DNA of 64,000 nt, taken from assembly GCA_018402155.1 (NCBI GenBank), contig JAGYJG010000001.1, positions 1,632,501 through 1,696,500 of the forward strand, given 5' to 3'. The notes beneath the pieces were generated by a model. That model worked only from the letters and a program-made list of their open reading frames with translations. It was not told the DNA's origin and ran no database searches. Positions 1 to 64,000 of the stretch are shown here, piece by piece. The stretch comes from Bacteroidia bacterium. Lineage in GTDB: Bacteria > Bacteroidota > Bacteroidia > NS11-12g > UBA9320. A program made the position numbers and the translations under genes. Positions within the stretch are counted from its first letter, which is position 1, and every line of letters starts with the position of its first letter.

Positions 1-225
1 GGCAACAATAAAATTACTTTTTTTATTCCTCGCCTATCTCATTCCATGTCTCTCAACATTCCCTAACCTTAACTCTCCAAAGAACTCCTCTCCCGGCTAA
101 AGCGGCTGCAAATCTAATACTACTTTCTACCCCCACAACTCATTTATACTTTTTATTTGTAAGAAAAAAAATACTTGACTTCTAAACGTCTCATTACCAA
201 TTTTTTATGACACGAAATAATTTCA

Positions 226-1716
226 CTAATGTTTAAAATGCCGCACTCCTGTCAAGGCCATACTTAGACCTAACTCATCACATTTTTCTATAGATAAATT
301 GTCTTTTATGCTTCCACCCGGCTGTATCACTGCCAAAATACCTGATTCAGCTGCTATTTCTACACAATCCGGAAATGGGAAAAAAGCATCCGATGCCATT
401 ACGGCACCCTGCAAAGGTAAATTGAACGCCGCAGCTTTAACAATAGCCTGCCTTAATGCATCTACCCTAGAAGTTTGTCCTGTACCGCTACTTATGAGCT
501 TTCCATCTTTCACCAATATTATCGCATTGCTTTTTGTGTTTTTTACCAATCTATCTGCCATCAACAAATCACTAAGTTGTTTTTTTGTAGGCTTTACTTT
601 GGTAGGGTAGGTAAGATCACTCTCTAACACATTGAGTACATCTCTATCTTGGTGCAATACCCCGTTTAAACATGACCTTACGATAGGCTGTGAATATTCA
701 GCCATTGACCATTGCAGAAGTATACGTTTTGATTTTTGGGTTAACAACTTTATTGCCTCTAATGAAAAAGACGGTGCTATACACACTTCATAAAATATCT
801 TATCAATTTCTTGTGCAGTAGCCAGGTTTATCTCTGTATCAGATATCAATATCCCTCCGAATGCTGAAACAGGGTCTGCCGCCAAGGCATCAGTAAATGC
901 TTGTAAAACAGTATCTGCTTTAGCGCAACCGCAGGCATTATTGTGTTTTAGCACAGCAAAAGATGCTTTATCCTTTTCACTAATATCACGTATAAGATTT
1001 ACTGCAGCGTCTACATCTAGTAAATTATTATATGATAACTCTTTTCCGCCCAGCTTGGTAAAAAGACCGTTTAAATCTCCAACAAAATTTGCTTGTTGAT
1101 GAGGGTTCTCTCCGTATCTAAGCACTATATTTTGCTCACCAGAAAAATACGAAGTTATAGCTGAATCGTATTTTTTTGTTTCCTTAAATGCGGCAAGAGC
1201 CAACTTCTCTCTGTAATCTTGGCTTGTACTTCCCCCATTTTTTATATAATGTTTGGTAAACTCCACATATTGCTCTTTGCTACTAATTATGCTAGTGTGC
1301 TTAAAATTTTTGGCGGCTGCTCGTATCAGCGAAATGCCTCCAATGTCAATTTTTTCGATAATATCCTCATGACTAGCCCCCGACGCGACTGTATGTTCAA
1401 AGGGATACAGGTCTACTACTACTAAATCTATAGAGGGTATATTGTGTTGTTTTAGTTCTGAAAGATCAGTTTCGTGGTCTCTTCGGTATAGGATACCCCC
1501 GAATATTGCAGGGTGCAGGGTTTTTACTCGGCCACCAAATACTTCTGGGTAATTGGTAAAATCCTCAACAGCTAAGACATTTATTCCTAAATTTTCCAAA
1601 TATTTTTTGGTTCCACCTGTGGAATAAAGCACTACGTTGTTTTTTACTAGGGCGAAAGCAACTTCATCTATACCTTCCTTGTTGTACACTGATATAAGTG
1701 CCGATTTAATATTCAT
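226..1716 (-). CDS. purH: Bifunctional AICAR transformylase / IMP cyclohydrolase
   Basis: This enzyme catalyses the last two steps of IMP synthesis: formyl transfer from 10-formyl-THF to AICAR, then ring closure. The 496 residues are near the usual family length. The N-terminal MGS-like cyclohydrolase domain (about 1-145) carries GGRVKTLHP at 61-69. The transformylase domain begins near RYGENPHQ (200-207), and its catalytic Lys-His pair is K257-H258 in LKHNNACG. The ATG at 1716 gives the expected N-terminus (MNIKSALISVYNK). It has the same orientation as the following Tol-like gene but is separated from it by about 100 bp. A weak -7-like TACTATTGT lies 33 nt upstream of the start. purF lies about 25 kb away, so the purine genes are dispersed. 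The identification is secure. Confidence 0.97.
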   Translation of the reverse strand: MNIKSALISVYNKEGIDEVAFALVKNNVVLYSTGGTKKYLENLGINVLAVEDFTNYPEVFGGRVKTLHPAIFGGILYRRDHETDLSELKQHNIPSIDLVVVDLYPFEHTVASGASHEDIIEKIDIGGISLIRAAAKNFKHTSIISSKEQYVEFTKHYIKNGGSTSQDYREKLALAAFKETKKYDSAITSYFSGEQNIVLRYGENPHQQANFVGDLNGLFTKLGGKELSYNNLLDVDAAVNLIRDISEKDKASFAVLKHNNACGCAKADTVLQAFTDALAADPVSAFGGILISDTEINLATAQEIDKIFYEVCIAPSFSLEAIKLLTQKSKRILLQWSMAEYSQPIVRSCLNGVLHQDRDVLNVLESDLTYPTKVKPTKKQLSDLLMADRLVKNTKSNAIILVKDGKLISSGTGQTSRVDALRQAIVKAAAFNLPLQGAVMASDAFFPFPDCVEIAAESGILAVIQPGGSIKDNLSIEKCDELGLSMALTGVRHFKH

Positions 1717-1819
1717 TTGACTGGTTTTATATAAATTATTTTTCCGGGGACAATAGTAAGTGAATACTTAACGCTTTTGCACTATATAGTCTGCAGAAAT
1801 GCATACAAATTTCTAACAA

Positions 1820-4800
1820 TTAAAAGCTATGACCAAAATTAAGGTGCAACATAGGTTGCAAAATATCCTGACTTTCATAGCCAACCGCAAAATCTAAACT
1901 AACCATATAGCCATAAATTTTAGAGCCTAAACCAAATCCTGCACTTCCAATAAACGGATTTTTAAAGGCATTAACCTGAATTACCATGCTACCTGTTTCA
2001 GTGATTATGGTATTTTGATTTAGCACATTGGCTTGATCAAAAATATTTCTACCATAAAAACTAGTTCCTATATCTACAAATGACCTTAGTGCAAGATTAT
2101 TCAAAAATTCTACGCCGATAGGTTTACGAATTATGCTCTTTAAGAAATTCCAATCAAGCTGTAAATTACCGAGCATTGCTGTATTCCCGTTTCTGTAATT
2201 TAGTGCAAAACCTCTAACACCAAAAAGACTTCGGTAAAGCATAACTGGCTTATAATCTGAATACTGTCTTGAATAGTAACTTGTTTGCAAATCTGACTCA
2301 AAACCACCAAGCATAAAAAAATGAGGTGATGTACCAAATGAATTAAGTAAACGACCGCGAGATTTGAAACTGAATTGAGAACTTAGTTTTGTTAAATAGT
2401 AAACACTAAAATCAGTAGTAAAATTATACCCTTTATCGGCAAGATTATAACTAGGGCCAAAACTCAAAGAGCCATTTAATTTTTTTTTAACAGTCTCGTG
2501 ATTAAAGCGCAAAATTGAAGCCTGAGAAAACAAAAGATCTTGTTGCTTTGAATCCATATTTTCAAAAGATTCTATTGCAGTAACGAGGCTAGTATTTTGG
2601 TAATGGCGAAAGTCGTATGAATGAGTAAATGTAAGACCCTTTGTTAGAATTGGTTTAGCATAAGAGAAATTTACTCGCGACAATGAATACCGATTATTTT
2701 CATCAAGCATTACTGAAATCCTACGTCTATGCAAAAAATTTACTTGGTAAAACCACCTATTTTGGTTAGTAAATGTTGCATAAACATCAAGTGCACTTCT
2801 TTGTATCAAACCTGAGCTTCCTAGCGAAAGTCTTCGTTTATTTTGTTTGTCTGCAAACGCAAGTCCTATATCGATGTTCACCCTATTGGGAGTTTGCAAT
2901 TCTATGGATTCTTCAAACTTACTCTCATCTCTTAGATTTCCACTATTGATGAGCCTGAGATAAGCCTCGGCAAAAAACAATTGTTGATTATTTATCCAAC
3001 TTCTTGGCTTTTTTGAATCACTATTATTTACGTAAAAGGAGTCTGCACGCAAGGTGGTATAATTTTGCTGTGGGCGCACGGGAGACTGAAACGTGTAATT
3101 TGCCAATGAAGCTATATTTGTATCCCCCCTTTCTTGTTTATTTTCGAGATAGCTCACATGGCTTACCACAAGTTGTCTGGCAGTAGGATAAATAGAATCG
3201 TAAACATAAAATTTATGAACAGGTAAAGACGCAGTTATAAATACTTCGCCGATTTCACCTTTTTGAATGTATTCCGCAAAGATATTTTTATCATACTGAT
3301 GAGCCGATATATTGTAACGATAGTTGGTGACGCTCCTAAGTTTCCCTGTATTTATATTGAGTACTTTACCGTTTAAAATGCCATCCAGCCCTGCATTAAG
3401 TAATATCAAGGTGTCATTCGCAAAAATCACATCTGTAAGAATGAAATCGCTAAAAAAAATCTGTTTAGGTGGCATATTTACGCTTTGGTGCCATATCTCA
3501 AATCGATTATTTCGCTGCACTGTAAAAATAAGAGAGTTATCTCGTAGATCAAAACTGGTTATAAATCCGTCAATAGCAGCAATTTTTCTTGTATGGAATG
3601 TGTAGCTATAAATAAATGAACTATCCCAAGATGCACTGAGTAAATAGTTTTTTTGAGATGTCATTTTTGCCTGTGAGATAGCGAAAGGGAGATTTAATTT
3701 CTGCTTAGAAACATGACCTGAAGCTAAGCTAAGTGAATAATACTGATAAAAATCATCGTTATTTGTAAGCCATACAACTTGCGAGGTATTTGCAGAAAAC
3801 GATTTTGAGACAAGATGTTCATTTTTGTCATTAACTGAACTATATATTTTCTGTTTAGTAAAACCGCCACCAAAGTGCTTACAGATTTGGTAACCAAAAA
3901 TATTTTCTTGGAAGGTATAGAACAATGAATCTTTAACAACAGCTATTGCTTTTACCCGAGAAGGATTTAAGGTTATGCCTTGCAACGGGCTCAATCTATT
4001 CTGGTCTTGCCCATACATAGCCGTATAATATTTCTCCCAACCTACGTATATTTTACTGGCATCTTTTTGAAAAGCATATAACATTGCTGTATTTATTTTT
4101 CGTGTTAGCCTCAACGTGTATAAAAGTGATGACACAGCTGTTTTCCCATATGTATGTGAAATATAATTCCAAAATGAAGCACCTTTTGTAATGTGGTAAT
4201 TCTCTGGAATTGCATTTAAGTTTTGAAAACTATAATTTTCGTATACAAAGCGCCATTCGTTATCGTCAAATATTGACCAATTTGACCCCAAATAGTGGTA
4301 TAGCCCGGGTAGCACCCAATTGGGGAGATTAACCAAATTGGCTGTTTTTATCTTATCATTCAGGCTTGTCCCGTACAACATATCCTCTACTAAAAATGCT
4401 GCAAGCTGATTACGGAAACTATACTTTAAGGATTGTAAATCCGAAGATAGCTGAACGCGAATAACCCTAGGGGTGATCAGCGCCTGGCCTTCAATATATT
4501 TTTTTGGGTAGGGACTATAATCAAAGGACGAGTACTCTGTATCCTCCAAAAAAAATACATCCACAGATCTGTTTGTGTAGTAATTTAAATTTTCTTGCAA
4601 TTGAAATAAAGTAGCCGATAGTAAACTATCGACCGCATATACCGCTTGGCTATCTTTGGCGTGGTAATGAAGTCTAAAATCTGGTGATTCTAAAATAATC
4701 ATCTGAGCAGGAGCTTGCACAGATAGGACTAGTGCAAAAAAAAAGGACCAAGCGTAGACTACATTTTTCAAAATATAGGGCAATATAAGAATATGGCATA

Positions 4801-4840
4801 TTAAGAAAAAAGAAAAGCAGGAATTATAACTGAAATACAT
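1820..4840 (-). CDS. Large exported outer-membrane protein (Tol-like: N-terminal domain, beta-propeller, C-terminal barrel)
   Basis: About 1006 residues. A hydrophobic segment near residues 25-46 ending in VQAPAQ looks like a signal peptide. Residues about 47-270 resemble the peptidase-MA-like N-terminal region of Bacteroidota Tol-type proteins, but I see no HExxH zinc motif. Residues about 280-560 look like TolB-type beta-propeller blades. The last 350 residues alternate polar and aromatic strands and end in Phe (NFGHSF), as outer-membrane barrels do, and resemble the surface-antigen (Omp85-like) barrel. The start is uncertain. ATG 4840 gives an unusually long leader. TTG at 4771 would give MKNVVYAWSFFFALVLS, a textbook signal peptide. 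A role in envelope or surface assembly is an inference; the domain layout is read by eye. Confidence 0.6.
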   Translation of the reverse strand: MYFSYNSCFSFFLICHILILPYILKNVVYAWSFFFALVLSVQAPAQMIILESPDFRLHYHAKDSQAVYAVDSLLSATLFQLQENLNYYTNRSVDVFFLEDTEYSSFDYSPYPKKYIEGQALITPRVIRVQLSSDLQSLKYSFRNQLAAFLVEDMLYGTSLNDKIKTANLVNLPNWVLPGLYHYLGSNWSIFDDNEWRFVYENYSFQNLNAIPENYHITKGASFWNYISHTYGKTAVSSLLYTLRLTRKINTAMLYAFQKDASKIYVGWEKYYTAMYGQDQNRLSPLQGITLNPSRVKAIAVVKDSLFYTFQENIFGYQICKHFGGGFTKQKIYSSVNDKNEHLVSKSFSANTSQVVWLTNNDDFYQYYSLSLASGHVSKQKLNLPFAISQAKMTSQKNYLLSASWDSSFIYSYTFHTRKIAAIDGFITSFDLRDNSLIFTVQRNNRFEIWHQSVNMPPKQIFFSDFILTDVIFANDTLILLNAGLDGILNGKVLNINTGKLRSVTNYRYNISAHQYDKNIFAEYIQKGEIGEVFITASLPVHKFYVYDSIYPTARQLVVSHVSYLENKQERGDTNIASLANYTFQSPVRPQQNYTTLRADSFYVNNSDSKKPRSWINNQQLFFAEAYLRLINSGNLRDESKFEESIELQTPNRVNIDIGLAFADKQNKRRLSLGSSGLIQRSALDVYATFTNQNRWFYQVNFLHRRRISVMLDENNRYSLSRVNFSYAKPILTKGLTFTHSYDFRHYQNTSLVTAIESFENMDSKQQDLLFSQASILRFNHETVKKKLNGSLSFGPSYNLADKGYNFTTDFSVYYLTKLSSQFSFKSRGRLLNSFGTSPHFFMLGGFESDLQTSYYSRQYSDYKPVMLYRSLFGVRGFALNYRNGNTAMLGNLQLDWNFLKSIIRKPIGVEFLNNLALRSFVDIGTSFYGRNIFDQANVLNQNTIITETGSMVIQVNAFKNPFIGSAGFGLGSKIYGYMVSLDFAVGYESQDILQPMLHLNFGHSF

Positions 4841-4909
4841 TGCTAAAATTATGGCCTACTAGGTCATAAAATAAGCGCAAGTCCATTAGTCTAGGTTAAA
4901 AAAAAACCG

Positions 4910-4918
4910 TTGCTTTGC
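4910..4918 (+). promoter_or_regulatory. Weak -7-like box 3 nt before rocD start
   Basis: TTGCTTTGC differs from TAnnTTTGC at one fixed position and ends 3 nt before ATG 4922, the same spacing as at fnr and the DUF6913 gene. If functional, the transcript would be leaderless. Confidence 0.35.
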
Positions 4919-4921
4919 GCA

Positions 4922-6190
4922 ATGACAGAATCACAGGATTTTTTTATCACCTTAGAAGACAAATACGGAGCGCACAATTACCATCCACTACCGGTGGTAT
5001 TAGAAAAAGGAGAAGGTATCTATGTATGGGATACTGATGGCAACAAATATTTTGATTTTCTAAGTGCTTACAGTGCTGTAAACCAAGGACATTGTCACCC
5101 AAAAATTGTAAAAGCTCTCACTGATCAGGCTCAAAAGTTAACCCTGACGTCACGTGCTTTTTACAATAATTCTTTAGGAGAATACGAGAAATACATTACT
5201 GAATACTTTCATTTTGATAAGGTTTTGCCAATGAATACTGGTGCAGAAGCAGTAGAGACTGCCTTAAAACTATGCAGAAAATGGGCGTACAAGAAAAAGG
5301 GTATTTCAGAAAATCAAGCGGTCATATTATTTGCAACAGAAAATTTTCACGGCAGAACACTAGCCATAGTATCTGCTAGTACCGATCCTGATAGTAAAGG
5401 AGAGTTTGGTCCATATTTGCCTGGAATCCAAATCGTACAGTATAACAACATTGATTCCCTAGAGCAAGCACTAGATACTAACCCAAATATAGCTGGATTT
5501 GTAGTAGAGCCCATACAAGGAGAAGCTGGTGTAATAGTACCTGACGACGGTTATTTGCAAAAAGCAAGTGAATTATGTAAGAAACATAATGTACTATTCA
5601 TAGCAGACGAAGTACAAACGGGTATAGCGAGAACAGGGCGTTTATTGGCTACTTGTGGCAACTGCACATGTGAGAAAAAAGACTGCTCTGGTACCCCAGA
5701 AGTAAAACCTGACATTTTAATTTTGGGAAAAGCCGTAAGCGGTGGTGTTTTTCCTGTTAGTGCGGTTTTAGCCAATGATGAGATTATGCTCTGCATACAA
5801 CCTGGGGAGCATGGTAGTACATTTGGTGGAAATCCACTAGCCAATAAAGTTGCAATAGCTGCTCTAGAAGTGGTAAAAGAGGAAAGCTTGGCAGAAAACG
5901 CGTATCAACTGGGTATAATTTTCAGGGAGCGAATGGGTAATATAAAATCACCCATAATAGAGACCTACAGGGGACAAGGATTACTAAATGCTGTTGTAAT
6001 CACTCCATTTGAGTTTGAAGGCGAAAATAAAACTGCTATGGATGTATGCCTAAAATTGCGTGACAACGGTCTGTTGGCGAAGCCCACACACGATCACATT
6101 ATACGTTTTGCGCCTCCCCTCGTAATTTCAGAAGAAGAGTTAAACAAAGCCTGTGATATTATAGAGGAAACCATTTTAGGCTTTTCTTAA
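4922..6190 (+). CDS. rocD: Ornithine aminotransferase
   Basis: A PLP-dependent class III aminotransferase that converts ornithine and 2-oxoglutarate to glutamate-5-semialdehyde and glutamate (arginine/ornithine degradation). From ATG 4922 it has 422 residues. The N-terminus ([31 protein letters not shown]) is typical of ornithine aminotransferase. An in-frame TTG 12 nt upstream is also possible but less likely. The family motifs are visible: [18 protein letters not shown], the ADEVQTG cofactor motif and the Schiff-base lysine in [10 protein letters not shown] Cys-rich insert ([11 protein letters not shown]) near residues 252-262 is unlike E. coli relatives and may bind a metal. It converges on the aldehyde dehydrogenase gene with a 50 bp gap and no obvious terminator. 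Its product feeds the proA/proC intermediate pool encoded elsewhere in the window. Confidence 0.95.
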
Positions 6191-6240
6191 TATTCACATT
6201 TTTTACTTCTTGACCATTAAGTCCTGATCGAGTAAACCAT

Positions 6241-7686
6241 TTAAGTATATTTTATACAAATATTTTTGGGCTCGGTAAAGAAATGAAGTGCTTCCCATCC
6301 TCCCTCTCTACCTACTCCACTGTTTTTCATCCCACCAAAAGGTGTGCGTAAATCTCTAAGAAGCCAGCAATTTATCCAGATGATGCCGCTATCTACTTTA
6401 TCACCCAATCGATGCGCCTTTTTCAAATCATTGGTCCAGATGGTACACGCTAATCCATAGCCAGTACTATTGGCTAGTGCAAGAGCTTCTTCTTCTGTGT
6501 CAAAAGGCTGTATAGTGACTACAGGGCCAAAAATTTCTTCTTGATTTACTCTACATTGCCGGTCTAGCCCTTCTATAACGGTAGGTGCTATGTACCAACC
6601 ATCTTTATGCTCGCCGTCTAGCTGTACGGAGTTTCCTCCAACAAGAATGGTGCCTCCCTCTTCTTTGGCCAAGTCAATATAGCTCAATATTTTATCATAA
6701 TGTATTTTACTAACTATAGCGCCAAGTCTACTATCATCGCTCATAGGATCCCCTACCTTCATATTTTCGACTTTGGCTACAAATGCATCTTTAAATTTTT
6801 GATAAATTCCACGCTCCACCAGAATGCGAGAGCCGCATAAGCAAATTTGACCTTGGTTGGCAAAAGAGCTATTTAGAGTGGTGTTTAGCATCGCTTCAAA
6901 GTCGCAATCATTAAAGATGATATTTGGATTTTTGCCACCAAGCTCTAAGCTCATTTTTTTAAATTTTGGTGCTACAATTTTGGCAATATGCGCACCAGTA
7001 GCAGTACCTCCAGTAAATGAAACTAGGTCTATATTATCACTAGATATCAGAGCATTTCCTGTAGAGTGACCGAGGCCGTGAACTATATTGAGTACTCCTG
7101 CAGGTAGACCTATTTCTACGCATATTTCTGATAGCAAGTAGGCTGTCATAGGTGTCACCTCGCTAGGTTTTGCTACTACTGTGTTTCCTGCTGCTAAGGC
7201 AGGAGCTATTTTCCACGAGAATAGATATAACGGTAAGTTCCATGGTGAAATACAAGCTGCTACTCCTATTGGTTTGCGCAGCGTGTAGTTGATCACCCCT
7301 TCGGCTGTTTGATGGCTTTCTGAGGCATAGTGACGAATAGCAGTACTGTAAAATTTAAAGTTATCTCTTGCTCTAGGAATATCTACCGAAGTAGCAAGCC
7401 AAAGTGGTTTCCCATTATCTATACTTTCTGCCAGGGCTAATTCTGCTGTGCGGCGTTCAATACCTTCGCTTATTTTTTCAAGCCATTCGGCTCTTTCGGT
7501 ATTGCGAAGACTAGCCCATCCTTCAAACGCAGACCTAGCTGCTGCTATAGCTTGTTCTACGTCTTGCTCATCAGAATTGGGGATAAGTGAGTATACCTTC
7601 CCAGTTGCTGGGTTAAAGTTATCCAAATACTTGTTTGCAACTGGCTCTAATAATTTGCCGTTTATATAGTTCAATATTTTTTTCAT
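6241..7686 (-). CDS. Aldehyde dehydrogenase, 2-aminomuconate-6-semialdehyde type (ALDH8-like)
   Basis: An NAD-dependent aldehyde dehydrogenase of 481 residues with the full set of landmarks: Asn150 in SPWN, Glu248 in LELGGKNP, catalytic Cys282 in FANQGQICLCGSR, and EEIFGPV. From memory, the sequence follows human ALDH8A1 and bacterial aminomuconate-semialdehyde dehydrogenases closely, including IISPWNLPLY-like, FANQGxICLC and WxNCWLxR-LxxPFGGMKxSGxGREG. This suggests oxidation of 2-aminomuconate semialdehyde in the kynurenine route of tryptophan breakdown. 2-hydroxymuconate semialdehyde is the alternative substrate. Its neighbours rocD and fahA are also amino-acid catabolic. A -7-type box TATTTTTGC ends 10 nt before the ATG. 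No partner kynurenine gene is adjacent, but a possible 2-aminomuconate deaminase lies at 40.4 kb. Confidence 0.85.
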   Translation of the reverse strand: MKKILNYINGKLLEPVANKYLDNFNPATGKVYSLIPNSDEQDVEQAIAAARSAFEGWASLRNTERAEWLEKISEGIERRTAELALAESIDNGKPLWLATSVDIPRARDNFKFYSTAIRHYASESHQTAEGVINYTLRKPIGVAACISPWNLPLYLFSWKIAPALAAGNTVVAKPSEVTPMTAYLLSEICVEIGLPAGVLNIVHGLGHSTGNALISSDNIDLVSFTGGTATGAHIAKIVAPKFKKMSLELGGKNPNIIFNDCDFEAMLNTTLNSSFANQGQICLCGSRILVERGIYQKFKDAFVAKVENMKVGDPMSDDSRLGAIVSKIHYDKILSYIDLAKEEGGTILVGGNSVQLDGEHKDGWYIAPTVIEGLDRQCRVNQEEIFGPVVTIQPFDTEEEALALANSTGYGLACTIWTNDLKKAHRLGDKVDSGIIWINCWLLRDLRTPFGGMKNSGVGREGGWEALHFFTEPKNICIKYT

Positions 7687-7696
7687 TGGCGTTTGG

Positions 7697-7705
7697 GCAA
7701 AAATA
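7697..7705 (-). promoter_or_regulatory. -7-type box TATTTTTGC before ALDH gene
   Basis: An exact TAnnTTTGC match on the minus strand, 10 nt before ATG 7686. I saw no convincing -33 TTTG at standard spacing. Confidence 0.5.
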
Positions 7706-7890
7706 CAAACCAGAGTAACACCTGAATATTATTTTGTCAATGCTTTTATTCGCCTTTACTTAACATTTTATGTATGATGACTATCTCCTTATGTTATTGA
7801 ATATTTATAGTAATAGAAGAATTCTTGGGGTAAATTGAGAATCCAACAAACCGCATAAAAAATAAAAGCTATGGCACAAAAGCACTTATA

Positions 7891-9114
7891 TTACGGTAAA
7901 ATTTTTCCGTTGCACTCTCCGAATCCAACTCTTTTTCCGTCTTTTTCGCACCAAGCGCGTATGGTAATGGTATCATTATCTTCTATAAAAGTACGGGTTT
8001 TCCCATTTTTGAGTTGAACGACTTCTGTACCGCCCCAACTCAGCTCAAGTAAACTACCGTAGCTTCCTTTTTCTTTACCCGATATTGTGCCACTGGCCAT
8101 CAGATCGCCTACATTCACATTACATCCGTTTACGGTATGGTGAGTTAGTTGCTGTGCCATATTCCAATACATATATTTAAAATTACTCTTGGCTATGGTG
8201 GTTTCCTCATCGCCTTGTGGGGTGAGGCCAACCTCAAGGTTAATATCAAAATTTTTATCCCCCTGATATTGTAAGTAGGGAAGCACCTCAGGATCTTGTT
8301 TAATACTTGCACATCTAAAAGGTTCTAAAGCTTCCATAGTGACTATCCAAGGTGATATAGACGACCCAAAATTTTTACCCAAAAAAGGGCCAAGAGGAAC
8401 ATATTCCCATTTTTGTATATCTCGTGCACTCCAGTCATTGAATATCACTTTCCCAAAAATGTGTTCTTCTGCTTGTTCTATAGCTATACTTTCTCCTAAA
8501 TTGGTGGGTTTCCCAATGATAAAGCCCATTTCCAGTTCTAAATCTATTCGCTTGCTCTTACCAAAAACCGGTTTCTCAGCATCTGGGGGCATCATTTGAC
8601 CACTTGGCCGTTTAAGTGATGTTCCACTTATGACAATACTACTTGATCTGCCATGGTATCCCACAGGAATATGTTTCCAATTTGGAAGTAGAGGGTTGTC
8701 TGGCCTAAACATTTTACCTACATTGGTGGCGTGCTCTATACTACTGTAGAAATCGGTATAATCTCCCACTTCTATGGGCATACACATAACAGCGTTTAGT
8801 CTATCAACTACCACTTTTTCTCTAAATTCATATAACTGCCCTTCGGAGGTTAATTCGGCAGTGAGAAAAGCACGTAAGGCACTCCAAGCATCTTTTCCGC
8901 AGGCTATAAACCCATTGAGCACTTTATCGTCAAAAACGCTGTAATCAAAACCCAAATGCGCAAATAAACCGACTTTAGCACAAGCATTTAGATCCACAAT
9001 ACTATCGCCAATAGCCACACCAGGAGTATGTTTTTCGTCTCTTATAAAAATACCGTAAGGTAGGTTATATATACTAAAATCAGATGTCGGGGAGATGTCT
9101 ATCCAGCTATTCAT
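7891..9114 (-). CDS. fahA: Fumarylacetoacetase
   Basis: Hydrolyses 4-fumarylacetoacetate to fumarate and acetoacetate, the last step of tyrosine/phenylalanine degradation. The N-terminal SH3-like domain (NSWIDISPTSDFSIYNLPYGIF) precedes the FAH catalytic domain. Metal-site and family motifs are visible: DYTDFYSSIEHATNVGKMFRP, GYHGRSSS, DLELEMGFIIG, FNDWSARDIQKWEY and PLGPFLGKNF. I chose ATG 9114 (MNSWID) because the family starts there. ATG 9120 (MSMNSW) and ATG 9162 (adding MSRVHYLRPLKYNS) are in frame. The longer form would place a TACCTTCGA -7-like box (9139-9147) inside the gene, which argues for the short form. Length is about 407 residues. No other tyrosine-degradation gene is adjacent. 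Confidence 0.95.
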   Translation of the reverse strand: MNSWIDISPTSDFSIYNLPYGIFIRDEKHTPGVAIGDSIVDLNACAKVGLFAHLGFDYSVFDDKVLNGFIACGKDAWSALRAFLTAELTSEGQLYEFREKVVVDRLNAVMCMPIEVGDYTDFYSSIEHATNVGKMFRPDNPLLPNWKHIPVGYHGRSSSIVISGTSLKRPSGQMMPPDAEKPVFGKSKRIDLELEMGFIIGKPTNLGESIAIEQAEEHIFGKVIFNDWSARDIQKWEYVPLGPFLGKNFGSSISPWIVTMEALEPFRCASIKQDPEVLPYLQYQGDKNFDINLEVGLTPQGDEETTIAKSNFKYMYWNMAQQLTHHTVNGCNVNVGDLMASGTISGKEKGSYGSLLELSWGGTEVVQLKNGKTRTFIEDNDTITIRAWCEKDGKRVGFGECNGKILP

Positions 9115-9379
9115 ACTCATGCTATTATATTTCAATGGTCGAAGGTAATGAACACGACTCATTTATGTATATTTAAAGGCTAATTTCTTCCAAAAGTTGC
9201 GAAACGTCCGTTATGGACGCATCTATTCTGTTATGAATAATGTTCCTCTAAACTACCTATATCAGCAAAGTTACTAGTACCAAATATTGTTCTTCCCCTC
9301 ACACCTTATCACAAATTGGAAAAACTACAACTCTTTGAGCAAATTCTTAATTTTTAAACTTTTCAGAAAAACGCTAAAC

Positions 9380-10432
9380 TCAATGGGGAAACGAAAGTTT
9401 TCTTCTATTGGCAAAAGCAACGAGAGAAAGCATCAAAGGGACCTCTACCAAAACTCCGACTACACATACTAGAGCAGCTGGGCTATGTAGTCCAAACAAG
9501 GCAATGGCAACTGCAACGGCAAGTTCAAAAAAATTGCTAGCGCCTATCATAGCAGCTGGCGCACATACTGCATAAGGTAGCATTATTTTCTTGCCTATAA
9601 ACCATGCAATGAAAAAGATAAAATATGTTTGAATAATCAAGGGTATTGCGATATACAAAATAATCAAAGGATCATTGATAATATTTCCACCTTGAAATGC
9701 AAAAAGAAATACTAGAGTGAGTAGCAAAGCGATAATACTCATTGGTTTTAGTTTGGGTAAAAAGCGTTGTGTAAACCACTCTTCTCCATGCTTGCTCACC
9801 AAGTACCTATTGGTAAATACCCCTGCCACAAGTGGCACCACAACAAAAACAACAATACTCATAATCAAGGTATTATAGGGTACTATCACATTTGTAATAC
9901 CCAATAATAAACCTACCAATGGTACGAAAGCCACAAGTATAATAAGATCATTCACAGACACTTGCATCAAGGTGTAGTTGGCATCTCCATCACTCAAATA
10001 AGACCATACAAAAACCATAGCTGTACAAGGTGCTACACCAAGCAAAATGGCTCCCGCAATATACTCTTTGGCCATATCTGGAGTAATAAAAGCACTATAT
10101 AAATTGGAGAAAAATAACCATGCGAAAAACGCCATTGTAAATGGTTTTATCAGCCAATTGATGACCACGGTAAGAACTATTCCTTTGGGTTTTTTGGAGA
10201 CCTTTTTGATGGATGAAAAATCTATTTGTAGCATCATTGGGTAAATCATCATCCACATCAATATGGCTATAGGGATATTTACTTTGTAGATTTCTAACCC
10301 GCTTAGGTAGGTTGTGCTATCAGGGGCTATACTTCCTATTACTACGCCCAAAATAATGCATATAGCCACCCACAGTGTGAGGTATTTTTCAAAAAATGCA
10401 ATTTTCTTTTTAGGTATTTTTTGTGTATTCAT
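9380..10432 (-). CDS. acr3: Arsenite efflux permease, ACR3 family
   Basis: A ten-helix secondary transporter expelling As(III) (and possibly Sb(III)) across the inner membrane. The 350 residues fit the family. The conserved Cys of the substrate path is Cys136 in LLGVAPCTAMVFVWSYLSDGD. Characteristic segments include YPMMLQIDF in the second helix region and CAPAAMIGASNFFELAVAVAIALFG in the ninth, the latter diagnostic for ACR3. It is the last gene of the leftward ars operon, 35 bp after the arsC-like gene. The order arsR - transporter - DUF6428 - arsC - acr3 is a coherent arsenic detoxification unit. Arsenite produced by the ArsC-like protein would be its substrate. Confidence 0.95.
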   Translation of the reverse strand: MNTQKIPKKKIAFFEKYLTLWVAICIILGVVIGSIAPDSTTYLSGLEIYKVNIPIAILMWMMIYPMMLQIDFSSIKKVSKKPKGIVLTVVINWLIKPFTMAFFAWLFFSNLYSAFITPDMAKEYIAGAILLGVAPCTAMVFVWSYLSDGDANYTLMQVSVNDLIILVAFVPLVGLLLGITNVIVPYNTLIMSIVVFVVVPLVAGVFTNRYLVSKHGEEWFTQRFLPKLKPMSIIALLLTLVFLFAFQGGNIINDPLIILYIAIPLIIQTYFIFFIAWFIGKKIMLPYAVCAPAAMIGASNFFELAVAVAIALFGLHSPAALVCVVGVLVEVPLMLSLVAFANRRKLSFPH

Positions 10433-10467
10433 CTAGTGTATCATATATATATGTTTATAAAGAAAAA

Positions 10468-11082
10468 TTATTTTATTCCTTGAAATACGTACATCATTTC
10501 AGTGGCTATTTGCATACTTCTCTCTTTGTATTTTTGGACTTGTTGAGATGTACCGTCAAAAGCTTTGGGATCTTCAAAGGTAATCGGCACCCGTTTTTCT
10601 GCACCCGCTACAGTTGGGCAAGTTTCGTTGGCAGAGTCGCACGTCATTATAGCTATAAAATCTGTTTTAGGATTAAAATCATTATCCAAAATTTTTGAAA
10701 ACCCGATGATAGGGTGTTCATTTTCTGCGTACTTTATAGTATAAACAGGATTATTCCCATCCCCAATTATATTCACCTCAAAACCACTATTCTTCAAGGT
10801 ATCTGCCACTGCAGGAAATAGAGCTGTAGCTTCTGTACCTCCTGAGTAGCACGTCACGTTTTTTATGCCAAAATAATACGCCATAGTTTGAGCCCAAACC
10901 TGAGAAAGGTGACTTCTGCGTGAGTTGTGCGTACAAATAAAATTTATGCGTATCGCTTCATTTGCAGTCACCTTAGACTGTATGGAATCTAGCAACGGTT
11001 GGAGTATAGTTTTTCTCTCTTTTGTAATAGAAGAAGTGCTGAGATTTATAATCTGCATTTCTATGTTTTTTAATAAAGACAT
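10468..11082 (-). CDS. arsC: ArsC-type arsenate reductase (low-molecular-weight phosphatase fold)
   Basis: A 204-residue member of the low-molecular-weight protein-tyrosine-phosphatase fold. The P-loop is CTHNSRRS with Cys50 and Arg56 (CX5R), as in thioredoxin-coupled arsenate reductases. Further Cys residues in IMTCDSANETCPTVAGAEKRVPITFEDPKAFDG correspond to the redox relay region (CxxxxxxCP) and an FEDP general-acid-like segment. In the ars operon, reduction of arsenate to arsenite for ACR3 is the natural role. An in-frame ATG at 11058 (MQIINLS) would shorten the N-terminus by 8 residues. The operon position supports arsenate reductase over a general tyrosine phosphatase, although some Bacteroidota members are annotated only as phosphatases. 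Confidence 0.88.
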   Translation of the reverse strand: MSLLKNIEMQIINLSTSSITKERKTILQPLLDSIQSKVTANEAIRINFICTHNSRRSHLSQVWAQTMAYYFGIKNVTCYSGGTEATALFPAVADTLKNSGFEVNIIGDGNNPVYTIKYAENEHPIIGFSKILDNDFNPKTDFIAIMTCDSANETCPTVAGAEKRVPITFEDPKAFDGTSQQVQKYKERSMQIATEMMYVFQGIK

Positions 11083-11123
11083 GTTGCGTGCAATTTATTC
11101 GTTTTTTTACTTTAAATATTTAA

Positions 11124-11591
11124 TTAGCAGCATCCTCCTCCAGGTGTACAGTTTATGATATTTTTTAATTCTACTGCACTTTTCTTAGGTTTTATATCTG
11201 AAATACCACAACTATCTTTGGCTAAGCAATCGGTTAGTTTTTGGGTGAGTAAAAAGTTATTGCCGTCAAACTCTAGTCCAAACTTACCAATAGTTTCTGC
11301 TTGGTATTCTACCTCTATTTCCAAATCTGCTATTCCAAGTATCTTTTCAGAAAGTTCAATGATATTCAATAATTTTTCGGGATGAAGTCTGTGGTCGTAA
11401 TCGTTGGCATTCCACAATTGAAAATTGACAACCTCTTCGTTTCTTTCAGTTCCACCGCAGTCTATAAAGTGTTTAGTTATTTTACCTACCTCGGTAACGT
11501 GAAAATGACTGGGGACCAACTCACCGTTGGGCAACTGAAAGGAGATAGTTTCTGACTGTTGGAGTGCTGCTTTTACTTTTGATAATTTCAT
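11124..11591 (-). CDS. Arsenic-operon protein, DUF6428-type, Cys-rich tail
   Basis: 155 residues with no known enzymatic motif. It matches my memory of the DUF6428 family, found in Bacteroidota ars operons between arsR and arsC. The protein is soluble and mostly acidic, with DCGGTERNEEVVNFQLWNANDYDHRLHPEKLL as its most distinctive stretch. It holds several cysteines (near 43, 133 and 138) and ends in NCTPGGGCC, a tail that could bind As(III) or pass it to ACR3. That function is inferred only from context and cysteines. It lies 41 bp upstream of arsC and 27 bp downstream of the transporter gene, so co-transcription is very likely. Confidence 0.8.
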   Translation of the reverse strand: MKLSKVKAALQQSETISFQLPNGELVPSHFHVTEVGKITKHFIDCGGTERNEEVVNFQLWNANDYDHRLHPEKLLNIIELSEKILGIADLEIEVEYQAETIGKFGLEFDGNNFLLTQKLTDCLAKDSCGISDIKPKKSAVELKNIINCTPGGGCC

Positions 11592-11618
11592 GCTAATTTT
11601 ACTTTGTATATGTTAAGT

Positions 11619-12413
11619 CTATTTACTAAGTCTTAGTATTCTAAAAGCTCCTTGAATAACTAAGGCAAATACTACTGTTCCTATGATTAAGTCGGGAGTG
11701 CTAGAGTCTAACCAATGTACCAAAATACCTGCAAGAATTACGCCCAAGTTGATAATCACATCATTGGATGTGAAAATCATACTTGCTTTCATATGAGCTT
11801 CTTCTTTACTTTTTGATTTTTGCAGTATATAGAGACAAATGGTATTTGCCAAGAGAGCAAATATGGATACTACTATCATTGTCGCAAAATTTGGCAGTTG
11901 CTCTGCGCCCAAAAACCGTCTTATTACTTCTAAAAATCCAACACAGGCAAGTACAATTTGGAAGTATCCTGCAAGTTTTGCTATGTTCTTTTTCTTTACT
12001 ACAGTGCCCCCAACGGCCAGCAAACTGGTACCATAGACCACACTATCTGCAAGCATATCTAGGCTATCAGCAACTAGTCCCATTGATTTGCCAATAATAC
12101 CCGTAGTCATCTCCAATACAAAAAACGAAAAATTAATACTCAAAACCATCCAAAGTAACTTTCTCTGATTTGCATCTTCATGAAAGTGAGTCTCATTGGT
12201 TTTTTCAGAAGAACGCTTCTTACTCCCCAATTTCAATTCACCCAAAGAATAATCAATACTAGCAATTTCACTACTATGAAAAACAGTCAAACGTCTATTA
12301 GGAATATCAAATATTAAGTGTTTGACGTTTTTATTTTCACTTAATTTCATTCGTATCAAATTTTCCTCAGAAGGGCAGTCCATTTGTTTGATATCGAAAA
12401 TACTTTTATACAT
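11619..12413 (-). CDS. CDF-type cation transporter with HMA-like N-terminal domain
   Basis: 264 residues in two parts. Residues 1-60 look like a heavy-metal-associated ferredoxin-like domain (IFDIKQMDCPSEENLIRMKL), but with a single Cys (Cys13) instead of CxxC. Residues 85-262 form a cation-diffusion-facilitator membrane domain of about six helices. The first metal-site motif is GLVADSLDMLADS (D116, D119, D123), and a second Asp is in TSNDVIINLGV. A His-containing linker (ETHFHED, about 74-80) joins the halves. No cytoplasmic C-terminal CDF domain is present. It starts 13 bp after arsR. The substrate is unknown: divalent metal efflux is the family role, and placement in the ars operon suggests induction by arsenite. 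Confidence 0.82.
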   Translation of the reverse strand: MYKSIFDIKQMDCPSEENLIRMKLSENKNVKHLIFDIPNRRLTVFHSSEIASIDYSLGELKLGSKKRSSEKTNETHFHEDANQRKLLWMVLSINFSFFVLEMTTGIIGKSMGLVADSLDMLADSVVYGTSLLAVGGTVVKKKNIAKLAGYFQIVLACVGFLEVIRRFLGAEQLPNFATMIVVSIFALLANTICLYILQKSKSKEEAHMKASMIFTSNDVIINLGVILAGILVHWLDSSTPDLIIGTVVFALVIQGAFRILRLSK

Positions 12414-12426
12414 ATTTATATATGGC

Positions 12427-12756
12427 TTAGCAGCAATCTGTTTGTGGAATATCTTGATCTAAAAATGCAATCATAACCTCTTTCATTGCAGCCCAATTTT
12501 CTTTATGAATACAGTAGCAAACGCTCGTTCCTTCTACGCTACCTTTTATCAACCCAAGGTGTTTTAGTTCCTTCAAATGTTGTGAAACTGTCGGTTGTGA
12601 TAAACCTATTTGATTTACTATATCACCACATACACAAGAGTTAATATTAAAAAGATATTGCAAAATAGAAACCCTTGCAGGGTGACCAAAAACTTTAGCA
12701 AAAAGTGCTATTTCATTTTGTTGATCGGTAAATTTTTCGCTTTTTACTAATCCCAT
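12427..12756 (-). CDS. arsR: ArsR-family arsenite-responsive repressor
   Basis: A 109-residue winged-helix SmtB/ArsR repressor. The DNA-reading helix lies in NQIGLSQPTVSQHLKELKHLGLI (about 48-70). As(III)-binding candidates are Cys41 and Cys43 in NSCVCGDIV, equivalent to the ELCVC motif of classical ArsR. Additional cysteines occur at 80, 82 (VCYC) and the C-terminal 108-109. It is the first gene of the leftward five-gene unit, so it most likely autorepresses the operon. A -7-like TAACATTGC and an overlapping imperfect dyad lie about 20 nt before the start codon. Confidence 0.95.
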   Translation of the reverse strand: MGLVKSEKFTDQQNEIALFAKVFGHPARVSILQYLFNINSCVCGDIVNQIGLSQPTVSQHLKELKHLGLIKGSVEGTSVCYCIHKENWAAMKEVMIAFLDQDIPQTDCC

Positions 12757-12770
12757 AAACTATCTTATTA

Positions 12771-12786
12771 TATTATTGCAATGTTA
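12771..12786 (-). promoter_or_regulatory. Candidate ars operon promoter core and ArsR operator
   Basis: On the minus strand the 16 bases TAACATTGCAATAATA form an imperfect dyad around TTGCAA (6 of 8 arm positions pair). The first nine (12778-12786) are a -7-like box, 21 nt before arsR ATG 12756. A TTTTG run lies 19 nt upstream of it. Overlap of operator and -7 box would suit ArsR autorepression; this is inference. Confidence 0.4.
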
Positions 12787-12910
12787 CGATTAATAGGTTA
12801 TCAAACAAAACAAAATTTAATAACACTGGAGTTATATTTATGATGATTCGGTTTTTAGTCTCATATCCATCAACTAAAATTATCAATAAATCAGGAGTAA
12901 GCAGAAGTCA

Positions 12911-14998
12911 TTAGTAGCTGCCGGTCCATTTTCTAACGAACCACTCTAGTCCTAGCAGGCTAAATATTAACCAAAAAAGCCATTTCATTGAGATAAGGTC
13001 TACCAGTTTACTCTCCTCAGCTATTACTGATTTTAGCAAATTATTTTGTTCTAGGGCATTTCCTAGCCCTGTTATATCAGAAAAAAGCGCAAAAGAACCT
13101 CCCGTAGTGTTGGCCATAGTGCGTAGTAAGTTGAAATCTGCAGTAAGGTTTATAAGTTCTTTTTGCTGCCCTAGCAGGGTAAAATAACCCTTGTCGACTA
13201 ATTTAACGCCACCCACAGATGAAGTAGCATTGAACTGGTATGCACCTGCAGCTAGATTTTTTAGTAGCAGTTTATATTGGCTTCCACTCGCCGACATGGA
13301 GTGTTTGTACCACTTGCCAGCCTCATCTTTCAGGTCAATATTAATTTCTTGGCTAGGTATGGCGTCTAGGCTTTGGTTGTACAATTCTCCCAGAAGTGTG
13401 ACATCTTCTCCCACTCCATATTGCTTGGCCGTAGGATAAACTTTGAGCAATTTTTTATCCTCTTTAACTGCGAGATACTGCACCATTTTATTTACGAGAT
13501 TATTCACATTTTGGTGGCTTTCATTCTGCTCATACTCCGCCATTCGCCACTGCCAAAGCCCTGTACCCGCTAATAGTCCAATCCGCGCCTTTGGTGCATC
13601 GCAAAGTAAAGCCAATGGCTCTTGAGTAGACACTGTTCCTATTTGCTGATAAAGAACAACGTCGCTGGGCCTATACCCGCTGTATTTCCCAAAAGAAACA
13701 CGGAGTGGCGGCCATTTTTTTATACTAGACACCACCTCAGGCTCTATCTCAAAATATTCAAACCCCCCATTGATCAAGGGCAATACAGCATTGCTTCCAC
13801 TTCCTCTAGCGGTGTATTTTATAGATTGACTCCCTGCATTGAATAGCTGTGCATTGAAATCATTGCCGGCTATAAACAAAGTAGAAACACCATTATTGCG
13901 CAGTTTCTCATAAAGACTGAGCTCTGCTTGTGATGCAAACCAGTTGTGCAGTACCACCAAGTCGTATTCTTTACTCACTTCAAATTGTCCCAAGGAAATA
14001 GTAGCTTCATAATTTTCATTACTTTGTATGGTAGCTTTGAGCATACCCAAATCTGGGTGCGGCGCCGCAGCCCACAACGCAACCTTCTTTTTACTATCTA
14101 TCACATCTACATAAAATGTATAGGTATTGTTTACCTTATTTTTTTCACTTTCAAATCTATTCAGTCTGACTTCAATTTTATTTTGACCTATTTTAGTAGC
14201 TTTAGCTACCACATCTAGTTCTACATAAAAGGACTCTTTGTCAATCAATATATTTTTTTGCTGAACTATAGCCCCGTTTTGCAAAACCTGCAAAGTAGCT
14301 TGCTTATCTTTTAGTTCATTCGCTTTCAGCTCTATACGAAAGGGGAAATCACCGCCCAAGTAGGCTATAGAGTTATGCGAAACATTGTTGACACTCCAGT
14401 CAGCATATACCGTAGTATCTCCCAAACCAACGGTATATATGGGTACATTAAAATTATCAGTGACAAATTGTGGGTTGCTACCTGCATTGTAAATACCATC
14501 GCTAATAAGTACCACGGCACCTAGGTTTTGATTGACATATTGTTCTTGCACATAGTGCAAAGCTTGAGACAGGTTGGTTTCGTTGCCTGTTTGGGTTAAT
14601 TTATCAACCGAAACAAATTGAGCTATATTACTGTAAGCCAAAATATCAAATTCATAATTTCGCGATAATTGGCTTTGCAGTACACGTACAGCGTTGCTAA
14701 TTTGCTGCGTAGTATTACCACTTTGCACCAGCGACTTGCTATCATCTACTAGTATAGCCACAATAGGTTTTTGGGTTTCAAAACCTATATATTTCACTAT
14801 TGGACCAAGCAGTAAAAATGCTAACACGCTAGCTAAAATAAAACGTAAAACAGGAAGTGAAAAACGCAGCAATTTTTGCTCCTGAAAACTGTCAACTTCT
14901 TTACTCCTAAAATATAGAGCAAAGGCATACACACCGCCCAACAGAAGGCAAAGTACTACATACCACCAAGAGTGGGCTATGGAAATAGTCCAATTCAC
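12911..14998 (-). CDS. Membrane-anchored VWA-domain protein
   Basis: 695 residues with a GTG start at 14998. Two N-terminal membrane helices (about 11-28 and 45-67) are followed by a von Willebrand A domain from about 77, whose MIDAS-like motif is LVDDSKSL. Long extracytoplasmic beta-rich stretches follow, with a predicted C-terminal helix (MKWLFWLIFSLLGLEWFV) and a short basic tail. This matches a family common in Bacteroidota genomes and related to BatA/BatB-like proteins, but of unknown function. It is transcribed divergently from fnr, 215 bp apart. A -7-like box TATCATTGC ends 4 nt before the GTG, so the mRNA may be almost leaderless. No MoxR-type ATPase gene is adjacent, unlike classical Bat operons. 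Confidence 0.75.
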   Translation of the reverse strand: MNWTISIAHSWWYVVLCLLLGGVYAFALYFRSKEVDSFQEQKLLRFSLPVLRFILASVLAFLLLGPIVKYIGFETQKPIVAILVDDSKSLVQSGNTTQQISNAVRVLQSQLSRNYEFDILAYSNIAQFVSVDKLTQTGNETNLSQALHYVQEQYVNQNLGAVVLISDGIYNAGSNPQFVTDNFNVPIYTVGLGDTTVYADWSVNNVSHNSIAYLGGDFPFRIELKANELKDKQATLQVLQNGAIVQQKNILIDKESFYVELDVVAKATKIGQNKIEVRLNRFESEKNKVNNTYTFYVDVIDSKKKVALWAAAPHPDLGMLKATIQSNENYEATISLGQFEVSKEYDLVVLHNWFASQAELSLYEKLRNNGVSTLFIAGNDFNAQLFNAGSQSIKYTARGSGSNAVLPLINGGFEYFEIEPEVVSSIKKWPPLRVSFGKYSGYRPSDVVLYQQIGTVSTQEPLALLCDAPKARIGLLAGTGLWQWRMAEYEQNESHQNVNNLVNKMVQYLAVKEDKKLLKVYPTAKQYGVGEDVTLLGELYNQSLDAIPSQEINIDLKDEAGKWYKHSMSASGSQYKLLLKNLAAGAYQFNATSSVGGVKLVDKGYFTLLGQQKELINLTADFNLLRTMANTTGGSFALFSDITGLGNALEQNNLLKSVIAEESKLVDLISMKWLFWLIFSLLGLEWFVRKWTGSY

Positions 14999-15002
14999 AA
15001 GG

Positions 15003-15011
15003 GCAATGATA
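15003..15011 (-). promoter_or_regulatory. -7-like box TATCATTGC before VWA gene
   Basis: Differs from TAnnTTTGC by one base and ends 4 nt before the GTG start at 14998. Confidence 0.4.
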
Positions 15012-15201
15012 CAATAATTGCGTGATGGATTGAACGAATAAACTTAAGTATAAATATAATTTGGAGTTCAGAAAAATATGTAATGAGCTAAAAGTAGCAT
15101 CTTAACCTGTACAAAATTCCATCAATTTTTGCGTATCATAAAAATTTCTGTGCAGAATTATATTTCAATTTAGTATAGCTAGAATAATTCATGCTATGGA
15201 C

Positions 15202-15210
15202 TAAATTTGC
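15202..15210 (+). promoter_or_regulatory. -7-type box TAAATTTGC before fnr
   Basis: An exact TAnnTTTGC match ending 3 nt before the GTG start at 15214. With a Bacteroidota -7 geometry, transcription would begin at or next to the start codon, giving a leaderless mRNA. Confidence 0.6.
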
Positions 15211-15213
15211 ACC

Positions 15214-16218
15214 GTGATAGAAACAGATATTATTATCATAGGAGCAGGCCCAACAGGGCTATTTGCTGTTTTTGAGGCGGGACTACTCAAACTAAAATGC
15301 CACTTAATCGATTACCTTCCCCAGCCAGGTGGCCAATTGGCAGAGATATACCCCAAAAAACCTATATACGACATCCCAGGTTTTCCTAGCATTTTGGCTG
15401 GAGAGTTAGTAGATAACTTACTTAAGCAATCCGCACCTTTCAATCCTGGATTCACCTTAGGTGAACGTGCAGAAATCATAGAAAAAACGGATAATGATCA
15501 GTTTAAAGTAACCACCGACAGAGGAACTGTACACGTGGCTCCGAATATACTAATAGCAGGAGGATTAGGTTGTTTTGCACCGCGAAAACCGGAACTAGCA
15601 AACATTGAAAAATTTGAAGATCACGGGGTAGATTATATTATTAAAGACCCCGAAAAATTTAGAAATAAAAAAATAGTACTAGCTGGTGGCGGTGACAGTG
15701 CATTAGACTGGACGGTTTTTTTGGCCGATGTAGCTAGTGAGGTTACTCTAGTACATAGGCGTACAGCTTTCAGAGGTGCGCCAGACTCTGTAGAAAAGGT
15801 AGAAAATCTAGACAAAACAGGCAAGATAAAGCTCATCACAGAGGCTCAAATAACTGCTTTGGACGGCGATACGGAGTTATCAAAAGTTACTTTGGCAGAA
15901 AATAACGGCACAATTCACGAGATTGAAGCAGATTATTATATTCCACTCTTTGGGTTGAGCCCAAAGCTTGGGCCAATAAAAGAATGGGGACTAGATCTTG
16001 GTAAGGAAGCAATTTTGGTAGATACCAAAGATTATCAAACCAATGCTCCAGGCATATTTGCCATAGGTGATATAAACCAGTACGAAGGTAAATTAAAACT
16101 CATTCTTTGCGGTTTTCATGAAGCTACCTTGGCGGTACAAAGTTGCTACAAGCGCATATTTCCTGATAAGAAATTGGTATTAAAATACACTACTGTAATG
16201 GGTGCTCCAGGCAGCTAA
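15214..16218 (+). CDS. Ferredoxin--NADP(+) reductase, thioredoxin-reductase-like
   Basis: A 334-residue FAD/NAD(P)H flavoprotein of the TrxB-like type, which moves electrons between NADPH and ferredoxin. The FAD dinucleotide fold is at residues 6-15 (IIIGAGPTGL), followed by PGGQLAEIYPKKPIYDIPGFP, a family hallmark. The NADPH-binding fold is near 150-165 (KKIVLAGGGDSALDW) with VHRR nearby. The C-terminal FAD motif is GIFAIGDINQY. It lacks the CxxC of true thioredoxin reductases. It starts with GTG, which aligns with the family N-terminus (MIETDIIIIGAG). It stands alone on the plus strand between divergent VWA and convergent mscS genes. Confidence 0.92.
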   Translation: MIETDIIIIGAGPTGLFAVFEAGLLKLKCHLIDYLPQPGGQLAEIYPKKPIYDIPGFPSILAGELVDNLLKQSAPFNPGFTLGERAEIIEKTDNDQFKVTTDRGTVHVAPNILIAGGLGCFAPRKPELANIEKFEDHGVDYIIKDPEKFRNKKIVLAGGGDSALDWTVFLADVASEVTLVHRRTAFRGAPDSVEKVENLDKTGKIKLITEAQITALDGDTELSKVTLAENNGTIHEIEADYYIPLFGLSPKLGPIKEWGLDLGKEAILVDTKDYQTNAPGIFAIGDINQYEGKLKLILCGFHEATLAVQSCYKRIFPDKKLVLKYTTVMGAPGS

Positions 16219-16259
16219 TACTACAAACTTACTACACTATTTTGTGATTAATGCGTTAT

Positions 16260-16275
16260 AGTCTATCAGACTTTT
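16260..16275 (+). terminator. Weak hairpin after fnr
   Basis: AGTCT-atc-AGACT (5 bp stem, 3 nt loop) followed by TTTT, about 40 nt after the fnr stop. The stem is short, so function is doubtful. Confidence 0.25.
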
Positions 16276-16462
16276 AGTACGCAAAAATCAGTATTTTGGC
16301 TCTGAATTCTGGATATAATGATACAACAAACAAGAGTTGTTTTTAAAGCAGACAATTAAACTACATGAACGTTCTCTTTTTTCGCTAGTAACCTTAATTA
16401 GAATTGTATCATCACAATAGATTTTGAGGATGAGAAGAAAGAGTAAGAATTCTTAATAAACC

Positions 16463-17311
16463 TTATTTTTTGAACTCCACTTGGTGTGGATAAGGAATGT
16501 CAATGTTGTTGTCATCTAACGCTTTTTTAATAGCTTCATAGCCTTTAAAATACACGTCCCAATAATTTTCTGAAAGAGCAGTTGGACGCACCACAAGATC
16601 TACAGAACTATCTCCAAAACCAATTACTCCGACAAAAGGTGCCGGATCCTTAAGTACTTGAGGAATATCATAAAGAGCTTGAGTAATTACATTTTTGGCT
16701 AGCGTTATATCTTCATCGTACCCTATTCCAACATGCATATCTACTCTTCGCGTGGGCTGTTTAGAATAGTTAACCACTTTATTATTGGCCACATTACCGT
16801 TTGGAAGTATAGCGCTGCTGCCTGTAGGCGTAGACAATATTGTATTGAGCACCGTAATACTCTCAACAGTACCCATTGCTCCATCACTTTCTATATAGTC
16901 ACCTACTTTAAAAGGTTTAGTCAATAGAATGAGCACACCTCCTGCAAAATTGGCTAAACTACCTTGCAAAGCTAGACCAATAGCCAAGGAGGCTGCTCCA
17001 AGAACCGCCACAAAACTAGTGGTGGCAATGCCAACCATAGATGCCACCGTTACTAATAGCATTATTTTTAATAGGACATTAAGTGTGCTACATAAAAAAG
17101 GAATGAGCGAAGCATCTACTTTCTTTTTTAAGAGCAGTTGTTTGAACCAGGAGTTTACTCTACCAATAGTCCACCAACCCGCGACACAAACCAGAACTGC
17201 CGCTCCAAGCTTGGGTAAATATATTTCTCCAAGATTTGTCAAGTAGTTTATCCAGTAATCTGGATTATGTTTATCAGCAACATCTGCAACTAATTTTGTA
17301 TTTTCCGCCAT
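16463..17311 (-). CDS. mscS: Small-conductance mechanosensitive channel (MscS family)
   Basis: 282 residues from ATG 17311 (MAENTKLVADVADK). A longer in-frame start at 17419 would add a hydrophobic leader that overlaps pheT and is not expected. Three N-terminal membrane helices are visible. The pore helix is FVAVLGAASLAIGLALQGSLANFAGGVLIL, with the Ala/Gly packing of MscS TM3. It is followed by the beta domain (PFKVGDYIESDGAMGTVESI, VLPNG-like AILPNGNVANNKVVNYSKQPTRR) and the mixed C-terminal domain ending near PYPHQVEFKK. It releases solutes upon hypo-osmotic shock. It is divergent from pheT. A -7-like TAAACTTGC ends 8 nt before the start. Confidence 0.93.
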   Translation of the reverse strand: MAENTKLVADVADKHNPDYWINYLTNLGEIYLPKLGAAVLVCVAGWWTIGRVNSWFKQLLLKKKVDASLIPFLCSTLNVLLKIMLLVTVASMVGIATTSFVAVLGAASLAIGLALQGSLANFAGGVLILLTKPFKVGDYIESDGAMGTVESITVLNTILSTPTGSSAILPNGNVANNKVVNYSKQPTRRVDMHVGIGYDEDITLAKNVITQALYDIPQVLKDPAPFVGVIGFGDSSVDLVVRPTALSENYWDVYFKGYEAIKKALDDNNIDIPYPHQVEFKK

Positions 17312-17319
17312 ATTAAAGT

Positions 17320-17328
17320 GCAAGTTTA
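17320..17328 (-). promoter_or_regulatory. -7-like box TAAACTTGC before mscS
   Basis: One mismatch to TAnnTTTGC, 8 nt before ATG 17311. A second candidate TATATTTG overlaps just upstream. It supports the short start. Confidence 0.4.
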
Positions 17329-17382
17329 ACAAATATATGTAGAAAAAGGCGACACATAAACCGTAGATTTCAAATAGGTCGT

Positions 17383-17391
17383 TATCTTCGC
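17383..17391 (+). promoter_or_regulatory. -7-like box TATCTTCGC before pheT
   Basis: A TAnnTTCGC variant, also seen before ligA and the ABC gene, 15 nt before ATG 17407. Confidence 0.4.
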
Positions 17392-17406
17392 CCTTAGCAT
17401 AGTATA

Positions 17407-19749
17407 ATGAAAATATCATATAACTGGTTACAGGAATTCATAACCTTAGAATTACCGCTAGAAGAAATATGTGAAAAGCTGACAATGAGTGGGTTGGAAG
17501 TAGAGCATGTAATAAAAACAGAGTCTATAAAAGGAGGCTTAGCTAACCTTGTAGTGGGAGAAGTGCTGAGCAAGGAAAGACACCCTAACGCGGAGAAGCT
17601 AAATTTAACCACAGTAAACATCGGCAATGACACAGTATTGCCCATTGTGTGCGGTGCGCCAAATGTAGAAGTAGGTCAAAAAGTAGTAGTAGCACCAGTG
17701 GGCACCGTATTGTATACTGCAAATGACAGTTTTAGCATAAAACAAGTAAAAATACGAGGTGAAATTTCTGCGGGAATGATTTGCGGGGAGGACGAGGTAG
17801 GATTAGGAGCAGACAAAACGGGTATTATGGTTTTAAATAGCAATTTAGAGCCTGGTACACTTGTCAAAGACTTGTATAAAACGGAAACTGATCACCAACT
17901 AGAAATAGCTATAATACCCAATCGAGGTGACGCTATATCGCACATGGGTGTAGCAAGAGAGCTGCAAGCACTCACCGGCAATAAGTATAAAAAACCTAAT
18001 ATAGAGAGTTTGGATGCCCGCGGGCAAATGCGCGTAGATGTATCAATAGAAGATAGCCAAGCATGCCCAAGATACAGTGGCATTACTATAAAAGGTGTCA
18101 CTATCAAAGAATCTCCGGAATGGCTACAAAAACGGCTAAAGTCTATAGATCTAAAACCGATAAACAACGTTGTAGATATTACAAATTTTATTCAGCATGA
18201 GATAGGCCAACCACTACATGCATTTGATTACGACAAAATAGAAGGTAAAAAAATCTTTTGTAGATATGCGCGTACTGGAGAAAAACTAACCACACTAGAT
18301 GAGATAGAGCGTGAGTTAGATTCGCATCATTTCATTTTGGCAGACGAGCAAAAGCCTCTAGCTTTAGCAGGCGTGCTAGGAGGTATGTATTCTGGTGTCA
18401 CCAAACAAACGCATACTATTTTTATAGAAAGTGCTTATTTTAGCCCTTCTGCAGTCCGTAAAACAGCTAAGAGTTTTGCATTAAACACCGATTCTAGCTA
18501 CCGATTTGAGCGAGGCGTAGATCCAGAGTTAATCAATTTTGCACTGGTGAGGGCGGTAAATCTTATACTTGCAGAAGCAGGTGGGGAAATTGTTTCAGAA
18601 GTAGTAGATATCTATCCTGAAGCTTTAGAACCCTTTCAAATAGCTGTAAAATTGAGTGAATTGAACAATTTTGTCGGCCATGATATTCCAGAAGATCGAG
18701 CAACTGAAATTCTGCAAAGGCTTGAAATAAAAATCCTGCGAAACAATGACGGAAATTTATTTTTAGAAGTACCTAGATACCGGCCAGATGTGACCAGAGC
18801 AGTAGATGTTTACGAGGAGATACTGCGGGTATACGGTTTTGATAATATACCAATACCTCAAAAGGTAAACTATATCCCATCAGTAATCAACAAGAACGCA
18901 CCAAACAAGTTGAAAACAAAAATAAGTAATTATTTGTCTAGCGTTGGGTTCAATGAAATAATGAATAACTCACTAGTCGCGAGTAAACTTTACACCTCAG
19001 AGGAGCTTGTTCATTCTGTGCAAATGCTAAATCCTTTAAGTCAGGATATGAGCGTAATGCGGATGGAAATGGTCAATTCTGCCTTGTCCTCAGTAGCGTA
19101 CAACGTAAATAGAAAAAATATGAATCTTAAGTTTTTTGAGTTTGGGAAAATATATTTCAAACGAGACAAAAACTATGAAGAGCGAGAGCTTTTACAGATT
19201 ACATTCTCTGGTAATAGACACCCAGAACATTGGAGCACTGATACTACGCAAGTAACCAAAGACCAACTGAGAGCAGTGGGGGAGAATATTCTAAAAAAGC
19301 TGAACATAGCGCCTAAAGAATTAGAAAAGCTCTTTACAGAGCATACTGTAGCGGCAAATCAATTAAAATTGCATGGACTAAAACAAAACGCCATAACTGC
19401 TAGTCTGGATTGGGAGGGCTGCATACGTCTTGCCAATGATAAAATATCCCTGCAAGAGATCCCAGTTTACCCTATAGTGCGCAGAGACTTGTCGCTAGTT
19501 GTCTATAAAAATACGGAATTTAAACAAGTACAAAAAATAGCCAACCAAACGCTACAGCAAACGCTAAAAGAACTACTTCTATTTGATGTATACGAGGGTA
19601 AACCTTTAGCAGATAACCAAAAATCACTTGCGGTCGCCTTCTTTTTGTACAATCCTAAAAAGACAATGGAAGACACAGAAATAGATGAGTTGATGACACG
19701 ACTCATTACTAGTTTTGAAGTGAACTTGAACGCCACAATTAGAAAGTGA
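17407..19749 (+). CDS. pheT: Phenylalanyl-tRNA synthetase beta subunit
   Basis: 780 residues, normal for PheT. It works with PheS (not in this window) in an alpha2-beta2 enzyme charging tRNA-Phe; the beta subunit also edits Tyr-tRNA-Phe. The domain order is visible: an N-terminal EMAP/tRNA-binding fold (about 40-150, with VVGEVLSKERHPNAEKLNLTTVNIG), the B3/B4 editing domain (about 210-400, CPRYSGITIKG to ERGVDPEL), B5 (about 400-470), a catalytic-like core, and the C-terminal anticodon-binding FDX-ACB domain (YPIVRRDLSLVVYKNTEFKQV). Its stop codon overlaps the start of the following coiled-coil gene by one base, so the two are translationally coupled. Confidence 0.97.
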   Translation: MKISYNWLQEFITLELPLEEICEKLTMSGLEVEHVIKTESIKGGLANLVVGEVLSKERHPNAEKLNLTTVNIGNDTVLPIVCGAPNVEVGQKVVVAPVGTVLYTANDSFSIKQVKIRGEISAGMICGEDEVGLGADKTGIMVLNSNLEPGTLVKDLYKTETDHQLEIAIIPNRGDAISHMGVARELQALTGNKYKKPNIESLDARGQMRVDVSIEDSQACPRYSGITIKGVTIKESPEWLQKRLKSIDLKPINNVVDITNFIQHEIGQPLHAFDYDKIEGKKIFCRYARTGEKLTTLDEIERELDSHHFILADEQKPLALAGVLGGMYSGVTKQTHTIFIESAYFSPSAVRKTAKSFALNTDSSYRFERGVDPELINFALVRAVNLILAEAGGEIVSEVVDIYPEALEPFQIAVKLSELNNFVGHDIPEDRATEILQRLEIKILRNNDGNLFLEVPRYRPDVTRAVDVYEEILRVYGFDNIPIPQKVNYIPSVINKNAPNKLKTKISNYLSSVGFNEIMNNSLVASKLYTSEELVHSVQMLNPLSQDMSVMRMEMVNSALSSVAYNVNRKNMNLKFFEFGKIYFKRDKNYEERELLQITFSGNRHPEHWSTDTTQVTKDQLRAVGENILKKLNIAPKELEKLFTEHTVAANQLKLHGLKQNAITASLDWEGCIRLANDKISLQEIPVYPIVRRDLSLVVYKNTEFKQVQKIANQTLQQTLKELLLFDVYEGKPLADNQKSLAVAFFLYNPKKTMEDTEIDELMTRLITSFEVNLNATIRK

Positions 19750-20033
19750 TGGAAGTGTTTGCTCGCCTTGAAAATATAGCTCTACACATTCGCTTACTAA
19801 AGCAGAGGTGTAGCATATTGCAAGCAGAGAATGAATCACTCCTAAAAGAGAATGAAGAATTAAAAATAAATGTAAAAAACACCGTCCAAGACCTCGAGAA
19901 TTTAGCAGAAACAAATAAAATTGCTAAACTTGCACAAAACTATAACTTAGTTAACAATAATCCAGCGTTTAAAACACAGCTTGATGAGTTGATCCGTGAT
20001 ATAGACGAATGCATGAAATTAATAAAACAATAG
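19749..20033 (+). CDS. Small coiled-coil protein between pheT and zapA
   Basis: 94 residues from ATG 19749, which overlaps the pheT stop (TGATG). A GTG start at 19746 is also possible. The region LENIALHIRLLKQRCSILQAENESLLKENEELKINV (about 5-42) has Leu/Ile heptads with charged flanks, typical of a parallel coiled coil. The C-terminal half contains an NxxLVNNNPAF-LDELIRDIDECMKLIK helix. No signal peptide or membrane helix is present. It sits immediately before zapA, whose start codon comes 24 bp later. Size, coiled coil and position suggest a ZapB-like partner or regulator of ZapA/FtsZ, but this is inference and I do not recognise a named family. Confidence 0.75.
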   Translation: MEVFARLENIALHIRLLKQRCSILQAENESLLKENEELKINVKNTVQDLENLAETNKIAKLAQNYNLVNNNPAFKTQLDELIRDIDECMKLIKQ

Positions 20034-20056
20034 AAAAACATAACACGCAGGCGAGA

Positions 20057-20338
20057 ATGTCTGAAAATGAAATATCCATAAAAGTAAATATTTGTGACCG
20101 GTTTTATCCCTTGCGCTTGAAACCTTCAGAGGAAGAAAGTGTGCGCATGGCTGCAAAAAAAATCAATGAGCGGGCTAAATTTTATATCGATAACTTTTCG
20201 GTACAAGATAAGCAGGATGCTTTGTCTATGATAGCGCTAGAATTTGCTACCGAAGATAAAACAACAGCAGCTACGCACATTGAATCAGAACCTATAAATG
20301 CCAAACTAAAAGAACTAGAGCAGATGCTCGAAATTTAA
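20057..20338 (+). CDS. zapA: Cell division protein ZapA
   Basis: 93 residues from ATG 20057 (MSENEISIKVNICDRFYPLRLKPSEEESVRMAAKKINERAKFY). The N-terminal head (IKVNICDRFYPLRL) and the helix with KKINERAKFY fit ZapA, which bundles FtsZ filaments at midcell. An upstream in-frame ATG (20009) would overlap the preceding gene and is unlikely. The segment DALSMIALEFATE matches the conserved ALNIA-like helix. It belongs to the pheT - coiled-coil - zapA run and is followed 84 bp later by rny. I saw no 6S RNA in that gap, unlike in enterobacteria, where ssrS follows zapA. Confidence 0.88.
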   Translation: MSENEISIKVNICDRFYPLRLKPSEEESVRMAAKKINERAKFYIDNFSVQDKQDALSMIALEFATEDKTTAATHIESEPINAKLKELEQMLEI

Positions 20339-20422
20339 TTTAAGCTGCGAATTTAGTACCGGATTTTTTTTTCATATCGACTGTGTTGTTCATTTTAAAA
20401 TAAAAAATAAAGAAAAACAACA

Positions 20423-21997
20423 ATGACAGAAGCAATAATAGCTATAGTATCTCTAGCCATGGGCGGAGGAGTAGCGTGGATAATAGCCTCCAAAAACAAC
20501 AGTACAAAAGCAGCTGAAATAGAAGCTAAAGCTGAATCAATTTTGGCTAAAGCAGAGTCTCAAGGAGAGGCAATAAAGTCAAAAGCAGACAGCTACAAGC
20601 GAGAGCGTGAATTAGAAGCAAAAGAAAAGTTTCACAAGCTTAAAAACACGCATAACGAAACCACGAGAGAAAAGGAAAAGGAGCTTGATCTTAGATTTAA
20701 CGAACTCAAGCGAAAAGAACAGAGCTTGGATGCAAAATTGGCTTATAATAAAGAAAAAGAAAGCGAACTAGAAGCCAGCAAAAAGAATCTACAGAGTCAA
20801 TTAGAAATTGTACGTCAAAAGCAGGAGGAATTAAAAGAACAAATCAGTGCACAAATATCTCAACTAGAGGAAATTTCTGGTCTAACCAAAGAGGAGGCGA
20901 AAGCACGGATGATAGACGCTGTGTCTAAGGACGCTCGTACAGAGGCTTTGACACAGCAAAAACTAATAATAGAAGAGGCAAAACTGACTGCAAATAAAGA
21001 TGCTAAGCGGATGATACTGCAAACTATACAACGTACAGCAGCAGAGCAAGCGATAGAAAACTCAGTTACAGTTTTTAATATAGACAATGACGACATAAAA
21101 GGCCGTATAATTGGGAGAGAAGGCAGAAACATAAGAGCGCTAGAAGCTGCCACAGGCATAGAGATAATAGTGGACGACACGCCAGAAGCTATTATATTAT
21201 CTGGTTTTGACCCTGTGCGAAGAGAGATTGCTAGACTATCTTTACACAGACTGGTTGCAGATGGCAGAATTCATCCTGCACGCATCGAGGAAGTGGTAGA
21301 GAAAACTCGCAAAGATGTAGAACAAGAAATAAACGAATATGGCGAAAAAACTGTAATAGACCTGGGTGTAAACGGACTACACCCTGAACTAATTCGTATG
21401 GTTGGTAGAATGAGGTTTAGAAGTTCTTACGGACAAAATCTTCTGAAACACAGCAGAGAAGTAGCAAACTTATGTGCTACTATGGCCGCTGAATTTGGCC
21501 TTGACGCCAAGCGAGCTAAACGCGCAGGACTACTACACGATATAGGGAAAGTCCCTGATTCTGATAGCGAAATGCCACACGCACTATTGGGTATGAAACT
21601 ATGTGAGAAATATGGTGAACACCCTGAGGTGTGCAATGCCGTAGGTGCTCACCACGATGAGATAGAAATGACTAATCTTTACTCACCTATTATACAAGCT
21701 TGCGATGCTATAAGTGGGTCTAGACCCGGAGCACGCAGAGAAGACAGCGAAAACTATGTAAAGAGACTACAAGACCTAGAAAAACTGGCGCTTGGTTTTG
21801 AGGGAGTAGAAAAATCATTTGCTATACAAGCCGGGAGGGAACTTCGTGTGATTGTAAATAGTGACTCCCTAGACGACAAGCAGGCAGATTTACTTTCGTT
21901 TGATATTTCACAGAAAATAATGAAAGAAATGATCTATCCCGGACAAATAAAGATTACGGTTATTCGTGAGCGTAGAGCCGTGAATTACGCTAAGTAA
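20423..21997 (+). CDS. rny: Ribonuclease Y
   Basis: A 524-residue endoribonuclease that initiates mRNA decay. Order: one N-terminal membrane helix (about 3-23), a long charged coiled coil (about 25-170), a KH RNA-binding domain with [15 protein letters not shown] (about 228-242), and an HD metal-dependent phosphohydrolase domain with LLHDIGK (about 368-374) and HHDEIE. The C-terminus [18 protein letters not shown] is characteristic. The length is standard. It follows zapA with a leader rich in A (AAATAAAAAATAAAGAAAAACAACA) and ends in a clear terminator. Confidence 0.96.
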
Positions 21998-22022
21998 AGA
22001 TTTATACCTTACTAAAGATTAT

Positions 22023-22060
22023 AAGTGACTTCGCAACATCTGTGGGGTCACTTTTTTTTT
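22023..22060 (+). terminator. Rho-independent terminator after rny
   Basis: AAGTGAC (22023-22029) pairs with GTCACTT (22047-22053), and a run of nine T follows (22052-22060). It begins 26 nt after the rny stop and ends the pheT-zapA-rny transcription unit. Confidence 0.8.
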
Positions 22061-22191
22061 GCACAAAGCTTCGAGCATACCAAATTCCGCATTGTTCAAG
22101 AAGTTACGGATTTAGGCACAAAAACTGCAGGTTTCTCATATTTTTATATAATTAACTTGTGAGAGCCACATAAAAACCGTAGAATACGAAA

Positions 22192-22995
22192 ATGAAGGTA
22201 TTAATGATTGGAGCAGGAAATATGGGTCTCACCTATTCCGAAGGAATGGTAAAATCCCCGTTGCTAAACAGAAAAAAAATAATGATTCACGATTTATCTG
22301 AAGGGATACTAGCAAAGCTTAGAAAACGTTCTGAATTTGATGTATATGAACATTTAGAGGACTGCCTCCCAAAAGCTGACGTTATCTTCTTGGGTGTAAA
22401 ACCCTATCACGCTGATGAACTAATGCAGAAGATGAAATCTATGATGCACACCCAGCAAATAGTAGTATCTCTGATGGCAGGAGTCACCATAGCTCATATA
22501 AAGAGTGGTCTCGAGATAAATAAAGTGGTAAGAACCATGCCAAATCTGCCGGCTAAAGTGGGCAAAGGAGTCACCTCATACACAGAGTCCATAGACGTAT
22601 CTCGCATAGAACTTTTAATGATACGAAACTTATTGGACACTACAGGGGTATCAATACGCGTAAAAAACGAAGAGTTTATCAATAAATCAACAGGGATATC
22701 AGGCAGTGGACCTGCCTATGTGTTTTACTTTATGCAGTCTATGCTTGAAGCAGCACAAAAAATGGGTTTTACAGTGCATGATTCTAAAATTTTGGTTAGC
22801 ACCACTTTCGAGGGCGCCATCGAATTATTCAACAAATCTGATCTTACACCTTCTAGCTGGATGGACAAGGTAGCCTCTAAGGGTGGTACAACGCGAGCTG
22901 CTTTGGACTATATGGACGACAATAATGTAGAAGAACTAATAAAAGAAGCGGCATTCGCTGCATTTAATAGAGCTGTAGAACTTGGTGAAGGCTAA
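22192..22995 (+). CDS. proC: Pyrroline-5-carboxylate reductase
   Basis: Reduces pyrroline-5-carboxylate to proline with NAD(P)H. The 267 residues are normal. The Rossmann motif is at residues 5-10 (IGAGNM). The substrate-binding segment NKSTGISGSGPAYVFYFMQSMLEAAQKMG (about 163-190) and the C-terminal KVASKGGTTRAALDYMDDNNVEELIKEAAFAAFNRAVELGEG are diagnostic. It heads a compact proC-proB-proA operon (gaps of 14 and 11 bp), which holds the whole glutamate-to-proline route. rocD elsewhere can feed glutamate semialdehyde into the same pool. Confidence 0.96.
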   Translation: MKVLMIGAGNMGLTYSEGMVKSPLLNRKKIMIHDLSEGILAKLRKRSEFDVYEHLEDCLPKADVIFLGVKPYHADELMQKMKSMMHTQQIVVSLMAGVTIAHIKSGLEINKVVRTMPNLPAKVGKGVTSYTESIDVSRIELLMIRNLLDTTGVSIRVKNEEFINKSTGISGSGPAYVFYFMQSMLEAAQKMGFTVHDSKILVSTTFEGAIELFNKSDLTPSSWMDKVASKGGTTRAALDYMDDNNVEELIKEAAFAAFNRAVELGEG

Positions 22996-23009
22996 AAGAA
23001 TAAAAGTAA

Positions 23010-23783
23010 ATGCATAAAAAAAGAGTAGTTGTAAAGGTAGGAACTAATGTGATGACCAATTTGAACAACAGAATAGTAGTTCCTATATTGAATAATCTCG
23101 TGAGACAGATTGCTTATTTGTATGAGCGCGGTGTTATAGTTGTACTCATTTCTTCGGGATCTGTGAGCGCAGGAAAGGAAGTACTAGGTCTGTGTGGTGC
23201 AAAAGATACGACCACCAGACGTCAGATATACTCTTCAGTAGGCCAGCCCCGTATGATGAGACACTACTACAGTATGTTTCACAGCTTTGGGATGCGATGC
23301 GCCCAAGTGCTAGCTACCAAACGAGATTTCGATCCTGGGCAATACCGGAATAATATGATAAACTGCTATGAGGGTCTCTTGCAAGAGGGAATTATCCCTA
23401 TAGCCAACGAAGATGATGCAGTTTCGCTTTCTATGTCAATGTTTTCTGACAATGACGAGCTTGCTAGTTTGGTAGCAGAGCTTGTACATGCTGATATGCT
23501 CATCCTACTAACTGATACCGATGGGCTTTACACCGGACATCCCAATGACGCAGACTCTAAATTACTACACCATGTAAACGTAGATGAAAATGTAGAACAC
23601 TACGTGCAAGCAAATAAAAAAGGAGAAGCACAAGGACGCGGCGGTATGGAGTCTAAGCTCAAAGTGGCAAAAAAAACAGCCGCCAAAGGTATACCTACTT
23701 TTATAGCCAACGGCAAAGAGGAAAATATCATTATAGACATTGTGAATGGAAAACAAAAAGGAACCGAATTTACTGACAATTAA
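23010..23783 (+). CDS. proB: Glutamate 5-kinase without PUA domain
   Basis: Phosphorylates glutamate at the start of proline synthesis. At 257 residues it contains only the amino-acid-kinase domain. The C-terminal PUA domain of longer ProB (about 365 residues in E. coli) is absent, which is common in several phyla. Motifs: VVVKVGTNVM (6-15), VLISSGSVSAGKEVLG (about 44-59), and the nucleotide-side segments SDNDELASLVA and LLTDTDGLYTG. GRGGMESKLKVAKKTAAKGIPTFIANG is a typical carboxyl-side motif. It is the middle gene of the proCBA operon. Without PUA, feedback inhibition by proline may be altered, although in E. coli the kinase domain holds the proline site. Confidence 0.95.
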   Translation: MHKKRVVVKVGTNVMTNLNNRIVVPILNNLVRQIAYLYERGVIVVLISSGSVSAGKEVLGLCGAKDTTTRRQIYSSVGQPRMMRHYYSMFHSFGMRCAQVLATKRDFDPGQYRNNMINCYEGLLQEGIIPIANEDDAVSLSMSMFSDNDELASLVAELVHADMLILLTDTDGLYTGHPNDADSKLLHHVNVDENVEHYVQANKKGEAQGRGGMESKLKVAKKTAAKGIPTFIANGKEENIIIDIVNGKQKGTEFTDN

Positions 23784-23794
23784 AAAAATAAGAA

Positions 23795-24994
23795 ATGAAA
23801 TTACTATCTACAACCCAAAAAAATGCAGTGTTAGAATCTATGATAAACATCCTAGACGACCAACGTGAACAGATACTTGAGGCCAATAAAAAAGATTTAG
23901 ATGTCTTTGATACAAAAGATAGGGCATTATACGACAGGCTAGTAGTAAGCAATGATAAAGTAGATGAAATGATAAAGTCTATTGAGAATGTAAAAGCCCA
24001 AGACGACCCTGTTGGTAAAGATATTTCAAACATTACCCTAAACACAGGTTTGAATGTGGTAAACAAGACTGACCCTTTTGGAACTATTTTTATTATTTAC
24101 GAATCTCGCCCCGATGTAACTGTAGAGGCTGCCGTGCTTGCTTTCAAAGCAAACAATAAAATTTTACTAAAAGGAGGAAAAGAGGCCAGTCACAGCAATC
24201 AAAAATTAGTGGAATGCTGGCATCAAGCACTTGCCCAAAATAAGTTAAGTAGTGATTGGATAACCTTGCTACAAATAAACCGAAGTGAGACCCAAAAATA
24301 TCTTTCAAACCCACCACAAAAAATAGATTTAATAGTGCCTAGAGGAGGGATGAGGTTGATTGACTTTGTAAAAAAATATGCCAAATGTGCAGTATTAATA
24401 AGCGGTAGAGGCAATAATTTTCTGTATGTATCACAAGATGCAGACTGGAGCAAATCTATCGCAGTAATAGTCAACGCTAAAACAGACAAAATATCAGGGT
24501 GTAATGCGCTAGACAAAGTTTTGATTGATGAAGGGATCCCTAATTTTGCACAAAAAGTACGTGAACTAGAACAAATTCTGAGTCAACTAAACGTAGAAAT
24601 ACTCAGCGCAAATAGAGTAGCTGATATACTACCCGAAAAAGAAAAAATAACGAACAAGGAAACGTGGTACGAAGAATTTTTATCCATGAAAATTGTACTT
24701 GCATCTGTACCATCATTAGAAGAGGCTATAAAAATAATAAACACCTACTCAGGTAAGCATTCCAATACAATAATGACTGAAAGTACGGCAAATGCAGCTA
24801 AATTTATGGAACAAATTGACAGCGCAGCTGTATACCACAATGCCTCTACCCGGTTTACTGATGGCGGACAAATGGGCGTTGGTGCGGAGCTGGCCATCTC
24901 TACAGACAAATTGCACCATCGTGGCCCTTTGGGTTTAAAGCAACTAGTAACTAATAAGTACTATATTTATGGTGATGGACATACACGCGAATAA
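23795..24994 (+). CDS. proA: Gamma-glutamyl phosphate reductase
   Basis: Reduces glutamyl-5-phosphate to glutamate-5-semialdehyde with NADPH. The 399 residues are slightly shorter than typical (415-420). ALDH-superfamily landmarks: ESRPDVTVEAAVLAFKANNKILLKGGKEASHSN (about 107-139), the catalytic cysteine in KISGCNALDKVLI (about 231-243), and NASTRFTDGGQMGVGAELAISTDKLHHRGPLGLKQL near the C-terminus. It is the last gene of the proC-proB-proA operon, 11 bp after proB. ProB and ProA often channel the labile intermediate, consistent with tight linkage. Confidence 0.96.
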   Translation: MKLLSTTQKNAVLESMINILDDQREQILEANKKDLDVFDTKDRALYDRLVVSNDKVDEMIKSIENVKAQDDPVGKDISNITLNTGLNVVNKTDPFGTIFIIYESRPDVTVEAAVLAFKANNKILLKGGKEASHSNQKLVECWHQALAQNKLSSDWITLLQINRSETQKYLSNPPQKIDLIVPRGGMRLIDFVKKYAKCAVLISGRGNNFLYVSQDADWSKSIAVIVNAKTDKISGCNALDKVLIDEGIPNFAQKVRELEQILSQLNVEILSANRVADILPEKEKITNKETWYEEFLSMKIVLASVPSLEEAIKIINTYSGKHSNTIMTESTANAAKFMEQIDSAAVYHNASTRFTDGGQMGVGAELAISTDKLHHRGPLGLKQLVTNKYYIYGDGHTRE

Positions 24995-25024
24995 AAAAAA
25001 ATAGCGAACAAGACTATTTGCAGA

Positions 25025-25033
25025 TAATTTTGC
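25025..25033 (+). promoter_or_regulatory. -7-type box TAATTTTGC before hutI
   Basis: An exact TAnnTTTGC match 63 nt before ATG 25097. This gene would have an ordinary leader of about 55-60 nt. Confidence 0.45.
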
Positions 25034-25096
25034 CTACTTTAATAGCAATTAACCAAAACGTAATAAAAAACATATTTCTTTAAAACAGATAAACCA

Positions 25097-26320
25097 ATGG
25101 CCACTACTATATTACTAAAGAACATCAAACAACTGGTTGGCATCACTGAAAATTCGAACTCTATAAAAAAAGGGAAATCTCAGGGAGAAGTTCACACTTT
25201 GAATAATGCATTTGTTTGGATAAAAAATGATAAAATTGCTTCATTTGGCCCTATGACTGAGTGCCCAGAGGTAAATATTACTACACACGACTGCTCCGAA
25301 AAACTCGTTATGCCGATGTATGTAGACTCGCATACTCACATGGTATTTGCTGCAAGTAGAGCAGATGAAATGACTATGCGCTTGCACGGAAAAACATACC
25401 AACAAATAGCAGAGGCAGGCGGAGGCATACTTAATAGCGCAGCAAAACTGAGAGCTATGAGTGAACAGCAGCTTTACGATGATGCGCACATTCGCTTAGA
25501 AAATGCCATAAAACAAGGCACTGGATCTATAGAAATGAAAAGTGGATACGGTCTGACGATAGAAGATGAGATGAAAATGCTTCGCGTAATTCGTGTGTTA
25601 AAATCGCTCTCCCCTATCCCCATAAAAGCTACATTTTTGGGCGCGCATGCACTACCCGAGGCCTTCAAAAAAAATAAGGCTGCGTACCTATATTTGGTTA
25701 CCAATGAGATGCTACCGCGCATAGCGGGAGAAGGATTGGCAGACTATATCGATATTTTTTGTGAATCGGGTTATTTTGACCTCGATGACCTAAAACTAGT
25801 GATTGAAGCTGGAAACAAATACGGACTCAAAGCAAAAGTGCACGTCAATCAATTTAGCTCCTTTGGTGCGGTGAAGATGGCGTGTGATATGGGAGCCTTG
25901 TCTGTAGATCACTTGGAAGTAATGAATGAGCAAGACTACAGCGCAATAGCAGCATCAAAAACCATAGCAACTGCTTTGCCTCTTTGTTCTATGTTTTTAG
26001 ACATACCCTACACACCTGGCCGTGAAATGATAAATCGTTCTATCCCCTTAGCTATTGCAAGTGACTTTAATCCGGGGTCTTCGCCTAGCTCCAATCTTAA
26101 TTTAGCTTTTGCATTAGCCTGCTCACAAATGAAACTCACTCCTCAAGAAGCTTTTAATGCACTGACTTACAATGCGGCTTTCGCCCTTGAACTTGAAAAT
26201 GAGGTAGGAAGCATAGAAATTGGAAAACGTGCTAATTTAATAATTACAAAACCTGCAAACGGTATAGAGGATATTCCGTATTGGTTTGGAGATAATCAAA
26301 TAGCTAGTGTACTCGTGTGA
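25097..26320 (+). CDS. hutI: Imidazolonepropionase
   Basis: Third enzyme of histidine degradation, opening 4-imidazolone-5-propionate to N-formimidoyl-glutamate. The 407 residues fit the amidohydrolase family. The metal site begins at DSHTHMVFAASRADEM (H at about 77 and 79). Further landmarks: SGYGLTIEDEMKMLRVI, TFLGAHALP with a metal-binding His, VHVNQFSSFGAVKMACDMGALSVDHLE, and ASDFNPGSSPSSNLN with the catalytic Asp. The terminal GSIEIGKRANLIIT is typical. Its hut partner, urocanate hydratase, is 8 kb away on the other strand; hutH and the formimidoylglutamate enzyme are not in the window. Confidence 0.96.
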   Translation: MATTILLKNIKQLVGITENSNSIKKGKSQGEVHTLNNAFVWIKNDKIASFGPMTECPEVNITTHDCSEKLVMPMYVDSHTHMVFAASRADEMTMRLHGKTYQQIAEAGGGILNSAAKLRAMSEQQLYDDAHIRLENAIKQGTGSIEMKSGYGLTIEDEMKMLRVIRVLKSLSPIPIKATFLGAHALPEAFKKNKAAYLYLVTNEMLPRIAGEGLADYIDIFCESGYFDLDDLKLVIEAGNKYGLKAKVHVNQFSSFGAVKMACDMGALSVDHLEVMNEQDYSAIAASKTIATALPLCSMFLDIPYTPGREMINRSIPLAIASDFNPGSSPSSNLNLAFALACSQMKLTPQEAFNALTYNAAFALELENEVGSIEIGKRANLIITKPANGIEDIPYWFGDNQIASVLV

Positions 26321-26532
26321 AGCTTGTTTAGCAATTTCAAATACTTTTAGGCTTACTCATAACTAGACTTATTGCATAAAAATGGCCTTTATCTGTTACT
26401 TACCATGCTTTTTAGAATTCAAATTAACGCTCATGTCTAATAAGTATTTAAGTGATTTTTAACACTATTTCTATAAGCATATACTGCACAGACTCATCGT
26501 GCAATAGATTTTAGAAAGCTTTAGGTTCTTTT

Positions 26533-28422
26533 TTAATACGCGCGCTCCAAATTTCCTTGCATATAATATACATAGCTTCTATTTACCACTTGATTACCTC
26601 CAGGGGTGGGATAATTTCCAGAAAAATACCAATCTCCCAAATGATTAGGACACGAGCTATGAAGACTTTGTATAGATTGATATACAATTTCCACTTCAGC
26701 ATTCATCCCTTCTGGTGTCACCAATCTCCCAATTTCAGATTCTATTTCCTGGTCGGTATAGCGATCATAGAGCATTTTTACTTTGTTTTCCATTTCCTCT
26801 ATGGGTTTTTTCAACTCTGCTACACACGCATCCAACACCTCATTCATAAAAACCTCATTTCCATCTTTTACCAGTAAACTTTTTACTGCTTGAAAAGCAA
26901 TAAATTCATTCATTCTACTCATATCTATGCCATAGCAATCGGGATATTTTATAATAGGCGCACTAGATGCCACAATAATTTTTTTGGGTCCTAGGCGGTC
27001 TAGTATGCGCAAAATACTCTTTTTTAGTGTGGTTCCCCTCACAATACTATCATCTACCACTACTAGTGTGTCTGAGGGTTTCACAACCTCATAAGTCACG
27101 TCGTATCCATTGCCTACCAAATCATCTCTACCTTCATCTTGAGCTATAAAAGTTCTAATTTTAGCATCTTTTACGAGCAATTTCTCGCGTCTTATTTTTA
27201 CAGAGAGCAGTTTGTCTATAGCTTGAGGTGTGGCATCTGCGCCCAATTTTAATATTTGCTCCCTTTTCCACTTATCGAGGTACTTATATACCCCGTCAAT
27301 AAGTCCATAATAGGAAGTAGCAGCAGTGTTAGGTATGTATGAAAATACTGTAGATCGGATATCAAAATCCAATCTTTTCAAAATATCTCGAGATAGTTTC
27401 CTTCCCAACCGTTTGCGTTCTTCATGTATTTTACCGTCGCTACCTCTCGAAAAATAAATACGCTCAAAACTACAAGACAATCGTTCCTTAGCTTCTAGTA
27501 TCTGTTTTTCCTCGTAGCTGCCGTCACGTTTCACAATAAGTGCGTGCCCTGGTTTCACTTCTTTGAGGTCGTGCAATTGTAAATCAAATGCTGTTTGTAT
27601 GGCCGGTCGTTCACTAGCTACCACTACCACCTCATCATTTGCCCAATAATAATTGGGTCTAATACCATTGGGGTCGCGCATCACAAAGGCATTTCCATCT
27701 CCTATGAGACCTACCATGTTGTATCCTCCATCTACACTCTTAAAAGCATTTTTCAATACATTTTCAAGATTTAAGTTATTTTTGATGTATTCGGCAGCTA
27801 CCAAACTATCCATGGTATTTTCTTTACAATATTTATATAACCTCTCGTTCTCATCATCCAAAAAATGACCTATTTTTTCGAGCATAGTAACATTATCACT
27901 TATTTCTTTGGGGTGCTGTCCCAAGTCTATTAATTGTTGGTACATTTCATGAACGTTGGTTACATTATAATTACCTGCTAGTACCAGGTTTCTACTCATC
28001 CAGTTGTTTTGTCTCAAAAATGGATGGATATTCTCCACACTATTTTTGCCATGAGTAGCATAACGCAAATGGCCCAAAAGTAACTCGCCGGCATACGGAT
28101 AGTTTTTTTTGAGCCAGGTAGTATCCTGGACGTTATTTTGATCTAGCAGTTTATATTTTTTATTTATGCGCTCAAAAAGTATAGACACAGCTGCAGCACC
28201 TTGTGCCCGCTCCCTAGCAATATATCTACTACCATATTGTGGATCTAGTTTTATCACTGCCATACCAGAGCCGTCTTGTCCCCTGTTGAGTTGCTTATTC
28301 ATCAACAATTGCAATTTTTTTAGCCCCCATAGTTCGGTGCCATATTTTTCTTTGTAAAATTCTAGTGGTTTTCTTAGCCTTATAAAGGCTACTCCACACT
28401 CGTGTTTTATAGGATCGCTCAT
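26533..28422 (-). CDS. purF: Amidophosphoribosyltransferase (Ntn-type glutamine PRPP amidotransferase)
   Basis: First step of purine synthesis: PRPP plus glutamine gives phosphoribosylamine. From ATG 28422 it has 629 residues and starts MSDPIKHECGVAFIRL, so the catalytic Cys9 becomes N-terminal after removal of an eight-residue propeptide. An in-frame ATG at 28443 would lengthen it and is unlikely. The glutaminase domain shows NRGQDGSGMAV, GHLRYATHG and DPNGIRP. The phosphoribosyltransferase domain shows the PRPP loop VVVDDSIVRGTTLKKSI. It is longer than E. coli PurF (about 505) and matches the long Bacteroidota form with an extra region between domains. The promoter boxes of purF and aroQ abut. 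Confidence 0.93.
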   Translation of the reverse strand: MSDPIKHECGVAFIRLRKPLEFYKEKYGTELWGLKKLQLLMNKQLNRGQDGSGMAVIKLDPQYGSRYIARERAQGAAAVSILFERINKKYKLLDQNNVQDTTWLKKNYPYAGELLLGHLRYATHGKNSVENIHPFLRQNNWMSRNLVLAGNYNVTNVHEMYQQLIDLGQHPKEISDNVTMLEKIGHFLDDENERLYKYCKENTMDSLVAAEYIKNNLNLENVLKNAFKSVDGGYNMVGLIGDGNAFVMRDPNGIRPNYYWANDEVVVVASERPAIQTAFDLQLHDLKEVKPGHALIVKRDGSYEEKQILEAKERLSCSFERIYFSRGSDGKIHEERKRLGRKLSRDILKRLDFDIRSTVFSYIPNTAATSYYGLIDGVYKYLDKWKREQILKLGADATPQAIDKLLSVKIRREKLLVKDAKIRTFIAQDEGRDDLVGNGYDVTYEVVKPSDTLVVVDDSIVRGTTLKKSILRILDRLGPKKIIVASSAPIIKYPDCYGIDMSRMNEFIAFQAVKSLLVKDGNEVFMNEVLDACVAELKKPIEEMENKVKMLYDRYTDQEIESEIGRLVTPEGMNAEVEIVYQSIQSLHSSCPNHLGDWYFSGNYPTPGGNQVVNRSYVYYMQGNLERAY

Positions 28423-28440
28423 ATACTGAGATTGAGCAAA

Positions 28441-28448
28441 CAAATGTA
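28441..28448 (-). promoter_or_regulatory. -7-type box TACATTTG for purF
   Basis: An exact TAnnTTTG match on the minus strand, 18 nt before ATG 28422. It directly abuts the aroQ box on the other strand. Confidence 0.5.
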
Positions 28449-28456
28449 TAACTTTG
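28449..28456 (+). promoter_or_regulatory. -7-type box TAACTTTG for aroQ
   Basis: An exact TAnnTTTG match, 23 nt before ATG 28480, back to back with the purF box. Confidence 0.5.
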
Positions 28457-28479
28457 AAGCATCAAAAACGGTAATAAAA

Positions 28480-28902
28480 ATGAAAATACTAGTAATAAAT
28501 GGTCCGAACCTAAATCTTTTGGGAAAGCGCGAACCGGGTATATATGGTACCAAAGGATTTGACGACTATTTACAAGAGCTTAAACTCGGATTTCCCAGCC
28601 TTCAGATAGATTATTTTCAAAGCAATGTAGAAGGAGAACTAATCGACAAACTGCACTTTACCGAAAATCAGGAATACAAGGGAATAGTTCTAAATGCTGG
28701 TGGCTACGCCCACAGCTCTATAGCACTAGCAGATGCAGTAGCAGCTATTCAAACTCCAGTAGTAGGAGTGCACATCTCAAATATTTATATCCGCGAAAAA
28801 GAGCGGCACACTGAGCTCCTTGCACAGTACTGTATAGGGGGTATTTACGGACTTGGTCTGCAGGGTTACGCCCTTGCTATCAGTCATTTTATAAATCTAT
28901 GA
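28480..28902 (+). CDS. aroQ: 3-dehydroquinate dehydratase, type II
   Basis: Third enzyme of the shikimate pathway. From ATG 28480 it has 140 residues, the normal type II size. Active-site features: NGPNLNLLGKREPGIYG with Arg17 and Tyr22, FQSNVEGELIDKLH, the substrate-binding NAGGYAHSSIALADAV, and HISNIYIREKERH. In-frame codons upstream would place the start inside the purF promoter and are rejected. It is divergent from purF. Its stop lies 14 bp inside the 3' end of the convergent glycosyltransferase gene. Confidence 0.95.
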   Translation: MKILVINGPNLNLLGKREPGIYGTKGFDDYLQELKLGFPSLQIDYFQSNVEGELIDKLHFTENQEYKGIVLNAGGYAHSSIALADAVAAIQTPVVGVHISNIYIREKERHTELLAQYCIGGIYGLGLQGYALAISHFINL

Positions 28903-29902
28903 ATCGTTTTTTGCCCTTCACAAAATATTGCCAAACAACACTTTTAGGATAAAGTGCCACTGGTGAGTCGCCGAGCATTTTTATATCCTGCCGTTTTTTT
29001 AAGACTTTACCACTATTTTTCCAAAATGCAAGATGTGCTTTTATGATGTTAAAGAACACAGAATATTTTCCGCTTGCTATAAATTTTATTGCCGATATGC
29101 CATCTAATACCATGCGCCAAAGGATTATCAAAAACCAAAATGGAGACGAATGATTTTTGGCCAGAAGGTATAAATTGTTTCTAAAATTGAGAAAATACTT
29201 ACGGTCAGAACCCTCTGCTAACGTACCTCCTCCTAAGTGAAAGACAACCGACTCCGGCTGCACCATTACAGTATATCCCAAGCGCTGCAGCCTCCAGCAC
29301 AAATCAATTTCTTCCATATGAGCAAAAAAATCAGCATCTAATTTTCCGGCCTTACGAAAAGCCTCCGCACGAACAAAAATACAAGCTCCTGTAGCCCAAA
29401 AAACATTCACAGGCTCATCATATTGCCCTCGGTCCTCTTCTAACGTATCAAATATACGGCCACGGCAAAAAGGGTATCCCCACTTATCCAAAAAACCTCC
29501 GCTAGCCCCGGCATATTCAAATTTTCCATTACTTTTTTCATCCAATATTTTAGGTTGAAGAGCACCTATTTTAGAATCTTGCTCTGCTATTTCTACTAGT
29601 GGATTAAGCCAATTGGCTGGAACCCTTACATCGCTATTAAGCAGTACATAGTAATCTGCATCTATTTGATCTAGCGCCCAATTGTACCCGCCAGCGTAGC
29701 CATAGTTTTGTGGAGATACTAGAAGCTCTACTTGTCCTGTAAAATGCGTTCTGACATAGTCCGCAGAATCATCTGTAGATGCATTATCTACCACCCACAC
29801 TGTTTTTGAGGCATAACTACTAGCCACTACTCCGGGCAAAAATTGCTCTAGCAGTGCACGGGTGTTGTAATTGAGTATCACAATGGCTACACTAGGATGC
29901 AT
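28889..29902 (-). CDS. Family 2 glycosyltransferase
   Basis: 337 residues, GT-A fold. The N-terminal nucleotide-sugar region is VAIVILNYNTRALLEQFLPGVVAS, with VVDNASTDD at 37-45 and the DxD-like site in LLNSDVRV (89-92 NSDV). ATGACIFVRAEAFRKAGKLDADFFAHMEEIDLCWRLQRLGY is the acceptor-side signature of rhamnosyl/GlcNAc-transferase-like GT2 proteins. A hydrophobic segment near 264-283 (PFWFLIILWRMVLDGISAIKF) may associate with the membrane. The acceptor is unknown; cell-surface polysaccharide is the usual target. It probably shares a transcript with the upstream unknown gene (14 bp gap) and overlaps the aroQ end. Confidence 0.88.
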   Translation of the reverse strand: MHPSVAIVILNYNTRALLEQFLPGVVASSYASKTVWVVDNASTDDSADYVRTHFTGQVELLVSPQNYGYAGGYNWALDQIDADYYVLLNSDVRVPANWLNPLVEIAEQDSKIGALQPKILDEKSNGKFEYAGASGGFLDKWGYPFCRGRIFDTLEEDRGQYDEPVNVFWATGACIFVRAEAFRKAGKLDADFFAHMEEIDLCWRLQRLGYTVMVQPESVVFHLGGGTLAEGSDRKYFLNFRNNLYLLAKNHSSPFWFLIILWRMVLDGISAIKFIASGKYSVFFNIIKAHLAFWKNSGKVLKKRQDIKMLGDSPVALYPKSVVWQYFVKGKKRFIDL

Positions 29903-29916
29903 ATCTGTTCTCTAAA

Positions 29917-30294
29917 CTATCCTTTGGCTGTAAAAATAAATTTCATTATCTGTGGGTGTACCAGCAGCACGCAGTATTTGTCAGTGTGTATCAAAAATTG
30001 TTTTTTAAAATCCTCCTCACGCTCCTTTACCACTATAGACCTAGCAGTTAGTTCCTCTAATGTGCTAGCGCTATAGTTGTAGTTTGTATGGTACTCGTCT
30101 TTGTCTATAACCTGCTGTGCTATTGCAAGTTTTTCAGGATGGGCTAACACTACAGGAAACTTAGAATATCCGCCGTCTACGATAGCTTTTACAATCTCGC
30201 TGAGCTCTTTTTGGAGCAACTTTACATCACTTTCTAAGTTATATAAAAATTCCTTTTCTTCTTGTAGTATACTTTTTTCCATAGTTTGATGCAT
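29917..30294 (-). CDS. Uncharacterised soluble protein upstream of GT2
   Basis: About 125 residues from ATG 30294 (MHQTMEKSILQ). A TTG start at 30336 would add 14 residues but would run into a 16 bp palindrome with promoter-like bases. The N-terminal half (about 7-42) is helical with heptad-like leucines (EEKEFLYNLESDVKLLQKELSEIVKAIV), and the C-terminal part is mixed alpha/beta (FPVVLAHPEKLAIAQQVIDKDEYHTNYNY, DKYCVLLVHPQIMKFIF). It contains no Cys cluster, signal peptide or known motif. It is probably co-transcribed with the glycosyltransferase. Function unknown. Confidence 0.65.
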   Translation of the reverse strand: MHQTMEKSILQEEKEFLYNLESDVKLLQKELSEIVKAIVDGGYSKFPVVLAHPEKLAIAQQVIDKDEYHTNYNYSASTLEELTARSIVVKEREEDFKKQFLIHTDKYCVLLVHPQIMKFIFTAKG

Positions 30295-30324
30295 ATTTTC
30301 ACTAATCAAAATCAACTTTTCTTT

Positions 30325-30340
30325 ACTTTTGTACAAAAGT
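30325..30340. promoter_or_regulatory. Perfect 16 bp palindrome in divergent region
   Basis: ACTTTTGTACAAAAGT is a perfect inverted repeat in the 109 bp between the unknown leftward gene and the first LVIVD lipoprotein gene. The + strand bases TACTTTTG (30324-30331) fit a -7 box for the lipoprotein gene. It could be an operator or overlapping promoters; function not shown. Confidence 0.4.
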
Positions 30341-30403
30341 CAACAAATTTTCACGGTTTATGGGGCTAACTGTTTCTTTATTGAATAATTTTACTATCAC
30401 ATT

Positions 30404-30961
30404 ATGAACAACATTATTGTATTTTTAATCTTACTTATAATCCTACCCTCCGCTTGTACTGAGCGCGAAGTCCAAGAAACAGTCTTAGGGCTTAGACCCG
30501 TCTACGGAACTATAAATGATTTAAGGGCCTCCATCAAAACAATAGAAAGCATGCCTATGAAAACCGTTGGTAAAATCTATGTATACGAAGATAAACTACT
30601 CATCAATGAGGTGACCAAAGGTGTACATATTTTTGACAATTCAAACCCCAAAAGCCCAATACCAATAAAATTTATCACTATTCCCGGAAACCTAGACATA
30701 GCTCTAAAAGATAATTTTATGTATGCTGACATGGGAATAGGTTTAGCCACAATTGACATTAGTAATTTGAACCAAATAGTAGTAACCTCGTTTGACAATA
30801 ACCACGTTAGCAAAGAAAATATGCTGAATCCAACTTCAGAAGCTATACGCCTAATACCCACAGAAAGAGCATACTTTGAATGTCCAGATATATCCAAAGG
30901 AATTATTTTAAACTGGGAAATACACCAAATGCCAAAACCCGAATGCTATGTAACTCACTAA
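30404..30961 (+). CDS. LVIVD-repeat lipoprotein 1
   Basis: 185 residues. The N-terminal hydrophobic stretch ends in LPSAC (Cys18), a lipoprotein signal. The body holds LVIVD-type propeller repeats (GKIYVYEDKLLINEVTKGVHIFDNSNPKSPIPIKFITIPGNLDIALKDNFMYADMGIGLATIDISN). The C-terminus FECPDISKGIILNWEIHQMPKPECY is typical of a Bacteroidota family of this size, so it appears full-length. It is followed 17 bp later by a second, related lipoprotein gene. The family is usually exported and anchored in the envelope; the ligand is unknown. Confidence 0.78.
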   Translation: MNNIIVFLILLIILPSACTEREVQETVLGLRPVYGTINDLRASIKTIESMPMKTVGKIYVYEDKLLINEVTKGVHIFDNSNPKSPIPIKFITIPGNLDIALKDNFMYADMGIGLATIDISNLNQIVVTSFDNNHVSKENMLNPTSEAIRLIPTERAYFECPDISKGIILNWEIHQMPKPECYVTH

Positions 30962-30978
30962 TTGAAAGCCAAAAAATC

Positions 30979-31734
30979 ATGAAAAAGATACTTATAACGC
31001 TCTGCCTTCTCATACTTTTAGGATGTAGCGAAGAAAGCGCCTCTCCCAATACGACCAGTGAGGCTATATCTGGCAGCGGCACTACCGGCCAAGGAGGCTC
31101 ATTGGCACGCTTTACCATTGCCAAAAACCACCTGTACGTAGCTACCTCATCAGAGCTTTTCACCTACTCTCTAGCCAAATCAAACCAGCCCACTTTTCTG
31201 AAAAAAATAGACTTAAGCGCAGGAGTAGAAACTATTTTTTCTTTGGGAAACTATCTATACCTAGGCACACAAAATGGCTTGTTAATTTTTAATATAACCA
31301 ATGCATCTTCTCCCACTTTTACATCAAACTACTGGCACATCACGAGCTGCGACCCTGTAGTGGCCAATCAAAATTACGCATTTGTAACCTTGCGCGATGG
31401 GTCTGAGTGCCGGAGAGGTCAAAACCGACTCGACGTTATTGATATTCGTGATAAAACAAATCCCCGCCAAGTGAGCAGTACAATTTTGACCCAGCCAATA
31501 GGTTTAGGAATATATAATGACTTATTATTCGTGTGTGACAATGGTAGTATAAAATGTTTCACTATTGCCACTCCAACAAATCCTCTACTGCAAAGTGTGA
31601 CACAGCTAGCAGGTGTTTTTGACATTATTATAAACAGAGATTACTTATTGGCTGTGCACTCACTTGGGGTGGCCCAATACAGCATAGCTAGAAATGGAAC
31701 ATTAACATTGCAAAGTACTATTACCACAGATTGA
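30979..31734 (+). CDS. LVIVD-repeat lipoprotein 2
   Basis: 251 residues from ATG 30979 (MKKILITLCLLILLGCSEE; lipobox LLGC, Cys16). An extended reading frame upstream overlaps lipoprotein 1 and is rejected. LVIVD-like repeats appear as YVATSSELFTYSLAKSNQPTFLKKIDL, YLGTQNGLLIFNITNASSPTFTSNY, LDVIDIRDKTNPRQVSS and CFTIATPTNPLLQSVTQLAG. A Gly/Ser-rich linker after the lipid anchor (SGSGTTGQGGS) separates the anchor from the propeller. It forms a tandem pair with lipoprotein 1, probably one transcript. Function unknown; probably outer-membrane or periplasmic. Confidence 0.78.
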   Translation: MKKILITLCLLILLGCSEESASPNTTSEAISGSGTTGQGGSLARFTIAKNHLYVATSSELFTYSLAKSNQPTFLKKIDLSAGVETIFSLGNYLYLGTQNGLLIFNITNASSPTFTSNYWHITSCDPVVANQNYAFVTLRDGSECRRGQNRLDVIDIRDKTNPRQVSSTILTQPIGLGIYNDLLFVCDNGSIKCFTIATPTNPLLQSVTQLAGVFDIIINRDYLLAVHSLGVAQYSIARNGTLTLQSTITTD

Positions 31735-31786
31735 GAGTATTCCACAAAAGCACACAACTAATTACCAGGAAAGAAACTACTATACT

Positions 31787-31924
31787 TTGGATATTTACTT
31801 CACACGATTGGCACACAAATGTGCAAAAAATAATAGCTTGATAAATAACACAACTGGCGAGGGAAAAATTTTAGAAGAAAACGTTAGAAAAGTATTATCC
31901 AAATTTAATACCCCAAATAATTAA
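31787..31924 (+). CDS. Possible small ORF or coding remnant
   Basis: A 45-codon open frame (TTG start) between the LVIVD pair and the acetyltransferase. The translation begins LDIYFTRLAHKCAKNN and ends EENVRKVLSKFNTPNN, Lys/Asn-rich and plausibly helical. The frame is open upstream back to the end of the LVIVD gene, so this may be a remnant of a decayed gene rather than an intact one. There is no good start or promoter. Low support. Confidence 0.2.
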   Translation: MDIYFTRLAHKCAKNNSLINNTTGEGKILEENVRKVLSKFNTPNN

Positions 31925-31996
31925 CCAGTGAAATACCTGCATTTCGCTTATGTATAAACACATTAGAAATAGCTTTAAAATTCTAAACCAATAGTA

Positions 31997-32515
31997 ATGC
32001 ACTTGGATAAAATTGTGACAAAAGAAAAATTATACCACAAAAAAGTTGAAACAGAAGTAGCAATTGCAGACACAGCTAAATTAGCTAAAAGTATATGGAC
32101 GCAGCATTATACGCCGATTATTGGTGGAGCGCAAGTGAAATATATGCTTGCAAAATTTCAAAGTGCTGAGGCCATAGCTAAGCAGCTAAAAGAAGGACAC
32201 CAGTATACCTTATGGACTACCACAAAACCAATTGGTTACCTTGCTCTGTTACATAAAAAAGACTGCCTATTTGTAAGTAAAATATACCTAACACTTGACC
32301 AACGCGGCAAAGGATATGGTAAGCAAATGATAGACTACGTATTAGCAGAAGCAAACATCCACAACCATCTAACCGTGCGTCTCACTGTAAATAAATATAA
32401 TAACCACAGCATAGCATTCTACCAAAAACTGGGTTTCAAAATTATAAATGAGGTAGTTTTTGACATCGGGAACGACTACCAGATGGATGACTACGAAATG
32501 GAGCTAAAGACCTAA
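31997..32515 (+). CDS. GNAT-family N-acetyltransferase
   Basis: 172 residues. The acetyl-CoA pyrophosphate loop is RGKGYG (about 103-108) in YLTLDQRGKGYGKQMIDYVLAEA, preceded by a beta strand FVSKIYL. The C-terminal motif NKYNNHSIAFYQKLGFKIINEVVFDIGNDYQMDDYEMEL is the classical motif B, as in RimI-like and small-molecule acetyltransferases. The N-terminus (KAKSIWTQHYTPIIGGAQVKYML in general form) resembles GNATs that act on amino-acid or polyamine substrates, but the substrate cannot be told. It converges on rlmD with a 9 bp gap. Confidence 0.88.
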   Translation: MHLDKIVTKEKLYHKKVETEVAIADTAKLAKSIWTQHYTPIIGGAQVKYMLAKFQSAEAIAKQLKEGHQYTLWTTTKPIGYLALLHKKDCLFVSKIYLTLDQRGKGYGKQMIDYVLAEANIHNHLTVRLTVNKYNNHSIAFYQKLGFKIINEVVFDIGNDYQMDDYEMELKT

Positions 32516-32523
32516 GAGTACTA

Positions 32524-33930
32524 CTAGCGCAACTCTAGCACCACTACATTTTCTACGTGGTGAGTCTGAGGAAACATATCCACCGCTTGACTTTTCACCG
32601 CCTTATATTTTGCATCTAGGATGGTCAAGTCTCGCGCTTGAGTAGCTGGATTACAGCTCACATATACTATTTTTGGGCAAGCAATTTCAACAAGATAATC
32701 TAGTACTTTAGGGTGCATACCACTACGTGGAGGATCTGTTATTATGATGTCTGGCTTGCCGTGATTAGCATAAAATTCTGCATTAAAAACATCTTTCATA
32801 TCTCCTGCCAAAAACTCAACATTATCAAGACCATTTAGGGCAGCATTTACTTTAGCAGCCTCTATGGCTTCTTCTACTATTTCTACACCTACTGCTTTTC
32901 TTGCAGTTTTGGCGGCTACACAAGTTATGGTACCTGTGCCACAGTACAAGTCATACACTACATCTGTAGGCTGTATCTCTGCAAAATCAATCGCCACATT
33001 ATAAAGGTATTCGGCTTGTACAGGATTGGTTTGAAAAAATGACTTGGGCGAAATATTAAATTTGAGGCCACACAGCTCTTCTTGTATTTCAAAATCTCCT
33101 TTGTATGAAATAAACTCTTGATCAAATACACTGTCATTCAGTTTTGTATTTATACAATAATTTAGGGCTTTAGGTTCAAACTCTAAATTTATGGCCTCCA
33201 TGAGCGGAAGTATTTTATCCATTTCAGGGAGGGCGAAAACAACATTTACCATCCAATCTCCGGCCTTAGTGTTGCGAAGCATTAAATTGCGCATGAGTCC
33301 TCCGTGGTCTTTTAGGTCATAAAAACTATAGTCGTGGGTTATACAATAGTCGTACACAAAATTACGAATATCATTACCCTTATCATCTTGTAGCCAACAT
33401 TTGTCTATGGCTAACACCTTGTCAAACCTACCTGGAGCGTGAAAACCAAGCGCATTTGTGTGTTCAAGTTCGTCTAGACTCTCATTATCGTAAAGCCAGC
33501 GCTTGTTGCTAAAGGTGTATTCCATTTTATTGCGATAAAAGCGTAATTCTTTAGCTGCCAAAATGGGCAAAGTCTGTCCTATTTCCAATTTTCCAATACG
33601 CTGCATGCAGTCTTTGGTCCATTGGTCTTTGAGTTTGGCTTGTGCAGTATAGTCTATGTGCTGCCACTTGCAGCCACCACAAGTGCCATAGTGGGCACAA
33701 AAAGGCTCAACACGCAACTCACTCGGGGTGTGTATTTTTGTTATTTTGGCTAGACTAAATTTCTTTTTTCTTCCCACTATTTGTAGATCTACTACATCTC
33801 CCGGTGCACCATATTTTACAAAAATCACTTTACCTTCAATTTTGGCAAGTGCATTACCTTCTCCTCCAGCATCTAGCAGCTCTATCTGCTCAAAATTCAT
33901 TTGCTGGTCTTTCTTTCTTTTACGTCCCAC
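32524..33930 (-). CDS. rlmD: 23S rRNA (uracil-C5)-methyltransferase, RlmD/TrmA family
   Basis: 468 residues, GTG start at 33930 (MGRKRKKDQQMNFEQIELLD). An N-terminal TRAM RNA-binding domain (about 10-70) is followed by a 4Fe-4S cluster site with Cys78, Cys84, Cys87 (CAHYGTCGGC) and a later Cys in DKCWLQ. The SAM-dependent methyltransferase domain shows DVVYDLYCGTGTITCVAAKTARKAVGVE and DPPRSGMHPKVLDYL, and the catalytic cysteine is in YVSCNPATQARDL near residue 432. Uridine in 23S rRNA is the expected target; paralogs in this family hit other positions, so the exact site is uncertain. It ends 9 bp from the acetyltransferase gene. Confidence 0.9.
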   Translation of the reverse strand: MGRKRKKDQQMNFEQIELLDAGGEGNALAKIEGKVIFVKYGAPGDVVDLQIVGRKKKFSLAKITKIHTPSELRVEPFCAHYGTCGGCKWQHIDYTAQAKLKDQWTKDCMQRIGKLEIGQTLPILAAKELRFYRNKMEYTFSNKRWLYDNESLDELEHTNALGFHAPGRFDKVLAIDKCWLQDDKGNDIRNFVYDYCITHDYSFYDLKDHGGLMRNLMLRNTKAGDWMVNVVFALPEMDKILPLMEAINLEFEPKALNYCINTKLNDSVFDQEFISYKGDFEIQEELCGLKFNISPKSFFQTNPVQAEYLYNVAIDFAEIQPTDVVYDLYCGTGTITCVAAKTARKAVGVEIVEEAIEAAKVNAALNGLDNVEFLAGDMKDVFNAEFYANHGKPDIIITDPPRSGMHPKVLDYLVEIACPKIVYVSCNPATQARDLTILDAKYKAVKSQAVDMFPQTHHVENVVVLELR

Positions 33931-33995
33931 TATGTGTTATTTTTTTTATGTATGGATGAGTGCACTAAGCTTCGCTCAAGGGTAATCTTTCTGCG

Positions 33996-34484
33996 TTATT
34001 TGACTACCGTTTCATGGTACCGTTCTACGTTATCTAACGTTTCGTTAAATTGTATTACATCTTGATATCCAGGAACTTGAAATATTTTATTTGATTTAGG
34101 GACAAAGAAAAAGAACGTAGGATATCCACTAGGTTTATTATTAGAAAGAGCCATGAGCAGTTGCCTTCCAGAAAGTGAATCACCGGACCCTAAAAAATAA
34201 GTTCCTGGTTTTTCTGGATTAAATTTTATTGCAACAAAGTTTTCGTTGAATCGCTGGATAATACTATCATTGGAAAAAGTCTTCTGATCCATCACCTTGC
34301 ACCATCCACACCAGTCTGTATAGCAATCTATTACAGCTATTTTGCCTTCTTTTTTAGCAAGTTCAAAGCCTGTATTGAAATCGTACCATTGTATTGCCCG
34401 CTTACTGTCTATAGTTTTTGGGACTTTGTAAGTTGCACTTAATACAATAGGAAGAATAAATAAGAATAAGATAATTTTTTTCAT
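33996..34484 (-). CDS. Thioredoxin-fold protein with WCGWC motif
   Basis: 162 residues from ATG 34484 (MKKIILFLFILPIVLSA, a signal peptide). In-frame ATG 34493 and codons further upstream exist. The thioredoxin active site is CxxC at Cys59-Cys62 in TDWCGWCKVMDQKTFSND, as in DsbD-gamma-like and Thioredoxin_7 proteins. Cis-Pro is in PSGYPTFFFFVP. The signal peptide places it in the periplasm or membrane. It likely handles disulfide exchange, possibly in maturation of exported proteins. It lies between hutU and rlmD on the same strand but with gaps of 137 and 65 bp. Confidence 0.82.
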   Translation of the reverse strand: MKKIILFLFILPIVLSATYKVPKTIDSKRAIQWYDFNTGFELAKKEGKIAVIDCYTDWCGWCKVMDQKTFSNDSIIQRFNENFVAIKFNPEKPGTYFLGSGDSLSGRQLLMALSNNKPSGYPTFFFFVPKSNKIFQVPGYQDVIQFNETLDNVERYHETVVK

Positions 34485-34493
34485 TTCTGACAT

Positions 34494-34502
34494 ACGAAGG
34501 TA
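34494..34502 (-). promoter_or_regulatory. -7-like box TACCTTCGT before thioredoxin-fold gene
   Basis: A TAnnTTCG variant 9 nt before ATG 34484. Supports the chosen start because the box lies inside any longer reading frame. Confidence 0.35.
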
Positions 34503-34621
34503 ACGCATACCAACCGGATTTATGATTTTTCAGTCTAATTTTAACGCGATATTGACTAAACTATTGGTGCAGCCGTCAGAAACAAATGAGCTATAATAGA
34601 GCTTATCAATTTTGCCCTATT

Positions 34622-36667
34622 TTAATCCCAATTTAATCCTGCCAATAAATCATCAGAGACGTATTGTGCAAGGGTAACTTTCAACTTGTCATTTCGCTGC
34701 ATTTCTCTTTTTATAGCAAACTGTGCGTTATCATTTCGTGCCCAACTACGTCTTGCTACACCGTTATTTACGTCATAGTGTAGCATATTTTTTAGCCTAG
34801 CATCTGCTTCAGTACTTCCATCTAGTAGCATACCAAATCCTCCGTTCATCACTTCGCCCCATCCTACTCCTCCACCGTTGTGGATACTCACCCAAGTAGC
34901 TCCTCTAAAACTATCGCCTATTACATTGTGTATAGCCATATCTGCAGTATACTTACTGCCGTCATAAATATTACTAGTTTCGCGGTATGGTGAGTCTGTA
35001 CCGCTCACATCATGGTGGTCTCTACCTAGTATTATCCCTTGGCTTATTTTGCCTGCTGCAATAGCTTGATTAAACGCCTCGGCTATTTTAATTCTTCCTT
35101 CGCTATCGGCATACAGTATACGTGCCTGTGAACCTACCACCATTTTATTCTTTTCGGCCTCTTCTATCCAAGTAATATTGTCTGCCATTTGCTGTTGTAT
35201 TTCAGGCGGTGCGGTGGCTTGTATCTCTCGAAGTACGCGTGCGGCAATCTCATCGGTTATTCTCAAGTCCTCTGGTTTTCCACTTGCACAGACCCATCTG
35301 AACGGCCCGAACCCATAATCAAAACACATAGGCCCCAAAATGTCTTGCACATAGCTAGGATACTTAAAATCAATACCATTAGCGGCCATAATATCTGCTC
35401 CCGCTCTACTACTTTCTAGCAAAAACGCATTGCCATAATCAAAAAAATACGTTCCTTTGGCCGTATTCGCATCTACGGCTGCAGCGTGTCTTCGGAGGGA
35501 CTTGTATACCTCTTCTTTAAACTTTTCGGGTTCATTGGCCATCATTTCATTGCTTTCTTCGTAGCTTATTCCCGCGGGATAATAACCCCCAGCAAATGGA
35601 TTGTGCAGTGACGTTTGGTCACTACCTAAATGAATGAAAATATCTTCGTTTACAAAGCGCTCCCAAACGTCTATTACGTTTCCTACATAGGCTATACTCA
35701 CCACTTCTTTGTTTACTTGCGCTATTCTCACGCGGCTTACTAGTTGGTCTATGCCATCTATCAGCTCGTCTACCCAGCCTTGCTCGTGACGCTTGTGTGC
35801 GGCAGCAGGATTTATTTCTGCGCATAGTGTAATGCAGCCTGCAATATTGCCTGCTTTGGGCTGAGCACCACTCATACCACCTAATCCTGCAGTCAAAAAT
35901 ATTTTTCCAGCAGGCGTATCTCCTTTTTGTAGAATTTTTCTAAAAGCATTCATTACAGTGATGGTGGTACCGTGCACTATACCTTGCGGACCAATGTACA
36001 TAAAGCTACCAGCTGTCATTTGTCCATACTGCGTCACCCCTAGTGCGTTGTATCTTTCCCAGTCGTCTGGTTGCGAGTAGTTCGGTATCATCATACCGTT
36101 AGTTACCACTACGCGTGGAGCTTCTTTACTGCTAGGAAATAAACCCATAGGATGTCCGCTGTACAGGTGCAGTGTTTGCTCATCGGTCATTTCACTAAGA
36201 TATTTCATAGTTAGTAAGTACTGCGCCCAATTTTGAAAAACAGCACCATTACCGCCATAGGTAATTAGCTCCTCAGGATGCTGGGCCACAGCAGGATCAA
36301 GATTATTTTGAAGCATAAGCATTATACCAGCCGCTTGCCTACAATTTGCAGGATACTCATCTATAGGCCTAGCATATTGCGCATAGCTTGGCATAAACCG
36401 GTACATATAAATCCTGCCATAATTCTTTAGTTCTTGAGCAAATTCTGGTGCCAATTCGGCGTGCCATTCTTGTGGAAAATAGCGCAGAGCATTGCGCACA
36501 GCCAATTGTTTTTCCTCCTTGCTCAAAATATCTTTACGCTTTGGTGCATGATTAGCACTAGTAGACATGTGGATTCCACGAATATGCATTGCGTCTCTCT
36601 TTTCGGGAAGATGTACGGGGATACCTTGAGTTATAAGTTCCTTAAAATCTGCTTGTGATACATTCAT
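34622..36667 (-). CDS. hutU: Urocanate hydratase, long form
   Basis: Second enzyme of histidine degradation: urocanate to imidazolone propionate, using tightly bound NAD. At 681 residues it is longer than classical bacterial HutU (about 555) and belongs to the long type also known from animals. Landmarks: YGGNGAVFQNWAQYLLTMKYLSEM, YSGHPMGLFPS, TAGLGGMSGAQPKAG (dinucleotide loop), LGSDQTSLHNPFAGGYYP, and IILGRDHHDVSGTDSPYRETSNIYDGS plus a downstream WVSIHNGGGVGWGEVMNGGFGMLLDGS. It is preceded by TAACTTTGC 7 nt before ATG 36667, so the leader is very short. hutI is at 25 kb; the pathway is not in one operon. Confidence 0.95.
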   Translation of the reverse strand: MNVSQADFKELITQGIPVHLPEKRDAMHIRGIHMSTSANHAPKRKDILSKEEKQLAVRNALRYFPQEWHAELAPEFAQELKNYGRIYMYRFMPSYAQYARPIDEYPANCRQAAGIMLMLQNNLDPAVAQHPEELITYGGNGAVFQNWAQYLLTMKYLSEMTDEQTLHLYSGHPMGLFPSSKEAPRVVVTNGMMIPNYSQPDDWERYNALGVTQYGQMTAGSFMYIGPQGIVHGTTITVMNAFRKILQKGDTPAGKIFLTAGLGGMSGAQPKAGNIAGCITLCAEINPAAAHKRHEQGWVDELIDGIDQLVSRVRIAQVNKEVVSIAYVGNVIDVWERFVNEDIFIHLGSDQTSLHNPFAGGYYPAGISYEESNEMMANEPEKFKEEVYKSLRRHAAAVDANTAKGTYFFDYGNAFLLESSRAGADIMAANGIDFKYPSYVQDILGPMCFDYGFGPFRWVCASGKPEDLRITDEIAARVLREIQATAPPEIQQQMADNITWIEEAEKNKMVVGSQARILYADSEGRIKIAEAFNQAIAAGKISQGIILGRDHHDVSGTDSPYRETSNIYDGSKYTADMAIHNVIGDSFRGATWVSIHNGGGVGWGEVMNGGFGMLLDGSTEADARLKNMLHYDVNNGVARRSWARNDNAQFAIKREMQRNDKLKVTLAQYVSDDLLAGLNWD

Positions 36668-36674
36668 TGATTAT

Positions 36675-36683
36675 GCAAAGTTA
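36675..36683 (-). promoter_or_regulatory. -7-type box TAACTTTGC before hutU
   Basis: An exact TAnnTTTGC match, 7 nt before ATG 36667. Confidence 0.55.
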
Positions 36684-37001
36684 AATGGTTTAATTACAAC
36701 ACGAGATATGTGAAAAAGATTGAGAGCCTTTTTGATTTCTACTTTTTAACTTCTGAATCAGGAGAGTAGACTGAACCCTCCTAATAAGCTTTCGTGGCAA
36801 ATCCTACACTTTTTATCATTCCAGTTTTATGATCAAGTAGAAACAAGCAAGTAGATGTTTTAAAACGTACAAAGCGCGCTTCTCAAATTTAATATTCATA
36901 CGGTTCATCGCTATTTCTCTCGATTTCCAAAAGTAACAAACCGTTTTACCTTGTTTCAAAACATCTTTATCGAGATTTTATATTGGTAATGATGTAGTGC
37001 G
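36684..37001. other. Intergenic region between hutU and ABC genes
   Basis: About 320 bp of AT-rich divergent spacer. Between the two promoter boxes (36675-36683 and 37002-37010) I see no ORF or RNA. A 10 bp palindrome GTTTTAAAAC (36857-36866) and a weak GGAG/CTCC hairpin are the only structures; neither is convincing. Confidence 0.5.
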
Positions 37002-37010
37002 TAACTTCGC
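37002..37010 (+). promoter_or_regulatory. -7-like box TAACTTCGC before ABC operon
   Basis: A TAnnTTCGC variant ending 6 nt before ATG 37017. Confidence 0.45.
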
Positions 37011-37016
37011 GGTTTT

Positions 37017-37919
37017 ATGAGTATTCTTCAAATACAAGGTGTATCTAAGCACTACGCTAATCATACAGCACTCAATAAGGTGAGTTTTGACGTCCCCAGA
37101 GGCACTATTTTTGGTCTATTGGGGCCAAATGGTGCGGGAAAAACCTCCCTCATCCGCATCATTAACCAAATAACTGCACCAGATGAAGGTCAAATTTTGT
37201 TTGACAATGAAGTACTCAACAAAACCCACATCAAACGCATAGGATACCTGCCCGAAGAAAGAGGATTATATAAAAAAATGAGTGTTTATGACCAGCTAAT
37301 TTACTTTGCCAAACTGCGCGGCATGAAAACAGAAGAGGCTAAAGTAACTATCAATAAATGGCTAAAAAAATTTGAAGCAAGTACGTGGAAGAACAAAAAA
37401 ATTGAGGAATTGAGCAAAGGCATGCAGCAAAAAATTCAGTTTATCGTAACCGTTATGCACCGTCCGGATTTCATAATATTGGATGAGCCCTTTTCTGGTT
37501 TCGATCCCAAAAATACTCAACTAATAAAAGACGAGATAGAACAATTGAAGTACAATGGAGCTAGCATAATGCTAAGCACACACCGTATGGAAAACGTAGA
37601 AGCCATTTGTGACGAAGTAGTACTCATCAACAAGGCAAAAGTAGTAACCAAAGGAAGTGTAATGAACGTGCGCAAGAGTTTGAAGGATAACACCTATAGC
37701 ATAACCTATACAGGCAATCTCAGAACCAATAGTTTAGAAGGTATCACTGTGAAAAAACAAGACCAAAAAGATGGCAATACTACTTTAGTTTTTACCTATC
37801 AGGACAAACCCAATCTAAACATTTTTGACAAACCGGAATTGCACATCTCAGAATACCGAGAAGTAATCCCTAGTATGCAAGAAGTATTTTTAACCCTTAC
37901 GGATAGCACTAATGAATAA
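37017..37919 (+). CDS. ABC transporter ATP-binding protein (exporter, NatA-like)
   Basis: 300 residues. Walker A is GPNGAGKTS (36-44), the signature is ELSKGMQQK (about 133-141), Walker B is FIILDEPFSGFDP (about 154-166), followed by the switch His in STHR. The last 75 residues form the DUF4162-type C-terminal extension common in ATPases paired with NatB-like permeases. It lies directly upstream of the permease gene and overlaps it by 8 bp (ATG 37912), so the two form an exporter. The substrate is unknown; family members export Na+, drugs or lipids. Confidence 0.92.
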   Translation: MSILQIQGVSKHYANHTALNKVSFDVPRGTIFGLLGPNGAGKTSLIRIINQITAPDEGQILFDNEVLNKTHIKRIGYLPEERGLYKKMSVYDQLIYFAKLRGMKTEEAKVTINKWLKKFEASTWKNKKIEELSKGMQQKIQFIVTVMHRPDFIILDEPFSGFDPKNTQLIKDEIEQLKYNGASIMLSTHRMENVEAICDEVVLINKAKVVTKGSVMNVRKSLKDNTYSITYTGNLRTNSLEGITVKKQDQKDGNTTLVFTYQDKPNLNIFDKPELHISEYREVIPSMQEVFLTLTDSTNE

Positions 37920-39222
37920 TATAGGTATAGTTACTGCAAGAGAATACCTCACACGGGTACGAAAAAAAAGCTTCATACTAATGACGCTACTTACTCCGTT
38001 ACTTATTGCAAGTTTTTATGGCATCATTATATGGGTGAGTATAGGCCAAAGTGCCACTAGCGAAAATCAAACTATTGCCGTAGTAGACCACTCCGGAGTT
38101 TTTATAAATCAACTAGAAAACCCCGACAACCTCACGTTCATTTACACAGATTACTTTACCCCAGAAAACCTACTAGAAAGTGACTCTGTAGACGCAATAA
38201 TTGGAATAAGCAAAGACTTCACTATAGACCAGCCACTTAGACTCACCTACAAGAGTATGAGCAGCTTGAGTGTGAACAATACTGGCAAAATAGAAGGCGC
38301 TTTTGGTGAGGTTATACGTGACAAGAAACTCACCAAACTGGGTATACAACAACTATCCATAGATAGTTTGCGGAGTGCTGTAACCATAAGTCAATTCAAA
38401 GTTGAAAAGGATGGAAGCTCCACTAGTAGTAATTTAGGCATTAACACTGCACTAGGTATGGCACTAGCGCTGATGATTTATTTCTTTATCTTTTTATACG
38501 GTGTACAAGTAATGAAAGGTGTGATAGAAGAAAAAACAAACCGTATTGTGGAACTCATTATCAGCACTGTTAAACCTTTTCAACTGATGATGGGTAAGGT
38601 GCTAGGTATAGCATTGGTAGGACTCACACAACTCACTATATGGGTAGTACTCACTGCCCTACTGTTAGGCATTATAGGTCTTGTAGTAGGTTTATCTGTG
38701 AACGAAATACAAGACTTGAAAACCCTAAGTAATAATCCTACGCTAGCAAATGTAGATGTGGACCAACTGCAATTTGTATCTGATTTTTTGGCGCTACCTT
38801 TAGGTAAAATAATTAGCATTTTTTTATACTACTTTATAGGTGGATACTTATTTTATGGAGCGTTATTTGCTGCCATTGGTAGCGCTGTAGATAGTGAAAC
38901 AGATACGCAACAGTTTATGCTCCCCATAACACTGCCGTTGGTATTTTCCATTGCAATTTCGTTTTCTGTAGTAATGGGAGATCCAAATGGCACGCTGGCT
39001 ACTTGGATGAGCATCATACCACTTACATCTCCTGTCAGTATGATGGTGCGTTTGCCTTTTGGCCCTCCCACTTGGCAAATACTTCTTTCTATGGGCACTT
39101 TATTGCTGAGCATATTAGGAGCTATCTGGTTGGCAGGTAAAATATACCGTACAGGCATATTGATGTATGGCAAAAAAGTCGGTTATAAAGAGCTTGGCAA
39201 ATGGTTATTTTACAAAAATTAG
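37912..39222 (+). CDS. ABC exporter permease (NatB/YhaP-like)
   Basis: 436 residues. An N-terminal helix (about 20-42, FILMTLLTPLLIASFYGIIIWVS) is followed by a soluble extracytoplasmic domain of about 140 residues and six or so C-terminal helices. The cytoplasmic-loop motif MKGVIEEKTNRIVELIISTVKPFQLMMGKVLG is the hallmark of ABC-2-type permeases of the NatB group. It is translationally coupled to the ATPase gene (8 bp overlap). The function is export of an unknown substrate. The next gene begins 16 bp later, so the WD40 gene may be transcribed with the operon, though it has its own -7-like box inside the permease 3' end. Confidence 0.9.
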   Translation: MNNIGIVTAREYLTRVRKKSFILMTLLTPLLIASFYGIIIWVSIGQSATSENQTIAVVDHSGVFINQLENPDNLTFIYTDYFTPENLLESDSVDAIIGISKDFTIDQPLRLTYKSMSSLSVNNTGKIEGAFGEVIRDKKLTKLGIQQLSIDSLRSAVTISQFKVEKDGSSTSSNLGINTALGMALALMIYFFIFLYGVQVMKGVIEEKTNRIVELIISTVKPFQLMMGKVLGIALVGLTQLTIWVVLTALLLGIIGLVVGLSVNEIQDLKTLSNNPTLANVDVDQLQFVSDFLALPLGKIISIFLYYFIGGYLFYGALFAAIGSAVDSETDTQQFMLPITLPLVFSIAISFSVVMGDPNGTLATWMSIIPLTSPVSMMVRLPFGPPTWQILLSMGTLLLSILGAIWLAGKIYRTGILMYGKKVGYKELGKWLFYKN

Positions 39223-39231
39223 TATCTTAGC
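39223..39231 (+). promoter_or_regulatory. -7-like box TATCTTAGC before WD40 gene
   Basis: A TAnnTTAGC variant ending 7 nt before ATG 39239; it overlaps the last base of the permease stop region. Moderate to weak. Confidence 0.3.
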
Positions 39232-39238
39232 AAACTTT

Positions 39239-40417
39239 ATGCGCCACCTTGTTCACACACTCATATTTTTTGGTTTCTCGGTTTATGCACAAGTAGACAG
39301 TTTCCCGTATTTTGCCAATCATACCGATGATATCACAACAATAATATTTTCACCTACAAGCCACTATGTGGTAACTGGTAGCTGGGACCAAACCATTGTA
39401 ATACAAAAAAACGATAGTGTAGGCTCCGTAGCCCAACGCATAGAGGGGTACAAAGGAGCAGTAAACAGTATTGCATTTAGTAGAGACGGCTACAGAATGA
39501 TAGCCGGTGGTCAAGATGGTAATTTAAATTTCTATGAATTCAACGACTCGTTTTTTCAAGTAGCGACCCTAGACACCTCTCTTACTATAGCTCAAGGCCA
39601 AATCAATAGATTAATTTTTGGTCCAGGTATGCGAACTGTATTTAGTGCAGGCTATGACGGCCGATTTTTGACCTACGACCTAGCCAAAGAAAAGGTAATA
39701 CCCCTCAACGGAAAACACCCCATAAGTGCTGCTGCAGTAGCAATTGATAGAATGAGTTACTTTATAGCAAATGAGGAAAGTGCTGACATTAACCAGTTTG
39801 ATATTTTTGGAAAAACAATTAATACTTTTTCAGGCCACACCAGCGATATCACTGACCTTATGGTAACCGTAGACAGAAAATATCTCATCTCAAGTTCCAA
39901 AGATAAAACGGTACGAATTTGGGATATAGCTAACGCCAAAGAGGAAACAAAATTTGAAGAACACAACTGGGAGGTAACCGACATAGATATGGATCCCTTC
40001 GGCCAATTTTTGGTCACTGGAGGGTTAGATGGTAAAGTAAATTTATACAGCATAAAAGAGCGGAAAAAACTAAAAACTATCATACTACAAAATCACAAAA
40101 TAAATGCTGTAGCCCTATCTCCGGACAATACAAGCATTGCAGCCGCTGCCCAACCCAACGGTGAAACAAATACTGCAGGCTACTTTATACTTCCCACAAA
40201 TCTAGCAGCACGTAAAGTATCATCCCCACCTCGTTTTGTGGTAAAAAAAACAAAAGAAGCGACAAACAAAATAGAGACGAAAAATTACAAAATTGAACAA
40301 TCAACCGAAACACGTGGCCCTGCATACAACACACCACAAAAAAAACATTTCAAACCAAAAAAAGATGAACGGATAATAGAAAAAACAGAACAAATAGAGG
40401 TCCGTATAGAAAACTAA
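39239..40417 (+). CDS. Exported WD40-repeat protein with charged tail
   Basis: 392 residues from ATG 39239 (MRHLVHTLIFFGFSVYAQ, signal peptide with AQ cleavage site). A longer reading frame from 39167 overlaps the permease and is rejected. About six WD40 repeats follow, e.g. HTDDITTIIFSPTSHYVVTGSWDQTIVI, YKGAVNSIAFSRDGYRMIAGGQDGNLNFYE, GHTSDITDLMVTVDRKYLISSSKDKTVRIWD and HNWEVTDIDMDPFGQFLVTGGLDGKVNLYS, forming a beta-propeller. The last about 65 residues are Lys/Glu/Asn-rich and look disordered. It may be a periplasmic binding scaffold. The association with the ABC exporter is positional only. Confidence 0.82.
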   Translation: MRHLVHTLIFFGFSVYAQVDSFPYFANHTDDITTIIFSPTSHYVVTGSWDQTIVIQKNDSVGSVAQRIEGYKGAVNSIAFSRDGYRMIAGGQDGNLNFYEFNDSFFQVATLDTSLTIAQGQINRLIFGPGMRTVFSAGYDGRFLTYDLAKEKVIPLNGKHPISAAAVAIDRMSYFIANEESADINQFDIFGKTINTFSGHTSDITDLMVTVDRKYLISSSKDKTVRIWDIANAKEETKFEEHNWEVTDIDMDPFGQFLVTGGLDGKVNLYSIKERKKLKTIILQNHKINAVALSPDNTSIAAAAQPNGETNTAGYFILPTNLAARKVSSPPRFVVKKTKEATNKIETKNYKIEQSTETRGPAYNTPQKKHFKPKKDERIIEKTEQIEVRIEN

Positions 40418-40434
40418 AACACATATATAACTCC

Positions 40435-40854
40435 ATGAATAAAATAGTACTAAATAGCAATAAAGCGCCAGAACCGGTAGGCGCATACCCACATGCACGA
40501 AAAGTTGGCAATCTATTGTTTCTAAGTGGCGTAGGACCACGAGAACGAGGTACAAAAAAAATACCAGGTGTAGAACTGAACCAAGATGGAACAATTGCTA
40601 GCTACAATATAGAAGCACAATGCCACTCGGTATTTAATAACATCAAAAACATACTTGAAGATGCAGGAAGCAGTTGGGCCAATATTGTGGATGTCACCGT
40701 TTTTCTTACCAATATGAAAGATGATTTTAAAACTTATAATAGACTTTATGCAGAATATTTCAAGGAGAACCAGCCTTGCAGAACTACCCTAGAAATAAAC
40801 TGCCTTCCTACCCCTATAGCCATAGAATTAAAGGTGATAGCCACCATAACGTGA
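40435..40854 (+). CDS. RidA/YjgF-family protein, possible 2-aminomuconate deaminase
   Basis: 139 residues, one YjgF/RidA domain. Typical RidA hydrolyses reactive enamines/imines. The features GAYPHARKVGNLLFLSGVGPRERG, a GV-V/I-L-N-x-DG strand, and CRTTLEINCLPTPIAIELKVIATI resemble, from memory, the 2-aminomuconate deaminase branch (AmnD-like) more than standard RidA, which has a conserved Arg in RxTVxV. Together with the ALDH at 6.2 kb, this would suit the kynurenine-to-oxocrotonate branch. The branch assignment is an inference. It sits 17 bp after the WD40 gene and converges on dapA. Confidence 0.8.
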   Translation: MNKIVLNSNKAPEPVGAYPHARKVGNLLFLSGVGPRERGTKKIPGVELNQDGTIASYNIEAQCHSVFNNIKNILEDAGSSWANIVDVTVFLTNMKDDFKTYNRLYAEYFKENQPCRTTLEINCLPTPIAIELKVIATIT

Positions 40855-40961
40855 TGTTCAGCTAACACTTATGGACTACACCGCAAGAAAAAACAAAGAG
40901 CTTTCGTGGTAGACGCTTTTTCAGTGGAACAATAAATTGCATTCGTACACCTCTGTCGCTT

Positions 40962-40995
40962 AAAAATTGCGAGGCAAAGAAAAGTGCTGCAATTT
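40962..40995 (-). terminator. Possible terminator after dapA
   Basis: On the minus strand AAATTGC (40995-40989) can pair with GCAATTT (40970-40964), followed by a run of T (to 40962). The stem is AT-rich and the loop about 18 nt, so it is weak. Confidence 0.3.
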
Positions 40996-41029
40996 GATTA
41001 AATATAGTTACATAACCACAAAACAAATC

Positions 41030-41917
41030 TCAATTTCTCAAGGTACTTGCTGCCAAAAAGGCTGCATCTAGTGCGTGCTCAGTTTCTGGATTTACGGGTA
41101 CAACTGGAAGCCTAAAGTGATTTCCACAAATGCCCATTTTAGCAAGTATGTATTTTATACCACCCGGATTCCCATCCAAGAAAATAGCCTTCATCATAGG
41201 CAATAGAGCATATTGTATGCGACGAGCATTTTCCATATCGCCAGCCAGCGCATAGTTTACCAAATGACTAAATTCTTTTGGATAAGCGTTTCCTATAACC
41301 GAGATAACGCCACGCATACCTGCAGCTATATAGGGCAAGGTATAATTATCATCTCCGCTTATTACTCCAAAATCTTGTGACGTTTTAGCAATGACATCCA
41401 TACAGATATCGAGCGATCCGCTAGCTTCTTTGGTTGCAACAAGATTGGGCAATTGAGCTATACGCAGCGTAGTAGCAGCACTCACCACTGAGCCTGTTCT
41501 GCCGGGTACGTTATACATAATTATAGGCCGTGGAGTAGCCTCACTTATAGCCTTATAGTGCTGGTATATTCCTTCTTGGCTTGGTTTATTGTAATAAGGG
41601 CTTACACTAAGTATGCCATCCACGCCATTTAAATTCTCATTTTTTAGCCGCTTTACTACTGCACTGGTATCATTGCCACCTATGCCAAAAACTATGGGAA
41701 GTCTACCTGCATTTACAGCTACTACATTTGCAAGTATTTGCTGTTGCTCTTCTTGGCTGATGGTAGGATTTTCTCCGGTGGTTCCCATCACTACAAGATA
41801 GTTTACCCCACCTTGTATAAGGTGGTTTGTAAGTTTCTCTAGGCCAATAAAGTCGATGGTTTGATCAGGATTGAAAGGAGTAACCATGGCAATACCTAGT
41901 CCGCTAAATTTTTCCAT
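41030..41917 (-). CDS. dapA: 4-hydroxy-tetrahydrodipicolinate synthase
   Basis: Condenses pyruvate with aspartate semialdehyde in lysine/meso-DAP synthesis. The 295 residues are normal for this TIM-barrel. The Schiff-base lysine is in VATKEASGS (about K164), the proton-relay Tyr in IMYNVPGRTG (about Y136), and VMGTTGENPT is the phosphate/substrate loop. The ATG shares one base with the stop of the upstream DUF6913 gene (TAATG), so the two are translationally coupled. The cluster order ligA - exonuclease - DUF6913 - dapA is compact, with gaps of -4, 33 and -1 bp. Confidence 0.96.
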   Translation of the reverse strand: MEKFSGLGIAMVTPFNPDQTIDFIGLEKLTNHLIQGGVNYLVVMGTTGENPTISQEEQQQILANVVAVNAGRLPIVFGIGGNDTSAVVKRLKNENLNGVDGILSVSPYYNKPSQEGIYQHYKAISEATPRPIIMYNVPGRTGSVVSAATTLRIAQLPNLVATKEASGSLDICMDVIAKTSQDFGVISGDDNYTLPYIAAGMRGVISVIGNAYPKEFSHLVNYALAGDMENARRIQYALLPMMKAIFLDGNPGGIKYILAKMGICGNHFRLPVVPVNPETEHALDAAFLAASTLRN

Positions 41918-42429
41918 TATTTGATGTATCTTATTATATCGTTAAACAATTCTTCATACGTTTTGGCACGACTTTTTACCATAAAATCTTGGGCAAAGGA
42001 ATAGTTTTCAAAATATTTACCAACACGAGTTTTAGAAACGGAGAAGGTAGAAATGGCTTGCAGCTCATTGCGGCCCTCAAGATCCATATTTATGAGGTAG
42101 TCAAAATCTTGAGCAACAAAATTTTCAACTACCTTTTTTTTGGGTAGTTTCCAAAAATTTAGGTCTTTAATACAAAAGAATCCTTCTTTTTTGGAGCTTA
42201 CGAAACCGGTTTGATCTTTGTTTTCTACAAACCCAAGTGTCCTCACTTTTATGCCTGTCGCCTCAAAATAGTGCGTTACAGAATTAATTTGCTGCGGAGA
42301 TGTCTTGATAGCATTATACACCACGCCAACTTCTCTTACCTGGTTCAATGGTTTTAAAGTCTCAGCTTTGTGATTTTGCTTGTAATTAGCAAGACTTTTT
42401 CTTCCTATATATATTTGAAAATTTGCCAA
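41917..42429 (-). CDS. DUF6913-type protein upstream of dapA
   Basis: 170 residues of unknown function, recognisable from its typical position beside dapA in Bacteroidota (DUF6913, from memory). It starts with TTG at 42429 (reading LANFQIYIGRKSLANYKQNHKAE as MANFQIYIG). TAACTTTGC lies just 3 nt upstream, supporting this start over an internal one. No catalytic motif, signal peptide or membrane helix is evident. The segment WKLPKKKVVENFVAQDFDYLINMDLEGRNELQAISTFSVSKTRVG is the most conserved-looking. Its coupling to dapA suggests a linked but unknown role. Confidence 0.7.
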   Translation of the reverse strand: MANFQIYIGRKSLANYKQNHKAETLKPLNQVREVGVVYNAIKTSPQQINSVTHYFEATGIKVRTLGFVENKDQTGFVSSKKEGFFCIKDLNFWKLPKKKVVENFVAQDFDYLINMDLEGRNELQAISTFSVSKTRVGKYFENYSFAQDFMVKSRAKTYEELFNDIIRYIK

Positions 42430-42432
42430 AGC

Positions 42433-42441
42433 GCAAAGTTA
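42433..42441 (-). promoter_or_regulatory. -7-type box TAACTTTGC before DUF6913 gene
   Basis: An exact TAnnTTTGC match ending 3 nt before TTG 42429. A second TAACTTTG (42445-42452) lies right behind it as a tandem repeat. It implies a leaderless mRNA from a promoter inside the ligA operon. Confidence 0.5.
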
Positions 42442-42462
42442 GGACAAAGTTAGTAGATTGAG

Positions 42463-43341
42463 TTATTCGAAAAGATTCATGAATTCTTGCTCAGACAATA
42501 TTTCAATCTTATGACCCACCAAAGAAAGTTGTTCCGCTTTTTTTTGTTTAGCGCTTCGACCGTCTGCCCCAAAAATCTTAAAGTCTTGTTGCCCTACAAT
42601 TAAAAAAGATGTCCTCATATTTAATGTCTTTCCAATAATTCCTCCAATATTGACAACCAATTGTTGAGCTGATTTTCGTGGCATTGAGACAAGAGTTCCT
42701 GTAAAAATGATTTCTTTTTTAAAAAACATATGACTCTCATCAATGAATCCTTCCTCAGGTTTTATATCATAAACCTGTCTTTGTGACCTCACACGTTTCC
42801 CAAATAAATGACTTTCCTTAATGGAATGTCTCAGTGTTTCTTCGTCAATTTTTGCTATTAACTTATCTAGTAAATACCTAGTAGCTTTACAATCTTCCAG
42901 AGCATCGTGATGTTTAAACTTAATACCAAAATAATCAGCTAGATAATCTAAACTGTAGGAAGGAAGATTCTGAAAAATACTCTTGGATAGCTGATACGTG
43001 CACAAGTATTTGAATTCGGGGATTTCTATATTGTACAATTGCAATGTCCTATTCAATACACTTATATCAAACGCTGCGTTGTGTGCAACTAAAACTTGTC
43101 CTTGGATCAAATGCTTAATCTCATTCCAAATAACATCAAACTCAGGCTCTGATTCTACATCTTTCGGTCTTATTCCGTGAATCATCATATTCATATTATC
43201 AAAATCAGGAAAACAACTTGGTTTGATCAATCGAGAATAAGTAGAATCCAGACGACCATCAACTATCCTTATTATTCCTATCGAACAAGCAGAGGCTCTT
43301 TTACGGGTAGCTGTCTCAAAATCTAGAATTGTACAATTCAT
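42463..43341 (-). CDS. DEDDh exonuclease with C-terminal BRCT domain
   Basis: 292 residues. An N-terminal 3'-5' exonuclease domain of the DnaQ/epsilon type carries Asp7 and Glu9 (LDFETATRKRA), VLVAHNAAFDISVL and KHHDALEDCKATRYLL (ExoIII, with H and D). A C-terminal BRCT domain (about 215-292, IFTGTLVSMPRKSAQQLVVNIGGIIGKTLNMRTSFLIVGQQDF) resembles that of LigA. It starts within the last codons of ligA (ATGA overlap), so the two proteins are made together. It likely trims 3' ends in repair or replication, perhaps recruited through its BRCT domain. The polymerase III epsilon subunit proper is an alternative, but the BRCT fusion differs from it. Confidence 0.85.
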   Translation of the reverse strand: MNCTILDFETATRKRASACSIGIIRIVDGRLDSTYSRLIKPSCFPDFDNMNMMIHGIRPKDVESEPEFDVIWNEIKHLIQGQVLVAHNAAFDISVLNRTLQLYNIEIPEFKYLCTYQLSKSIFQNLPSYSLDYLADYFGIKFKHHDALEDCKATRYLLDKLIAKIDEETLRHSIKESHLFGKRVRSQRQVYDIKPEEGFIDESHMFFKKEIIFTGTLVSMPRKSAQQLVVNIGGIIGKTLNMRTSFLIVGQQDFKIFGADGRSAKQKKAEQLSLVGHKIEILSEQEFMNLFE

Positions 43342-45749
43342 TTCGTTGCTAGCATCTTTAAAAATTCATTCTCATTAAGCATTTTAATTCCTAGTTTTTC
43401 TGCTTTTTCCTTTTTTGCAGGGCCCATATTATCTCCCGCTATAAGGTAATCTGTATTTTTTGATAGAGAAGAAACATTGACTCCCCCATTGTCCTCTATC
43501 TGTCGTTTAAGTTCGTCTCTAGAAAACAAGGTAAACGTGCCACTTACCACTATTTTTGCCCCATTCAAAGTATTGCTTACCAACTTCTTTTCTACCACTT
43601 CAAACGTCAGTCCAGCGGCTTTCAACTCCTCTATTTCTGATCTATTGGCGGGCGTATTAAAATAATCTACAACGCTCTTTGCTATGACCTCCCCTATCTC
43701 ATTTATGGCATTCAACGTTTCCAAATCAGCAGCCATTAGAGCATCAATATTCTTAAAGTGAAAGGCTAATTTTTTGGCTACAGTTTCACCTACAAAACGT
43801 ATGCCTAGGCCAAACAGAACCCGCTCAAAAGGTTGTTTTTTTGATGCGTCTATGCCTTTAACTATTGCACTTGCTGTTTTTGTCCCGTAGCGCGTAATTC
43901 GTGTAGGCGTTAGTTTATTCAATACTTCGAACTCTTTCTCCCCTAAATCTAATATTATGTTTGCCAGGTACCCTGCAGAGCTATACCGTTTAGAAACTAG
44001 TTTTATCAAATAATCATTTTGAGGGAAGAGTATTTTGACCGCTTTATTGAGCTCTATTGTTTTAGAGTCAATAGATACATTTAACTCTCTTAATAGTTTT
44101 TTAAGCCCAGTAATCAATTCAGATTTACTTTTTGAAACTCTTTTATTCGCGGTGATATTTACAAAGTAGTCTTGGAAAGAATTGACTGAATCTTTCTGTA
44201 ATTTCAATAAAGTTGTAGCAGTATCCCAAGAAAAAATGACTCTTTGCACAGGTATCATAAATTTATCATCGACTTTTTCTATCGCATCTTTATCATGGTG
44301 GATAGACCTCAATTTTAAAATTTCATCCACTTTTAGAGAATAAAGGTCAGATAGTTTTTTGACAAACTTGTGCTCAAATAATAAATCAACTAAACCCTCA
44401 CCCAAACCGTCTACATCCATGGCCTTTCTCCCAATAAAATGCTCTATTCTTCCTTTTATTTGGGGTGGACATCCTAGTGCATTTGGGCATCTATATACCG
44501 CATCTCCCTCCGGCCGTTGTAGTGCTGTATTGCACTCAGGGCAGTATACCACAAATTGGATAGGCTGGCTAGCTCCTGCTCGCTTGTGCGTATCTACGGC
44601 GACTATTTTGGGAATAATCTCACCTCCCTTTTCTATAGATACCGTATCTCCTAATCGAACATCTAGCTGCGCAATAAAATCTGCATTATGGAGGCTAGCT
44701 CTTTTTACCGTTGTGCCGAGTAGCTGCACAGGCTCCAAATTGGCTACCGGAGTGACAGCACCTGTTCTCCCTACCTGATAAGAGATACTCAGTAAAGTGC
44801 TTTCTGCTCGTTCAGTCTCAAATTTGTAACTCATAGCCCAGCGGGGAAACTTACTAGTAAAGCCCATCTCTTGCTGCTGCAGCCTACTATTAACTTTTAT
44901 GACTACTCCATCAATCTCAAAACTTAGTTTTTTTCGCTTCGTCTCCCACTGAGTTATGAAATTCCACACATCGTCTATTGTACTACATAGTCGTGTAGCC
45001 TCGTTTACCGGCAGTCCATACGCTTTCATTCGTTGCAAACTGTCGTAGTGGTCAAGCTCTTCTGTACCGTGTACAGCTAGTTGATACATAAATCCATCTA
45101 AAGGTCGTTTGGCTACCTCTGCACTATCTTGCAACTTGATAGTTCCCGCCGCTGTATTTCTGGGATTTTTATAGGCCTCTTCTCCGTTTTGTAAACGTTC
45201 TTCGTTCAATTTGTGAAATGCCGCTTTGTGCATAAACAACTCTCCACGCACCTCTACATTCGACGGATAGTCTCCAACCAACTGATGTGGTATAGCACGA
45301 ATAGTTTTTACATTGGCAGTCACATCATCACCCTGCGTTCCATCTCCTCGTGTAATGGCCTGCATAAGTTTCCCGTCACTATAACGCAACGCTATTGCTA
45401 ATCCATCAAATTTTAACTCTACAGTATAGGCATAAGCATTGCCCCCTATAAGCTTAGCTACTCGGGTATCAAAATCCACTAACTCTTCTCTACTGTAGGT
45501 ATTGCCCAAGCTAAGCATACGTGTGCTATGAGGCACAGTAACAAAATTTTTGGTAACATCTCCTCCCACTTTTTGGGTCGGACTATTGGGGTCAGCATAC
45601 TGCGGAAAAGCCTGCTCTAGTAGCTCTAGCTCTTTTAGTTTCCTATCAAACTCGCGGTCAGAGATGGTAGGGTTTGCCAAAACATAGTAGTTATAATTAT
45701 GCTTTTTTAGCTCATTCGTGAGTTCGTGAATTTTTTGTTGGGTAGACAC
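43338..45749 (-). CDS. ligA: NAD-dependent DNA ligase LigA with internal insertion
   Basis: 803 residues, about 130-140 more than the usual 660-700. GTG start at 45749. The N-terminal Ia/adenylation domain has Lys113 in KFDG (TVELKFDGLAIALRY), the OB fold follows, then the Cys4 zinc finger (CPECNTALQ to CPNALGC). The extra sequence sits about residues 478-615 between VDEILKLRS and KTASAIVKGIDASKKQPFERVLFGLGIRFVGETVAKKLAFHF, i.e. in the HhH region. The C-terminal BRCT domain (ISLKNTDYLIAGDNMG-like, about 725-803) is intact. The insert is not an intein: there is no N-terminal Cys block or terminal HN. It overlaps the exonuclease-BRCT gene by 4 bp. Whether the insert alters activity is unknown. 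Confidence 0.93.
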   Translation of the reverse strand: MSTQQKIHELTNELKKHNYNYYVLANPTISDREFDRKLKELELLEQAFPQYADPNSPTQKVGGDVTKNFVTVPHSTRMLSLGNTYSREELVDFDTRVAKLIGGNAYAYTVELKFDGLAIALRYSDGKLMQAITRGDGTQGDDVTANVKTIRAIPHQLVGDYPSNVEVRGELFMHKAAFHKLNEERLQNGEEAYKNPRNTAAGTIKLQDSAEVAKRPLDGFMYQLAVHGTEELDHYDSLQRMKAYGLPVNEATRLCSTIDDVWNFITQWETKRKKLSFEIDGVVIKVNSRLQQQEMGFTSKFPRWAMSYKFETERAESTLLSISYQVGRTGAVTPVANLEPVQLLGTTVKRASLHNADFIAQLDVRLGDTVSIEKGGEIIPKIVAVDTHKRAGASQPIQFVVYCPECNTALQRPEGDAVYRCPNALGCPPQIKGRIEHFIGRKAMDVDGLGEGLVDLLFEHKFVKKLSDLYSLKVDEILKLRSIHHDKDAIEKVDDKFMIPVQRVIFSWDTATTLLKLQKDSVNSFQDYFVNITANKRVSKSKSELITGLKKLLRELNVSIDSKTIELNKAVKILFPQNDYLIKLVSKRYSSAGYLANIILDLGEKEFEVLNKLTPTRITRYGTKTASAIVKGIDASKKQPFERVLFGLGIRFVGETVAKKLAFHFKNIDALMAADLETLNAINEIGEVIAKSVVDYFNTPANRSEIEELKAAGLTFEVVEKKLVSNTLNGAKIVVSGTFTLFSRDELKRQIEDNGGVNVSSLSKNTDYLIAGDNMGPAKKEKAEKLGIKMLNENEFLKMLATK

Positions 45750-45754
45750 AGGTG

Positions 45755-45763
45755 GCGAAAATA
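45755..45763 (-). promoter_or_regulatory. -7-like box TATTTTCGC before ligA
   Basis: A TAnnTTCGC variant ending 5 nt before GTG 45749. Confidence 0.45.
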
Positions 45764-45916
45764 CTTTTTGTATTATTCAATTCATTTATATTTTTATCAT
45801 AAAATTAGAAAATCCAAGTAAAAACTCGCCTTATTTGCGGCAACAATATTTTTAATAGCATGCACTCGACCTACAAAAGACTTGAGGGTATTGCGTGATA
45901 ATTTTGCAACGACCAC

Positions 45917-45925
45917 TATCTTTGT
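45917..45925 (+). promoter_or_regulatory. -7-type box TATCTTTGT before Wzi-like gene
   Basis: TAnnTTTG match 8 nt before ATG 45934. Confidence 0.45.
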
Positions 45926-45933
45926 ATATCGAT

Positions 45934-47589
45934 ATGAAGAAAATATACTTCTTTCTGCTCCTTTTTGCATGTGCACGTGAAGCTTTAGCACAAAGCCCGC
46001 TTACTTCGGGTTTCTTTAACTATCATCTAACAGATAGGTATGAGATACTGAGCGATTCAATTACACCAGATTTTTTTACAGGTGTAAAACCATACCGAAG
46101 AGATGCTTTAGCTGCCTTCTCTAAAAAAATAAAACCTAGCTCAAAAGTAGATGAGTTTAATAAAGACTATCTCCTCAGAGATAATATACTTTTTAGTCAT
46201 TTATCGCACAGTCGAAAGCCAATACTAAAAAACTTCTATAAGACAGAAAACGCATTATTACTGGTAAAAGAAGATAGATTTAAAGTCGTGTTAAATCCGG
46301 TTCTTGGATTTATGGGTGCTTCTGACCCGTACGACTCTTTAGGCCCATATCGTAACAGCAGAGGTGTAGAATTGAGGGGTAATGTTGGAAATAAAATTGG
46401 CTTTTATAGTTACGCTCTTGAAAATCAAGCTCGTTTCCCAGATTTCCTTAGAGAAAAACACGATAAGTACAATGGAGTAAATGGTGCCACTCAGGCAAAA
46501 ATATATGCCAATAGTGCTAAAGACTTTTTCAATGTTGCTGGTCATATCACAGTGTCACCTATAGAAGAAGTAATGGTTCAACTAGGACATGATAAGAATT
46601 TTATTGGCAATGGGTACCGATCTATAATCTTGGCTGACCAAACCGCTCCGTACACCTTTGTAAAGTTAAACACCAAAGTTTGGAAGATCAATTACATGAA
46701 TCTTTATTCCGTGCATAGAGATAACATGGGATTCATAGCTGATTCTGTTTCTGCCAGAAAATTTTCTGCGCTGCACCATTTTAGCATAAATATAACAAAG
46801 AATTTAACACTCGGACTTTTTGAGAACATCATTTTCGATAGACAAGATCCTTCAGAGTCAGGTAATTTTGAAATAGATTATATCAATCCACTTATTTTTT
46901 ATAGAGCTTTAGAACAAGGCCTCAATAGTACTGACAACAGCGTGTTAGGTGCAGATATAAAGTGGAACTTCCAAAAACGGTATTCGTTCTATGGTCAGTT
47001 AATTTTTGATGAGTTTAGAAAAAAAGAATTTTTTGCAGGCAAACAGGCGTGGGTAAATAAATGGGGCTACCAAGTTGGAATTAAGTACATCAATGTGGCC
47101 AATATTAATAATCTAGATTTACAAATAGAAGTAAATCAAATAAGGCCATTTGTATATCAACATCTAACAAGATCTCAAAATTGGATTCACTACAATCAGT
47201 CTTTGGCACATCCTCTAGGAGCTAATTTTAAAGAAACAATCTTAGTTTTAAGATACCAACCAATATCAAGACTAAATCTAAAAGCTACCTATTCGTATTC
47301 CACACAAGGTTTAGACTCTAGTTACACGTCAACAAATTTCGGAGGAGATGTCACTCGAGCGTACATAATCCCTGCAGATGGACCTACAGTACCTATGTTT
47401 CAAGGTATAAAAAATCAAGTGTCCGCATTATCCTTGAATGCCAGCTATATGCTTTGGCATAACTTATTTTTAGATGCAGGTATTTTTATTAGAAATCAGC
47501 AAAATTCCTTGTTGAAAACAAACCGAAACAATGTTATTTTCAGCTTTGGTATGCGCCTAAATCTTGCCCAAACCGACTACCGTCAATGA
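45934..47589 (+). CDS. Wzi-like outer-membrane barrel protein
   Basis: 551 residues from ATG 45934 (MKKIYFFLLLFACAREALAQS, signal peptide). The body resembles the capsule-assembly Wzi family of Bacteroidota: alternating aromatic/polar strands, segments GNGYRSIILADQTAPYTFVKLNTKVWKINYMNLYS and HHFSINITKNLTLGLFENIIFDRQDPSESGNFEIDYINPLIFYRALEQG. The usual Phe at the C-terminal position is absent (it ends DYRQ), so the exact barrel end is uncertain. A role in anchoring or exporting surface polysaccharide is inferred by family. It is divergent from ligA. A longer frame from 45895 is rejected. Confidence 0.75.
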   Translation: MKKIYFFLLLFACAREALAQSPLTSGFFNYHLTDRYEILSDSITPDFFTGVKPYRRDALAAFSKKIKPSSKVDEFNKDYLLRDNILFSHLSHSRKPILKNFYKTENALLLVKEDRFKVVLNPVLGFMGASDPYDSLGPYRNSRGVELRGNVGNKIGFYSYALENQARFPDFLREKHDKYNGVNGATQAKIYANSAKDFFNVAGHITVSPIEEVMVQLGHDKNFIGNGYRSIILADQTAPYTFVKLNTKVWKINYMNLYSVHRDNMGFIADSVSARKFSALHHFSINITKNLTLGLFENIIFDRQDPSESGNFEIDYINPLIFYRALEQGLNSTDNSVLGADIKWNFQKRYSFYGQLIFDEFRKKEFFAGKQAWVNKWGYQVGIKYINVANINNLDLQIEVNQIRPFVYQHLTRSQNWIHYNQSLAHPLGANFKETILVLRYQPISRLNLKATYSYSTQGLDSSYTSTNFGGDVTRAYIIPADGPTVPMFQGIKNQVSALSLNASYMLWHNLFLDAGIFIRNQQNSLLKTNRNNVIFSFGMRLNLAQTDYRQ

Positions 47590-47632
47590 TGTGGGGATTA
47601 TATTTAATCCATTATTATCACAATAAAAAAAC

Positions 47633-47641
47633 TACATTTGA
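47633..47641 (+). promoter_or_regulatory. -7-type box TACATTTGA before 5'-nucleotidase
   Basis: TAnnTTTG match ending 6 nt before GTG 47648. Confidence 0.45.
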
Positions 47642-47647
47642 GGGATC

Positions 47648-48592
47648 GTGCCAGTAGATTTATCTGACATACTCGTGGTAGGTGTATCTTCTAGAGCCCT
47701 ATTTGACCTCGAAGAAGAAAATTCCATTTTTGAGCAGAAAGGTATAGAAGGTTTCCGAAAATATCAACTTGAAAACGAAAATAAACCACTTAAAATAGGG
47801 TCTGCATTTTATCTTGTAAAAAGCTTGCTAGAGCTAAACAACCAAGCAAAAAAACGTATAGTTGAGATTGTACTTATGAGCCGAAATAGTCCAGAAACAG
47901 GGGTTCGTATGCTAAGTTCTATTAATGATCTGAAACTAGATATTACGCGCGTAGCCCTAAGTGGAGGTGAACCGCTAGCTCCCTACATAGATGCGTACGA
48001 CGTAGATTTATTCTTGAGCAAAGATGAGAAAGACGTGCAAACAGTGATAGACGCACAAGCGTGTGCAGCCGCTACCATCTATGCTCCACCACAATCTTTT
48101 GACCCTAAAGATAATAGGGTAAAAATAGCCTTTGATGCTGACGCAGTACTTTTTAGTGATGAATCTGAACACCGCTACAAAACTGAAGGAATAGACGCCT
48201 TTTTAAAGCATGAAAAAGACCACGAAGACACTCCACTAAATAAAGGCCCTTTTGCAGAACTCCTCATAAAACTGAGCAAGATACAAGAGCACTTGCCCAC
48301 CACCATAGAACTCTCTCCTCTGCGACTTGCCATTGTAACAGCCAGAAGTGCGCCTTCTCACATGCGGGTAATCAAAACATTGCGCCAGTGGGGGGTTTAC
48401 GTAGATGAAGTTTATTTTATGGGTGGCCTGTCAAAAGACAAGGTACTATCTGCTTTTGGTGCTCACATCTTTTTTGATGACCAAGAAGTACACCTAGATA
48501 CGGCAAGTAAGCTAGTCCCCAGCGGCAAAGTCCCTCACAACAGTAACTCGCTTATGAAAACCATAGACCATACAACACCCAAAAAAATATAA
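47648..48592 (+). CDS. Cytosolic 5'-nucleotidase (PF06189 type)
   Basis: 314 residues, GTG start (MPVDLSDILVVGVSSRALFDLEEENSIFEQKG). The HAD-like fold of this family is visible as ILVVGVSSRALFDLEEE near the start and KIAFDADAVLFSDESEHRY (about 157-175) further in, with ALSGGEPLAPYI and VTARSAPSHMRVIKTLRQWGV between and after. It dephosphorylates nucleoside monophosphates in nucleotide salvage. It lies 58 bp after the Wzi-like gene and is followed at once by the direct repeat copy. The repeat's first two bases are the end of its stop codon. Confidence 0.85.
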   Translation: MPVDLSDILVVGVSSRALFDLEEENSIFEQKGIEGFRKYQLENENKPLKIGSAFYLVKSLLELNNQAKKRIVEIVLMSRNSPETGVRMLSSINDLKLDITRVALSGGEPLAPYIDAYDVDLFLSKDEKDVQTVIDAQACAAATIYAPPQSFDPKDNRVKIAFDADAVLFSDESEHRYKTEGIDAFLKHEKDHEDTPLNKGPFAELLIKLSKIQEHLPTTIELSPLRLAIVTARSAPSHMRVIKTLRQWGVYVDEVYFMGGLSKDKVLSAFGAHIFFDDQEVHLDTASKLVPSGKVPHNSNSLMKTIDHTTPKKI

Positions 48593-48683
48593 CCTGCCCG
48601 ATTCATAAAAACTATACCCGTGGAATCTTATTAGCACCTCATAAATAAATTCCCACTCTAAACATCACTTTAAACTACTAAAC
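48593..48683. repeat. Direct repeat, copy 1
   Basis: About 90 bp repeated at 50073-50152, in the same orientation. Shared segments include CCTGCCCGATTCATAAAAAC, GTGGAATCTTATTAGCA, ATAAATAAATTCCCACTC and AAACTACTAAAC. Copy 1 has about 12 extra bases near its end and lacks one T. Together the two copies bracket the Fib_succ_major gene. Confidence 0.85.
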
Positions 48684-48878
48684 CACTGGTTTAAAAACTC
48701 CAAAAAAGCACAAGTGGCACGCCAAATTGTATTATATCTGCCGCCCAATAATAACACTTGTCAACTAAAACCTTACACTTATTAGAGTTTTAGCCCAGAT
48801 ATACATTGGTGGAGCAAAAAGGCACAATATAGCTGACCTTTGCCCTATATTTATACGTAAAACATAATCTAAACAAAT

Positions 48879-49949
48879 ATGAACACCAAAATCACACTAA
48901 TTGCAATGTTAGTCCTATTTGCTACTAACGCCTTCGCCCAAGTGGGTATCGGAACAACAACGCCAGACCCATCTGCGGCGCTAGATGTAGTAAGTACGAC
49001 CAAAGGACTTTTACCTCCACGCATGACAGATATACAGCGTAATGCTATTGTAAGTCCGGCATCTGGCCTCACTATTTACAATACCAACGAGAACTGCCTG
49101 CAATGGTACGATGGTGACTATTGGTTTTCGGGATGCAGTGGATCCTTTGCTCCAAATCCCGTTTTAGGAAGTGGTTTTACTAATGGATTTCAAAATAACA
49201 ACACCTGTACAACTAAAATAATCTCTGTAACTTCTTGCGCATCTGTAGCTGGAGCTATCCAAAATGATAATACCTCTACATTAGATGGTATTGAATACGA
49301 CTGGAATTTAGCTATTGGTTTGGTTGCAGGTGGAACAACTCAAGCTCTAGTAGAAATAGGCGGTCAATGCTGGTTTAGTCGCAATGCTATTGCTGAACCC
49401 ACGGCACCATGTGCAGATCAAATAAACACAGGTTGCAACGTGTGGGGAGCATCATCACCAGGAGATATTGGTTCTTGGGGGTATTTCAATACCAGTTCTA
49501 ACACCGCCTGGGCGACCTCAGAACCTGCAGCTGGTGAAGGACTGCACTATCAATGGAGTGCTGCGATGAATAATAGCACCACAGAAAGAGCACAAGGTGT
49601 GTGCCCCACCGGATGGCATATACCGTCTGACTGTGAATGGATGTATCTAGAAAATAGTTTGGGAATGAGCATAGCGATGCAAGAAACAAATAATGGATGG
49701 CGCACCACAACGGGAGAAGGAACAAAATTAAAAGTCGGCGGTAGTTCCGGCTTTAATGGCTTACTTCTTGGAGACCGAAGCACAACAGGCACATTTACAG
49801 ATCGCGACTTTTATGGATTCTGGTGGACTTCAACCGAGGGTATTACAAATATTGCACAAAGACGTTTTCTAGAGAGTACTCAGGCAGGTATAAATCGTCT
49901 TAGCCCACTTAAAGATTTCGCTTTTTCTGTCCGTTGCCTTAAGGACTAG
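48879..49949 (+). CDS. Exported surface protein with Fib_succ_major domain
   Basis: 356 residues. Signal peptide MNTKITLIAMLVLFATNAFAQ, then VGIGTTTPDPSAALDVVSTTKGLLPPRM, a start found on many secreted Bacteroidota proteins (often adhesin-like). A linker leads to the Fib_succ_major paralogous domain: VEIGGQCWFSRNAIAEP, AAGEGLHYQWSAAMNN, GVCPTGWHIPSDCEWMYLENSLGMS, FNGLLLGDRSTTGTFTDRDFYGFWWTSTE and SVRCLKD at the end. The domain binds no known ligand and is common on cell surfaces or cellulosome-like systems. The gene is isolated by 286 and 419 bp spacers and flanked by a pair of direct repeats, which may mark a mobile or duplicated cassette. Confidence 0.82.
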   Translation: MNTKITLIAMLVLFATNAFAQVGIGTTTPDPSAALDVVSTTKGLLPPRMTDIQRNAIVSPASGLTIYNTNENCLQWYDGDYWFSGCSGSFAPNPVLGSGFTNGFQNNNTCTTKIISVTSCASVAGAIQNDNTSTLDGIEYDWNLAIGLVAGGTTQALVEIGGQCWFSRNAIAEPTAPCADQINTGCNVWGASSPGDIGSWGYFNTSSNTAWATSEPAAGEGLHYQWSAAMNNSTTERAQGVCPTGWHIPSDCEWMYLENSLGMSIAMQETNNGWRTTTGEGTKLKVGGSSGFNGLLLGDRSTTGTFTDRDFYGFWWTSTEGITNIAQRRFLESTQAGINRLSPLKDFAFSVRCLKD

Positions 49950-50016
49950 GGCTAGTTACTAACTGCATCGGGGCAGAAGATTTCTTAGTTTCTATAAAAA
50001 TCATACTTTTATTTCT

Positions 50017-50050
50017 CCATCCTCAGTAAATCACTACGCTTAGGATGGTT
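50017..50050 (+). terminator. Possible terminator of surface protein gene
   Basis: 7 bp stem CCATCCT/AGGATGG with an 18 nt loop, followed by TT and A/T-rich sequence. Weak to moderate. Confidence 0.35.
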
Positions 50051-50072
50051 TATTGAGACTAAAAAACCCTAA

Positions 50073-50152
50073 CCTGCCCGATTCATAAAAACTATACTCG
50101 TGGAATCTTATTAGCATCCTCATAAATAAATTCCCACTCAAAACTACTAAAC
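50073..50152. repeat. Direct repeat, copy 2
   Basis: 80 bp homologous to 48593-48683, same orientation and about 1480 bp apart. One T to C difference in ACTATACTCG, one inserted T, and a deletion near the end account for the differences. Confidence 0.85.
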
Positions 50153-50368
50153 ACTTAAAACGTAGGGACATTCATCTTTTATTTGCAACATAACAATCGA
50201 AAAAACTGCCGTACAATCACTTTGATACCTTACTGTAGATCATCAAAACCAGCGCTATATGGGCTATTATACAATGGCTCAGTAAGGCCTTTTTGACGAA
50301 AAAACTCATATTATTACTACTACAAATACTATCACAGAAATTAAGATAAGGGCAGAATATTAACAGCA

Positions 50369-52012
50369 CTATTCCATTTTTCTATTGCCGACCCATACAA
50401 AACGACGGTTGACAAAGCTGACATCTGCAAATGATGCATTACCGGCAGGATTTCCTCCTGTACCGTGAAAATCTGAAAATGCCGCATGTTGATTTACAAA
50501 TCCAGCACCGGTCATATTAAAACTTACAGGCACAAACACTTCATTCATTTGCTCAGCTATAAATTTTTGAACTTCTTCATCTTGGCTAAAAGCCAAACAA
50601 GTAATAGCTCCGTGTGTGCTGGTCAGCACACTAGCTACAGCTACAGATTCTATTGTATTTTCGGTCTTAACCAAAAACAGAATTGGCCCAAAATACTCCG
50701 ATCTATATGCCACTGATTGTGCATCAACACTCACTACCGTTGGGCTCTGAGATCGTGCATTAGGATACTGGTTATGATGTACAACTTGTGGTGCCAAAAG
50801 TAGGTCACCTTGCACTTCTTTTATGCGGCGGAGCGTAGCATCGTTTTGTATAGCACCAATTGTTTCAGATCCCATTTTAGGATGATGTACTACCCCATTT
50901 ATGGCTTCTACTATGTGGGCCGCTACTTGTTTAAAGGTCAACACACCTGTTGATGTTCGTACCTCTTGAGGTATAAAAACATTTTGCGGTGCTGTACACA
51001 TTTGTCTGCTGTACAAACACACCGAAAACGCAATATTTTGAGCCACAGTCTTCATATCATCTACCGAATCTATAATAACTGAGTTGATTCCAGATTTTTC
51101 GGTAAACACGGTTTTTTCAAGGCTTTCTATAAAGTTTCCAAAAAATGAACCCCCGGTGTAGTCTACCAGTTTTACGGCTGGGTGCTCTGCTAGTTTTTTG
51201 GTAATAGGATCAGCAATCGTGTCGGAGGCTAGCTGCACTACATTCGAATCTAGACCTTGCTCACGTATTACTTTTCGAAGTTCTGCAGCAAAAATAGCTA
51301 TAGCTAGAATAGATTTTGGGTGCGGTTTTATAATTGTTGTATTGCCACAAATAAGATTGGCATACAAGCCAGGTACAGTATTCCACGTAGGAAAAGTAGA
51401 GCACCCAATAACTAGACCAATACCCTTGGGTATAGGTTTCCATATTTTTTGTACTTCTAGGCTATGGCTACCCAAAGGCTTGCTAAAGGCAACTTGCTGA
51501 GGATAGCGACGGAGCTCTTGAACGCCCAAGGCAACCGCTTCTAAAGCTCGATCAGCTGCATGCGGACCACTAGCCTGAAAAGCCATCATAAAACTTTGAC
51601 CTGTGGTGTGCATGGTAGCATACGCCAATTCAAAAAATCGTGCTTTCACGCGTTCTAAACTTTCTAGTAAAATACCTGCACGAGTTTCTATGGTGGTATT
51701 TTTCCAAGATTTAGACGCCTTTTGGCTATTCTCAATGTATTTTGAGGGAGAAACCGCCGGATAGTGTATGCCAATACCATAATTCCACAACGGTGAAACT
51801 TCCTCTCCTATCCAATGTTCTGTATCTTGGTTTAGCTGCACAAAATTTTGATTAAGCAATCTGCCAAAAGCCTCTTTTCCTTGAGCATCTAGCTCAGCTG
51901 AATATGCTTTGGGATGCTCTGCATAGGGAGAGAAGAATTGTCGTTTATGCAGTGCAGCTATAGCCGAATCTAGTAGTTTCTTGTGTTGCAAATACAGTGA
52001 TTCTTGCACCAT
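50369..52012 (-). CDS. paaN: PaaN-type aldehyde dehydrogenase
   Basis: 547 residues, longer than typical ALDH. It resembles PaaN of the phenylacetate route from memory: N-terminal QFFSPYAEHPKAYSAELDAQGKEAFGRLLNQNF, VSPLWNYGIGIHYPA, RALEAVALGVQELRRYPQQV. ALDH catalytic landmarks are GLVIGCSTFPTWNTVPGLYANLICGNTTIIKPHPKS, and Cys in SRQMCTAPQNVFIP. It probably oxidises the ring-opened semialdehyde in phenylacetyl-CoA degradation, though PaaN's role is not settled. No other paa gene is in the window. It lies 8 bp after lgt, so the two share a transcript with the mtaB group. Confidence 0.82.
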   Translation of the reverse strand: MVQESLYLQHKKLLDSAIAALHKRQFFSPYAEHPKAYSAELDAQGKEAFGRLLNQNFVQLNQDTEHWIGEEVSPLWNYGIGIHYPAVSPSKYIENSQKASKSWKNTTIETRAGILLESLERVKARFFELAYATMHTTGQSFMMAFQASGPHAADRALEAVALGVQELRRYPQQVAFSKPLGSHSLEVQKIWKPIPKGIGLVIGCSTFPTWNTVPGLYANLICGNTTIIKPHPKSILAIAIFAAELRKVIREQGLDSNVVQLASDTIADPITKKLAEHPAVKLVDYTGGSFFGNFIESLEKTVFTEKSGINSVIIDSVDDMKTVAQNIAFSVCLYSRQMCTAPQNVFIPQEVRTSTGVLTFKQVAAHIVEAINGVVHHPKMGSETIGAIQNDATLRRIKEVQGDLLLAPQVVHHNQYPNARSQSPTVVSVDAQSVAYRSEYFGPILFLVKTENTIESVAVASVLTSTHGAITCLAFSQDEEVQKFIAEQMNEVFVPVSFNMTGAGFVNQHAAFSDFHGTGGNPAGNASFADVSFVNRRFVWVGNRKME

Positions 52013-52019
52013 ATCTTCT

Positions 52020-53132
52020 CTACTTGATTATTTGTTTATGTGCCTTGGTAAAAAAATAAATACCTAGGACACCAAGTAGTATCATCACCATAGCAATGAT
52101 TTGTGCCTGGGAGAAACCAATGCCTTTGAACTGGTCTGGATTTACCCGAATACGCTCTATAGAAAAACGCTCCATACCTGCGAAGATGAAATAAATACTG
52201 AACAAAACACCAGGCGCAAATTTCTTACGAATAGACCACAAAATAGCAAAAATGATAAAAGCCATAGTTATTTCATACACAGGAGTAGGCCACACAGGAT
52301 TTTCTAAGATTACACCATGAACATTATTGGGATAGTCATAAGCCCACGCCCAATCTGGCAACCAATTTAACCAATTTGGTTTTGGAGCTACGTTTTCTAT
52401 ACCCCAATCCCCGTCTCCACTAAAATGACATCCCATTCTACCTACGCCGTACGCCAGCATCATAGACGGCCCGCCTATATCGAGCATATATTTCCATTTT
52501 ACCCCATGCTTATTGGCATACCAAAGTACACCTATAGCACCGCCTAGCAAGCCTCCAAAGTATGTGAGTCCGCTAAACGGATCTCTAAATAAAACCATAG
52601 GATCTTTTACTAACTCGTCAAAATATTCTAAATGATGAAACAACTTAGCTCCTGCAAAGCCAGTGATAGCGGCTATCAAAGTAAGGTTTCCCATCATCAT
52701 ATACGGATGAAAAGTGGTGGTTTGACCTGCAACAAAAGCTGGTTCTTTCTGGAGTTGAAAATACTTGAGCGCTACAAAACCTATCGCTAGAAAAACACCC
52801 CATAGCCAAGAACCTTCAGAAGAAAGGATAAACGCTTGTGGATTGCTAGAAAGCTCACTAAAGTGGAGAACGAGGTACAATAGTTTAAACCCAAATACAA
52901 AGCCTACCAATGCAGTTGAGATATACTCCCACGCAGTGTTAGTTTTACCAATTGGTTGTTGAAATGCTTTGATCTTCCCTTCCGCCTCATAGCGTTTTAG
53001 CTCTAAAGTCATCACATAGTTAGCAGCCAAAAAAGCTAAGGCTACAAAAAAGCCAAACATCATAACAATTTTGAATGCTGGAATGCTGATTCCAAATATA
53101 TCAAGAACCGCGTCGTATAAAGTAGGATACAT
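52020..53132 (-). CDS. lgt: Prolipoprotein diacylglyceryl transferase, long form
   Basis: 370 residues, some 80-100 longer than typical Lgt, as in other Bacteroidota. It transfers diacylglycerol to the lipobox Cys of prolipoproteins in the inner membrane. About seven helices are visible. The signature region is YGVGRMGCHFSGDGDWGIENVAPKPNWLNWLPDW, replacing the canonical GRIGCFLNGCCYG-like stretch. FERFSIERIRVNPDQ-like (MERFSIERIRVNPDQ) is near the end. The lipoproteins in this window (LVIVD pair, TlpA-like, small one) are its substrates. A TTAATTTGC near-box lies 14 nt before the ATG; the gene is probably also read with the upstream membrane gene. Confidence 0.92.
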   Translation of the reverse strand: MYPTLYDAVLDIFGISIPAFKIVMMFGFFVALAFLAANYVMTLELKRYEAEGKIKAFQQPIGKTNTAWEYISTALVGFVFGFKLLYLVLHFSELSSNPQAFILSSEGSWLWGVFLAIGFVALKYFQLQKEPAFVAGQTTTFHPYMMMGNLTLIAAITGFAGAKLFHHLEYFDELVKDPMVLFRDPFSGLTYFGGLLGGAIGVLWYANKHGVKWKYMLDIGGPSMMLAYGVGRMGCHFSGDGDWGIENVAPKPNWLNWLPDWAWAYDYPNNVHGVILENPVWPTPVYEITMAFIIFAILWSIRKKFAPGVLFSIYFIFAGMERFSIERIRVNPDQFKGIGFSQAQIIAMVMILLGVLGIYFFTKAHKQIIK

Positions 53133-53220
53133 ATAATTGTGTTAGTGCAAATTAACGAAGGAAAAAATCAAATCAAGAATAAGTTAATGTTAAAGATAGT
53201 AATTGACTCGTTAAGTTTCA

Positions 53221-54909
53221 TTAATCTACTACAAACAGAACACCACTTAAGTCCGCTAATTTTGGAGGTCCTAGACTATACAATAACTGATTTTCCATTA
53301 AACGGTGCGTATACCTGTATGTATGTGGCAAATACACAGCAAGAATGCCGTGCTCTCTAAGTGCTTTTTTTAAATCAACCTCCGCATTTTTATTGTCTTG
53401 CCAAGACACCAATGTCTTATAAAAATCACTATTGGTATAATTCTTCCAAGTATCATCACTTAATCGAGACAAGTATCCACTTGGCATTTTAAATCCATAC
53501 TGAACTTGTAACAGCGCTTGGTTTGCATCAAAATCTCCAAACTGCTGATAGCCGTCTCGAATACCAAACGGAAAAATCAATATAGTCTGGCCTTCATATT
53601 TTTGTAATACTGCAGAAGTTGGAGGCTGGTCAACTATCTGCATTTTCTCTTGCGTATGATTGACATAAAACCACACCACAAATACTATCGCAAACACTAC
53701 ATATTTTCTCCATTTTTTGGTATATTTAGTTTCTAAAAATACAACCCGAAAAATAAATAGGCTGGAGACTATAAAGAACATAAGAATAAATCTATCTGGA
53801 GCTCTAACATTATTAACAAAAGGTATATAATGTACTACAGAAGTGAAATTATAAAAGAGTACCTGCTCTCCTACTTGGATTACAGGCAGTGAAACAAGCA
53901 GAAACAATATACTGGCAAAAAACAAGAACCTACTTTCTTTATCCTGTCTATAATTTTTATAAAAATATACCAGAGCGATAATGAAATATACCACTAATGA
54001 GATACCTAAATATATTTTATTATCATTGATTGAATTTGGAATATCATCTATTATCCAATCTCTTTGATATGCCGAATTACTCCCAGGAGTAAATAACAGT
54101 CGTACATCTGCAGCTCCCCAAATTGCCCCTTTTTCTGAAAATCCATTTATGCGAAATAATCTCATCACAACATGACCCAAGCTAAATAATCCAACTATAA
54201 CGAATGTCTTCTTCCAGTTCCACCTATCAAACCAAGCAGATAAAGTTCCATACCATATGAGATAGACCAACAGAAAAGCTAAAACATAAAACACCACATA
54301 ATAATCTGTAAAAAAAGCGAAAACCATTAATAGCACAAAACTCAAAATGTGTTTTCTTACCAAAGTCACCTTCCCCTCAACCAACGGTAATAATTTATAT
54401 ACATACAACAATAAAAATGGCAATACCCCAATTAATACTAAGTTGAAATGAACACCGCACTTAGCTAAAATATAGGTATTAAAGACCGATACATAAGCCA
54501 CAGTAGATGCAATTATTGGTCTTTTTACAAATTGTTTAGCAAAATAATAGAAACCAACGTACGCCATCACCAGCTGGATAGCGATGCCCACATTGATGGA
54601 TAAATTCACATTATCAATAAAAAAATGAAGCAATCCAAACCACACGGTATAGGCATGCATCCAAAGACTAGCACCTTTTGGCCAGCAAATAAAATCTGAA
54701 TAGTATGGATTATCTCCATTGCTCAACTGATGAGCAAAATGCCACGTATTCCAAGAGTATATTTTAGCATCATCTGGATCATTAAAAAAAAAAATATCTG
54801 CCCCAAATGAGGAGAAGTAGTGGTAAAAGTGAAGTGAATAAAAAGAAACGCCAACTAGGAATACTACTCCGAGCTCCAGCCAATTAAAGTTTTTCCGTCT
54901 AGCTACCAT
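53221..54909 (-). CDS. Polytopic membrane protein, GT-C-like
   Basis: 562 residues with about 10-12 predicted helices. The first external loop holds DIFFFNDPDDAKIYSWNTWHFAHQLSNGDNPYYSDFICWPKG; an acidic pair in such a loop (DPDD) is typical of GT-C glycosyltransferases that use lipid-linked sugars. A long hydrophilic region without helices ends the protein (about 440-562). I cannot assign a substrate. It is possibly a glycosyltransferase for surface glycans or lipoprotein/pilin glycosylation. It starts 22 bp after mtaB on the same strand and precedes lgt by 88 bp. Confidence 0.6.
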   Translation of the reverse strand: MVARRKNFNWLELGVVFLVGVSFYSLHFYHYFSSFGADIFFFNDPDDAKIYSWNTWHFAHQLSNGDNPYYSDFICWPKGASLWMHAYTVWFGLLHFFIDNVNLSINVGIAIQLVMAYVGFYYFAKQFVKRPIIASTVAYVSVFNTYILAKCGVHFNLVLIGVLPFLLLYVYKLLPLVEGKVTLVRKHILSFVLLMVFAFFTDYYVVFYVLAFLLVYLIWYGTLSAWFDRWNWKKTFVIVGLFSLGHVVMRLFRINGFSEKGAIWGAADVRLLFTPGSNSAYQRDWIIDDIPNSINDNKIYLGISLVVYFIIALVYFYKNYRQDKESRFLFFASILFLLVSLPVIQVGEQVLFYNFTSVVHYIPFVNNVRAPDRFILMFFIVSSLFIFRVVFLETKYTKKWRKYVVFAIVFVVWFYVNHTQEKMQIVDQPPTSAVLQKYEGQTILIFPFGIRDGYQQFGDFDANQALLQVQYGFKMPSGYLSRLSDDTWKNYTNSDFYKTLVSWQDNKNAEVDLKKALREHGILAVYLPHTYRYTHRLMENQLLYSLGPPKLADLSGVLFVVD

Positions 54910-54931
54910 ACTTTACATATTGGTGAGGCAC

Positions 54932-56245
54932 CTATTTACACGGAAGATTTTCCTTCAGACTAGATTTAGCATATCCACGTTCGTTTATATGCTCAAAAAC
55001 AACGGTCTCTATTGTATTCACAAGATTTGCATCATATTCAGATTCAAAACGTATATAGTTTTCTGAAAATCCTTGCATATTTCCACCTTGTCTTTCCTCC
55101 TCCCATAAGACATTCATGGTTTTTCCTAATTGGCCTTCATAAAAAAAGCGTTTTTTCTTAGCACTTAATATTCTGAGTCGTTCAGCTCTATCGGTCTTTT
55201 CTACTTTGGTCACTTTACCAGGCATTTTTTTTGCTGTAGTATTATTTCTTTCAGAATATGGAAACACGTGCAAATAACTCACATCCAACTCATTTAAAAA
55301 CGTATAGGTATTCATAAAATGAGCTTCCGTTTCGCCTGGAAAACCTACTATCACATCTACCCCTATACAACAATTAGGCATTTGCCTTTTTATACGAGCA
55401 ATGCGTTCTGCGTAAAGATTACTTAGGTATTTTCTTCGCATTTTAGCCAAAACCTCATCATCGCCACTTTGCAATGGTATATGAAAATGGGGAACAAATT
55501 TTGAACTTGCAGCCACAAAGTCAATAATCTCATTAGTGAGCAAATTAGGTTCTATACTGCTAATGCGGTAGCGATCTATACCCTCCACCTTGTCTAGCTC
55601 TAAAATTAGGTCATAAAATGTTTCGATATAGTCGTTTTCTGCACCAAAATCGCCGATATTTACACCCGTAATTACCACTTCTTTCACTTTGGTAGATGCT
55701 ACTTCTTTAGCTTTTGCTACGGTCTCAGTTACAGTAGCGTTTCTGCTTTTACCCCTCGCTAACGGGATAGTACAAAACGAGCAAAAATAATCACAGCCAT
55801 CTTGCACTTTCAAGAAACTACGCGTGCGATCTCCGTAGCTAAATGCGGGCACAAAATCATTTATTTCTTTAATACTTTTATTAAATACGATAGCTTTATC
55901 CTCTTTTTTTAAAGAGTGTAGGTGTTCTATCATATTGAATTTTTCGGCAGCACCTAGCACCATATCAACTCCTGGTATTTGAGAAATTTCTTTGGGCTTA
56001 AGCTGAGCATAACACCCTATTACTACTACATAAGCCTCTGGATTTTGTTTGAGTACACTTTTTACAGTTGTCCGACATTTTTTATCTGCATTGTCAGTCA
56101 CAGAGCACGTATTTATAACATAAATATCTGCCTCCTCTGCAAAATCTACGTGCAAAAATCCATGATCTTCAAGTTGGCGTACAATGGTGCTACTTTCAGA
56201 GTAGTTGAGCTTACAGCCTAAGGTATGAATAGCTACGCGCGACAT
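54932..56245 (-). CDS. mtaB: tRNA t6A methylthiotransferase MtaB
   Basis: A 437-residue radical-SAM enzyme adding a methylthio group to t6A37 of tRNAs (ms2t6A). The N-terminal MTTase cluster cysteines are C11, C47 and C78 (LGCKLNYSESS, NTCSVTDNADKKC, VIGCYAQ), and the radical-SAM CxxxCxxC is C151, C155 and C158 (DGCDYFCSFCTIPLARG). A TRAM domain ends the protein. MiaB is the alternative, but the HTLGCKLNYSES start and IPLARGKSRN favour MtaB. TACATTTGC lies 4 nt before the ATG, so the mRNA should be nearly leaderless. It starts the mtaB - membrane protein - lgt - paaN run. Confidence 0.93.
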   Translation of the reverse strand: MSRVAIHTLGCKLNYSESSTIVRQLEDHGFLHVDFAEEADIYVINTCSVTDNADKKCRTTVKSVLKQNPEAYVVVIGCYAQLKPKEISQIPGVDMVLGAAEKFNMIEHLHSLKKEDKAIVFNKSIKEINDFVPAFSYGDRTRSFLKVQDGCDYFCSFCTIPLARGKSRNATVTETVAKAKEVASTKVKEVVITGVNIGDFGAENDYIETFYDLILELDKVEGIDRYRISSIEPNLLTNEIIDFVAASSKFVPHFHIPLQSGDDEVLAKMRRKYLSNLYAERIARIKRQMPNCCIGVDVIVGFPGETEAHFMNTYTFLNELDVSYLHVFPYSERNNTTAKKMPGKVTKVEKTDRAERLRILSAKKKRFFYEGQLGKTMNVLWEEERQGGNMQGFSENYIRFESEYDANLVNTIETVVFEHINERGYAKSSLKENLPCK

Positions 56246-56249
56246 TGGT

Positions 56250-56258
56250 GCAAATGTA
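56250..56258 (-). promoter_or_regulatory. -7-type box TACATTTGC before mtaB
   Basis: An exact TAnnTTTGC match ending 4 nt before ATG 56245. Confidence 0.6.
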
Positions 56259-56394
56259 AAATATAAATACCATACGCGTATGATGAGATAAAGGCTGTAT
56301 GGCCCGACTCACAGAACAATGAACCACAGCAGCAAAAGTTAATGCAACGCAGCCATAGTGGCTGTACCAAACGCCCAAAAACCACAAAAACTAT

Positions 56395-56403
56395 TACTTT
56401 TGC
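56395..56403 (+). promoter_or_regulatory. -7-type box TACTTTTGC before YehS-like gene
   Basis: An exact TAnnTTTGC match 10 nt before ATG 56414; it supports the short start. Confidence 0.5.
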
Positions 56404-56413
56404 AGATGTTAAT

Positions 56414-56896
56414 ATGACTACAAACGATATACTCCGACGTACCCGCTATGCATTCGATTTCAAAAACCCGGATATGCTACAGATGTTTGTCTCTGGTGGT
56501 TTAAACCTTACCCTCACCGAGGTAAAATCAATGCTGTTAAAAGACGAATACGAAGGATTTCGAGAAGCAACGCATCAAGAATTAGCCGCATTTTTGAACG
56601 GTCTTATTAACCTCAAAAGAGGGAAACAAGAGGGGGAACAACCCGCTCCTGAGCAGATTTTAACCAACAATATTGTCCTACGGAAATTTAAAATAGCTAT
56701 GAACTGGCAAGACGAGGACATTATAGAAACACTGATGTTGGGCGATATGCGTTTTGGAAAGCATGAGCTGAGTGCTCTTTTTAGAAAACCAACACATCCG
56801 CATTACAGGCTATGCAAAGATCAGCTTTTACGTAAGTTACTGATTGGCATGAACATACGATACAGACCAAAACAAACTACTTCTGCCATCGAATAA
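56414..56896 (+). CDS. DUF1456 / YehS-like protein
   Basis: 160 residues from ATG 56414 (MTTNDILRRTRYAFDFKNPDML). Two copies of a DUF1456-type module are visible: residues about 3-70 (NDILRRTRYAFDF - LTLTEVKSMLLKDEYEGFREATHQELAAFLNGLINLKRG) and about 88-155 (NNIVLRKFKIAMNWQDEDIIETLMLGDMRFGKHELSALFRKPTHPHYRLCKDQLLRKLLIGM). These are helical repeats. YehS is conserved widely in bacteria but uncharacterised. A frame extending upstream from 56342 would overlap the promoter box and is rejected. It is followed by the pirin gene with its own box. Confidence 0.85.
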   Translation: MTTNDILRRTRYAFDFKNPDMLQMFVSGGLNLTLTEVKSMLLKDEYEGFREATHQELAAFLNGLINLKRGKQEGEQPAPEQILTNNIVLRKFKIAMNWQDEDIIETLMLGDMRFGKHELSALFRKPTHPHYRLCKDQLLRKLLIGMNIRYRPKQTTSAIE

Positions 56897-56950
56897 CTGA
56901 ATGATTGCCGGCCAAACTGACCGCAAAATATTTTTGGCACGTCGTATGTA

Positions 56951-56959
56951 TATTTATGC
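56951..56959 (+). promoter_or_regulatory. -7-like box TATTTATGC before pirin
   Basis: One mismatch to TAnnTTTGC; ends 3 nt before ATG 56963. Leaderless geometry. Confidence 0.4.
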
Positions 56960-56962
56960 CCC

Positions 56963-57838
56963 ATGAGCACGACAACACTTCGCAGCATCCAAAAAATATA
57001 CCCCGCTAATAAAGTAGATATGGGTGGGCACCTATTAGATCAGCCGCTCCCCAATAATGAGTTGCAACACCTTGATCCATTTTTACTTATACACCATTGG
57101 CACCAAGTGCTGCCAGGCGGACAACGACCACAAGAAGCTGGTGTAGGACCACACCCACACCGCGGATTTAGCCCGGTAACTTTCATTTTTAAAGGAGCAG
57201 TGGAGCACAGGGACTCGCTAGGCGAGCGAGCTACAGTTCACGCTGGCGGTACCCAATGGATGTTTGCCGGTAGAGGAATTACTCATAGTGAACGTTTCCC
57301 GAGGAAACTTACCGAAAATGGAGGAGAACTAGAATTCATCCAATTTTGGGTGAATTCTCCTGCTGAACACAAAATGAAACAACCCTACTATCAGCCAATA
57401 CAACTAGAAGATACTCCGCTAGTGGAGACTGAAAAATCTAAAATATGGGTGGTAAGTGGCCAATATGAGCAAACCAAAGGAGCAGCACCCTCCAACAGTC
57501 CAATGCTACTACTACGAGGTGAATTAGAAAAAGACGGGGAAGTAACCATCCCATTCAATTCAGATTTCAATGCCCTCATTTACGTACTAGAAGGTGGCTT
57601 AAAATCAGGAAACACTACGATATTAACCAAAGATATGGCGATATATAGACAGGACGGTAAAGCTATACACTTACAAGCAACTGCCCATACACGGTACATT
57701 TTGCTAGCAGGAGAGCCTATAAACGAACCTTTGGCACAGTACGGTCCCTTTGTGATGAACAATGAAACGCAACTTATGGAGGCTGTTCGCGATGCTCAAA
57801 TGGGTAAAATGGGCGTTTTAGTAGAAGAATTTGACTAG
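56963..57838 (+). CDS. Pirin-family cupin protein
   Basis: 291 residues, the usual pirin length. The N-terminal cupin has metal ligands in GPHPHRGFSPVTFIFKGAVEHRDSLG (H residues) and GGTQWMFAGRGITHSERFPRKL, with later FIQFWVNSPAEHKMKQPYYQP. The C-terminal cupin carries GELEKDGEVTIPFNSDFNALIYVLEGGL. Bacterial pirins are Fe- or other metal-binding; some act as quercetinases, others in redox regulation. The substrate is unknown. It ends 57 bp from the phoR stop (convergent). Confidence 0.9.
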   Translation: MSTTTLRSIQKIYPANKVDMGGHLLDQPLPNNELQHLDPFLLIHHWHQVLPGGQRPQEAGVGPHPHRGFSPVTFIFKGAVEHRDSLGERATVHAGGTQWMFAGRGITHSERFPRKLTENGGELEFIQFWVNSPAEHKMKQPYYQPIQLEDTPLVETEKSKIWVVSGQYEQTKGAAPSNSPMLLLRGELEKDGEVTIPFNSDFNALIYVLEGGLKSGNTTILTKDMAIYRQDGKAIHLQATAHTRYILLAGEPINEPLAQYGPFVMNNETQLMEAVRDAQMGKMGVLVEEFD

Positions 57839-57895
57839 GGTTGCGTCATATTAGCGAACTAGTGCTACCTTGAGGAGGTATATAAAACAATTATT

Positions 57896-58924
57896 TTACG
57901 CTTTCTTCAAAGTAAAACCAAACGTACTTCCTACGCCTAAAGTACTTCTCACATTTATAGTCTGTTTATGTGCCTCTATAATGTGTTTAACAATGGCAAG
58001 ACCAAGTCCACTACCTCCTTGGTCTCTACTTCTTCCTTTGTCTGTTCGATAAAACCGTTCGAATAAGCGAGGCAGATGTTCTTCAGCTATTCCCATTCCA
58101 TCGTCTGATATTTCGGTGAGAATATTTTTATCCATGTCATAAAAACTAATCACTATTTTTCCTTGGCTACGTCCGTATTTTATGGCATTTACCAATAAAT
58201 TTACCATTACCTGTCGCACTTTAGCCCTATCAGCCATAACCAAGATACCTTTTTCATTTTGTTTCTTTAAATTAATTGAGATATTTTTCTCATTGGCTTG
58301 CGTCTCAACCATTTCAAATACTTCAGAAGTCAGCTTTAGCATATCTACAACTTGCAGATTGAGTTCTTGACCACTCTCCAAAGTAGAAATCTGAGTAAGA
58401 TCGTCCACTAATTCTACAAGACGGTCAGCACTTTTACCTGCCTTTTGTAAAAATAATTCATTGACTTTTTTATCTTCAAGAGCACCATCCAATAGAGTAT
58501 GTATATACCCTTGGATATTTTGTATGGGCGTCTTCAGCTCATGGCTTACATTACCTAAAAACTCGCGCCTGTAATTTTCTTGCTGTTTGAGTTCATCCAC
58601 TTCCTTTTTGTTTTCTATCATCCAAGAGAGTACCTCCTTACTGACCTCGCCAATAGGATCTGCAGATTTCTTATCACCTATCTTATATTGGTTATCCTTG
58701 TTTGTTTTGAACCTATAAATGCTTTTATAGATGAGCTTGATACGGTCTTGAATAAACTCTTTCAGCAAGAACACAAATACAATAAAGCAAACCGAAAACA
58801 CTAAAAAAAAGTTGATTAAAATAGCCCCAGGCTGCTGTGTCAAAATCCAGACAGTCAGCGAGGAAAGTGCCGCTGCGATAAGACTTGCGACCAGCGCAAC
58901 AAACCTTGGACTACTTCTTTTCAA
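57896..58924 (-). CDS. phoR: PhoR-like sensor histidine kinase
   Basis: 342 residues. Two N-terminal membrane helices (about 10-30 and 37-55) are separated by only a few residues, so there is almost no periplasmic sensor, as in PhoR with a Pst-linked signal. The cytoplasmic part has a dimerisation/phosphoacceptor helix with His128 in NVSHELKTPIQN and a HATPase domain with N-box NLLVNAIKYG, DDGMGI and GSGLGLAIVKH. Its gene overlaps the response-regulator stop by 4 bp (ATGA), giving translational coupling. Its target is likely the PhoB-like neighbour. The phosphate link rests on similarity, not on any nearby pst gene. Confidence 0.88.
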   Translation of the reverse strand: MKRSSPRFVALVASLIAAALSSLTVWILTQQPGAILINFFLVFSVCFIVFVFLLKEFIQDRIKLIYKSIYRFKTNKDNQYKIGDKKSADPIGEVSKEVLSWMIENKKEVDELKQQENYRREFLGNVSHELKTPIQNIQGYIHTLLDGALEDKKVNELFLQKAGKSADRLVELVDDLTQISTLESGQELNLQVVDMLKLTSEVFEMVETQANEKNISINLKKQNEKGILVMADRAKVRQVMVNLLVNAIKYGRSQGKIVISFYDMDKNILTEISDDGMGIAEEHLPRLFERFYRTDKGRSRDQGGSGLGLAIVKHIIEAHKQTINVRSTLGVGSTFGFTLKKA

Positions 58925-59592
58925 ACGACGAATTTATACCCTACTCCTTTTATAGTCTGAATACACTCGTTGCCAATTTTTTCTCTGATTTTTCTGATGT
59001 GAACGTCTATGGTTCTGTCTACCACACTTACATCTAAACCCCAAACCTTATTTAGTATAGCCTCTCTAGTAAAAACTTTGTCTGGCTTAGAGGCAAGTAG
59101 ATAAAGTAGCTCAAACTCTTTTTTCGGCAACGTTAATCGCTTACCTCTCAAGGTAACATCAAATGTATTTCGGTCTATCAACAACTCTCCTAGTTCGATA
59201 GAATCCTGCATTTTATCCTGTTTTTTTCTATTTAATAGAGCTTTGATACGACTAATCAATACCCGTGGTTTTATAGGCTTCGTGATATAATCATCTGCTC
59301 CTACATCAAAACCGGCAATTTCTGAATACTCCTCACCTCTAGCAGTTAAAAATGCTACAAATGATTCCGACAAGGTATCATCTGATCGTATCTGGCGACA
59401 AGCTTCTATACCGTCCATTTTTGGCATCATGATATCCAGTAATATCAAATCCGGTTTTTTTTCTCTGGCTTTAGCTACTCCTTCTTCTCCGTTTTCAGCG
59501 GTGTAGCACTTATACCCTTCCTTTTCTAGGTTGTACCGTAGTAATTCTACTATATCCCTTTCATCGTCTACTATAAGTATTTTTTTTGCCAT
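58921..59592 (-). CDS. phoB: PhoB-like response regulator
   Basis: 223 residues from ATG 59592 (MAKKILIVDDERDIVELLRY). An in-frame ATG at 59625 adds MVLKEENCSTL. The receiver domain has the acidic pocket (D10, E11), the phosphorylated Asp53 (LLDIMMPKMD) and the conserved Lys near 107 (YITKPIKPR). The OmpR/PhoB winged-helix C-terminal domain shows LTLPKKEFELLYLLASKPDKVFTREAIL and VVDRTIDVHIRKIREKIG. It forms a two-component pair with the coupled kinase gene. OmpR/PhoB family membership is certain; the exact regulon is inferred. Confidence 0.93.
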   Translation of the reverse strand: MAKKILIVDDERDIVELLRYNLEKEGYKCYTAENGEEGVAKAREKKPDLILLDIMMPKMDGIEACRQIRSDDTLSESFVAFLTARGEEYSEIAGFDVGADDYITKPIKPRVLISRIKALLNRKKQDKMQDSIELGELLIDRNTFDVTLRGKRLTLPKKEFELLYLLASKPDKVFTREAILNKVWGLDVSVVDRTIDVHIRKIREKIGNECIQTIKGVGYKFVV

Positions 59593-59637
59593 AAGTGTAG
59601 AACAATTTTCTTCTTTTAAAACCATTAAAACTTTACC

Positions 59638-59646
59638 TCAAAGTTA
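59638..59646 (-). promoter_or_regulatory. -7-type box TAACTTTGA before phoB
   Basis: TAnnTTTG match 45 nt before ATG 59592 (12 nt before the alternative ATG 59625). Confidence 0.4.
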
Positions 59647-59658
59647 AGCGAATATTAT

Positions 59659-60150
59659 TTATTGCAGCAATATACTATCTTGAGGGACAATTTTAGGCCG
59701 CCGATACCGCGTGAGAACATCAGTTTTACTCAGATTACTATGCGCTTTTTCTACATACATCGTATCGCTAACATTGGTCATGGTACATATACGCACAAGC
59801 GAATCTATTTCTTTAGGTAGTGATATACTTTTCGGATTTTCTAGTACTTCGAGGTAACGTAACTCATACATACTATCGTTTAACCACGCAATTTTAAATG
59901 TAGTGAGTAGTCCATTATCTCGTATGAATTCCTCCTGTAATGTATCGTATCTATTGACTAAAAAAACACCAAAGGGCCTCACATTGTAGTAGAACTTACC
60001 CGTTCGCCAAGATGCATATAATGCTTCCTTTTGTTCTGTTTTTTTGTTTTGTTCTTTAGTTGAACCTCTATCTAACATGCATGACGATAGAGCTAAGCAC
60101 GTTAAAATAAAATATGTGCTATAGGCTTTTAGGCTAATCCAAAAGTTCAT
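59659..60150 (-). CDS. Small exported lipoprotein
   Basis: 163 residues. The signal ends in the lipobox LSSC (Cys at about 24; ALSSCMLDRGST). The remainder is mainly beta (YASWRTGKFYYNVRPFGVFLVNRYDTLQEEFIRDNGLLTTFKIAWLNDSMYELRYLEVLEN), with no known motif. The start overlaps the end of the TlpA-like gene by 17 bp, so they are co-translated. The function is unknown; association with redox repair or phosphate sensing is only positional. Confidence 0.65.
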   Translation of the reverse strand: MNFWISLKAYSTYFILTCLALSSCMLDRGSTKEQNKKTEQKEALYASWRTGKFYYNVRPFGVFLVNRYDTLQEEFIRDNGLLTTFKIAWLNDSMYELRYLEVLENPKSISLPKEIDSLVRICTMTNVSDTMYVEKAHSNLSKTDVLTRYRRPKIVPQDSILLQ

Positions 60151-61273
60151 TCAACAAACCTTCCAATTCGTGGCTTCTGAAACCTGATTTATATATGCGT
60201 CCCTCCTTATCTAGTAAAAAAGTAGCAGGTATACTGCGTACTCCATATAGCCCAGAAGCGCTAGATTTCCAACCTTTCAGGTCACTCACATGCTTCCAAG
60301 TTAACCCATCTTTAGCGATAGCAGCTTTCCATTGGTCTCCGTTTTGATCTAATGATACACCGTATATTTCAAACCCACGTTCTTTATATTTTTCATAAAT
60401 GGCTTTTACCGCAGGATTTTCTTTGCGGCATGGGCCACACCAGCTGGCCCAAAAATCAATAAGAACTACTTTACCTCTAAGTGACGAAAGTGCCAGAAAA
60501 TTACCGTCTGGTGTAGCTAAGTTAATCTCGGGAGCTATTGCCCCCACTACCGTTGGGCCTATCTGTTTGGCTAGTTCTTGCAAGTTTCTTGTATAGACAG
60601 ACTCAGGCATTTCCTTACTCATTTTATCTTTAGCAAGCAGTATCAACTTAGGCTCTGGCTTACTAAAAAGATATTTCACAGCAAAATATGTAGCTGGTGT
60701 TGCACGCTCATTGCGCACAAAATCCTCTATATCTTTGGACCGTTGGAGTAGCATAGCATTATAACGTGAAGTGGTGCTTTTTCGCATTTCTTCGGTTATA
60801 GTTGTTGGGTCTATAGATTCTAATTCTGCACTAAATTCCGCCATTTTTAAATCAAAAGAATTATAAATGTTGTAAAGTGATGACATTTCTTTATTGCAAT
60901 TTCCTCCTTGCATGGAGACTTCGTATGTTTTATCTTTGGTAATGGTCATACTCACTTTAGCACCATTTTCTAAAACAACAGGAATACCCGGAGGCTGAGT
61001 TGTGCCGAATGTTATAAAGAATAATGAACTTTCTGACGAAGCTTCGCCTACGAAAACAAATGTTCCTTTGTTTACATAAGCACTGTCTTTAATCACCAAC
61101 TTAGTATCTGTAATTTCGCTCAGTATTACTAGTGTTTTATCTTGCACATTAGTCGCTGCTTTGAGCATATATTCATCTTTAGTTTGAGCATTATCGCTAG
61201 CATTCACGCAGGCATTCGTGCTAAATATAATAAATAATGATAGCAGTACACTTTTTACTTTTGTCTTTTTCAT
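60134..61273 (-). CDS. TlpA-like thioredoxin-fold lipoprotein
   Basis: 379 residues from ATG 61273 (MKKTKVKSVLLSLFIIFSTNACVNA; lipobox STNAC). A longer frame from 61312 is rejected. An N-terminal DUF4369-like domain precedes a C-terminal AhpC/TSA-thioredoxin domain with the active site CxxC at Cys279-Cys282 (DFWASWCGPCRKENPAVKAIYEKY), cis-Pro in RSIPATFLLDKEG. This family is abundant in Bacteroidota, anchored to the envelope, and thought to reduce disulfides or peroxides. It lies 41 bp after gatB. Confidence 0.88.
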   Translation of the reverse strand: MKKTKVKSVLLSLFIIFSTNACVNASDNAQTKDEYMLKAATNVQDKTLVILSEITDTKLVIKDSAYVNKGTFVFVGEASSESSLFFITFGTTQPPGIPVVLENGAKVSMTITKDKTYEVSMQGGNCNKEMSSLYNIYNSFDLKMAEFSAELESIDPTTITEEMRKSTTSRYNAMLLQRSKDIEDFVRNERATPATYFAVKYLFSKPEPKLILLAKDKMSKEMPESVYTRNLQELAKQIGPTVVGAIAPEINLATPDGNFLALSSLRGKVVLIDFWASWCGPCRKENPAVKAIYEKYKERGFEIYGVSLDQNGDQWKAAIAKDGLTWKHVSDLKGWKSSASGLYGVRSIPATFLLDKEGRIYKSGFRSHELEGLLNELLD

Positions 61274-61314
61274 AAATGTATGTCTAAGGGTAATACAATG
61301 ATTACGCCACAATT

Positions 61315-62769
61315 TTAGTCCATTTTCAGTGCCTGAACAAGAAGTTGGCTTGTTTTATTAGGATCTGCTTTGCCTTTGCTTTTTTTCATTATTTGCCCCA
61401 TAAACATTCCAAGTAGTCCTGTTTTACCTGCCTTATACTCGGCCACCTTAACTTCATTCTCTGACAAAACATCTAAGATGAGCTGCTGCAGCGTATGGTC
61501 ATCGCCAGTCTGCGCCAAATTTAGTTCATCTATTAGCTCTTCCACTTTTTTTATCGGCTGTTGTAAAAGTGCCTCAAATAGCTTTTGCTCTGCGATACTA
61601 AAATTAATTATTCCTTTATCGATACAGGCTATTATGTCTGCAATTGTGGCAGGATTAAGCGGAAAATTGTCGATGTGAGTAGCGTTGCTATTTACCCAGC
61701 CTTTTACAGCTCCCATCACCCAATTTGCCGCAGCTTTGTAGTTGATTGTATGGGTACACACCTCCATGAAATAGTCAGCTACCTCCTTACTTTCTGTCAA
61801 TATACTGGCATCGTATTCATTTAGCCTAAACTCTTGGGTAAATTTTTGAAATAGCTCTTTGGGTAACGCTGGCATGGTGTTTTTTACCTTTAGAATCCAA
61901 GCATCGTCTATCACTAATGGGGGCAAATCTGGCTCGGGGAAAAACCGATAGTCATTTACCAGCTCTTTACTTCTCATCCCAAAAGTAGTTCCTTTCATTG
62001 CATCAAAGCTCCTAGTTTCAGAAAAAATTTGTTCGCCATTTACAGCCATTTCACATTGACGTTCAAATTCGTATTCTATTGCTTTTTTAACATTACTCAT
62101 AGAGTTCATATTTTTTACTTCCACCTTGGTGCCAAATTCTTTTGCTCCAAGCGGGCGTATAGATACGTTAGCATCACATCGCAGACTACCTTCTTCCATA
62201 TTTCCATCGCACACACCTAGGTATCGAACCAATTTCCGTATCTCTGCCAAAAAAGCATATGCCTCTTCCCCACTTCTAAAATCAGGTTCAGTTACAATCT
62301 CTACCAGGGGTGTACCCGCTCTATTATAGTCCATCAAGGTATTCTCTATGTCTAAGTCGTGAATACCCTTGCCAGTATCTTCCTCCATGTGTATGCGTGT
62401 GAGGTGGATTTTTTTAGTCTGCCCCTGAGGTAGGTTTATTTCTAGCTTACCTCCAGTACAAATAGGGGTATCCATTTGCGTTATTTGGTAGCCTTTTGGC
62501 AAATCTGCGTAGAAATAATTTTTTCTATCATAGGTATTGTAGGTTCTGATATCGCATCCACAAGCTAGTCCAAGCATTATAGCCATATTTACAGCTTCTA
62601 TATTGTGTACAGGCAATGTACCCGGATGTCCTAAACTCACAGGGCTAACTAGTGAGTTTGCAGGGGCACCAAAAGCTACTTTATCTGAACAAAAAGCTTT
62701 AGAAAATGTATTGAGTTGAGCGTGTATTTCTAACCCAATAACTACTTCATATTTATTATTTTTGAGCAT
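61315..62769 (-). CDS. gatB: Aspartyl/glutamyl-tRNA amidotransferase subunit B
   Basis: 484 residues, the usual GatB length. It cooperates with GatA and GatC in amidating Glu-tRNA-Gln or Asp-tRNA-Asn. The kinase/amidase part starts YEVVIGLEIHAQLNTFSKAFCSD, holds the PET112 signature region ADLPKGYQITQMDTPIC and DYNRAGTPLVEIVTEPD, and the C-terminal YqeY/tail domain ends KADPNKTSQLLVQALKM. The other subunits are not in the window. The alaS stop is one base before its start codon, and a TAACTTTGT box sits in the alaS 3' end 11 nt upstream, so it may also have its own start. Confidence 0.96.
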   Translation of the reverse strand: MLKNNKYEVVIGLEIHAQLNTFSKAFCSDKVAFGAPANSLVSPVSLGHPGTLPVHNIEAVNMAIMLGLACGCDIRTYNTYDRKNYFYADLPKGYQITQMDTPICTGGKLEINLPQGQTKKIHLTRIHMEEDTGKGIHDLDIENTLMDYNRAGTPLVEIVTEPDFRSGEEAYAFLAEIRKLVRYLGVCDGNMEEGSLRCDANVSIRPLGAKEFGTKVEVKNMNSMSNVKKAIEYEFERQCEMAVNGEQIFSETRSFDAMKGTTFGMRSKELVNDYRFFPEPDLPPLVIDDAWILKVKNTMPALPKELFQKFTQEFRLNEYDASILTESKEVADYFMEVCTHTINYKAAANWVMGAVKGWVNSNATHIDNFPLNPATIADIIACIDKGIINFSIAEQKLFEALLQQPIKKVEELIDELNLAQTGDDHTLQQLILDVLSENEVKVAEYKAGKTGLLGMFMGQIMKKSKGKADPNKTSQLLVQALKMD

Positions 62770-62770
62770 T

Positions 62771-64000
62771 TTACGAGGTCACAAAGTTAATCGCTAATTC
62801 CTTTACAGTTGGCAAGCCGTTGACATCTGATCCGCCGGCTTGTGCAAAGAAAGGCTGACCACCACCGCCGCCTTTCACTTCTCTAGCCCATAGGCGTATC
62901 AACTGACCTGCATCCCATTTTTTATGTTTAACTAAACTATCGCTTATAATCACGCTTATACTCGGTTTCTCCTCAATATTTGCCAAGAGCACACAAAAGA
63001 GATTATCTATTTCTTCTTTAAATTGGAAACACAAGTCTTTAGCTTGCGATGCATTACTAATGCTTATGTCCTCAATGATATAAGTAACACCGTTTGCGGT
63101 TTTAGCATTGGCAATCAAGGTTTCTTTGAGCACAATTAGTTGCGCATGTGCAAAATTTTCTACTTCTTTTTTTATTGTAGTATTTTCATTTTGTAACGAG
63201 TGGAGTGCTTTCATTACATCTTGAGGATTTCCCAATGCTGTACTTATTTGCTCAAGAAGCTTCATTTTGTGTTGTACATAATCATCTGCAGCATCGCCGG
63301 TAATAGCTTCTATCCTGCGTACTCCAGCTGCTACTGCACTTTCCTGCACTATTCTTAGACTACCTATATGTGCAGTATTGCTAACGTGAGTTCCCCCGCA
63401 AAGCTCTACTGAGAAATTTTTATCAAAGGTAATAACCCGAACTGTATCCCCATATTTTTCTCCGAAAAGTGCAGTAGCACCATAACTAACAGCCACATCA
63501 AATGGGACATCTCGTTCTTCACTCAGGGCTATAGCCTCGCGTATTTTCCTATTTACTAGATATTCTATTTGAGCTATTTCGTTCTTTTCTACTTTCTGAA
63601 AGTGCGAAAAATCAAAACGTAGGTATTTATCGTTTAGCAAAGATCCTTTCTGAGCCACGTGGTCACCCAAAACCTCTCTTAAAGCTGCTTGTAAAAGATG
63701 GGTGGCACTATGGTTTAAGGTCGTCGCGTGTCTCCTTTGTGTATTAACATTTGCCTCAAAAACCTGCTTTAAATTCTTGGGGAGTTGGTCAGCAATGTGC
63801 ACTACAAGTTGATTTTCTTTTTGTGTATCAAGTATACTAATTTCATCTTCATCTTGGGTCCCTTTTATGACACCGTTATCACCTACCTGGCCACCACTTT
63901 CTGCATAAAAAGGCGTAAGATTAAACACCAAATGAAAGTGTTTTTTACCTTTAGATTCTACCTCCCTATAGCGCGTTATTTGAATCTCAGTTTCTGTATA
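62771..64000 (-). CDS. alaS: Alanyl-tRNA synthetase, C-terminal part (5' end outside window)
   Basis: About 409 residues visible; the frame remains open to the window edge, so the N-terminal catalytic part lies beyond 64000. The editing domain is seen as FYAESGGQVGD, HSATHLLQAALREVLGDHVAQKGSLL (zinc His in HxxxH), and CGGTHVSNTAHIG. The coiled-coil then leads to the C-Ala domain ending in the Gly-rich KGGGGGQPFFAQAGGSD. It charges tRNA-Ala and clears Ser/Gly-tRNA-Ala. It is followed directly by gatB (1 bp gap). Confidence 0.95.
   Translation of the reverse strand, partial: YTETEIQITRYREVESKGKKHFHLVFNLTPFYAESGGQVGDNGVIKGTQDEDEISILDTQKENQLVVHIADQLPKNLKQVFEANVNTQRRHATTLNHSATHLLQAALREVLGDHVAQKGSLLNDKYLRFDFSHFQKVEKNEIAQIEYLVNRKIREAIALSEERDVPFDVAVSYGATALFGEKYGDTVRVITFDKNFSVELCGGTHVSNTAHIGSLRIVQESAVAAGVRRIEAITGDAADDYVQHKMKLLEQISTALGNPQDVMKALHSLQNENTTIKKEVENFAHAQLIVLKETLIANAKTANGVTYIIEDISISNASQAKDLCFQFKEEIDNLFCVLLANIEEKPSISVIISDSLVKHKKWDAGQLIRLWAREVKGGGGGQPFFAQAGGSDVNGLPTVKELAINFVTS
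62781..62789 (-). promoter_or_regulatory. -7-type box TAACTTTGT inside alaS 3' end, before gatB
   Basis: TAnnTTTG match 11 nt before ATG 62769. It encodes part of the last alaS codons, so it may be chance. Confidence 0.3.

Follow-up and report, generated by a model that had tools for sequence, protein, structure and literature searches.

Why does an arsenic resistance operon carry, as its second gene, what looks like a transporter of divalent metals? The question is raised by a stretch of 64,000 nucleotides (here called the window) from the genome of a Bacteroidia bacterium of the lineage NS11-12g. A preliminary description of this DNA had recognized a fusion of a heavy-metal-associated (HMA)-like fold with a single Cys to a cation diffusion facilitator (CDF) domain without its usual C-terminal domain, lying second in an arsR-acr3 operon, and had suggested that it may add Zn/Cd resistance or export a chelated arsenic species. 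The answer put forward here, and judged fairly probable, is that the gene product is a small CDF-fold exporter of divalent metals. The gene would belong to a mobile metal-resistance family, would have joined an ars operon, and would have close relatives that move as cassettes. The genes run in the order arsR, HMA-CDF, DUF6428, arsC, and acr3 (Table 1). The fusion does lie second, with the DUF6428 and arsC-like genes intervening before acr3; the DUF6428 gene and the loss of a His in TM5 are points beyond the preliminary description.

Table 1. The HMA-CDF fusion gene, its parts, and the surrounding ars operon (positions in the window)
Feature	Positions	Strand	Basis
HMA-CDF fusion gene, 264 aa	11619..12413	(-)	ORF, Pfam, structure model, structural alignment
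N-terminal HMA-fold domain, residues 1-71	12201..12413	(-)	Pfam below cutoff, model secondary structure, HMA structural alignment
CDF transmembrane domain, six helices, residues 81-264, without C-terminal domain	11622..12173	(-)	Pfam, model, alignment
DCPSEE loop, residues 12-17, predicted metal ligands D12, C13, E16/E17	12363..12380	(-)	Conservation
TM2 motif D116-S-L-D119-M-L-A-D123; D119 and D123 align with ZnT1/ZnT10 site positions	12045..12068	(-)	Alignments, conservation
TM5 motif F214-T-S-N217-D218; F214 at the usual His position (ZnT8 alignment)	11760..11774	(-)	Alignments, conservation
arsR (ArsR/SmtB family regulator), 13 bases upstream of the fusion	12427..12756	(-)	ORF, profile matches, gap measurement
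DUF6428 gene (PF20001, 220 bits), 27 bases downstream of the fusion	11124..11591	(-)	Pfam
arsC-like low-molecular-weight phosphatase/arsenate reductase, 204 aa	10468..11082	(-)	TIGR02691 43.6 bits, below cutoff 174.3
acr3 arsenite efflux transporter	9380..10432	(-)	TIGR00832 389.9 bits, cutoff 282.8

In the fusion protein, Pfam places the Cation_efflux family (PF01545) at residues 87–261 with 61.2 bits against a cutoff of 26.6. An HMA match at residues 6–50 (17 bits) lies under the Pfam cutoff of 24.8, and the NCBIfam CDF superfamily score of 68.1 is under its cutoff of 82.35. The protein was modeled with AlphaFold2 from an alignment of 36 rows (mean pLDDT 67, about 70–87 over the first 70 residues), and the model has a beta-alpha-beta-beta-alpha-beta arrangement at residues 2–71 followed by six helices at 81–263. 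When the model was compared with known structures by VIA-align, residues 7–204 of YiiP aligned with residues 81–264 (Z 17.4, rmsd 2.9, 181 residues), against a background of only about Z 12 for unrelated ferritins, and HMA domains aligned with residues 1–72 with Z of about 12–13 and rmsd of 1.1–1.5. Since the fusion ends at the equivalent of YiiP residue 204, the six-helix domain is present and the usual C-terminal cytoplasmic domain of CDF proteins is absent. The HMA part has the ferredoxin-like fold of its family, with the metal loop between beta1 and alpha1. Pfam, the model, and the structural alignments all bear out the two-part architecture first described, and the CDF part is a divergent branch of the CDF fold. 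CDF proteins lacking the C-terminal domain are a recognized variant, called numerous and of unclear function in the passages that deal with them (PMC6465983). The fusion resembles these in having only the transmembrane domain of a CDF protein, to which its own branch adds a DCxxEE HMA domain.

The residues expected to hold metal were scored for conservation on 33 representatives (85% identity) of the 127 family members. The usual metal motif of HMA domains is CxxC. It is absent from the fusion, and a near-invariant DCxxEE stands in its place, with C13, E16, and E17 found in every one of the 33 representatives and D12 in all but one. C13, within D12-C13-P-S-E16-E17, is thus the Cys that the preliminary description singled out, and the near-invariance of this loop rules out a degenerate HMA domain that has simply been left with one Cys. 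Within the membrane part, the TM2 signature of CDF proteins ([H/D]xxxD) is present and the TM5 signature (HxxxD) is absent: Phe takes the place of the His in all 33 representatives, and the Asp (D218) is retained. The DxxxD of TM2 and the FxxND of TM5 make up the metal site of the fusion and are conserved across the 33 representatives. The fusion therefore shares with YiiP/FieF and ZnT-type CDFs the six-helix domain and the DxxxD of TM2, whereas it differs from them in its missing C-terminal domain, its N-terminal HMA domain, the Phe in place of the TM5 His, and the Asn before the Asp. The ligands of YiiP are given as D45, D49, H153, and D157, and its TM5 His is described as both a ligand and a proposed proton carrier (in the parts of PMC6465983 on the transport site); since this His is Phe here, the substrate of the fusion may differ from that of YiiP.

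The HMA loop has counterparts in ATPases. The fusion family and the 712-aa P1B-ATPase of the locus L154 (MKQSTFVIANMDCPTEEALIRKRL) have the start MDCPxEExLIR in common, with the same motif and spacing; the ATPase, whose N-terminal HMA domain is thus of the DCxxEE type, scores 515.4 bits with TIGR01512 (Cd) against a cutoff of 313.5. The zinc domain of AtHMA4 (2kkh), whose ligands are CCxxE, is a weak match to the HMA part of the fusion in sequence and fold (29% identity). Compared to the N-terminal HMA domains of Zn/Cd P1B-ATPases, the fusion has Asp for the first Cys and a CDF partner instead of an ATPase. Because of its HMA loop and its TM2 and TM5 site residues, the fusion likely has a divalent-metal substrate, and Zn/Cd is a first guess in spite of the altered site; the structure search yielded no information on substrate for the fusion. 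The exported ion would most likely be of the Zn/Cd class. It may be captured by the N-terminal domain via the D-C-x-x-E-E site, perhaps replacing the missing C-terminal domain, and would then pass through the carboxylate site (D119, D123, and D218) to the periplasm. The gene product can be pictured, then, as a putative exporter that carries its own metal-capture domain and an atypical site lacking His, and it makes the question of substrate in CDF proteins without a C-terminal domain directly testable.

The role of arsenic has to be weighed against how often the gene is found with ars genes. In a survey of 395 genomes of the class, 42 genomes gave 46 matches to the fusion family, all of at least 276 bits and well separated from the following matches (47 bits or less). 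For 45 copies with wider flanks (L110, on the same contig as the named copy L057, was dropped), neighbors were collected over a range of 5 kb. Only two of these 45, the window copy and that of the genome G065, have acr3, arsC, and DUF6428 within this range, though DUF6428 is present in 148 of the 395 genomes. In five of seven loci from the window's own genus, family, and order, DUF6428 directly follows arsR, with no fusion between them, and the other two have no recognizable arsR of this type there. The gene is thus largely absent from other ars operons, one part of what the preliminary description had named as refuting it, and the survey rules out an arsenic role drawn from operon context alone. 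The exceptions are G065, whose 61% identical copy lies upstream of arsR, a 161-aa ORF, DUF6428, arsC, and acr3, and Gelidibacter (L059), where ars genes are the neighboring cassettes of an HMA-CDF copy. These two linkages and the second place in an ArsR-headed operon are what could be said for a fusion that exports an arsenic species, such as thiol-chelated arsenite, together with Acr3. With the counts just given, a transport site of three carboxylates, and an HMA loop that has one Cys and no tri-thiol site, such export is highly improbable, and the arsenic link of the gene is weak. The earlier suggestion of added Zn/Cd resistance stands as the leading type of reading, and the arsenic-specific one does not. 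The fusion would not be an arsenic pump. The simpler reading of the seven loci is an insertion in the window's line, with loss in the relatives as the alternative; a mobile metal-resistance gene would have been placed between arsR and DUF6428, where ArsR would control it and arsenite would co-induce it.

Whether the ion is of the Zn/Cd class is a separate matter. With its TM5 His gone and only carboxylates in the site, the fusion could be a CDF protein for another divalent ion (Fe2+, Mn2+, Pb2+, or Hg2+), which is on the unlikely side and is the more serious of these two rivals. The conserved DxxxD and FxxND fit it, as does the best single-sequence PDB match of the fusion, the Mn transporter SLC30A10 (E 0.0026), whereas the best profile match is ZnT8 and the type of HMA domain is common to a Cd-family ATPase. 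The neighbors within 5 kb of the 45 copies are mixed: TonB receptors at 10, MerTP at 7 (a point for another ion), RND-pump-like proteins at 6, P-type ATPases at 6, Fur at 6, and acr3 at 2, as family-checked on cluster representatives, where the RND-pump label was assigned by inspection of the sequence and Pfam gave nothing more specific than “P-type ATPase.” None of the named clusters lies within 5 kb of 19 of the 45 copies, so the context does not fix the substrate. Plasmids offer further relatives. The fusion matches 839 plasmid records, 470 of them over at least 80% of the protein, and many weaker ones cover the CDF part only. On one Acinetobacter and one Enterobacter plasmid, cadR is divergent from the relative, a linkage that argues against another ion. 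For example, the Enterobacter plasmid pEhoE1-1 carries a “cation transporter” 43% identical to the window protein over residues 2–262 of the latter, beside cadR, lspA, and an ISPpu12 transposase. The relevant passage on Tn6018 lists cadR, a putative cation efflux gene, lspA, and tnpA (PMC5561048), from which the pEhoE1-1 gene is inferred to be the CDF gene of Tn6018/ISPpu12. That gene is under CadR control on an ISL3-type element, whereas the window fusion sits in an ArsR-headed ars operon. The CDF protein of ISPpu12a appears to be a relative of the fusion as well, and its metal module is described as failing to make any of the tested strains resistant to Cd, Co, or Zn (in the section of PMC4447125 on that module), which favors another ion. 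In the relative on the Acinetobacter plasmid (L223:3473-4783), the CDF part is preceded by a Cys-rich N terminus and a tandem pair of DCSAEE HMA domains; the gene is divergent from cadR and followed by feoAB, the latter a point for another ion. A Deinococcus relative is located after an ArsR/SmtB gene. An exporter of the Zn/Cd class is the reading carried forward here.

How the family travels is best seen in its closest copies, which come from the top 80 of 277 stretches ranked by similarity, so that counts on these copies apply to them and not to the family as a whole. In 79 named loci, the proteins are 73–76% identical to that of the window, and the genes are 84.6–95.1% identical in DNA to that of L031. 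Their neighbors are largely unrelated across the loci and are often single genes on one strand. Among 82 of these closest named copies, 65 have a cassette start, GTTGTAAGTA or GTTGTGGTTA, shortly before the ATG. Starts of the AAG type go with a downstream CTTACAAC core (42 copies) and those of the GG type with a AACCACAAC core (16 copies), so that start and core are matched in 58 of the 65, crossed in none, and left unassigned in 7; the 58 include six copies with a short palindrome and at least one (L103) whose core is followed by no attC. A script recognized both the start and a full downstream attC in 47 of the 82. In the six copies just mentioned (L052, L066, L082, L088, L089, and L092), the short palindrome CTTACAACAMYGGTAAYCGTTGCACAA lies just downstream of HMA-CDF in place of a full attC, and is perhaps a shortened site or the end of an array.

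The attC-like sites have the anatomy expected of integron cassettes. Of 108 sites found by script, 20 were rejected by eye as wrongly delimited, and the remaining 88 were reduced to 45 at 90% similarity; 35 of these have 132 bases or fewer, and 33 were used for the alignment and model, with a pairing scheme drawn up by hand for that alignment. They have AAC and GTT ends and paired arms, with 85.0% of cells paired compared to 69.0% in shuffled alignments (0 of 500 shuffles reached it) and 24–38% when slid. In twelve pairs both partners have changed. Mispairing at two positions is almost constant (30 and 33 of the 33 sites), as expected of extrahelical bases. Folding of the bottom strand as DNA gave the expected stem in five sites (z −2.6 to −3.8). 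A covariance model built on these sites has 430 matches over the 79 loci. Ten genomes with named copies have at least 21–88 sites of this type each (up to 150 candidates scored per genome), and at least 153 of the 395 class genomes have one or more (up to 8 candidates scored per genome). Rfam, searched for attC on 11 loci, gave nothing at the gathering threshold except one Flavo-1 RNA; that match (L216:1018-1096, 47.7 bits) lies directly upstream of an integron recombinase, and the 10 other loci have none at this threshold.

Arrays of such sites sit below a tyrosine recombinase. The sample consists of 11 stretches from ten genomes, chosen for adjacency of recombinase and attC and made up mostly of downstream sequence, so its strand bias serves as description only. 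The recombinase is on the same strand as 115 of the 117 sites, and the 2 opposite matches overlap same-strand ones. The recombinase, which is XerA-like, is upstream of the array by 341–1467 bases. By profile score, it falls short of a canonical IntI. All nine recombinases tested are below the TIGR02249 (IntI) cutoff, and none of the 11 genomes has a match above it, although sub-cutoff matches also occur in all 14 control genomes. Six of the nine exceed the cutoff of NF040815, named “site-specific tyrosine recombinase/integron integrase.” In the one recombinase aligned with IntI4 (2a3v), that of L211, two aligned pieces leave out about 43 residues of IntI, and six of seven recombinases have about 90–110 extra N-terminal residues with no Pfam family. 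The arrays agree with chromosomal integrons in the ends of their sites, in cassette starts complementary to the core of their own attC, in having mostly one ORF per cassette, and in their place below the recombinase. They differ in the low IntI scores, the missing IntI4 residues and added N terminus of the recombinase, and its orientation, which is that of the cassettes in the 11 chosen loci.

These differences invite another explanation, in which there is no integron at all and the inverted repeats are those of another mobile element (ends of an IS or MITE) that carries single genes. The short palindromes of the six copies fit it, and so do the scores below the IntI cutoff and the recombinases of L059 and L082, which face the opposite way. 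Against it stand the agreement of start and end types in all 58 copies where both are seen, as expected of circular cassettes; the AAC…GTT anatomy with its fixed mispaired positions; and the arrays of one orientation below a tyrosine recombinase. Recombinases are also the commonest neighbor cluster (16 of 109 loci), and each of the transposase-like clusters noted occurs in three loci or fewer. Such an element is improbable, and the flavobacterial arrays apparently represent an integron system, one whose recombinase scores below the IntI model. In that system, close relatives of the fusion in marine Flavobacteriia would move as single-gene cassettes with attC-like sites, through the XerA-like recombinase.

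The window copy itself is another matter. The R1 model of attC has no match in the window at E of 0.1 or below, and with gaps of only 13 and 27 bases to its neighbors, this rules out the copy as a cassette. In the tree, it is a long branch inside the supported set of 35 rows that also includes the cassette copies, with no settled position in that set or relative to the cassette clade. Given this branch and the lack of an attC, a cassette origin of the window copy is no more than a possibility. The cassette copies themselves branch shallowly and come from about 30 genera (counted by hand from record titles), including Algoriphagus (Cyclobacteriaceae). The window's own genome has a few attC-like sites outside the window. 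Two of its loci (L209:1339-15676 and L210:983-16384) have recombinases followed by six and three attC-like sites, and these recombinases, of 372 aa, are identical except near the N terminus. More diverged copies of the fusion in G215, G329, and G232 also have adjoining attC-like sites, so the family either entered cassettes more than once or has been in that state for long; weaker sites (E 0.03–0.04) adjoin the copies of G349 and G211. A Moraxella plasmid copy (68% identical) is not the same cassette, as no attC was found in the stretch read.

In Gelidibacter (L059:7506-10940), arsR-DUF6428-arsC-acr3-like genes and a 138-aa ORF lie between two attC sites, in what looks like an ars operon forming one multi-gene cassette. 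Among the loci compared, this set has the arsR (74%) and DUF6428 (75%) closest to those of the window, and it adjoins the HMA-CDF cassette, a layout that suggests how such ars and fusion genes may come together.

Most notable overall is what appears to be an integron system whose recombinase lies beyond the IntI model. The name of NF040815 already covers six of the nine recombinases. Reviews count Bacteroidota among the integron-bearing phyla in the passages that list them. The larger point is one of gene flow: the part of a 2022 survey dealing with complete integrons reports one in Bacteroidetes only from Salinibacter ruber (PMC9024848), whereas attC-type sites are numerous in the ten genomes with named copies and occur in many others of the class. 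Within the open PMC literature, no paper combines integron, Flavobacteriia, and attC, and no report of these flavobacterial arrays was found among those titles, starts of abstracts, and passages that were looked through. Should the arrays prove functional, folded attC sites would be handled by a recombinase that lacks the IntI-specific region, with implications for the function of that region, and ocean bacteria may contain a large cassette pool that has escaped notice. The broadest reading, which is about evenly balanced between true and false, is that Bacteroidia, chiefly marine Flavobacteriia, have a widespread integron system with XerA-like recombinases that lack the IntI-specific region and with dozens of attC cassettes per genome. 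HMA-CDF would be among the most travelled of these cassettes, with one of its genera outside the Flavobacteriaceae, a whole ars operon could fill a single cassette, and the window's genome would run two integrons, its ars operon having been assembled from such circulating gene pieces.

Two other arrangements of the gene are worth noting. In seven loci (L116, L117, L118, L121, L124, L133, and L151), HMA-CDF occurs together with a TonB-dependent receptor and a DUF6660-like small protein (the one example scanned is below the Pfam cutoff), with 2–6 bases between receptor and fusion, and this set is likely a metal operon of its own. One genome (L141:7439-10313, G140:C23) has two HMA-CDF copies that differ from each other, with about 2 kb between their starts.
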